The notes below the pieces were generated by a model that saw nothing but the letters and a program-made list of their open reading frames with translations, searched no databases and had not been told where the DNA came from. From the IMG/VR virus record IMGVR_UViG_3300034198_014694, positions 1-35,087 of that record: a stretch of 35,087 nt of DNA, one strand, 5' to 3'. The position numbers and the translations under genes were made by a program. This document shows positions 1 through 35,087 of the stretch, piece after piece. How positions within the stretch are numbered: position 1 is the stretch's first letter; the number at the start of each line of letters is the position of its first letter. Origin of the DNA: a virus.

Positions 1-38
1 TGAGCGGAACCTCTTCTTAATTGAATTCTATTTGCCAT
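1..38 (-). CDS. Phage structural (fibre-like) protein, N-terminal fragment
   Basis: Only the first 12 codons are inside the window. Reading leftward from the ATG at 36-38 gives MANRIQLRRGSA and then runs off the edge. This opening (M-A-x-R-I-Q-L-R-R-G) is familiar from tail-fibre or other structural proteins of marine T4-like phages, where it precedes short beta repeats. The assignment rests on that short resemblance and on position. A consensus T4-type late promoter (84-91) lies about 45 bases upstream and no strong Shine-Dalgarno is visible, so this looks like the first gene of a new late transcript. The product cannot be named from 12 residues. Confidence 0.6.
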   Translation of the reverse strand, partial: MANRIQLRRGSA

Positions 39-83
39 CGGTGATTATCCCAAAAATCTTGGTATACAATTATTCTCTTTATG

Positions 84-91
84 TATTTATA
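84..91 (-). promoter_or_regulatory. T4-type late promoter (TATAAATA)
   Basis: The minus strand reads TATAAATA here, an exact match to the T4-family late promoter element used by the phage sigma-like factor (gp55). It follows directly on the U-tract of the terminator at 91-119 and points at the ATG at 38. The position is right for a late structural gene. Confidence 0.75.
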
Positions 92-119
92 AAAAAGAAA
101 AGGGGGTTCTAAGACCCCC
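91..119 (-). terminator. Intrinsic terminator closing the baseplate transcript
   Basis: On the minus strand a G5T stem (114-119) pairs with AC5 (102-107) around a 6-base loop. It is followed by TTTTCTTTTTT. It lies just after the stop codon of the 66-residue gene at 125. A strong GC stem followed by a T-run is the standard rho-independent form. Confidence 0.85.
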
Positions 120-124
120 CAATA

Positions 125-325
125 TCATTCTTCGGTTTGTTCTACAGGTTGTTCTGTACTTGACTCTAGATATTCTAGAGTTTCAATTGCCCCTAGTAGT
201 TTAAGAGCCTGAACTTCATTTTCTTTAATTTTTTGTGTCAGTTTTTGGTTTTCTTCCACTAGTGCCTTATAACGGTCACGAAAATTGGAAAGAAGTTCTT
301 CCGAATTTGTAGTATCAATCGTCAT
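125..325 (-). CDS. Small hypothetical coiled-coil protein (66 aa)
   Basis: Function not recognised. The protein is acidic and strongly helical. Residues about 8-52 hold heptad-like leucine and charged residues (LLSNFRDRYKALVEENQKL and following), which predicts a coiled coil. The C-terminus is rich in Glu. There are no membrane segments or enzyme motifs. The start at 325 overlaps the end of the upstream 79-residue gene by 11 bases, and GGAG sits upstream of the ATG, so translation is probably coupled. It is the last gene before a terminator, downstream of a very large structural gene. A small chaperone or minor structural subunit is possible but unproven. Confidence 0.75.
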   Translation of the reverse strand: MTIDTTNSEELLSNFRDRYKALVEENQKLTQKIKENEVQALKLLGAIETLEYLESSTEQPVEQTEE

Positions 326-554
326 TATTTGTACTCCGAATTAATGTTGTCAGTAAATTTTTAATTTCACCAATATCAGAACTTAAAGATGAAACAGTAG
401 TTTTTAAGTCTTCAAACTCTTTATACTGATTCTTCATTCTCTCATAATTATTAAGATAATTCTGATATTCATTGGTATTACTATTTAGTATACCACCAGT
501 AGTTGAATCACGCAATAAGTCGTGATTGTTTTCAATTTTTAAAAAATTATCCAT
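315..554 (-). CDS. Small hypothetical helical protein (79 aa)
   Basis: Not recognised. Residues about 28-75 are helical with spaced Leu, Ile and aromatic residues, and the segment FEDLKTTVSSLSSDIGEIKN looks like a short coiled coil. The N-terminal third is Asn-rich and polar. The ATG lies only two bases beyond the stop codon of the 2411-residue gene and has no strong Shine-Dalgarno, so it is probably translated by coupling or reinitiation. The next gene overlaps its 3' end. Close packing on one transcript with a giant tail protein suggests a partner or assembly factor for that protein, which is inference only. Confidence 0.75.
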   Translation of the reverse strand: MDNFLKIENNHDLLRDSTTGGILNSNTNEYQNYLNNYERMKNQYKEFEDLKTTVSSLSSDIGEIKNLLTTLIRSTNNDD

Positions 555-556
555 AA

Positions 557-3500
557 TTAACTTGCTGTGGCCACCGCTCTGAAGTATTTAAACTGAGGTA
601 CATAAGCTTGATTTGTAGAACTCATTGCAATTTTAATTTGGAATTTCGTAAATGATAATCCAGATGCAGAATATTCATATGATTTAAATGTGTCATCATT
701 TACTGGTGTAATGGGTTTATCCGAACCACCACTGGTGTTGAAAAACTGCCATGGCAATTTGCTTTCATCTCCAGTAAATCCACTAGGAACTACTCTGTAT
801 AGAACTCTAAAATTAACTTTTCCAGTTTTATTTGCATCAAAATAAACTTTTAATGCTCTAGCTATTTGATTATCTAAAGTAATCATTTTGGTTATATAAA
901 CTGCTGCATGAGGGTCATTTGTACTCAATGAAGCAGAATCCCAATCAGAAGGATTATTAATCCTATTGGTTGTTGTAATGATACTAGTTCTATCTAAATC
1001 TATTATGGGAGTTAAATTATCTACACTAGTAGTTAAAAGACATTCAAGATTTAATGATTTATTTCCAGATAATTTTGCATCTTCATTTACTTGAGAAAGA
1101 ATTAGTTTCTGTGAACCCAATTCATTAACTTCATTTAAAGTCAATTCTGTATATACACCATCATTGATGAATGATACCTCAGATAAATCTCCAATTGAAG
1201 TTCCAGATACTGTATTTAATCTTGAAATTACATTTGTTTTTGGTAAAACTACAGTTGTAATATTTGGAGTAATTACCTCATATGGAACATTTTGAGTTGC
1301 TGTAGCAATCTCTAAAGTAGGATATAAAGTGGAAAGGTTAGTACCTCCAGTGATACCAATATTAGCAACAGAAGAAGTTGTAAGTTCATAACTATCTAAA
1401 GTTGGATTTTTAATTTCTTGGTGAGTTTTATTAATTTGAACCAATGGAATACCATCAAGATTATAACATTCTACAACTGCACTTTCAGCATGTATAGCTG
1501 CTACTGTTTGATTTGCTCCTCTTCCCCCACTAGTTTTGATAGTGATTGTTGTTCCATCTCCACTAATTGCCGTATATGCAAAAATCTCCTTGTCAATTTT
1601 TAGATATCCAGGATTATCATCACCAATTGCTAATCCACCGACTTTCTTATGAAATGCTGAAGCATCAACAACAGATAATGAAGTATCAGTAGCGGTGATT
1701 GCAGTTTTTAGTGTAGTTGGAGAAACTTCTGACCTAATGCCAGAAATAGTAACATAATTAGATAAATCGTGCATACCATGGTTACTGTGTAAAACAGTAA
1801 CTTTTTTGGATGTTGATGGATATGTTGGAGCAACACCAATATATTTTTGTTTCGTATCTCCAGCATATGATGGTACTGGTGATGCTAAAAGAGTACTATC
1901 AATGGTTGGATTTGCTTGACGAATTGTTTCTCCAGTTGTAAATGTGTTTGAAACATAATTTAGTGTTAATACACCAGTACTATTATTCCAACCAGTAACG
2001 ATTGCAGTAGAACCAGAAGTTTGCCCAGTTACAGTTTTTCCAATTGTAAAGTCTCCAGTTAAAACACCACCAGCAATACTTAAAGTTAGAGATGCAGTTG
2101 ACTGACTACTTACTAATGGGTAAGTAACAACACCACCAGTTGAACTACCTTGTTGGAATACTCCATCGATATCTGTTACTGTAATTTGCCTTGGTGAGGC
2201 AACAGTATTAATAGATTTAACTGTAGCTGAAGCATTTGTAGTTTTTTGATAGATTCTTGCTCCTTGAGTAAATGAAGCAAGAGAATCATTTAACACAAAT
2301 GTTTGGTCTGGTTTATATGTAATAATTGGGTCTGGTCTTAACTCAAGAATTCCTCTATTTCCTAATGCTAAAGGAGCATTATTAAATACTGCTTTACCAG
2401 AAGTTGCTGTGAATTTTGCTCTATAGATATTAAACTTCAAATCTTGTAGTTGGTTTGGAGTCCAAGTAGAAGCATTCTGAGATTTGAACAATACACCAGC
2501 ATAAGGTTGAGAAGAAATTGTTCTATCTCCAGTAATATCAACTTTACCCATTTCAGAAATCCATACAGTATATTCATTGGAATCTGAAAATAGAACAAAA
2601 CAATATTCTTGGGTATCACTTAAATAAACTGGTGCCTTAAATTTAAATACCGTTGCAATAGAAGCATTTTCTGAAATTTCAACATCTTCTGGATATACCG
2701 TTGTTGTTGAGAAAGGTAGAATTTTATTAGTTGGAATACCATTTTGCATTTCACGAATTTGGCAACTAATTGGAATATTAGAATCTTTTGAATTGAAATA
2801 TACTTCAATTTTAGATAAGAAACACCCACCCTTTTCTTCGATAATAAACGATTGTGCTAGAGGGTCCCACCAACCAATAACAACTTGCTCCTGTCTGGTT
2901 CTTGATGTTCTATTCTGTTCAACCAACTGGTCTGTTACAACTTCAGCATTTCTAATGGAAAGAATTGTTTCTTGTAATGTCTCTAGTACACCCGCTGCTT
3001 CATAAGTAACTTGTGCAGAAGAATCTACTGTTGAACCTGGAGTTGGAGTTGCATTTGTTGAACTGGTTGTTAGTTTAAATGACCTCTTACCAGTAGCCCA
3101 TCTAGGATTAGTAGATACTGTTGCTCTTGGGATAAAAAATGTACCCTTAAATGTACCCCTCCTATCCGTAATTAATCTTCTATCTTTGACTACAGCCCTT
3201 GCTCCAGAAGTTTGCCCAATTAAAACTTCTCCAATTGCAAAATTTCCATAATACGCACCATTAACTTGTGATGCCATGGTATCAATATCAATATTTAAAA
3301 TTGCTGTTTCTGATGAATATGTTTCACTCAACTCCACATCTGTATATGGATTATATTTGTATCCATCATTGAGTGCCGCAACTTTTATTCTAACACCACT
3401 AGATTGACCAATTACAAGTTCTCCAACTTGGAATGGTGTTGTATTTGTTCTACTATCTTGTGTTGTATTTTTTACAAGTTCAATTAATTTTGGAATTATA

Positions 3501-6500
3501 TAGTTACTTACTGCAACACTATCAAAGAAAGAATATAATCTAGTCGATGGTTTCAATCTTTCCGCTCTAATTGCAATATTTCTTGAACGAATCCACGGAA
3601 CATTAACTTTACTAATAACTCTAGAACCAAGACTTTGCCTTTCGAATCTCGTTACAAGTCTTTGCTGAGTACCTGTTCTTCTTTCGATGATACCAGTAGA
3701 TGTTGTAGTTCTTGTTCCAAATGCGGGAATATTTCTTCCTAGTGGGCCTACCCATCCTACCCAATCTCCACCAGAAACATTACTTGTTGCTCCAGACCAA
3801 TCTTCTTGCCAGGACCCCCATTGAGCAGGACCAAATCCATTTTGGTCAGCATTAATACTTCTTGATTGAGCCTGAAAATTTCCTTCAACCTGAACAGTGT
3901 TTACTGGAGCTATTTCGGTATCAACCCAATCATCACTGCTTGGATTCAATTCAATATTTCCGATGAATGTAAAAACATTAAATGGATTGACATTTTCAAT
4001 TTGTGATGCATATGGTTGCGTAATTAATAATGAATCTGTAAATGGTAGGGATAGAATACCAGTGTTAATTACAACATTACTTGATTGCTCTACATTTAAT
4101 TGTAATGGTACATTTGTTGTATAATGCGATGGTCTTAATCTTCTATTTTTAATATCAATTGCAGCAGCATAATCATCATTATCCAAATCAACAACATTTT
4201 GATTTTCAAATGGGTCTACTACAAATCCATTTTTAAATTTGTCATTTCCAAATTCGTCTTTGATTGTTAATGCATTTGTTTCTTGCTCTAAAAGAGTTAA
4301 TGCGCTGTAATATTCTACATTTTGTATTCTCTTCTCTAGAAGAGCAATATCTTTCATTGTATAACGTTTAATATTTTCTTTGAAAACTAACGAATCTAAT
4401 TCTGGAGAAAATCCATATTCATTGTGAGCAATTATTGCCAACAACAATGCGTTATTTGCATCTTCTGGTGGAGATGGATATTCTGATGATTTTCCTAAAC
4501 GAACGAAGAAGTCGCTTTCTGTAGTTGCAAAAAGTTTATCAATTCTCTTTAGATAGAAACAGTAATCGCATCTAAAATCACTATCTGGTTTTGGAATATC
4601 AAAGATAGTTCCATTAGCATCAAATACTCTACTTGCAAAATCAAATGATGAACATTGCATATAGAATGGGTCTGATACTGAACCACTTCCACTAACCAAT
4701 TCTTTTGCTGCTGGTCTAAAATCTAATACATCTCTCAATTGTTTTTCTCTAACTAAGGTTCCAGAACCAACCGCTGCAGTAAAACTTGGAATACTGGAAT
4801 ATGAAATTCCAACATAAGAATCAATATTGAAGTAATCTCCCGTTGTTTCGTGTGAGAAATAATCTACAACAATTTTTAATTTTCTAATTGGAGTTCTTGC
4901 TCCTTTATTTCTAGATAACTTAGATAGACCATAGAAAAATTCAGTTTGTCCAGATGATAGTGTAAAATATGAACTAATATCTTTACTTCCCGAGTTAATG
5001 GAACCTTCAGCATCACTTACTAGACCCTGAATGGCATTTTCTAAACTATTAACACCATATAAAATTTCATTATTTTGGAATTGATTTGTTGTTTTATAAA
5101 CTACAGTTAATTTTAATGTTGTTGAGTTAAAATCAACTACCAATGCTTTAGCTCCTGATGTCTTACCAGTAACCAAAGAACCAATTGCAAAGAATGCTGG
5201 TTCGACAAGAGTTACATATGGAACAACTGCATCATTAGAATTTTCAGATTCATATACTGCATGTAGTTTATATGCATCTGAAACTCCTAAAGCAATATCT
5301 TCATCTTCAATTCTAGTACCGTAGATATTACTATATGATAATCCAAATAGTTGTTGGTCCTTTTGATTGCTAGTTCTGGAAACTTTCCAGACATTCATTT
5401 TACTAGCATTCTTAACTCTTTCTGTGACAATATTTTTAGATACAGCTGCATTCAATCTTACTGATGTAATTCCAACAAGATTAGAAACTGTTATGGTAGA
5501 CCTTGCTAATCCACTACTATTAAATGTTGTATATACTGGACTACCAGAATTACTATTCTGCAAAATTAAAACTTGTCCAACCGTATAGGAAGAACCACCA
5601 CTTACTGCTGTAACTACGAGATTGTAATTTTCGGTTTCTAAAGCTTCAAATTGTTGATTTTCTGCTAAAGCAATTGTGAAACTATTACTTGTAATTTGAG
5701 CATCATAGTTTCTTCTGATAATCATACTCTCATCAGTGATTGATTTTATGGCCTTTCTTGGCATTTCACTGAATAAATCACCATTTTGTTTATTTTGTAA
5801 TTCTGGTCTATACCTATAAACCGAAGTAAATTCTGCACCATTAGATATTGAACCACTATTTACAGTTACTGTTGCAGTTTGATTTGTGTAATTAAAAATT
5901 GATGATGTTGAATATGTAGAAGTTGAAATATCTGTAACTTTAAAAGATTGGGATGCAGAAACGTAAAGTAAATCTCCAGGTCTCAATTCTGGAGAAATAT
6001 TACTATTAAATCCCGTAATAATTCCACTGCCACTATTATAGGTAAATTTAGTTGCATTCAACTTATAAACTTCTGTAAGGTTAAAGTCGCAAGTAAATAT
6101 AACTGTACTAGAAGAATTTCTTCCAACAACTTGCCTAGTATCGGAATATTGGTGAACCCAAATTTTTGTAATTGTTGTTAAATCAATTCCATCAACTGTA
6201 ATAACTTCACTTTCTCTAAAATTTCCTTCAACATTTGTTAAAGTTAATATATCTGCAGTTATACTATTACCACTTGTAACTCTAACATAACCTTTTGCCC
6301 CAGATGTTTTTCCTCTAATCACGGAACCAGCAGTTACAGTTACTGAAGCATTTAACTTCAGTTTTGTAAACATAGCAACATCAAATAAGTATAATTTATA
6401 TACGTCATTTAAATCGCCTTCCACAGTATCTGTTCCAGAATTTAACCATTCCCAAGCAAACACTCGTGCAGAACCAATTTGATTGCCAGCAGCAGTACCA

Positions 6501-7792
6501 GCAGAGGAAGTAAATTGGTCTCTTAATTCTATAGTTTGATATGCTACTGATGTATCTGGACCACTAATAACTGGTGTTCCATAAACTTTTGTGACTGTTG
6601 TATAATTACCAACCTCAAAAGGTAAAATATTATTTTGCTGACATCTATAATCTCTTGGTTTATCTAAATCCAGATATTTTGGAGCATCTCTTTTAACTTT
6701 GTAACCCTGAAAATATGCAGAACCAGGAGAAATTTCTATAGTATATAAATTATCATTTGCTATAACTCCAGTATCTAAAGTTTTTTCTCCAGCATTATAT
6801 ACTCCATTATTAAATCCATCATTTAAACACTCTCTAACTTTAATGTCAAATGGATTAATCATAAAGTCACCAGATTGGTCATAAGTCCTATCAGCTAGTG
6901 CCTTTTCTACAACATTATATGTACTAGTTTCTACCTTAGATTGAATTTTACCATTAACAATTCTAAGTAATTCTAAGAAATTTTTATCTGCATCATCATC
7001 TACAGATTTTTTGATTAATGTAGTTTTTATTCTAAATCTGTGAGCTCCAGGAGCAGCATAGTTCGAAGAACCTGCAGCATTATCGTTTAAACTGGTATCA
7101 TCTTCTGATGTAACAATTGACTCTGAAATCTCTAATCCAACTCTATATGTTGGATATTGTTCATATTGTTCTAAAATTACTTTTTGTGATGAAACATCAA
7201 CAAAATGACCTCTAATATAATAAACGCCATTATTTACATAAGCAACAGAACCAATTGCAGTTGCTTCATTTGGAATTAATTGTGCAAATGGACTACCAGT
7301 TTCTAAAAGAGTAGTACCATATGTCAAATCAATATTTGTTGAAAGTTGCTCATTATTTGTAAATTTTACATCAGTCTTATTTGTACCACCCGCTTCTGTA
7401 TATTTAATATATAGAGTAATAAAACCACGGTCAGACTCATCGGAAGAAATTGAATAAATTACTTTTGCCTTTACTCCCGTTGTAACACCAGTAATAATAG
7501 CACCAGTTAATTGCTCTCTATATAATTCTACTTCGGAACCAAGAAAACTCGATTGGATAAGGACACAATCAACATTATTATCAAATGCTGGTTGCCCTGG
7601 GATGACCATAGAGCCATCTTTGAATAAATGGGAACCTACACTTTCAATCTGATTCTGAAGAATCGATTGCATTGTAGTAAGTTCTCTTGCTTGGATTGGA
7701 AATCCAGGTCTGTAGAGTACTTTGTAGAAGTTTTTAAACTTATCAAAGTCATCATAATATGGGCTTACATTCAGGTTTGTATTTTGTGCCAT
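557..7792 (-). CDS. DUF4815-type giant baseplate/fibre structural protein (2411 aa)
   Basis: The N-terminus (residues about 14-65: DDFDKFKNFYKVLYRPGFPI, then QARELT...LQNQIE, then G-S-M-V-I-P-G-Q) matches what I know of DUF4815 proteins of marine T4-like phages, which are virion structural proteins of unassigned position. Further on there is a Cys-containing segment near residue 1070 (DSDFRCDYCFYLKRID) and a short coiled coil near 1150 (ALLEKRIQNVEYY). A long beta-rich domain starts near 1640 with WWDPLAQSFIIEEKGG, also a recurrent marine-phage sequence. Between these are repeated modules of the form F-x-x-G-E-x-x-x-G-x-T-S-G-A-x-A-x-V (for example FAIGEVLIGQTSGARAVV). It lies directly after gp8, where T4 carries gp9, gp10 and gp11, so a peripheral baseplate or fibre-attachment role is likely. 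The frame is intact, with AGGTAG upstream of the start. Confidence 0.88.
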   Translation of the reverse strand: MAQNTNLNVSPYYDDFDKFKNFYKVLYRPGFPIQARELTTMQSILQNQIESVGSHLFKDGSMVIPGQPAFDNNVDCVLIQSSFLGSEVELYREQLTGAIITGVTTGVKAKVIYSISSDESDRGFITLYIKYTEAGGTNKTDVKFTNNEQLSTNIDLTYGTTLLETGSPFAQLIPNEATAIGSVAYVNNGVYYIRGHFVDVSSQKVILEQYEQYPTYRVGLEISESIVTSEDDTSLNDNAAGSSNYAAPGAHRFRIKTTLIKKSVDDDADKNFLELLRIVNGKIQSKVETSTYNVVEKALADRTYDQSGDFMINPFDIKVRECLNDGFNNGVYNAGEKTLDTGVIANDNLYTIEISPGSAYFQGYKVKRDAPKYLDLDKPRDYRCQQNNILPFEVGNYTTVTKVYGTPVISGPDTSVAYQTIELRDQFTSSAGTAAGNQIGSARVFAWEWLNSGTDTVEGDLNDVYKLYLFDVAMFTKLKLNASVTVTAGSVIRGKTSGAKGYVRVTSGNSITADILTLTNVEGNFRESEVITVDGIDLTTITKIWVHQYSDTRQVVGRNSSSTVIFTCDFNLTEVYKLNATKFTYNSGSGIITGFNSNISPELRPGDLLYVSASQSFKVTDISTSTYSTSSIFNYTNQTATVTVNSGSISNGAEFTSVYRYRPELQNKQNGDLFSEMPRKAIKSITDESMIIRRNYDAQITSNSFTIALAENQQFEALETENYNLVVTAVSGGSSYTVGQVLILQNSNSGSPVYTTFNSSGLARSTITVSNLVGITSVRLNAAVSKNIVTERVKNASKMNVWKVSRTSNQKDQQLFGLSYSNIYGTRIEDEDIALGVSDAYKLHAVYESENSNDAVVPYVTLVEPAFFAIGSLVTGKTSGAKALVVDFNSTTLKLTVVYKTTNQFQNNEILYGVNSLENAIQGLVSDAEGSINSGSKDISSYFTLSSGQTEFFYGLSKLSRNKGARTPIRKLKIVVDYFSHETTGDYFNIDSYVGISYSSIPSFTAAVGSGTLVREKQLRDVLDFRPAAKELVSGSGSVSDPFYMQCSSFDFASRVFDANGTIFDIPKPDSDFRCDYCFYLKRIDKLFATTESDFFVRLGKSSEYPSPPEDANNALLLAIIAHNEYGFSPELDSLVFKENIKRYTMKDIALLEKRIQNVEYYSALTLLEQETNALTIKDEFGNDKFKNGFVVDPFENQNVVDLDNDDYAAAIDIKNRRLRPSHYTTNVPLQLNVEQSSNVVINTGILSLPFTDSLLITQPYASQIENVNPFNVFTFIGNIELNPSSDDWVDTEIAPVNTVQVEGNFQAQSRSINADQNGFGPAQWGSWQEDWSGATSNVSGGDWVGWVGPLGRNIPAFGTRTTTSTGIIERRTGTQQRLVTRFERQSLGSRVISKVNVPWIRSRNIAIRAERLKPSTRLYSFFDSVAVSNYIIPKLIELVKNTTQDSRTNTTPFQVGELVIGQSSGVRIKVAALNDGYKYNPYTDVELSETYSSETAILNIDIDTMASQVNGAYYGNFAIGEVLIGQTSGARAVVKDRRLITDRRGTFKGTFFIPRATVSTNPRWATGKRSFKLTTSSTNATPTPGSTVDSSAQVTYEAAGVLETLQETILSIRNAEVVTDQLVEQNRTSRTRQEQVVIGWWDPLAQSFIIEEKGGCFLSKIEVYFNSKDSNIPISCQIREMQNGIPTNKILPFSTTTVYPEDVEISENASIATVFKFKAPVYLSDTQEYCFVLFSDSNEYTVWISEMGKVDITGDRTISSQPYAGVLFKSQNASTWTPNQLQDLKFNIYRAKFTATSGKAVFNNAPLALGNRGILELRPDPIITYKPDQTFVLNDSLASFTQGARIYQKTTNASATVKSINTVASPRQITVTDIDGVFQQGSSTGGVVTYPLVSSQSTASLTLSIAGGVLTGDFTIGKTVTGQTSGSTAIVTGWNNSTGVLTLNYVSNTFTTGETIRQANPTIDSTLLASPVPSYAGDTKQKYIGVAPTYPSTSKKVTVLHSNHGMHDLSNYVTISGIRSEVSPTTLKTAITATDTSLSVVDASAFHKKVGGLAIGDDNPGYLKIDKEIFAYTAISGDGTTITIKTSGGRGANQTVAAIHAESAVVECYNLDGIPLVQINKTHQEIKNPTLDSYELTTSSVANIGITGGTNLSTLYPTLEIATATQNVPYEVITPNITTVVLPKTNVISRLNTVSGTSIGDLSEVSFINDGVYTELTLNEVNELGSQKLILSQVNEDAKLSGNKSLNLECLLTTSVDNLTPIIDLDRTSIITTTNRINNPSDWDSASLSTNDPHAAVYITKMITLDNQIARALKVYFDANKTGKVNFRVLYRVVPSGFTGDESKLPWQFFNTSGGSDKPITPVNDDTFKSYEYSASGLSFTKFQIKIAMSSTNQAYVPQFKYFRAVATAS

Positions 7793-7808
7793 GTTTTTTT
7801 TCTACTAC

Positions 7809-9341
7809 CTAGAATTCGATTACAATTTTAATATCTTCGATTTGGTCGTTTGCACGAGAAATCGCTCTCCTATTATCTATATAGACGACTTGACCGCTAT
7901 TTCTTTCAATTTCTGGGAATGCATAACCAGCAGTAAATTTCATACCCAAGTCATATTCTGTATTATTAATAGTTCTTGTTGAACTACCAGGAACAGCAGG
8001 AAAGTTTACATCTGGTTCTCCAGTTGCTCCAGATGATGTTCCTGTAATTGGGTTACTTCCAGCAAATTGATTTAATGAACCAGTAATTTCTGGATAAATG
8101 CCATCAACTTTATTTTGATAAAATTTTAAAACTTTTGTGGTAGTATTCCAAGAAATTACTCTTCCTCTTGATGTAATAGTTTGTCCCCCAACAGTTCTTG
8201 ATTGTTGGATAATTTCATCAACAACAAAGTTTCCTTGAAATGTTGGTGGAAAAATGACCGCTTTTGTTGCACTAAGAGTTAAATCTGAAGTTAACTCGGA
8301 AGTTTTATAGTTATATGGATTTACAAGTAACCCAATTCTCCTATAATCATTATCTGTTGGGAAATCACCAGAACCTTCGGAGTATGAAAGTTTGGCATTT
8401 ACCATGACTCTATACGCACCAAGTTCAAATGATGGGTCATATCCATGACCATTTTGTGGAGGAATGATTACATCAATTGTAGCTCCTGTTCCAGTTCCAA
8501 TACCATTAATTGAATCTACTATAATTTTTCCGAATGTATATCCAGTACCACCAGAAGTTACTGTAGCACTTACAACTTTACCACCATCAACAACAATAGA
8601 AACTCTGGCGCCAGTTCCATCACCATTAATAGCAACATTATCATAAGTTCCATTATTGTACCCACTACCAGAAGAATTGATTACGACCGTATCAATTTCT
8701 CCAGAGACAGCATTTGATTTAATTGCAGAATCCGTAAGAACTGGAATATAATCAGAAGAAAAGAATTTCAGAACAGAAGCAACAGGAATTGTATACATAT
8801 ACTTCCAACGATAACCATCGGAAGTAGTGATAATTGATGTTGATGTACCAGTTGGTTCTACAGTTGATGGTTTTCCATTTGGGTCCGCTGGCGAAGTTCC
8901 ATTGTAAATACACTTATATACTTGATAGGATGAGTTTACAACATAAAAGTCTGCATCATATAAACGTGTGGAACCAGAAGCAGCAGTCTTAGTTGGAGAA
9001 TAGTCATGACGATACATGTCATAAATGTATCCCAAACCACCTGTAGTTTTCTCTGGAGGAGTCCAGTCAATTCTACGAACAACTTGAATCGTATCATTTG
9101 CAAGAACTCTTTTGAGAGAAATCATGTCATCATATAAATCCGAATACTCAGAAAAACTATCTACAGGTTGTGGAGGACTATTTTCATTTTCCCAAACTTG
9201 AGGTCTTCCAATAAAGACATATAATCTATCTCTATCAGTACCCGCCAGCAAATCTGTTGCCTCAGCATCAGGGCCCTGCAGAGATTTAATGAATTTTTTG
9301 GCAGAGTATATTCTAAATTGGTCCGTAAGGAGTGCAGACAT
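7809..9341 (-). CDS. 8: Baseplate wedge protein gp8 (510 aa)
   Basis: Recognisable as T4 gp8 at both ends. N-terminally, F-R-x-x-x-A-K-K-F ... YVFIGRPQVWENENSPPQPV (about 44-62) parallels T4's F-G-R-S-x-P-W ... PPYPTDS, followed by a basic R-R-x-D-W motif (RRIDW). The C-terminus SGQVVYIDNRR ... DQIEDIKIVIEF parallels T4 SGEMIYMENRP ... DQTEEINILFTF. gp8 forms a dimer that joins baseplate wedge arms. T4 gp8 is about 334 residues, so this one is about 175 longer. The extra sequence includes a GSGY repeat block (about 215-300) and a segment resembling the TSGA-type modules of neighbouring proteins (about 365-450). AGGA precedes the start, and a near-consensus late promoter lies at 9377-9384. Confidence 0.92.
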   Translation of the reverse strand: MSALLTDQFRIYSAKKFIKSLQGPDAEATDLLAGTDRDRLYVFIGRPQVWENENSPPQPVDSFSEYSDLYDDMISLKRVLANDTIQVVRRIDWTPPEKTTGGLGYIYDMYRHDYSPTKTAASGSTRLYDADFYVVNSSYQVYKCIYNGTSPADPNGKPSTVEPTGTSTSIITTSDGYRWKYMYTIPVASVLKFFSSDYIPVLTDSAIKSNAVSGEIDTVVINSSGSGYNNGTYDNVAINGDGTGARVSIVVDGGKVVSATVTSGGTGYTFGKIIVDSINGIGTGTGATIDVIIPPQNGHGYDPSFELGAYRVMVNAKLSYSEGSGDFPTDNDYRRIGLLVNPYNYKTSELTSDLTLSATKAVIFPPTFQGNFVVDEIIQQSRTVGGQTITSRGRVISWNTTTKVLKFYQNKVDGIYPEITGSLNQFAGSNPITGTSSGATGEPDVNFPAVPGSSTRTINNTEYDLGMKFTAGYAFPEIERNSGQVVYIDNRRAISRANDQIEDIKIVIEF

Positions 9342-9376
9342 TTTATTTTCCTATAGATGTTCTAAGTTCCTTCTTA

Positions 9377-9384
9377 TATTTATT
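9377..9384 (-). promoter_or_regulatory. Candidate late promoter (AATAAATA)
   Basis: The minus strand reads AATAAATA, one mismatch from the T4 late consensus. It lies 36 bases upstream of the gp8 start and close to the stop codon of the upstream gene (9387). Supported by position and resemblance only, since such strings are common in A+T-rich DNA. Confidence 0.45.
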
Positions 9385-9386
9385 GA

Positions 9387-11492
9387 TTAAAAATCATCAT
9401 TTCTTGCAAGAGTATTATAATCAATTGTGAGTATTCTCCAACTTGCTCCATTATCTCCAATTATCTTTTCTCCACCAAGAATTGCTTCGGCTACTGCTCC
9501 AGTTCCACTTCCTCCACTGAATGTAATTTCTGGTGTAGAAGTATAACCATATCCACCGCTATTGACGGAAATTGAAGTAACTTGGTCTGCAGTTAACGAT
9601 GAAGTTGCGGCTGCTAAAAGTACTCCACTATCTTCTATATTAACTGTTGGTGCAGTAAGATAGTTATTACCAATTGAAATAACTCTTATATCGATAACTG
9701 TTGAGTTACTAGAGAATTCATACAATATTCCATCATTAATATTTCCAGTATCGTATGGAATTGGATTACGTAAAACCAAAGTTTGAGTTGACGAATTCCA
9801 TGAAACTACAGTTGCTTGTATTTGTGATTCTGTTCCAGTTACTGTCTCACCAACAACAAAATTGACACCATTATAATTAGATGAATTTCTCATATCCATC
9901 TTAACAGTTAAATATGAATAATGCTCCACACCTTCACTCAAAGCACTAGCATCACTAATATTTGCAATTTTAAAAGGTGTACTAGAATCTTTTATCTTAT
10001 CTCCTACTTGGAATAATGTTGTATTTTGCCCACCTTGAGTTTCTTCAATACCATACAATGTTGATGGAACCCCGCCATCCAAAGAAATTTGATTTTCGAA
10101 AGCAGTTCCCACATTAATTAAATCTGGTAATCCATTTCCAGCACCATCAAATTCATCAGTATCCCTAAATGATTTATTTAATGTGAAAGATAGTGGTTGA
10201 GTCAAACGATATAAGATAGAATTTTGCTTATCCACAACAATATGGGGAAGGTCGAATGCATCGGATGAATCTGAAATTCCAGCATCAAATACAATATTAG
10301 TTCTTTCTCCAGGAGAACCAGCATCGATAAATGCTAATTCATCAACTTCGAATATTACGAAAAGTTCTCTGGTTGTTGAATTCCAGTCATACACCTTTGC
10401 AATTTTATTAGTAGAACTTTCTATTGTTCTAATAATTCTATCGCCAATATTAAAATTGTATGCAGTAATTCCAGTAACTGGGTCATTTTGCAATGCATCT
10501 AATATAATTCTTTGGTCATATCTGAAATTAACTCCCCTTGTACATCCAGTTAATTTCTTTGATGTTTTTCCAGTGTATCTAATAATTTCTTTATCTAAAA
10601 GAATTGTACCACTTCCTGGAAATGGAGATGTTGTTGAAACATAGATATCGGTATCATCTCTTCCAATATCTGCTACCAATCCAGTTAAATCATATTTTTG
10701 TAAATTATATGCCTGACGATTTCTGGCAGTTCTTTTTACTTTTACATTTCTTGCAAATACAACTCTAGGCGCAGAAACATATCCACTGCCTGGATTTGTT
10801 ATCTCGATATTTGTTATACTACCTTGGTCAATAACTGCTTTGGCTTTAGCTCCAGAACCTCCACCACCAACCAAAAGTACATATGGAGTTTGTAGATAAA
10901 ATTGACCTGGATTGCTCAGAACTACTTCTGGGGATACAATACCATTAGTATCGATATTTGCAACTCCTCTACCTCCTCTACCGCCGCCACCAGAGATTGA
11001 AAGAGCTGGAGGAGTTTCATAATTACTTCCTGCATTTAATATGGAAAGTCCAGTTAATGTTTGTGATACTGCCTTAACTACTGCACCACCACCCAGTCCT
11101 CCAAATACTTGAGCATCAACATTATAAAAATGTTTGTCACCGTACTTTACCATTTTAATATAATCAATTGTACCATCATCTTTTAGAATAACTTCTGCCG
11201 ATGCTGGGTCTGGTTGTTCACCTCCTTCTGGTACTTGTGCGGAAAATTCTATTCTCAATGGATTGTATCCCAACCCAGGGTCTAAAACTTTTACAGAAAC
11301 AATTTTACCGTTATGAATAACAGGTTCCAATTCTGCATCTCTTATTGGTATACCACAATTCGATATTCTTAACAGTGGTGGAGTTGATTCTGAGTACCCA
11401 GACCCACCACTTTTCACAACGACGGAATCAACTCCCAATTCGTCATTGAATTTTGGAATTATTACTGCTCCAGAGCCAGGTACTATTGCCAT
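9387..11492 (-). CDS. GSGY-repeat virion structural protein (701 aa)
   Basis: No single known family is recognised. The first third (about 20-250) is a tandem array of beta repeats of the type G-S-G-Y-x-x-x-P-x-V ... G-G-G-G-x-G-A-x-A-x-A. Near residue 275 comes a module, TDIYVSTTSPFPGSGTILLD then K-E-I-I-R-Y ... C-T-R-G, that also occurs in the two giant proteins. A TSGA-like module (FVVGETVTGTESQIQATVVS) follows near 545, and a final GSGY pair lies near 610-680 (SGGYGYTSTPEITFSGGSGT). It lies between the 250-residue fibre-like gene and gp8, an interval where T4 has no gene. A peripheral baseplate or fibre component that contacts the cell surface is inferred. T-G-G-G-G-A lies upstream of the ATG as a possible ribosome site. 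Confidence 0.85.
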   Translation of the reverse strand: MAIVPGSGAVIIPKFNDELGVDSVVVKSGGSGYSESTPPLLRISNCGIPIRDAELEPVIHNGKIVSVKVLDPGLGYNPLRIEFSAQVPEGGEQPDPASAEVILKDDGTIDYIKMVKYGDKHFYNVDAQVFGGLGGGAVVKAVSQTLTGLSILNAGSNYETPPALSISGGGGRGGRGVANIDTNGIVSPEVVLSNPGQFYLQTPYVLLVGGGGSGAKAKAVIDQGSITNIEITNPGSGYVSAPRVVFARNVKVKRTARNRQAYNLQKYDLTGLVADIGRDDTDIYVSTTSPFPGSGTILLDKEIIRYTGKTSKKLTGCTRGVNFRYDQRIILDALQNDPVTGITAYNFNIGDRIIRTIESSTNKIAKVYDWNSTTRELFVIFEVDELAFIDAGSPGERTNIVFDAGISDSSDAFDLPHIVVDKQNSILYRLTQPLSFTLNKSFRDTDEFDGAGNGLPDLINVGTAFENQISLDGGVPSTLYGIEETQGGQNTTLFQVGDKIKDSSTPFKIANISDASALSEGVEHYSYLTVKMDMRNSSNYNGVNFVVGETVTGTESQIQATVVSWNSSTQTLVLRNPIPYDTGNINDGILYEFSSNSTVIDIRVISIGNNYLTAPTVNIEDSGVLLAAATSSLTADQVTSISVNSGGYGYTSTPEITFSGGSGTGAVAEAILGGEKIIGDNGASWRILTIDYNTLARNDDF

Positions 11493-11523
11493 TTATTTTT
11501 TCCCCAAATATGGATTAAATACA

Positions 11524-12276
11524 TCAAGATTCCAATCTCAATAATGAAATAGTTACTGTTATTGCAGCAGAAGAACCAGATTTATTTACTACTTTCAAAT
11601 AGATATTCGTTGATGGGGTGATATCATTGTTCCATCCAATAATTCCAGGTGTAATAATTTTTGTTTGAGCTGCAGTTGTAGTAATATCAGCAATTACTCC
11701 AGAATATGCGGCAGGTGCATTACCCTCCAATCTCGAAGAATCTGATGTTCTGGAAGAAGTATCTGCATAAACAGTTACCCATGCAGCATGACTAGTTTGA
11801 ACTTTAAGTAATGCATAGGATTTAAATCCATTTGAAATATCTATATTTCCTGGAGCACTATTTGCTAAAGAAGATGTTGTTCCAGAAACAGAAGTTCTTG
11901 AAGAATCAAATGATTGAGGAATATTAATTAAATCGGAATAACTTCCAGTTGTGGCTACAGTTGATAGTGTTGGTTTATTTAATATTCTTGAAGAACCACT
12001 ACTAGAATTCCAATCAGATGGGACCTGTGCAGCAGGAATTGTCGGCAAATCTGCTAAGTTATTATATGATAATTGTCCGTTTACAAATGTTGTTCCATTG
12101 GACTTCAATACATGCCCAACGGTGGTTCCAGTAATATTTACTTGCAAAGATGTACCATCACCTAAAGCATTATAAAGTTCATTTAAGTCTGAATTAATTT
12201 TTTGACCAGCAACTCTAATAGAATCTCCAGTTCCATCATTTGCTTGTGAACCAACATTAATTAATTGTTTGGACAT
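11524..12276 (-). CDS. Fibre-like virion protein (250 aa)
   Basis: The N-terminus (LINVGSQANDGTGDSIRVAG, then QKINSDLNELY, residues 5-36) is a widespread phage motif in tail-fibre and related structural proteins. It is followed by short repeats typical of trimeric fibre shafts: YNNLADLPTIP, SRILNKPTL, SYSDLINIP. The C-terminal ~100 residues (ALLKVQTSHAAWVTVYAD through GIIGWNNDI to ITVTISLLRL) form a beta-rich domain that I associate with marine T4-like phage structural proteins. Lying directly after the gp7-position gene and before the 701-residue gene, it is probably a small adsorption fibre or an attachment subunit. AGGAAGAG precedes the start codon, and a near-consensus late element lies just upstream. 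Confidence 0.85.
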   Translation of the reverse strand: MSKQLINVGSQANDGTGDSIRVAGQKINSDLNELYNALGDGTSLQVNITGTTVGHVLKSNGTTFVNGQLSYNNLADLPTIPAAQVPSDWNSSSGSSRILNKPTLSTVATTGSYSDLINIPQSFDSSRTSVSGTTSSLANSAPGNIDISNGFKSYALLKVQTSHAAWVTVYADTSSRTSDSSRLEGNAPAAYSGVIADITTTAAQTKIITPGIIGWNNDITPSTNIYLKVVNKSGSSAAITVTISLLRLES

Positions 12277-12301
12277 CTCTTCCTATACCTTTTTCTATGT
12301 T

Positions 12302-12309
12302 TATTTATG
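12302..12309 (-). promoter_or_regulatory. Candidate late promoter (CATAAATA)
   Basis: The minus strand reads CATAAATA, one mismatch from TATAAATA. It overlaps the stop codon of the giant gene and lies 26 bases upstream of the 250-residue gene. It could restart late transcription after a 16-kb gene. Sequence and position evidence only. Confidence 0.45.
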
Positions 12310-15300
12310 ATGCATCAAATGTAATAATGGAACTATCAAATTGTCCATCAGTATCATCGAACGAAGTATTGAATCCAGATGGAATTGTTGGGATATTCGT
12401 CACAACTTCTACGGATGGATATGAATATCCAGAACCTCTATTGGAAACATCAACTCTAGAAATACCAACCAAAGCTTTGATTTGAGCACCAAAACCAGTA
12501 GAAGAATCTAGAGAAACGGATGGTCTTGAAATATATCCATCACCACCAGATGTTAATTGAACACTTTCAATTCTTCCTGTTACGAGTTGCGTTAAAGCAG
12601 AAGCATTTCTACCGAAAATTGAACCAAGATAATCATATGTAATTAATGAATTTGACGATTCAATTACAGCAACATCTCTGACACCATCTTCTCCCTCTAT
12701 TTCAAGTTGGTCTCCAGATTCAATTGGGGGAACCACTGTTGCGGCAATTACATCAGCATCAGAACCAATATAAGAGAATGCTACAAAAGAACTTCCTGCT
12801 CTTGGAACTTCAGCAAATATTACTCTAGAACCAACAATTTCAAATGCAATTCCAGGTTCTTGAATGACACCGTTTAAAGAAACTATAATATTATTTTCTG
12901 GTTTAATGGTATTTGAAGAAACGCCTTCTGTGATAGTTAACGAATAGAAAACATCATTTAGTTTTAAGTTGAAACTATTTTTTAATGAATCAAATTCGAA
13001 AGAAATATCATCAAGTTTCCTCAACTTACCAATATATACAGCATTAAATGATGAACCTAAATCAGGAGCTTGAATAAATTGAATTACGTTACTGAATGCA
13101 CTATAAGAATCTACAGGAGGTTGAAGAATGCCATTAATGAATACTAATAGATGACCATCAGAATCTGGAAAATATGGTAAACCATTTTGAGTAGTTAATT
13201 TGAATGATGTTTGAATTCCATCAAATCCACGGAATGTTCTAGTTATTCTTCCGACAATTTCAGTACTATTTGCAATTAAGGATTTATAATTTGATGGTGC
13301 AATCACCTGTGCATATTTATTGAATGTTCCTTTAATATCGGACAGATAAATTCTATAACCTTCACCAAGTTGTATAACTTTATTTACTGTACCATATGCA
13401 CTAGATGCAATAGTTGTTATTGCAGTAACTGTTGCAATTCCATTTGGGAATTGTGAAGTGGGAGTTTCAAAATGATAAAGAGTATTTCCATTTGCAAATG
13501 GTGTTGTAGTACTATTTCCAATGTAAATATAATTTGTTGACCCAACCGTTTCGGTTCCAATAATTGTTGCATTTATTGCAAAATTTGTACTTCTTAATAT
13601 ACTTTCACCTTGGGGGAAAGATTTATTATTTGAATCTGGATATGATACTGTTAATCTCAAAATATTTGTTGTTTGTATAATATCCCCCAGCTCTACTTGT
13701 GTACCTTCTACATCAATTACATCAATATAATATTCACTAATAGATGAATAAACAATATTTGTCTTATTTAATATTCCACTAATAGATTCTGTTTCCAATG
13801 TTAATTTTGAACCTGTAATATCCAAAACTGGAGCTATATTTTTCTCAAATTCTAATACAGAAGATTCACTAGTTGATTTGAGACCCCTGATAAATTGTCC
13901 CGAATCAAATTCTCCAATAAGATTTACTAGTTGTACCCTATCAGTAATTAATGTAATGGTAGCAGTAAAATTATTATCATTTAATAATATATTTCCAGTA
14001 GAGAAAGAACCAGAATTTACAATTACATCAATGTAATCAAAATTTCCATCATTATATGTTGAATATACGGTGCATTCATTTGCTGGTAGACCCTGTATTG
14101 TTACAGTATTATTAATACTAAAAATTTCTGTAGGTGAAGTGTAGTTAATTTTGAATCTTTTTAGGAGAGTTTTTACATTTGCTCTATTTGTTGTAATTGA
14201 TTTAATTTCAGCATTTCTTGTACTTGTCAATCCATACAAATAATCTCCTTCTTTGATTTTTCCATCTAATGGAGTAGGAATAGTTCTTGATGGATATGTA
14301 ATTGATGGAATAGAAATACTAGTTGATGATACTATATTGTTTGTTGTGATATAAGTTGGGTTATTCAATGTTCCAAGTAAAATTGCCATTTCATCATTAA
14401 TGAATGTTTGTATCGTGGTTAAGTTTGAACCAGTTATACTAATTCCTGAATCAGTATATGCATATGTTCCAGAAGCAGTTCCAGGTGAAGTTAATGTTTC
14501 AGCAACAGCCAATTTCATAAAATCACGGACCCAAGTATATGCATAAATGCTCTGAATTAATTCACCATCCAAAGACGTGATGGTTCCAGTTGTAGCGTTT
14601 ATGTATGATTGTGTTGCGGTAACAATACCACTATTGCCATTTGTAAGCAAATCATATACTACAGCATCAACAATATAACCAATATCTCTAAGACACTTAG
14701 TATTACCTCCAGGTACGCTAAATCCTGGATAGTTATTAAGTGTTCTTTGTAAAGATTCATATTGGAAATATCTCTTATTAAACATTAATAGTTTGGCTGC
14801 ATCTCTCTTAACTTGTGTAGTTGGAAGAATAATTCCAATAGCAGTAGTAAATAAAGTATTGATAGCAGATTTTATATTTGCACAATGTCCACCATAAGTT
14901 CCACTATCAACTGTAATTGTATTGTCGGTATACTTAGATGCTGTAGCTCCATACTGTGCAGTATATACAGTAGATGCTGTTCCAGTAATAATCCAATTAT
15001 CAATAGCATATTGGCAAAGTGTATTTGCCTTTTCTAATGCATAAACCGTTGGTAATAGTTCATTTTTAATGTATGAAATTGATTTATTTGTAGTTCCACC
15101 AACATAATACGAAATTGCATTAATGGTGTTACTATTTCCACCCGATACTAAATCAGAAATAATTGCTGGTAAAATATATTCCGTTAGGTCTCGTTTACAT
15201 GTGGTAGAAGAACCACCTGGATAATCAAATGCCCTATAATTTATTCCATTTAGATTGTATGTAAATACGGAATCAACATATCCTACAGATTCTTGCGCGA

Positions 15301-18300
15301 TAAAGTTTTTATTAAACCAAATTAGATTTCCAGCATCTCGATAAACCTGACCAGTGGGAGATATAGTATCATTAATTATATTCCACAACGTATCAATTTG
15401 AGAAATAACATTAGCACAATTTCCAGCATCAACTGTTACTCCTACTGGTGGTACTGGAATTTGGGATGTATATGAAGAAGATGATAGTTGACCAAGAATT
15501 GCTTGTTTACATAACAAAGCCATTTGGGTGTGTGCATAGACACTTTGTAATACCTGAGTAGCAATATATTGCAACCCACCAGTTGAGTCAACATAGAATT
15601 TTGCTGCGGTAACGGTATTATACTGACCACCATTTTCTACATCTTCAGCAACTGCATTTAACAATAAAGATAAATCCAATTTGCATCTACTAGTTCCATC
15701 CGAAGAACCAGGCACATCACCAGGAATGATTAAATCTGGATATTTATTTTTTAATCTTCCAGCAGCCACATCAACAATAAAGTTTGCATTCAATCTTAGT
15801 AAATTGGCTGCATCTCTAAATCTATGTTGCGTATCATCATAAAATTGCCCAGTGATAATTTTATTTGTTGATGTATTTACTTGATTTGCTATGAAGGGTA
15901 CATTAATATACCCAGAAACAATAGCAGATTTTCCTCCAGTTGCCGTAATAGTTTCACCAATAGTGAATGCACCAGATTTATTACCTAAGTATAAATGTTT
16001 TAGGTTATAGTTTATACCAACAATATTTGCAGTAATACCGCTGCTCGTACCAGTAATTGTAGTACCAACTGCAAAATTACCTCCAGTTAAATTTCTATAT
16101 GCTAATTTTCTTATTTCAATAGTTTCATTTGCGGTAAAATCTCCAGTTTCATTTGCATATTCTAAAGCAATATTTTGAATATATTCTCCAGATATTAAAT
16201 CTCCAGCAATTCCACCATCATCGGAAATAGTAGTTTCAGCATGTATTAATAATTTAGTGTAAGCATCATTAACAAATGGTAGTAAAGAAGTGGTAAAACT
16301 TGAAGTATATCTTGATATTCCTTTACTAATTCTAATTTCATCCAAATAACCATTGACTGAATATGCAGAATCATATGCTGCCCCTATTCTTACTGGTTTT
16401 GATGCATAATTAGCACTATCGTTATATGTACTTGTTTGTAAAACACCATTAATAAATAATCTACCAACTCCAGATGTTCTGCTATATGCAATATGATTCC
16501 AAGTATTTGCAGTTAATATATTGTTACTTGTCAATCTAATTGTGTTATTAGTATAAATGTATATCTGCCCAGAAGTATTCACATAAAATGCAATTGCGGT
16601 TTCATTTGCAGTTGTTCTGAAGTCAAATATTGATTGGTAATTTGTAAATGAATTTGGTCTTATCCATGTCTCAATAGTGAAATCTCCAGTACCAAATCCA
16701 AAATCCGCAGATGAAGATACACTTAAATAATCCCCAGTACCATCAAATATAATACTAGAATTTCCATATTTTTTATTCGCAGTTGAAATTGTAGCATTTC
16801 CATTTACTCCTATTGTTTTTGGAGTACGATAGTTGACATTGTAATCCATCATTAGATTATTAATATCTTCAAATGCTACAAAATTTCCTTCTATTTTTTC
16901 TAAACTATCTTCTAAAGAAGAAACTTCAACAATTGACTTACTAATATCATCTACAATTACATTTGGATTTGTTGGAGAAACAATTCTATTGAATAGAAGA
17001 CCATAGAAATTGCTTGGGTCACTAATTGAAATTGATGAAATTGGTTGATTTGTAGCAGCATCAATATATGGAGAAATATTAGTTACTCTTGCAACAATTC
17101 CAGTCTTTGCTGAAATGATATAATCATTTTGAACAATCGCTAGTAATCCAGATGGAGAATCGTAAGTTCCAGAAGTTTTACTAATAATAACATTATTTGA
17201 AACCGTATTGGTATTTGAAATTAAGTTAATTTGTTCGATTACTGCTGTTTTACCAGTTAAGTTAATAATTTTTTCTTGAAATTCATATACATTATTTGTA
17301 CTAATATTAGAAGAACTTACAATTGTAGCGTTCAATCCTGTTGAAGCACAAATAATCGTTTCACTATTTTGGAAAGTTCCAGTTACATTAAATACTTTGA
17401 TTGTTCCTGTAGTGGAAGTTACAACAGTCGCAGTAGCATTTGATGTTAAACCTCTAACTGTAGCTCCAAGTTCGGGTAAAATTCCACTAACATTTGAAAT
17501 AACAATTGATTTTGATACTAAAAATTGCAATGTTAATTTTGCATAACTAATTTTTGTAGGAGCTGCGGGTGGTTCTGAGAAAATGATACTTCCAGATTGA
17601 ACTGTAAATGCTACTCCTGGAGCTTGTGAAACACCATTAATCACAATCATAAATTGATTGGTATTTGCAACTACTGGAGTTCCATTAATTGTTAATGGAA
17701 ATATGGTTCTTTCACCATCAAATAGTGTTGAAATATTATCTAATTTTTGAACAACAGAAGTCAAAATTTCTTCCGATGAAGTCAATCTCTTACTTCTGAA
17801 TAATACTTGAGTATTATCATAATCTTTATAAATCGGTTCTACTAACGCAAAATTATCAATATTTGATACTACTGAACTTTCAATTAAGTTAACACTTTTT
17901 GTAATTTCAAAATCTGTCTTATCAGTTAATCCCTTTCCAGCACCAACGACTCCAATTTCACCAAATGCTTTGAAACCAGCAGCATGTACATTATTGTTAA
18001 CAATAGTTTTCCATTTATCGATAGATACTGGACTCTTAATATTATAAGAGAATGCTTGATATAGATAAGAGTCTTGAATTTTTTGAACAATTTCACTTGG
18101 TTTACCAATATCATCTAAGAATTTACCAGTTGTCTTGGTAATAGAATCTACCTCCAAAACTCCTTTGGCAATACTCAAATTATTAATAGTACCAGTTGCT
18201 TTAGAAACAACACCACTAACTTTCTGTCCAATTGAGAAAGTACCAGTATAGTCAATTAATTTCAACAATCTAGGACCAATTTGCCATCCATCATTTTTCG

Positions 18301-21300
18301 ATACATATCCAATTGCTGTAGCATTTTCTAAACTTTCTCCTTGATACACTTGCTCACCAGCAAGGAATCTTGCTGTTTCTACAACAGATTCGGCAGCTCC
18401 ACCAAATGATTCCGTTAAAATAATTTGTCTTCCAGTACCAGCATTAACAAAAGAAATGTAATTTCCACTTACCGCATCTTGTGCAGTCAGTGCAATTCTC
18501 AATTGGTTATCTTCCAAACCAGATGCCGTTCCAGAAATTGCGTAATAAGTTTGATTTGGGTTTATATATCCAAATGAAGTAATTGGATATTGTGTACCTT
18601 GTCCCAAATCTTGTACAGTGAAAGTAACCTCTGAGCCATTTTGAATTCCATGAGGGAATGCAAATTGGAATAACCCCAAATCTAAATTAACAATATAAGT
18701 AAATGAAGACTTGAGTTGAACTGTCGGAGACGATGAATAACCAGAACCAGCATTTTTAATAATGATGCTACTAATTCTACCATTTTTTAGTTCCGAAACT
18801 GCTATAGCTCCACTTCCACCGCCACCTACAATAATTACCTCTGGAGGAGTTGTGTAACCAATACCAGGATTTGTAATAGTAATATTACTTAGAACACTTG
18901 TACTAGTTAATTGTAGATTGACTGGGAAAGTAATTTCTGGTCTTAGAGTATAATCATGAGTATAATTAAATCCAAAATTATTATTTTTTAATTTTTTAAT
19001 TTTACCTACTCTTTCTCCTATTGTAAAGATAGAGGCTCCCGAACCCTTTGGAGGAATAATTACATTTAATACTGCTCCAGAACCAGCAAGTGATGGACCT
19101 AAAATACCATCAATACCATCTACATCAATATATGCTGTGGTATAATTTTTACCTGGGTCTGTTACGACAACTTCTACAATTTGACCGGCCGGGTCACTAT
19201 TTCCATCTACAAGAATTCTTACTTTTCCTCCAGTACCATCACCAAGAATCGGAATTCCAAAATATTCACCGGCTGCATATTCCGTTCCTGGTTCTTGGAT
19301 TTCCACTCTTTCAATTTTTCTAGACGAAATAATATCGGAAACAGATGGTAATTTTTTATAAAATCCTCCACCATTAATAAGTCTAATTTTTGAAATTGGA
19401 CCTACCGCCTTGGTTGAAGATGTAGAATATGAAGAAGTTGAGACAACAGCAGGTTTTTCTGGTTCAAACGAAAGTTTAAATTTAAATCTATTTGCTCCAG
19501 TTGTAACTGTAGCTCCAGAAAGTTCGGTAATTTGAAAAGTGCCAATATATGGACTTCTAACTACATCAACATATGAATCTTTACTTACTGGACTTAATCC
19601 ACCTATTCTTGATGGGTCCGCATAATAACTAATATTTGACACATCATCAGTAACTTTAAATGATATAAATGGTGAAGCTCCTGGAGCATCTATTCCAGGA
19701 GTTCCAACTCTTATAATATTTTTAAAAGTGTATTCAATTTTATTTAAATTATCTCTATAGAATGAAAGGTAATGTCCAACATTGCTAGAATCAGATAAAT
19801 CAAATGTATATTGTTGTCCGTAAATAAATTTTAGAATGGGGTGCTTTACATATACCTCCAATACAGTTCCAGTTGGAACCGAAGTTGGTATTTGTCTTAG
19901 TGTTGTTAGAAATTCTAATTTTGAAATTATATTTGTAACAGTAAATGACCCATTAGCATAAGAATATGATGGAGTTGTTTTTGTGAAAATTTTATCTCCT
20001 TCATTTAAATAATGGGTTGTTGCAGTTCTCACATATAATTGATTTGTTAAATCTATCGATGATATTTGAAGTATTTTTGTTAGATTTGTTACTAGTGTAA
20101 TTTGAGTTACTGATGTTAATCCAGTAACTGTAACTTGACTTCTTGCAGAATTGAATGAATAATTTCCACTATTTAAAGATACTACTGAACCTTTAACATA
20201 GGAGGAACCAGTAATAATATCATCAATCCTAATTGAATAATCATCTGGAGAATATGTTTTAAATTTTGCGATATTTGAAATTGGTGAACCAGTCGATATC
20301 CAAGTCCAGTTAATACCTCCATCACTAACAGTGCCACTACTATGAGTTGGTGCTGTAGAACCAGAAGTTCCACCTGCAACTGCTTGATATACTTTTAATC
20401 CATATACAACTCTTGTACCAGTAGTATAAGTTGTACCAGTTTTCCATGTTTCTAAATTCACTCCATTATATTGTGGATATGGATATGGAATAGTTGCTAA
20501 ATTGATAATAAAAGTTCCTGGAGTAGTATTAATTACATTTGCCACCACATAATTTGATATTTGATTTGCCACTAAATCTGAGGATTCTAAAGTTCCAGAA
20601 TTTAAAGATAATGTTCCTGTTAAACTTGCAATATAAATATCATTTGATGTACCAATGTCTACAATTTTTGCTGTTGCTACGGTAACATTAGAACTATTTT
20701 TTTGAATTAAGTTACTTCCAACATTGAACTCAAAACTTTGATTTAATGTTAATTTTCTTACATTATCAATAGAAGATGTAGCAAAAGTTTTTAAGAAAAA
20801 CTTATCATATGCATTTGTCGATAAGATTAATTTTCTTCCTCCTGGAGAAGGTATCGTAGCAGTTCTGGAGGACCATTTATCACTTACAGAAGTTTGTAGA
20901 TGATAATCTTGTGTTAAGTACGAAGTTGTATAATTAAAATCTAATACTTGTATACCTTCAGAACCAATTTGATATGTTGAAATTGTGGTAGATGGAGTAG
21001 TAATTGTAGATATTGTAGAATTTGCTCTAGTAAGAGTTAATCCACAATTTGATAGAGTAATAGTACCCATCCTTTCGGCATCGGCATTCTTATCGAATTT
21101 AACGATAAATCCTTTTGATTCTCCGTAATCAAAAATACTATGTGCAACTGTTGGAACAGATGTGGTTGAATAGTTGATTGAGTAATCACTATAACGAATA
21201 TCATCAACTTTAATTGCAGTTGAATTATATGCAGTTGTCGAACCAGATGAGAATGATGTTGGGTTTAAGTTTGTTGAACTTGTAACTTGAGCATATTGCG

Positions 21301-24300
21301 AACCATTGAAATATACAGTATATGTTGCAACACTAGAAGAATAAGTCTTCGTTACTGCAAGGTGACGATATGTTCCAGTTAAAAGAGTTGTGGCATTTGT
21401 TTGTGTACTGTAGTTAGCTGCTGAACCAGTTATGTCTAGTCTTAATTTACCAGTGGTTGACGGAGAACTAGAATCAGCAAATAGTAAAACATTAAGGGTA
21501 GTTGTACCATCAGTAAGAGATAATAGGTTTGGTGCTTTATTTGTTGGGGCCGTATCAAGTTTGAACCAACCTTCTAAAGTCCAAGTTGTGGAAGATAGAG
21601 TCAATGATGGAGCCGTAATTCTTGCAGATACGGCAAGATTTACTGCATTCGTTCCAAATTTGGGGTCAGTTACATAGGTTACAGTTCCAGAAGTTGTTAA
21701 ATTGCTTCCGAATCCAGTAGACTCAGTATTATTCTCGCAACGATAAAGTCTATTTGTTCTATTTGTGTACGTATTTCCAAGAACTAATGGGTCTCCAGAT
21801 ACATCAGAAATACAAGCAGTTGCATTTAATCCACCAATATTTGTTGATGATTGATGGGTATATGATTCCAGTACAGTTCCTTCATACTTTATTTTAATTG
21901 TCGATACTGCCTTTTTATCTGTTGATGTAATCCCACTAACAGAAAAATTGATGTCTCCGAAAGTATCAATTGAAGTACGAGTTAGTGTAATATTATTTAA
22001 AGATGGAATAGTATATAATTTATTCAGAATAATAGAACCAGACGAATTTAACTTGCACATGTAAACTTTAGTTCTATCACCAGTAGATATTACCTGATGT
22101 GTAGATGTAATGTATAGTTCATCAAATTCATCTATAGAAATGGTTGTATCTGCAAATTTAATACCAGTTAATGAAATTTCTTTAGACCAAGTAACAAGGA
22201 ATCTACTAGAAGTTAAAGATAATTTAGTAACTAAAATATTATTTGTATTAGATTCTCCAACTACGTAAATATTATTATTGCTATCAATTTTTATTTGATT
22301 GAATTTTTCTGAATTTGATGTTGAAGTAATTTTTCTCTTGGTCACAAAATCGCCATTTGAATTTACTAAGATTACAAATCCATCAAATGTACTACTAGTA
22401 TTTGTATTTGTATACCCACAAATAATTAAATTGTTTTCATATGAAACAATGTCTGTGACATAATCATTTCTTGTAATACCACTAACACCAGCAATTTCTT
22501 TTTGCCATGCTAAAGTTGCACTACTACCAGTGCTATTTTCAGTATACTTAGCAAGAAGAATATCTGGATTAAAAGTATCTGAAGATGTTTGATTTGGTCT
22601 AGTTTGACCTACAACATAGATAAAATTATTATACTTTGTCAATGCTACAAATTCACAACTTTTGATTTGCCCAGATGGTTGAACAGAACTGAGTGATTTA
22701 TTCCAAATTGAACTTCCTTCCGAAGTAAATTTTTTAATAAATCCATGTGTATCTCCAGCAGTTCCTTTTGTTCTTCCAACTATATAATGAGATTTATCAT
22801 CCATCACCAAACCATTATTAATATACACATTAGTTTCATGTGTATGTAATGTTGCGAAATAATCTGCTTTCTTTTGTATCTGAGGATGACTTACTCGAAT
22901 TCTTGGATTTGAAGTAAATCCATATCCCGAATTTATAATATTAACTTCATCAATGGAACCAGTAGAAGTCACTATTGGTTGAATAATTGCATCCTGGCCA
23001 CTAGAAGTTTCTATAGAAGTTTCAACAGGAATTTCTTCATCATAACCAATACCAGATTGTTCTATTGCAAGTTCTTCCAATCCAGAGACAGTAATAACTT
23101 TAAATGTTTTACTTGTTGGCTCCATTGCTGGAGTTGTACTCATGATTACATAATTACCGACTTCTAATGTATGTGGTTCAGTTGTAGTCACCACACCATA
23201 GTAAGAATCTGTGTATTGATTATACTCATAAGTATATGCACTAATATCCTTACCTTCAATTAATTGAACACTTGCAGATGCACCATATCCTTCAGTTCCA
23301 GTATCATCAAATAATAATTTATCATTTACTTGATAATTAATTCCTGCATTTTCAATTAGAAATGCTGAAATTTTTGCATCTTCAAATTTTGTTGTTGTTT
23401 CAACTTCAATATCAACTCTTGAAGAAATATCAATAGTTGGAAAGTAATCAAATAACTCTAATTTAGATTCCTCAAAAACAATATCTGGGTCAATTGTCTC
23501 ATCATTACTAATTACGCCATCATCATTTTCATCTTCAACATCAAAAGTTAAATAGTCTCCATTTTCCAATGTTAAAGCATTTGTACTTTCATTTGCTGCA
23601 CGTTGAATATCAATGTCAACATTTTCAAATGGGTCTCTATATCTAACAATTCCTGTTGGAATATTTGCTTGTGTCGCAAATTGATTTAAATTCCAAGTAT
23701 CTGCTGTGGAGTAATAATTTGGTCCAATGATGTATGGGAACGCAGGAAGTCCTGCTGAAGTTAATGTGACAAAATATGCATAAGTACCTTCTGGAAACTC
23801 TGGTGTCTTACAGAATCTTCCATTATATTGGTCCAAATAGATTGATTCACTTTTAAAAACATATTGGTAATCATCAATAAATGTTCCTGCAGGAAATTGT
23901 GTTAATGAAGGCCCTTGAATTCTATATGGTGTTGGATTTGTATTGACGTTATATACTAAATTTGTTTTTAGTTGATAACTAGATTGGATAGGAGCAACAG
24001 TACTCGATAGCGATGTTGGGTCTGATAATCCATATGGACCATAAATTGGATTACCATCAAATGCCCAACCAATGATGGGTGAGTGAACAATTCCACTTGT
24101 CTTCTCTATTAATTGACCATTAATGATATTAATATTGTCGCCCAAAACAAATCTAAGTTGCTTTGGATTTGACATATGTGCGTATTCACCACCAAATTGT
24201 TTATTATACCCCTCAAAGATAGAACCATTAGCATAATCAAATGAAGTTGTATTATTTAAATTAAATGTCCATTCAAAAATATTTGTACTAAATTCTGCTC

Positions 24301-27300
24301 CATCTCCAATTGACTCCAATCTAATACTTGTAGTACCAGGATTATATCCAATACCCCTATTCAAGATAGTAATTCCAGTCACTCTTCCAGTGTCTGCTCC
24401 TTCAGTGGAAATAGTTGCTTTTGCTATAGCACCAAATCCATCTCCACTTATAATAACTTTAGGTGCGGTTGTATAACCACCACCTGCTGAAATTACAGCA
24501 ATAGAAATAATTCTACCGTTGCTCACATATGCTTGAGCAGCTGCTCCAGAACCACTACTCAATCTAATGGTTGGAGAAGAAGTATAATCAGCACCTCCAG
24601 AAGTTATATTAACTTCTTTGATTGGTCCTCTAACTTTTGCTTCTGCAGTTGCTCCAATTCCTCCACCACCAACGATACTAATTTCTGGGGCCGATGTGAA
24701 TCCTGTACCCGAATTATCTACAAGAATTCTAGTTACAGCGCCACTGCTTATAACCGCCGTCGCTGAAGCACCTTCTCCTCCACCACCAGCAATAGAAACT
24801 AATGGAGTAGTTTCATACCCACTACCACCATCAGTTACTTCAATTTCAATAAGTGAACCGTTAACAACTACTGTTGCAGATGCTCCAGAACCTCCTCCTC
24901 CACTAAAACTGATAATTGGTGGTACATCAGCATCATACCCACTGCCAGGATTGTCAATAGAAACCTTAGTTACTGGACCATAACTGTAAGTTTGAGTTGA
25001 TTTGTAACTCCAAATTGAAACACCATTAACGAATGAACCTATTGGTCCTGGAGAAATATTATCCTTAAGTGAAATTGTTGAAGTTACTTTAGGAAATCTA
25101 TATAATTTTCTTTGATTTCCAGGTAACAGTGCAGTACCACTAAAAGGTCCTATTTTATAATTTGGTAGTCCAGAAGTTGCAATATAAACATAATTAGTAT
25201 TGAAAAATGAATTTTGAATATTGGTAGCAAATTTACTAATTGCAGTATTGATTGATGTGGAATCACTCTTTCCTTTGTTTAGGTCAATCGAGATTAAAAT
25301 ATTTCCTTGTGGATTTATTGTTGCAGGTTGAGGTAATGTGTATTTAAATATAGTAGCACTTTCTCTAGAGGTTACCAAAAATGTTCCATTATAGACAATT
25401 GGATTGGCTCCATAAACAGTAACTTGGTCTCCAACAAGCAATCCATGTGGATTTGAGCAAGTTACAGTAGCAGTCTGATTTCCAACTCCTCCATAGGTAA
25501 TACTCTCAACTTCTAGTAATTTTTTAACATTATACAACCAAGAAGTTAAAAGTTTATTATCTTCTGTAGAACCCAACTTGGATACTGACAATTTATCACC
25601 AGTCAAATAATAACTACCATCATCCAATAGTACCGTTTTATTTGCTTCAACAATACCAAGAATGGATAATACTACTTCTGAAGAAGTATCTTTATTTACA
25701 TAAACATAAAAATTTGAATTGCAAATAGTTCCAGAATCCCAAGATTGAGCAGAACTATTAATACCTCTTGTACATTCAATAAATTGTGTTAGAGATTTTT
25801 CCTTATATCTAATTAACTCAGTACCAATTAGAACCTCACCATTTCTTTCTGGCCACCCAATTGTAGAGTCTACTGTAATAATTGCATCTGTAGGTGATAA
25901 TTTTTCTGCTAGTTTTGTAGTATATGGAATCTTAAAACTTCCAGTAATTGATTCTTCCGAAAGAATCAATTCATATAATTCAAAATCTGCGGTTTGAATT
26001 GCGGTAAAATTTTCAATTAATGCTTGAGCATATTTGATATTTGTATCTACAGCATCATCAAATTGTTCAATCAAACCATCCTTCAAATTTATTGGATTTC
26101 CTGATACAATTTTACACCTTAAAATTGTATCAATCGACCATGAAGCTGCTGAAGGTTTAATTAATTGGTCTTTTGGATAACTAACTTCAATGTCTTCACC
26201 ATAAAGAAGTTTGAACAAATAAGCAATTGAATATTTTGTTCCCTTTGAACTGTAAAAATCTTTTGCAGTTCTTAATACATTTGCCACATTAATTGTACTA
26301 AAATCAATGTTTGGCAAATCTGGTAAATATTGATTTGTAATTCTTTCTAGAACTTTCTTAAAAAATATGCTGTCTAAACTTTTAACAGTTGATTCTGATA
26401 AATGTGAAGAAGCAACAGATTTAGTTTCATCGGAAAAAATTAAATTGTTATTTGAATCATACCCAATGATTCCACTTACACCTCTACTACAATCTACAAA
26501 TTGTGAAGGTGTATATCCACTACCACCATTAATTATTTCACAACCAGTAATTTCATTTTCGCCAACTGATGCGGTTGCTTTTGCTTGAATTGGTGCTGAA
26601 ATATAAACAGTTGGTGGATACTGTGAGGAATAACCAGAACCAAATTGTACCAAACTAATATCAGTAATTTGTCCATTAAAAATTGTAGCAACAGCTTTTG
26701 CTCCAGTTCCACCAATTGAGTTTCCTAAATTATCTTTTCTATCATCTACAATATAAACACTAGGTACGTCAGAATATCCAAATCCACCATATAGAAGTTC
26801 AATATTAGTTACTCTACCAAAATCATCAACAGAAACATTTAAGACTTGTGCTCCAGTTGGTTGAATTACGGCAACTTTTGGTAGATTTGTAGAACTATAA
26901 CCAGTTCCCCCATTTATAACATTAACTGAAGTCAATTCTCCATTGCTGTTTAGAACACCTCTCAATAAAGCTGGAATACCAGTAGTAGTGATTGGTGCAT
27001 CAACATATATTTGTGGCGCAGTAGTGTACCCAGAACCAGAAGTTAGAACTTGAACTGAAGTTATTACTCCAGAAGAATTAACTTGAACATTACCTATACT
27101 AGCTCCAGAAGGATTGATGAATTGTATTCTTGGTTCAAAATCATATCCACTTCCACTATTTGTCAGTTCAATACTTTCTACCAATCCAGAAGAATTGATT
27201 ACTACACTTGCCTTAGCTTGTGTACCGCCATCATTTGTTGGTGGTTGAATATATACTCCAGGTGGATTGGATTGAGAATACCCTTGGCCACCACCAATTA

Positions 27301-28357
27301 ATGTAATTTGCTTCAATCCACCAACTAAAGCTTTTGCGGTTGCATTAATACCAGTACTTTTAACCAATGATACTTCTGGAGTATTATTTAAGGTATATCC
27401 AGAACCACCATTTTTTATTTTGACACTGGTTACAGCACCATTTGATGAAACTACAGATACTGCTTCAGCACCATCTCCAACTGATAATAAATTTGCATTA
27501 ATATATGCAAAATAAAGAGAATCATTTGGTGCGTATTTTAAAATTACTTTGTCGTTATAAACACTAAATTCTTCGTGTGGGATTAATAGATTTCCATCCG
27601 AAATTACCAAACTTAATATAGTTGATGCTGGATTATATGGAATGTTATTTAATTTTAGTCTATATTCAAGTTGATTCAATACAAGTGGTATAGAATCCAT
27701 TACGTCAATATTAGATTCTGCAAATCCTTTTAGGTATTCAATACTAATACTTGAAGAAGTGTCAGAAAGTGTAGGATTGAAAGTTCTTGGAGCTTCTGTA
27801 AATACAATTGTATCATTGTAGATATTATAATCTACACCTGGAATTAAATATTGATTGTATAATTTTACAATTATATGATTTGATGATGACGGAAAAATTG
27901 GTTCTTTGTTTGCAGTTAAATTGAATGTTGTCTGTATGCCATTAAATTGTAAATATGGGTTAAACAGAGGAATTTTCTTAAGGGAAAATTCCTCATATGA
28001 AATACCCGAACTAAAAGTTACAGATGGAGATTTTTTAATTGATTCGTAATATATTACTTCATTATCAATAATAACTGAACCGTTTTCTTCTACAAAACCA
28101 TCAGTAGTTTCGACATCAATATTTGTAGAAATTTCACTAATATTAGAAAGTAAAAATGTAGTGCCATTAACTTTTTTTACATCATACTCTGTCAGATTTA
28201 AATAATCTGACATATTATTTAAAATCCCAAATGATTGAGAAGTTTTCTCTTGTGACCTATAATATGATTGTAAAAATTTTTCAAAGAGACTATCATTCTC
28301 CCTAATGAAACTAGGTAGTTGATTCAGTACTGAAAGAGATAAAGAAGCGTTTGGCAT
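12305..28357 (-). CDS. Giant baseplate wedge protein at the gp7 position (5350 aa)
   Basis: An uninterrupted frame between gp6 and gp8, the slot of T4 gp7 (about 1030 residues), so a wedge role is inferred from position. The N-terminal motif LPSFIRENDSLFEKFLQSYY (14-33) and the segment KDFYSSKGTKYSIAYLFKLL (about 695-715) are typical of marine T4-like phage baseplate proteins. Domains in order: GSGY array (292-625), second GSGY array (1126-1359), YHYH-like domain (1360-1535), beta-propeller-like repeats (1836-2200), LamG-like (2203-2409), further GSGY units (2980-3215), an NGxxQxP hairpin module (3535-3620), second LamG-like (3842-4040), triple helical repeat (4170-4665), two more hairpin modules (5040-5200) and terminal GSGY units (5260-5330). 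TSGA-type modules are interspersed. No Shine-Dalgarno is visible before the ATG. The symbol is left blank because I cannot show homology to T4 gp7 itself. Confidence 0.9.
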   Translation of the reverse strand: MPNASLSLSVLNQLPSFIRENDSLFEKFLQSYYRSQEKTSQSFGILNNMSDYLNLTEYDVKKVNGTTFLLSNISEISTNIDVETTDGFVEENGSVIIDNEVIYYESIKKSPSVTFSSGISYEEFSLKKIPLFNPYLQFNGIQTTFNLTANKEPIFPSSSNHIIVKLYNQYLIPGVDYNIYNDTIVFTEAPRTFNPTLSDTSSSISIEYLKGFAESNIDVMDSIPLVLNQLEYRLKLNNIPYNPASTILSLVISDGNLLIPHEEFSVYNDKVILKYAPNDSLYFAYINANLLSVGDGAEAVSVVSSNGAVTSVKIKNGGSGYTLNNTPEVSLVKSTGINATAKALVGGLKQITLIGGGQGYSQSNPPGVYIQPPTNDGGTQAKASVVINSSGLVESIELTNSGSGYDFEPRIQFINPSGASIGNVQVNSSGVITSVQVLTSGSGYTTAPQIYVDAPITTTGIPALLRGVLNSNGELTSVNVINGGTGYSSTNLPKVAVIQPTGAQVLNVSVDDFGRVTNIELLYGGFGYSDVPSVYIVDDRKDNLGNSIGGTGAKAVATIFNGQITDISLVQFGSGYSSQYPPTVYISAPIQAKATASVGENEITGCEIINGGSGYTPSQFVDCSRGVSGIIGYDSNNNLIFSDETKSVASSHLSESTVKSLDSIFFKKVLERITNQYLPDLPNIDFSTINVANVLRTAKDFYSSKGTKYSIAYLFKLLYGEDIEVSYPKDQLIKPSAASWSIDTILRCKIVSGNPINLKDGLIEQFDDAVDTNIKYAQALIENFTAIQTADFELYELILSEESITGSFKIPYTTKLAEKLSPTDAIITVDSTIGWPERNGEVLIGTELIRYKEKSLTQFIECTRGINSSAQSWDSGTICNSNFYVYVNKDTSSEVVLSILGIVEANKTVLLDDGSYYLTGDKLSVSKLGSTEDNKLLTSWLYNVKKLLEVESITYGGVGNQTATVTCSNPHGLLVGDQVTVYGANPIVYNGTFLVTSRESATIFKYTLPQPATINPQGNILISIDLNKGKSDSTSINTAISKFATNIQNSFFNTNYVYIATSGLPNYKIGPFSGTALLPGNQRKLYRFPKVTSTISLKDNISPGPIGSFVNGVSIWSYKSTQTYSYGPVTKVSIDNPGSGYDADVPPIISFSGGGGSGASATVVVNGSLIEIEVTDGGSGYETTPLVSIAGGGGEGASATAVISSGAVTRILVDNSGTGFTSAPEISIVGGGGIGATAEAKVRGPIKEVNITSGGADYTSSPTIRLSSGSGAAAQAYVSNGRIISIAVISAGGGYTTAPKVIISGDGFGAIAKATISTEGADTGRVTGITILNRGIGYNPGTTSIRLESIGDGAEFSTNIFEWTFNLNNTTSFDYANGSIFEGYNKQFGGEYAHMSNPKQLRFVLGDNINIINGQLIEKTSGIVHSPIIGWAFDGNPIYGPYGLSDPTSLSSTVAPIQSSYQLKTNLVYNVNTNPTPYRIQGPSLTQFPAGTFIDDYQYVFKSESIYLDQYNGRFCKTPEFPEGTYAYFVTLTSAGLPAFPYIIGPNYYSTADTWNLNQFATQANIPTGIVRYRDPFENVDIDIQRAANESTNALTLENGDYLTFDVEDENDDGVISNDETIDPDIVFEESKLELFDYFPTIDISSRVDIEVETTTKFEDAKISAFLIENAGINYQVNDKLLFDDTGTEGYGASASVQLIEGKDISAYTYEYNQYTDSYYGVVTTTEPHTLEVGNYVIMSTTPAMEPTSKTFKVITVSGLEELAIEQSGIGYDEEIPVETSIETSSGQDAIIQPIVTSTGSIDEVNIINSGYGFTSNPRIRVSHPQIQKKADYFATLHTHETNVYINNGLVMDDKSHYIVGRTKGTAGDTHGFIKKFTSEGSSIWNKSLSSVQPSGQIKSCEFVALTKYNNFIYVVGQTRPNQTSSDTFNPDILLAKYTENSTGSSATLAWQKEIAGVSGITRNDYVTDIVSYENNLIICGYTNTNTSSTFDGFVILVNSNGDFVTKRKITSTSNSEKFNQIKIDSNNNIYVVGESNTNNILVTKLSLTSSRFLVTWSKEISLTGIKFADTTISIDEFDELYITSTHQVISTGDRTKVYMCKLNSSGSIILNKLYTIPSLNNITLTRTSIDTFGDINFSVSGITSTDKKAVSTIKIKYEGTVLESYTHQSSTNIGGLNATACISDVSGDPLVLGNTYTNRTNRLYRCENNTESTGFGSNLTTSGTVTYVTDPKFGTNAVNLAVSARITAPSLTLSSTTWTLEGWFKLDTAPTNKAPNLLSLTDGTTTLNVLLFADSSSPSTTGKLRLDITGSAANYSTQTNATTLLTGTYRHLAVTKTYSSSVATYTVYFNGSQYAQVTSSTNLNPTSFSSGSTTAYNSTAIKVDDIRYSDYSINYSTTSVPTVAHSIFDYGESKGFIVKFDKNADAERMGTITLSNCGLTLTRANSTISTITTPSTTISTYQIGSEGIQVLDFNYTTSYLTQDYHLQTSVSDKWSSRTATIPSPGGRKLILSTNAYDKFFLKTFATSSIDNVRKLTLNQSFEFNVGSNLIQKNSSNVTVATAKIVDIGTSNDIYIASLTGTLSLNSGTLESSDLVANQISNYVVANVINTTPGTFIINLATIPYPYPQYNGVNLETWKTGTTYTTGTRVVYGLKVYQAVAGGTSGSTAPTHSSGTVSDGGINWTWISTGSPISNIAKFKTYSPDDYSIRIDDIITGSSYVKGSVVSLNSGNYSFNSARSQVTVTGLTSVTQITLVTNLTKILQISSIDLTNQLYVRTATTHYLNEGDKIFTKTTPSYSYANGSFTVTNIISKLEFLTTLRQIPTSVPTGTVLEVYVKHPILKFIYGQQYTFDLSDSSNVGHYLSFYRDNLNKIEYTFKNIIRVGTPGIDAPGASPFISFKVTDDVSNISYYADPSRIGGLSPVSKDSYVDVVRSPYIGTFQITELSGATVTTGANRFKFKLSFEPEKPAVVSTSSYSTSSTKAVGPISKIRLINGGGFYKKLPSVSDIISSRKIERVEIQEPGTEYAAGEYFGIPILGDGTGGKVRILVDGNSDPAGQIVEVVVTDPGKNYTTAYIDVDGIDGILGPSLAGSGAVLNVIIPPKGSGASIFTIGERVGKIKKLKNNNFGFNYTHDYTLRPEITFPVNLQLTSTSVLSNITITNPGIGYTTPPEVIIVGGGGSGAIAVSELKNGRISSIIIKNAGSGYSSSPTVQLKSSFTYIVNLDLGLFQFAFPHGIQNGSEVTFTVQDLGQGTQYPITSFGYINPNQTYYAISGTASGLEDNQLRIALTAQDAVSGNYISFVNAGTGRQIILTESFGGAAESVVETARFLAGEQVYQGESLENATAIGYVSKNDGWQIGPRLLKLIDYTGTFSIGQKVSGVVSKATGTINNLSIAKGVLEVDSITKTTGKFLDDIGKPSEIVQKIQDSYLYQAFSYNIKSPVSIDKWKTIVNNNVHAAGFKAFGEIGVVGAGKGLTDKTDFEITKSVNLIESSVVSNIDNFALVEPIYKDYDNTQVLFRSKRLTSSEEILTSVVQKLDNISTLFDGERTIFPLTINGTPVVANTNQFMIVINGVSQAPGVAFTVQSGSIIFSEPPAAPTKISYAKLTLQFLVSKSIVISNVSGILPELGATVRGLTSNATATVVTSTTGTIKVFNVTGTFQNSETIICASTGLNATIVSSSNISTNNVYEFQEKIINLTGKTAVIEQINLISNTNTVSNNVIISKTSGTYDSPSGLLAIVQNDYIISAKTGIVARVTNISPYIDAATNQPISSISISDPSNFYGLLFNRIVSPTNPNVIVDDISKSIVEVSSLEDSLEKIEGNFVAFEDINNLMMDYNVNYRTPKTIGVNGNATISTANKKYGNSSIIFDGTGDYLSVSSSADFGFGTGDFTIETWIRPNSFTNYQSIFDFRTTANETAIAFYVNTSGQIYIYTNNTIRLTSNNILTANTWNHIAYSRTSGVGRLFINGVLQTSTYNDSANYASKPVRIGAAYDSAYSVNGYLDEIRISKGISRYTSSFTTSLLPFVNDAYTKLLIHAETTISDDGGIAGDLISGEYIQNIALEYANETGDFTANETIEIRKLAYRNLTGGNFAVGTTITGTSSGITANIVGINYNLKHLYLGNKSGAFTIGETITATGGKSAIVSGYINVPFIANQVNTSTNKIITGQFYDDTQHRFRDAANLLRLNANFIVDVAAGRLKNKYPDLIIPGDVPGSSDGTSRCKLDLSLLLNAVAEDVENGGQYNTVTAAKFYVDSTGGLQYIATQVLQSVYAHTQMALLCKQAILGQLSSSSYTSQIPVPPVGVTVDAGNCANVISQIDTLWNIINDTISPTGQVYRDAGNLIWFNKNFIAQESVGYVDSVFTYNLNGINYRAFDYPGGSSTTCKRDLTEYILPAIISDLVSGGNSNTINAISYYVGGTTNKSISYIKNELLPTVYALEKANTLCQYAIDNWIITGTASTVYTAQYGATASKYTDNTITVDSGTYGGHCANIKSAINTLFTTAIGIILPTTQVKRDAAKLLMFNKRYFQYESLQRTLNNYPGFSVPGGNTKCLRDIGYIVDAVVYDLLTNGNSGIVTATQSYINATTGTITSLDGELIQSIYAYTWVRDFMKLAVAETLTSPGTASGTYAYTDSGISITGSNLTTIQTFINDEMAILLGTLNNPTYITTNNIVSSTSISIPSITYPSRTIPTPLDGKIKEGDYLYGLTSTRNAEIKSITTNRANVKTLLKRFKINYTSPTEIFSINNTVTIQGLPANECTVYSTYNDGNFDYIDVIVNSGSFSTGNILLNDNNFTATITLITDRVQLVNLIGEFDSGQFIRGLKSTSESSVLEFEKNIAPVLDITGSKLTLETESISGILNKTNIVYSSISEYYIDVIDVEGTQVELGDIIQTTNILRLTVSYPDSNNKSFPQGESILRSTNFAINATIIGTETVGSTNYIYIGNSTTTPFANGNTLYHFETPTSQFPNGIATVTAITTIASSAYGTVNKVIQLGEGYRIYLSDIKGTFNKYAQVIAPSNYKSLIANSTEIVGRITRTFRGFDGIQTSFKLTTQNGLPYFPDSDGHLLVFINGILQPPVDSYSAFSNVIQFIQAPDLGSSFNAVYIGKLRKLDDISFEFDSLKNSFNLKLNDVFYSLTITEGVSSNTIKPENNIIVSLNGVIQEPGIAFEIVGSRVIFAEVPRAGSSFVAFSYIGSDADVIAATVVPPIESGDQLEIEGEDGVRDVAVIESSNSLITYDYLGSIFGRNASALTQLVTGRIESVQLTSGGDGYISRPSVSLDSSTGFGAQIKALVGISRVDVSNRGSGYSYPSVEVVTNIPTIPSGFNTSFDDTDGQFDSSIITFDAS
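12760..13240 (-). repeat. Two tandem NGxxQxP beta-hairpin modules in the giant protein
   Basis: Two adjacent units share the pattern F-D-x-x-x-x-S-F-x-L, then LVFINGILQPP or IVSLNGVIQEP, then I-x-F-x-x-x-P-x-x-G-S-S-F-x-A. A third unit lies at about 17500-17750 (MIVINGVSQAPGVAFTV) and a diverged one near residues 135-205 (LYNQYLIPGVDYNIYNDTIV). The NG-x-x-Q-x-P form is common in phage fibre and baseplate proteins. These copies bracket the protein and probably fold as small beta-sandwiches. Confidence 0.6.
14365..15845 (-). repeat. Triple helical repeat with conserved Cys in the giant protein
   Basis: Three degenerate tandem units of roughly 158 and 177 residues spacing. Each opens with an R-D-A-x-x-L motif (RFRDAANLLRLNANF, VYRDAGNLIWFNKNF, VKRDAAKLLMFNKRYF). 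Each continues through P-G-x-x-x-x-x-C-x-x-D/R-D/L (CKLDLSLLLNAVAEDV, CKRDLTEYILPAIISDL, CLRDIGYIVDAVVYDL) and a G-G-N/G-x-N-S-like turn, and reaches a long helix containing V/I-Y-A. Helical composition contrasts with the beta-rich sequence on both sides. I recall similar helical units in marine phage structural proteins but know no assigned function. Confidence 0.7.
16240..16830 (-). other. LamG / concanavalin-A-like domain 2 of the giant protein
   Basis: Residues about 3842-4040 show the LamG_3-type pattern: KKYGNSSIIFDGTGDYLSVS, then D-F-T-I-E-T-W-I-R-P, then TWNHIAYSRTSGVGRLFING, ending YLDEIRISKGISRYTS. Domains of this kind bind carbohydrates in many families. In a baseplate protein that would fit glycan contact on the host surface, which is inferred. 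Confidence 0.8.
21130..21750 (-). other. LamG / concanavalin-A-like domain 1 of the giant protein
   Basis: Residues about 2203-2409 carry a diverged LamG-like pattern: KFGTNAVNLAVSARITAP, then TTWTLEGWFKLDTAP, then GTYRHLAVTKTYSSSVATYT with Y-F-N-G-S-Q, then IKVDDIRYSDYSINYS. It directly follows the beta-propeller-like region. Probably a carbohydrate-binding fold; ligand unknown. Confidence 0.7.
21780..22850 (-). other. Beta-propeller-like repeat region of the giant protein
   Basis: Residues about 1836-2195 repeat a blade-like pattern in which a strand ends in V-V-G or its equivalent and is followed by a second strand naming a 'path': HYIVGRTKG, FIYVVGQTRP, LIICGYTNTN, IYVVGESNTN, LYITSTHQV. 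F-I-K-K-F or similar (F-V-I-L-V, L-A-K-Y) and W-x-K-x-I/L follow. This resembles SBBP or other bacterial propeller repeats. Five or six blades are visible by eye. Confidence 0.6.
23755..24280 (-). other. YHYH-like domain of the giant protein
   Basis: Residues about 1360-1535 contain HSPIIGWAFDGNPIYGPYG followed by a spacer and LDQYNGRFCKTPEFPEGTYA then Y-F-V-T. This follows the signature of the YHYH protein family (H-S-P-x-x-G-x-A-x-D-G-x-P-I-Y-G ... N-G ... Y-x-Y-x-V-T). The closing Y-H-Y-H reads Y-A-Y-F here, so the histidines that name the family are absent. Confidence 0.7.
24280..24985 (-). repeat. GSGY array 2 in the giant protein (about six units)
   Basis: Residues about 1126-1359 hold about six units of 25-35 residues: GSGYDADVPPIISFSGGGGS, GSGYETTPLVSIAGGGGEGA, GTGFTSAPEISIVGGGGIGA, GADYTSSPTIRLSSGSGAAA, GGGYTTAPKVIISGDGFGAI, then G-I-G-Y-N-P-G. 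Each has a short V-x-x-I-x-V strand before the turn. The regular spacing suggests a beta-solenoid or beta-roll. Confidence 0.8.
26480..27485 (-). repeat. GSGY array 1 in the giant protein (about eight units)
   Basis: Residues about 292-625 hold about eight units: GGSGYTLNNTPEV, GGQGYSQSNPPGV, GSGYDFEPRI, GSGYTTAPQI, GGTGYSSTNLPKV, GGFGYSDVPSV, GSGYSSQYPPTV, GGSGYTPSQFV. Each is followed by an alanine-rich A-x-A-x-V strand and an I/V-x-x-I/V-x-L/V strand. Same repeat class as in the 701-residue protein, gp8 and the truncated upstream protein. Confidence 0.8.
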
Positions 28358-28372
28358 TTTTATTTTGCTTTT

Positions 28373-30433
28373 TTACGAGAAACAAGAAGAAGTATTATCA
28401 AATTTGACTGGCGGAGTAAATACGAATGTACTCACTTCTGGGCCACTTAAAGAGTCTGGATTACCTATATTACCACCAGGATTAAATCCATCAATTTCTG
28501 CACTACCACGAGGTACTACAGTAATGTCTGGGGTCAATAGTGTTATGATAGTATTTGGGTCATTAATTCCAGGTTCAATTAAATTTGGATTTGCTGGTTT
28601 TATTGTTACTGCTATAGATGTTGGAACAGATACATTTCCACCAGAGCGTGCGCCAGTATTATTTATGTCAGTACCTGAACCTACTAGGATTAATGTATCG
28701 GATAAAGTTGCAGTTCCTTCCAATTCTACAGGACCAAAAATAACTTTCCCAGTTAAACAACTATATGTACCAATATTGTTATTCAAGTAAACTTTTTTAT
28801 TGTTTGTCACTGTATATGACCTTAGAATTCCACTCCCACCATCTTCAAAATATTGTGGTATCCCTGGCTTATCTGTTGTGTAGAAAACACTACTTTTTAC
28901 TGTTCCTCCAGGAGAAGTTGAACAACTACAATCCAATTCAACTCCAAAATCTAGTGTATATGTATTTGGTACATTATCTGATGGATATGGAATTCTCTTT
29001 ACGCATGTAACTTGAGACAAAATATCCAATATAGATTCATCAGAATCAACGACATATTTTTGTAATCTTGAAAGAGATAGATTTTTTCCAAAATTATTTA
29101 AATCCTCTTCATCTCCATATTCTTGAATTGCAGCAAGAATTTTTGATTTAATTTGGTCTTCAACACTCTGAGATAATGTTGTAGATTTGATATTACTTTT
29201 GAATGTTTCTGCAATAGCCAACATTCTAATAGATATTAATATTTCATCTGGGTCTTCAATAACTACATCAACTGAAGCCATTGAATATGGTTTTAAATTT
29301 TTAATGATTTCTTTTTTTGTTAAATTATTTAAACTTGTTCCAGTTTTTGTTTTAATTGAAAGAAATACTTTACCATAAATTGGTGGTGATAAACTTTCTC
29401 CTCCATATGCATTTACATATTTTGCATTTGGATATATGGATTTTGTTATATTTTCATAATCACTTGCTGTTACTGCCCTATACTGAGCAGAATAATATTT
29501 TGGTGCGTTAAATTTAATTGATTTTAAAGTTTCTGCATCATCACCCAATTGAGATTTTTCATTTACTACTAATTTAATGTATGCTGGAGAAATACTATTC
29601 CCATCAGAATCATTTACAAAACCAATAAAATTCATCACACTAATATTATTAGCTGCAATTCCATTTGTTCTAACGTATTCAAATAAAATTACTTGACCAT
29701 CTTCTATATCTTTGCCAATAATATTATCACCAAAAGTAACTTCATATCTTCTATCTGCAATCTCACTTAAAAAATAAACTCTCGAAGAAGAATTTACTGT
29801 GGTTATATTTGATACTAAACTATATCTATCTAATTGTGAAGATTGCATATTTGGTTTTACAAATACATTTAATGTTGATGTGTCTACATTATCGTTTGGA
29901 ATTATGAAATTTTGTTTAATTGTGGTATCTGCAATATATTCATACGTAAGTAAATCACCTTCATATATCTCTACACCAGAAAATGTTGCTATACCTGTTG
30001 TACGGTTCACAGAAGCGATTGCATTGTCTCTAAGAACAAAGGTATAGGATTTGCCATTTATAGAACCAGAACACACTCCACCCTTCTGTAAGGTGACATA
30101 AAGAGGATATTCCTGTCTTACATTGATTGCTGTCTGTACAGTAATTGTTACACAAGTTCTTGCTGCTGAAATTGACCTTGGTACATAATTTAACATTCGA
30201 GATAAACTTACAACATTATCTCGAATTGATGCAGTATCTAAAAATAATTCGTTTAATGCCATATTTGCATTAAACGCAGAATAATATGTGTTATATGCTA
30301 AAACATCTAACAAATAAGATAGTGTAGAACCAGTAAAATCATAATCCGAAAACTCCTTTCTGGTTCTCAGATAAGATTTAATAGACTCTCTAATCTCATT
30401 AAAATCTATATTTGTTAAATTTGTGGGCTTCAT
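28373..30433 (-). CDS. 6: Baseplate wedge protein gp6 (686 aa)
   Basis: The N-terminal region matches T4 gp6 in layout: FNEIRESIKSYLRTRKEFSD (11-30) then Y-D-F-T-G-S-x-L ... LLDVLAYNTYYSAFNANMAL (41-60), parallel to T4's F-L-D-Y-D-F-E-G-S-x-L ... L-C-D-L-L-A-Y-N-T. This is also the signature of the wider gp6/J-like baseplate family. The central A-x-D-Y-E motif (AVTASDYENI) corresponds to T4 TATDYDTF. gp6 forms the core ring of the wedge with gp7 and gp53. Length is close to T4 gp6 (660). The C-terminal ~100 residues are Pro/Gly/Asn-rich and low in predicted structure. Its ATG directly follows the gp25 stop codon, so the two are translationally coupled, with A-A-G-G just upstream. Confidence 0.95.
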   Translation of the reverse strand: MKPTNLTNIDFNEIRESIKSYLRTRKEFSDYDFTGSTLSYLLDVLAYNTYYSAFNANMALNELFLDTASIRDNVVSLSRMLNYVPRSISAARTCVTITVQTAINVRQEYPLYVTLQKGGVCSGSINGKSYTFVLRDNAIASVNRTTGIATFSGVEIYEGDLLTYEYIADTTIKQNFIIPNDNVDTSTLNVFVKPNMQSSQLDRYSLVSNITTVNSSSRVYFLSEIADRRYEVTFGDNIIGKDIEDGQVILFEYVRTNGIAANNISVMNFIGFVNDSDGNSISPAYIKLVVNEKSQLGDDAETLKSIKFNAPKYYSAQYRAVTASDYENITKSIYPNAKYVNAYGGESLSPPIYGKVFLSIKTKTGTSLNNLTKKEIIKNLKPYSMASVDVVIEDPDEILISIRMLAIAETFKSNIKSTTLSQSVEDQIKSKILAAIQEYGDEEDLNNFGKNLSLSRLQKYVVDSDESILDILSQVTCVKRIPYPSDNVPNTYTLDFGVELDCSCSTSPGGTVKSSVFYTTDKPGIPQYFEDGGSGILRSYTVTNNKKVYLNNNIGTYSCLTGKVIFGPVELEGTATLSDTLILVGSGTDINNTGARSGGNVSVPTSIAVTIKPANPNLIEPGINDPNTIITLLTPDITVVPRGSAEIDGFNPGGNIGNPDSLSGPEVSTFVFTPPVKFDNTSSCFS

Positions 30434-30847
30434 TTATTGTGACCTTTGTAGGAGGAACTGAGTGCTTACGATTTCGGGTTCACCAATGATTCTATACAGT
30501 AGTTCTACCAAAACACTATCTTCATCCTCCAAAATAGAAACCTGCACTTCAACGACTTCAACCCTAGGTTCAAAGTTCTTAATTGTATTTATCACTCTAT
30601 CTTTGAGTTCAATGGCAGAGAAGACATCCAATGGTTCAAAAAGCATCTCATAAACTTTGGACCCAGTATCTGGGTCCATTAATTTTTCACCAAAACGAGT
30701 CTGAACCAAGTTACTTATGGCCTGAGTCACTGCTTTTTCATTAGTGACCTTAGGAATATCCTTCGTAATCGGATTTTTAATGAATCCAATGTTCAAATCA
30801 CTATAAGTTTTTGTAATATCCCTAAAAAGTCTTCCGTCATCTGCCAT
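30434..30847 (-). CDS. 25: Baseplate wedge protein gp25 (137 aa)
   Basis: Member of the gp25 / TssE lysozyme-like fold family, a small structural protein at the baseplate wedge core that is conserved in contractile tails and type VI secretion. Visible motifs: TRFGEKLMDPDTGSKVYEML (50-69), then F-E-P-L, then the diagnostic E-P-R at 93-95 (NTIKNFEPRVEVVEV). Length equals the family norm (T4 gp25 is 132). A perfect TATAAATA late promoter lies 29 bases upstream. The stop codon touches the gp6 ATG, a very common arrangement in T4-like phages. Confidence 0.96.
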   Translation of the reverse strand: MADDGRLFRDITKTYSDLNIGFIKNPITKDIPKVTNEKAVTQAISNLVQTRFGEKLMDPDTGSKVYEMLFEPLDVFSAIELKDRVINTIKNFEPRVEVVEVQVSILEDEDSVLVELLYRIIGEPEIVSTQFLLQRSQ

Positions 30848-30875
30848 CTAAGTGACCAGTTATAGTTCTTTTTTC

Positions 30876-30883
30876 TATTTATA
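30876..30883 (-). promoter_or_regulatory. T4-type late promoter (TATAAATA) for gp25-gp6
   Basis: Exact consensus on the minus strand in the 44-base gap before gp25. A partial second element, CTAAATA, lies at 30889-30895 over the stop codon of the preceding gene. This is the best-placed late promoter in the window and probably starts the wedge transcript. Confidence 0.8.
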
Positions 30884-30891
30884 CTGGTTAT

Positions 30892-31074
30892 TTAGTGCCA
30901 TCTCTCCACAAAATCATCAAAACCATCCTTTCCTCCACACCATCTTGAGTATCTGTCCTCTGGAGGAGTTCCCTTTTTCTCATTTTCGGGTACATAATCG
31001 GTAATTAACCGATTTGTGCCCCATTTTTCCTTCATATATTCAACATCTCTGTCTGGATTTGGGTTCACTGCCAT
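30892..31074 (-). CDS. Hypothetical small protein (60 aa)
   Basis: Not recognised. The protein is hydrophilic, rich in charged residues and Pro, with three Trp and one Cys (RYSRWCGGKDGFDDFVERWH at the C-terminus). There is no signal peptide and no membrane segment. AGGAGA at 31081-31086, six bases before the ATG, is a strong ribosome site and supports this as a real gene. It follows the intrinsic terminator at 31135-31157 and no clear promoter was found between them. It is therefore probably made by read-through or from a promoter I cannot recognise. It precedes the gp25 late promoter. Its role in virion assembly is unknown. Confidence 0.75.
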   Translation of the reverse strand: MAVNPNPDRDVEYMKEKWGTNRLITDYVPENEKKGTPPEDRYSRWCGGKDGFDDFVERWH

Positions 31075-31080
31075 CTGTTT

Positions 31081-31086
31081 TCTCCT
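31081..31086 (-). promoter_or_regulatory. Ribosome binding site of the 60-aa gene
   Basis: AGGAGA on the minus strand, six bases before the ATG at 31072-31074. It fixes the start of this short gene. Confidence 0.7.
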
Positions 31087-31134
31087 AAAATTAGATTAAA
31101 ACAGAACTTTTTACGGGGTTGCTATCCCGAAGAC

Positions 31135-31157
31135 AAAAAAAGCGGCAAAAAGCCGCT
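31135..31157 (-). terminator. Intrinsic terminator after the 47-aa gene
   Basis: On the minus strand AGCGGC (31152-31157) pairs with GCCGCT (31141-31146) across a five-T loop, followed by six further T. It starts 8 bases beyond the stop codon of the small gene. Perfect 6-bp stem with a U-tract: a textbook rho-independent terminator. Confidence 0.9.
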
Positions 31158-31165
31158 ATAATTAT

Positions 31166-31309
31166 TTATTTTCCTTGACCACGGTATCTTTTTTTAGCTG
31201 CATTTCGACTGGAAGCAGCATATTTTGTATTCATCCCATTTCCTTGACGACTTTTCTTTGGTTTCGACTCAATTTCAACTTTATTTGTGAGTGATGGACG
31301 CTTTGCCAT
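31166..31309 (-). CDS. 47-aa highly basic small protein in its own transcription unit
   Basis: Reads MAKRPSLTNKVEIESKPKKS, then RQGNGMNTKYAASSRNAAKK, then RYRGQGK, then stop. Of 47 residues, 14 are Lys or Arg and two are acidic, so it is very basic and probably disordered or nucleic-acid/ribosome-binding, which is inference. I have the impression that short basic proteins ending in R-G-Q-G-K recur in cyanophages but cannot verify this here. The start is set by a perfect AGGAGG nine bases upstream (31318-31323) and a sigma70-type promoter just beyond it. The gene ends at an intrinsic terminator. Neighbours are late structural genes, so independent, possibly early, expression would be out of step with its surroundings. 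Confidence 0.85.
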   Translation of the reverse strand: MAKRPSLTNKVEIESKPKKSRQGNGMNTKYAASSRNAAKKRYRGQGK

Positions 31310-31317
31310 GAAATTTT

Positions 31318-31323
31318 CCTCCT
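31318..31323 (-). promoter_or_regulatory. Ribosome binding site of the 47-aa gene
   Basis: Perfect AGGAGG on the minus strand, eight bases before the start codon. It is the strongest Shine-Dalgarno in the window and fixes the start of a gene too short for routine calling. Confidence 0.85.
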
Positions 31324-31334
31324 AAGACTTATGT

Positions 31335-31363
31335 ATTATACCAGATTTTTTGCTATTTGCCAA
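31335..31363 (-). promoter_or_regulatory. Sigma70-type promoter (TTGGCA-17-TATAAT, extended -10)
   Basis: On the minus strand the -35 box is TTGGCA (31358-31363) and the -10 box is TATAAT (31335-31340). The spacer is exactly 17 bases and T-G-G directly precedes the -10 box (extended -10). Five of six -35 positions and all -10 positions match the housekeeping consensus. Predicted transcription start near 31328, leaving an untranslated leader of about 18 bases that includes AGGAGG. The -35 box lies in the last codons of the PAAR gene. Confidence 0.85.
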
Positions 31364-31886
31364 CCATTACATTAGCAGAACCAGATGCAATTCTACTCTT
31401 ACACGGCATAACCATGCCATCCCCTACAGCAGCAAGTCTTTTTCCATTTACAAAGACTGTAGCAGTGGTCGCAACAACAATTCTTGAGTGACCAGCACCC
31501 ATATTATCCTCTTTAGTCAATATACTACAATTGCATGTTGCTGTAGTAATTGTAGTTGTGCATCCAGCTTTCGGTGTTGGTGCTTTTTGTTCAACCAAAT
31601 TTGTAGTTGGAGATTTATGGAGAATTAATGCATCACCGTCCAAAACTGGAACTGTCCCATTAATCAATACATTTCTGGGAATTGGAGCAAGTAGAGTTAG
31701 AGCGGCTGGAGGCCACTGGCAAGAAGCATCTTTAACTGTCAATGGTAGTGTATTACACCATGTAGGGGGGCAGGCAACCCCTGTAGGACCACAAGGACGA
31801 CCTTGCCCTGGGTTGTGAATATTTGCTGGAATGGGTACTCCATGCCCGCTACAAGTGCCTGTAATGATAGCTGCTAGACCTGGCAT
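31353..31886 (-). CDS. PAAR-type spike-tip protein, Cys-rich (177 aa)
   Basis: Probable counterpart of T4 gp5.4, the PAAR protein that sharpens the tip of the central tail spike. The PAAR-like C-terminal part runs MGAGHSRIVVATTATVFVNG (129-148), then K-R-L-A-A-V-G-D, then a terminal G-S-A-N-V-M-V-G. The N-terminal part (GTCSGHGVPIPANIHNPGQG, about 10-29) supplies the other half of the tip fold. The family binds a metal ion at the apex through His and Cys. Nine Cys (12, 32, 39, 44, 56, 109, 118, 120, 162) and four His (15, 24, 90, 133) are unusually many for the family. T4 gp5.4 is about 97 residues, so there is a large internal insertion. It begins four bases after the upstream gene's stop codon, so the two are probably co-translated. 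Confidence 0.82.
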   Translation of the reverse strand: MPGLAAIITGTCSGHGVPIPANIHNPGQGRPCGPTGVACPPTWCNTLPLTVKDASCQWPPAALTLLAPIPRNVLINGTVPVLDGDALILHKSPTTNLVEQKAPTPKAGCTTTITTATCNCSILTKEDNMGAGHSRIVVATTATVFVNGKRLAAVGDGMVMPCKSRIASGSANVMVGK

Positions 31887-31889
31887 AAT

Positions 31890-34800
31890 TTATCCGTTAT
31901 CAGGAGTTGGATTACTAATTGGATTTGGCGCATCTGGGTCATATGATTCAGATGCCGATGTATAATCATATTTATAATCTTCTTGTAAATCTCCGTAGTA
32001 TCTTCCACACATAAAATCATACGGATTTCCATAACTGTCTATAGCATTTGAAAATGTTTTTGCCTCTCCAGATAAATCATGAAGAATTTCCAAATTTCCA
32101 TAGATTTCCCAACTATGAATACCCTCATAAATGTACATACCATAGTAACTCTGCAGTAAACTATAATTAGAATAACCTCTTCCTCCCCCACCAGATGTCC
32201 ACCATGGAAACATTGTAGCAGTGGTTGAAACTGTACTTACTGTAATAGATAAATTATTCCCTGGTGTGGAACCGCCCAAAGAAGCTCCAGGTACAGTAAG
32301 AAGGTTTCCTACAGCATATCCAGAACCAGCAGAAGAAACATTTACCGTATAAACCCCACCAGATTTTGAGACAAGTACTTTCAATCCACTACCAGAACCT
32401 CCAGTAGGACTTACATTATAAGAACCAGTACCAGCAGATGCAGTACCTGATTTTGTATAAGTTACAACACCACCAGGAGTTGCTTGAGTATTACAGAAAG
32501 CATCGGCCCAGGTAAACCCAGAACCCATCTGACTTTTAACTGCTTGAACATTTGTCATATTTTTAACGCATTGTAAACACCTTCCAACTTCTGTATCAAG
32601 TGGATTTGGTTGGATATAAACTCCAAGTCTTACAGTAATAAACGTATGTTGTCTTGGGTCTGGACAGTATCTACGAATTAAATATTTTTCGGTTGATGAA
32701 GCACAAGGCAAACTAAAAAAGGAACCTTGAACAACTCTCAATTCACTGTTGCTGAATTGTTTTGTTCTATTTTCAATGTTGTCTCTTTCATGCAGTTCTG
32801 TCAGGTTATTATAACTATTCGCATCATTTTCATCTAATGCTTTTGAAAAGGTATCATAATTTTCTGTTGGGGTTTTAGGAGTACTTCCAGAAGCTTGTGT
32901 AATATTAATTGATGATAATCCAAGAACTGCCGTACCAAATTGATTTCCAGCAGTTCTATCTGATGTTGCATCAACATAAGTTGTTTTTTGGTTGTTGAAT
33001 ACATTCTTGTGAAATGACTTGATTTCTGTTGGATAATATTCTGAACTATAGTTTGAAACTTTGATATTCTTAGCACTATTAACTTGGTTTATATAACTCT
33101 TGGTAGATTCATCAAAATCTGGATTTTCTATTTTTCTATTATCGCCATAATCCTGGACAGATAAATTGATTGGTGTCGAATCCACAATAGATGCTTGTTC
33201 TGCTGATAAGGATACCAAAGAATTTGTAGTTGAAGAAGTTACAGTTGTAGTTCCTTCAATATCTTTTCGTGCATTTGTTATTACATCTGGTGGTTGAATG
33301 CTTTTCGTTTTTAAATCAATTTGTTCTTGCAATAAAGAATTGGGCGATGTTCTTCCTTTTCCAATTGGTTTGAATTGGTCAACAAAAGTTTTTTCAACAC
33401 CAGTCTTTTCTAAGATTACTGTTCTCTTGGATGTTGATAACTTAAGTTGCTCAACATCGGGTCTATTAAAGGTATAACTTTTTTCTTTGTGAATTTCTGT
33501 TTGTACAGTTGTATGAGTATTCCACGAATAACCAGATGATGGTTTTGAACCAGATACATATGGTTTACCATTATCTACATTAGTAACCTGAACATCAGAA
33601 TATGGAGTATTTTTAATCTTCTGATATATCGGAGAATCTTCAAATAGAATCTTATTATCTGCTTCACCCTTATCTACCGTTTGCCCTTCCTTTACAATCT
33701 CAGTAACTTTTTTTGCAACATAAGGTACTTTAATTTTGGGGGGATTAGTAGATGAATATCCAGAACCACCTTTAATTACTCGTACAGATATTAATTGTCC
33801 ATCCGAAATAATAGGTTTAACTTCTGCAATTTCTCCTATACCTTTAGATTGAGAAATAGCATCTAAGACGTTAGCTCCATTACGAATCAAAAGACTATAC
33901 TTATCATGGTCATAAAGAGTTGGTGGAGCATCAACAATTAAACGAATTGCTTCAATATTTGGATTACTCAATCCATATCCAGGTTTGATTACTTTAACCG
34001 AATCTAATCGACCATTTACAATTTTTGCCTCACATTCTGGTTTGACTAATTCTGGGTCAAACGGAACTCCAGGTGTTGGTACTCCTATAGCATATTCGAT
34101 TTCCTTATTTAAGAATTCGTAATATCCCATTATGATTGCACGGTCCTTAATACCCCAACCAGCAACAACTTTAATTTGTGCTCCATTGCTACAAGTATAA
34201 AGACCATCCTTGGTGAATGCAGCAGAACCACCTTTGATGGTAGCAAAGTGCATATTGAAATCATCTTCAGTATGACGTACATTATCAAATGTCCATCCAT
34301 TTACTGTATGAGTATTGTTGACATATTTTCCTATAATAGACCTAGAGACAGTATCGGTTTGAGATATCATCAATCCAATACTAATCTTATTAGTAGCATC
34401 TGCAGATGGATAGTAAAGATAGTAAACTTCCTGATTTACAAAATTTACACCATCACCAGCATTATAATTTTTTCCATACTCAACAACTCTATCTACTTTC
34501 CATATGGTATTATAAGTTTGAGTATCAGTATTCCATCTGGATTCTAATCTCATTCTAACTTTTGTTCCCTTAGGAATATCAAAATCTTTATATACCACCG
34601 TTCCAGGAGAACTCCATACAGCATTTCCCTGAGCAGACTGGTATGCTATACCTTCTCCACCATTCCAGGCTGTTTTATAAGGACTTGCATCAAGAGTACC
34701 ACCACGATATGAATCATAGTTCTTTGCTTCTGCAAGTCTAAATCCAATAGATGCATTTGCTACTTGATTTGCTGCAGTAATATTACTAAACCTAACTTTA

Positions 34801-35087
34801 GCAACTGCAACAGTTGCATATGGATTTCTTCTCTTTTTGTAATTTGGAAATTTTAAAATATACTCTTGACCTACAATAGGTAATTCTCCACTATATCCAC
34901 TAATAGAATTAATTCTTATTTCACTATCTGGTGTTACTCCATCTCGTTTTCCTTTTACTGGTTTGATGGTACAATTTAATGTAATACTTGTACCTTCAAT
35001 TTGTGCAGTTACTGTTTGTCTGGTTTTAGAAGTTGCTGCTTCATTAAAGAGACCTTCTCCTGAGCCAGGTTCTGTATAAAGACCAAA
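31890..35087 (-). CDS. Large virion structural protein, 5' end beyond the window
   Basis: The frame is open from the window edge to the stop at 31890: 1065 residues with no start codon of its own inside the upstream 489 bases. A GTG at 34598 could mark an internal start, but the reading continues unbroken upstream (KTAWNGGEGIAYQSAQGNAV before it), so the true start is outside. No family is recognised. Features: GSGY-type units (KGGSGYSSTNPPKIKVPYVA near 33740; SSAGSGYAVGNLL near 32310), a Pro/Ser/Thr-rich central stretch, and a Cys-rich segment at 32720-32500 (C-A-S-S-T-E-K, R-R-Y-C-P-D-P-R, GRCLQCVKNMTNVQ, D-A-F-C-N-T) that includes a CxxC. It lies directly upstream of the spike-tip gene; a spike- or hub-associated role is inferred from position. 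Confidence 0.75.
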   Translation of the reverse strand, partial: FGLYTEPGSGEGLFNEAATSKTRQTVTAQIEGTSITLNCTIKPVKGKRDGVTPDSEIRINSISGYSGELPIVGQEYILKFPNYKKRRNPYATVAVAKVRFSNITAANQVANASIGFRLAEAKNYDSYRGGTLDASPYKTAWNGGEGIAYQSAQGNAVWSSPGTVVYKDFDIPKGTKVRMRLESRWNTDTQTYNTIWKVDRVVEYGKNYNAGDGVNFVNQEVYYLYYPSADATNKISIGLMISQTDTVSRSIIGKYVNNTHTVNGWTFDNVRHTEDDFNMHFATIKGGSAAFTKDGLYTCSNGAQIKVVAGWGIKDRAIIMGYYEFLNKEIEYAIGVPTPGVPFDPELVKPECEAKIVNGRLDSVKVIKPGYGLSNPNIEAIRLIVDAPPTLYDHDKYSLLIRNGANVLDAISQSKGIGEIAEVKPIISDGQLISVRVIKGGSGYSSTNPPKIKVPYVAKKVTEIVKEGQTVDKGEADNKILFEDSPIYQKIKNTPYSDVQVTNVDNGKPYVSGSKPSSGYSWNTHTTVQTEIHKEKSYTFNRPDVEQLKLSTSKRTVILEKTGVEKTFVDQFKPIGKGRTSPNSLLQEQIDLKTKSIQPPDVITNARKDIEGTTTVTSSTTNSLVSLSAEQASIVDSTPINLSVQDYGDNRKIENPDFDESTKSYINQVNSAKNIKVSNYSSEYYPTEIKSFHKNVFNNQKTTYVDATSDRTAGNQFGTAVLGLSSINITQASGSTPKTPTENYDTFSKALDENDANSYNNLTELHERDNIENRTKQFSNSELRVVQGSFFSLPCASSTEKYLIRRYCPDPRQHTFITVRLGVYIQPNPLDTEVGRCLQCVKNMTNVQAVKSQMGSGFTWADAFCNTQATPGGVVTYTKSGTASAGTGSYNVSPTGGSGSGLKVLVSKSGGVYTVNVSSAGSGYAVGNLLTVPGASLGGSTPGNNLSITVSTVSTTATMFPWWTSGGGGRGYSNYSLLQSYYGMYIYEGIHSWEIYGNLEILHDLSGEAKTFSNAIDSYGNPYDFMCGRYYGDLQEDYKYDYTSASESYDPDAPNPISNPTPDNG

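Follow-up and report, generated by a model that had tools for sequence, protein, structure and literature searches.

Does a 47-codon gene that lies among late structural genes of a T4-like cyanophage, with a promoter and a terminator of its own, represent a recent insertion or a resident gene under separate control? The locus lies in a stretch of 35,087 bases that makes up an entire virus record (IMGVR_UViG_3300034198_014694; hereafter, the window) and represents part of a T4-like cyanophage genome. Its main genes lie on the minus strand and encode a 902-aa wedge-like protein, a PAAR protein, the 47-codon product, a 60-codon open reading frame (ORF), gp25, gp6, and giant ORFs. One of the last is a single 5350-aa ORF (12305-28357) that follows gp6, where relatives have baseplate wedge initiator genes. 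An earlier note on this DNA had described the 47-codon unit as a moron, i.e., an independently expressed insert in a structural cluster. The features of the locus are as follows.

31353..31886, minus strand: gene for a PAAR-motif protein, the upstream neighbor (stop codon TAG at 31355-31353; its 3' end overlaps the -35 element)
31335..31363, minus strand: sigma70-type promoter (-35 TTGGCA at 31363-31358, 17-nt spacer, extended -10 TGG at 31343-31341, -10 TATAAT at 31340-31335)
31318..31323, minus strand: Shine-Dalgarno sequence AGGAGG, 8 nt ahead of the ATG
31166..31309, minus strand: 47-codon gene for a basic protein of phrog_516/T4-LIKE GC 394 (ATG at 31309, stop codon TAA at 31168-31166)
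31131..31157, minus strand: intrinsic terminator (stem 31157-31141, then TTTTTT; -11 kcal/mol)
30892..31074, minus strand: downstream 60-codon ORF (partial match to phrog_1414)
30876..30883, minus strand: T4-type late promoter motif TATAAATA before gp25 (motif as in PMC2984593)
30434..30847, minus strand: gp25 baseplate wedge gene, the conserved syntenic neighbor

Rereading the minus strand recovered every element of the near-perfect host-type promoter that had been claimed, with its 17-base spacer and extended -10, at the same positions. The -35 hexamer sits within the final PAAR codons, and the predicted transcription start is the G at 31328, the seventh base past the -10. Promoter-like sites overall show no excess in the window (41 seen versus 50 expected), whereas the combination of an extended -10, a 17-nt spacer, and a match of at least 11/12 occurs once versus 0.04 expected from mononucleotide shuffles. 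The Shine-Dalgarno sequence is the longest among the 11 main window genes, as the earlier note had proposed in calling it the best, and the intrinsic terminator also described there is present as a hairpin with six T. The promoter of the 47-codon gene is very probably functional.

In these viruses, early genes are served by the host sigma70 and the late motif is NATAAATA (PMC2984593). Within the window, TATAAATA is located 28 nt ahead of the gp25 ATG, and late-type ATAAATA motifs also precede genes for 510-aa and 250-aa proteins; the 100 nt preceding the 47-codon gene contain no such ATAAATA motif. Two late-motif candidates at the locus were set aside. One, AATACATA, overlaps the -10 element, has one mismatch to NATAAATA, and is not conserved; the other, an ATAAATA at 31163-31169, shares bases with the stop codon immediately ahead of the terminator and probably arose by chance. 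Late read-through from the PAAR gene into the 47-codon gene is possible in the window.

The encoded protein has 14 K/R and 2 D/E residues and a pI of 11.2, in keeping with the K/R-rich, low-acid composition attributed to it earlier. Its sequence matches phrog_516 (E value of 1e-22) over residues 3-47 of 47, aligned with positions 4-48 of the 48-position profile, and the S-PM2 homolog is annotated as T4-LIKE GC 394. By sequence comparison, the window gene is thus a member of phrog_516/T4-LIKE GC 394, a family without known function. It shares with other members (e.g., S-PM2p076 and SCREM1_159) a full-length match, the place before gp25, the basic composition, and the conserved motifs PK(K)TRQGxG and RGQG(K/R), and it differs in nothing essential, except that its combination of promoter and terminator is rare among relatives. 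In 208 moderately diverged pairs of relatives, differences at codon positions 1, 2, and 3 numbered 1122, 820, and 3650, respectively; because they concentrate at position 3, the gene is truly coding and under purifying selection. Across 154 loci, residues P17, K18, Q22, G23, N36, K40, G44, Q45, and G46 had no majority alternative (100% after rounding). Searches with the protein gave no match in Pfam, PADLOC, or solved chains (PDB) and only matches with E values of >0.1 in NCBIfam, and no similarity to a known binding domain was found in these collections. The AlphaFold model is of low confidence (pLDDT 59; pTM 0.19) and contains a single weak helix.

The distribution of the gene bears directly on its origin. 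Homologs were detected in about 449 cyanophage records (tblastn; E values up to 1), and gp25 was detected in about 458 records whose names start with Synechococcus, Cyanophage, or Prochlorococcus (E values up to 1e-5); the two record sets were counted separately, so that the agreement between 449 and 458 is approximate. In 149 of 154 distinct loci, gp25 lies at most 2 kb downstream, and in the window its start is 462 nt beyond that of the 47-codon gene. Judged from these searches, nearly all T4-like cyanophages carry the gene, in synteny with gp25, and it is almost certainly a conserved resident gene.

Morons were described for SPP1 as "added on" transcription units (PMC6316719). The window resembles them in having a promoter, a small gene, and a terminator within a late cluster, an arrangement from which neighbor-independent expression is expected, and a homolog at a different place, with a TATAAT of its own, exists in S-TIM5 (beside speD and far from gp25; the TATAAT is 24 nt before the start and the -35 is weak). 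At the level of sequence, the promoter and terminator part of the moron claim stands. The part that made the gene an insert of limited distribution does not, given the roughly 449 cyanophage records and the gp25 synteny: the earlier note had named conservation of the unit at this locus in relatives as evidence against an insert, and comparison across relatives found the gene there in nearly all of them. Nor was the deviating base composition expected of a moron seen, the GC content of the gene (0.375) being ordinary compared with windows of equal length (0.332 +/- 0.047). Moreover, the terminator is kept in just 4 of 30 loci with their own promoter, so it is no conserved part of the unit. We therefore reject the moron insert on distribution, synteny, and GC content; that the unit is a recently acquired promoter-gene-terminator cassette placed among late genes is highly improbable despite its complete promoter, Shine-Dalgarno, gene, and terminator arrangement.

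If the gene is resident, the conservation of its promoter becomes informative. We distinguished three layouts over the 154 loci; these come from best-scoring matches and are related to one another, so that the counts are not independent. In layout A, a glycosyltransferase gene precedes the 47-codon gene, frequently with a small intervening ORF; gaps are short or absent, and the 47-codon gene usually lacks its own promoter. In layout B, 30 nt or more separate it from the preceding gene, which is often structural, and in layout C, it lies tightly behind a PAAR-like gene, without its own promoter. Of the distinct loci, 36 have a gap of 30 nt or more, and 30 of these carry a -10 element (at least 5/6 matches) 21-29 nt before the ATG, including 26 with an exact TATAAT. 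In the same loci, 19 of 145 control genes do so (6 exact; gaps of 30-200 nt), a rough comparison because control starts were called mechanically. Aligned on the -10, these sites read TTGnnA-17-TGnTATAATA-N5-GT(A/C)nTT, and the window promoter fits TTGnnA-17-TGnTATAAT with N6-GT at the conserved distance from the gene. Most loci other than these 36 have layout A, in which the glycosyltransferase gene at the front shows a sigma70-type promoter (9/12 matches or better) in 76 of 79 cases, compared with 8.7 in shuffles, mostly 21-29 nt ahead of its ATG. In layouts A and B alike, a host-type promoter thus reaches the small gene, be it the gene's own or that of the glycosyltransferase gene. About 21 of the 154 loci, chiefly S-RIM2-type ones (layout C), show neither pattern; they break the rule that the gene is always under sigma70 control, which we dropped, and late co-transcription is possible in them.

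Upstream of the glycosyltransferase gene (e.g., at L004, L059, and L080), strong TTGACA-17-TATGAT/TAGAAT promoters were observed, whose spacers often contain CTAAATA, CTATATA, or ACATA. Judging by these motifs, the glycosyltransferase promoters possibly combine overlapping early and late promoters.

The conserved start region, GT(A/C)nTT, together with the lack of a terminator in most relatives, where transcripts could continue toward gp25, would also fit a reading in which the promoter or the RNA is the main conserved element, with the sigma70 start feeding the baseplate genes or making a regulatory leader and the peptide being secondary. This reading is improbable, since it leaves the strong codon-position bias and the invariant residues of the 154 relatives aside; the gene is retained in layouts without this promoter, the locus has no match in Rfam, and in the window the terminator separates the gene from gp25.

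The promoter core of the 47-codon gene recurs elsewhere in cyanophage genomes. In 18 cyanophage records, TGnTATAATN6GT occurs 53 times, versus 10 times for the reversed control (e.g., AJ630128.1:135234, KX349277.1:128661, and GU071105.1:181481). Sites that were inspected lie ahead of psbA in three phages (S-PM2, S-RIM2, and Syn1). In S-RIM2 and ACG-2014b, they precede cobS and a peptidase gene; S-RIM2 also has one before a tRNA-Arg, and in ACG-2014f they precede genes of the DNA-metabolism region. The motif may define a class of host-polymerase promoters in cyanophages. The S-PM2 psbA gene has sigma70 -35 and -10 motifs plus an overlapping gp55 site (PMC5931967); the window promoter shares the core found before psbA and cobS in several phages but differs from that of S-PM2 psbA in that its overlapping AATACATA is mismatched and not conserved. 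Auxiliary metabolic genes of P-HM2 are expressed only in the middle cluster (PMC5082946). Because promoter position and sequence are conserved in relatives of the same layout and the core is common to psbA and cobS, the proposal of a separate host-type transcription unit within the late cluster is supported.

The family extends beyond T4-like phages. A query with the 40-aa S-TIP28 protein retrieved short relatives in the T7-like phages S-CBP2, S-RIP1, and S-SRP01, the siphovirus S-CBS4, and S-EIVl, and a query with the S-CBP2 protein added S-CBP1, S-CBP3, S-CBP4, and DSL-LC07; these shortened relatives span T7-like, siphoviral, and unclassified cyanophages. The six aligned non-T4 members match phrog_516 and no other PHROG. 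When relatives were scored with a profile of T4-like members only and compared with the best of 300 composition-preserving shuffles, the respective scores were 30.7 and 8.7 (S-TIP28), 24.3 and 5.8 (S-CBS4), 21.0 and 9.8 (S-RIP1), 18.1 and 7.9 (S-EIVl), 14.0 and 7.7 (S-CBP2), and 12.0 and 8.1 (S-CBP3); the score of S-SRP01 ties with its best shuffle at 9.7. Both the xTxQGxG and the RGQG(K/R)-like ends are retained in the short relatives, in which about five residues are missing from the center. The gene adjoins ssb in S-TIP28 and endonuclease or exonuclease genes in S-SRP01 and S-CBP3. In S-CBS4 (L186, 2850-3160), the copy is flanked by tail genes, and a terminator-like hairpin and T run lie on each side of it, making it an isolated unit resembling that of the window.

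A profile search of 300 host-family and 292 phylum genomes yielded no credible host homolog, only weak matches and a phage contig with a Prochlorococcus single cell. Derivation of the gene from the host was rejected on these searches; three of the strongest weak matches (L188, L189, and L199) appear to be due to chance. Nine genome-collection matches (L097-L105) are from metagenome-assembled genomes (MAGs) and one single cell. The MAGs are labeled Flavobacteriales, Woesearchaeota, Gammaproteobacteria, and others. The Prochlorococcus single-cell contig (L100) carries gp25 and gp6 and is a phage contig; the other contigs are probably misbinned cyanophage contigs.

These neighborhoods also bear on whether the protein is a small virion or baseplate-assembly component whose extra promoter is incidental. 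Its position beside baseplate and tail genes, between the PAAR gene and gp25 in the window and next to tail genes in S-CBS4, would suit a structural role, as would the S-RIM2-type loci, which couple the gene to structural genes without its own promoter. However, the T7-like relatives place it by ssb, endonuclease, or exonuclease genes, and such DNA-metabolism neighbors speak against a function in the baseplate. Layout A puts it behind a glycosyltransferase operon that has a sigma70 promoter, the S-TIM5 copy is beside speD, and solved chains gave no match. We consider a virion component unlikely. The distribution tracks the host group, not the virion type, which argues for a host-directed role.

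Our preferred reading (probability of roughly 0.6), drawn from comparative sequence data, is that the 47-codon gene is a resident, near-universal gene whose expression is early or middle and driven by the host polymerase and whose product is a basic, disordered protein directed at a target in the cyanobacterium. Despite its place at the margin of the late baseplate cluster, the gene would mostly be kept under sigma70 promoters. Within the window lineage, it would have its own extended -10 promoter because it follows a structural gene. Host RNA polymerase would start there early or in mid-infection, ahead of gp55-dependent late transcription; the terminator would confine the transcript to the 47-codon gene, and gp25-gp6 would restart from their own late promoter. 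Early or middle timing is likely on this promoter evidence.

In the same reading, the K/R-rich peptide would be a host-directed factor, rather than a virion part, that binds nucleic acid or a ribonucleoprotein (e.g., the ribosome). Composition and predicted disorder make such host-directed binding about an even proposition, and its target would probably be RNA, the ribosome, or DNA. The composition and the AlphaFold model suggest that the peptide may be disordered alone and fold on such a polyanion. A possible analogy is the ribosome-targeting PhiKZ014 (PMC10914614), a phage factor acting early on host gene expression, although the likeness is one of described role alone and ribosome binding by the window protein is conjectural. 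Somewhat more speculatively, the gene may encode a cyanophage-specific microprotein of at least four phage groups (T4-like, T7-like, siphovirus S-CBS4, and S-EIVl) that is absent from the searched hosts, with host-promoter control retained across layouts for action before the late phase on the picocyanobacterial ribosome, RNA polymerase, or nucleoid.

That a short, conserved gene is common to otherwise unrelated cyanophages suggests a common picocyanobacterial target. Early and middle control in these viruses has been described as unclear (PMC2984593), and the motif common to psbA and cobS allows a class of host-polymerase promoters to be defined by sequence and put to the test. The gene is annotated merely as hypothetical or is missing in several records (P-SSM2, S-CBP2, and S-RIP1), and expression studies counting reads on such annotations would miss it where it is unannotated. 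Unannotated copies lie at GU071092.1:73826-73966 (P-SSM2), KC310806.1:4095-4232 (S-CBP2), and HQ317388.1:33955-34080 (S-RIP1); at GU071105.1:63264-63404 (Syn1), an ORF whose annotated start differs overlaps the gene.
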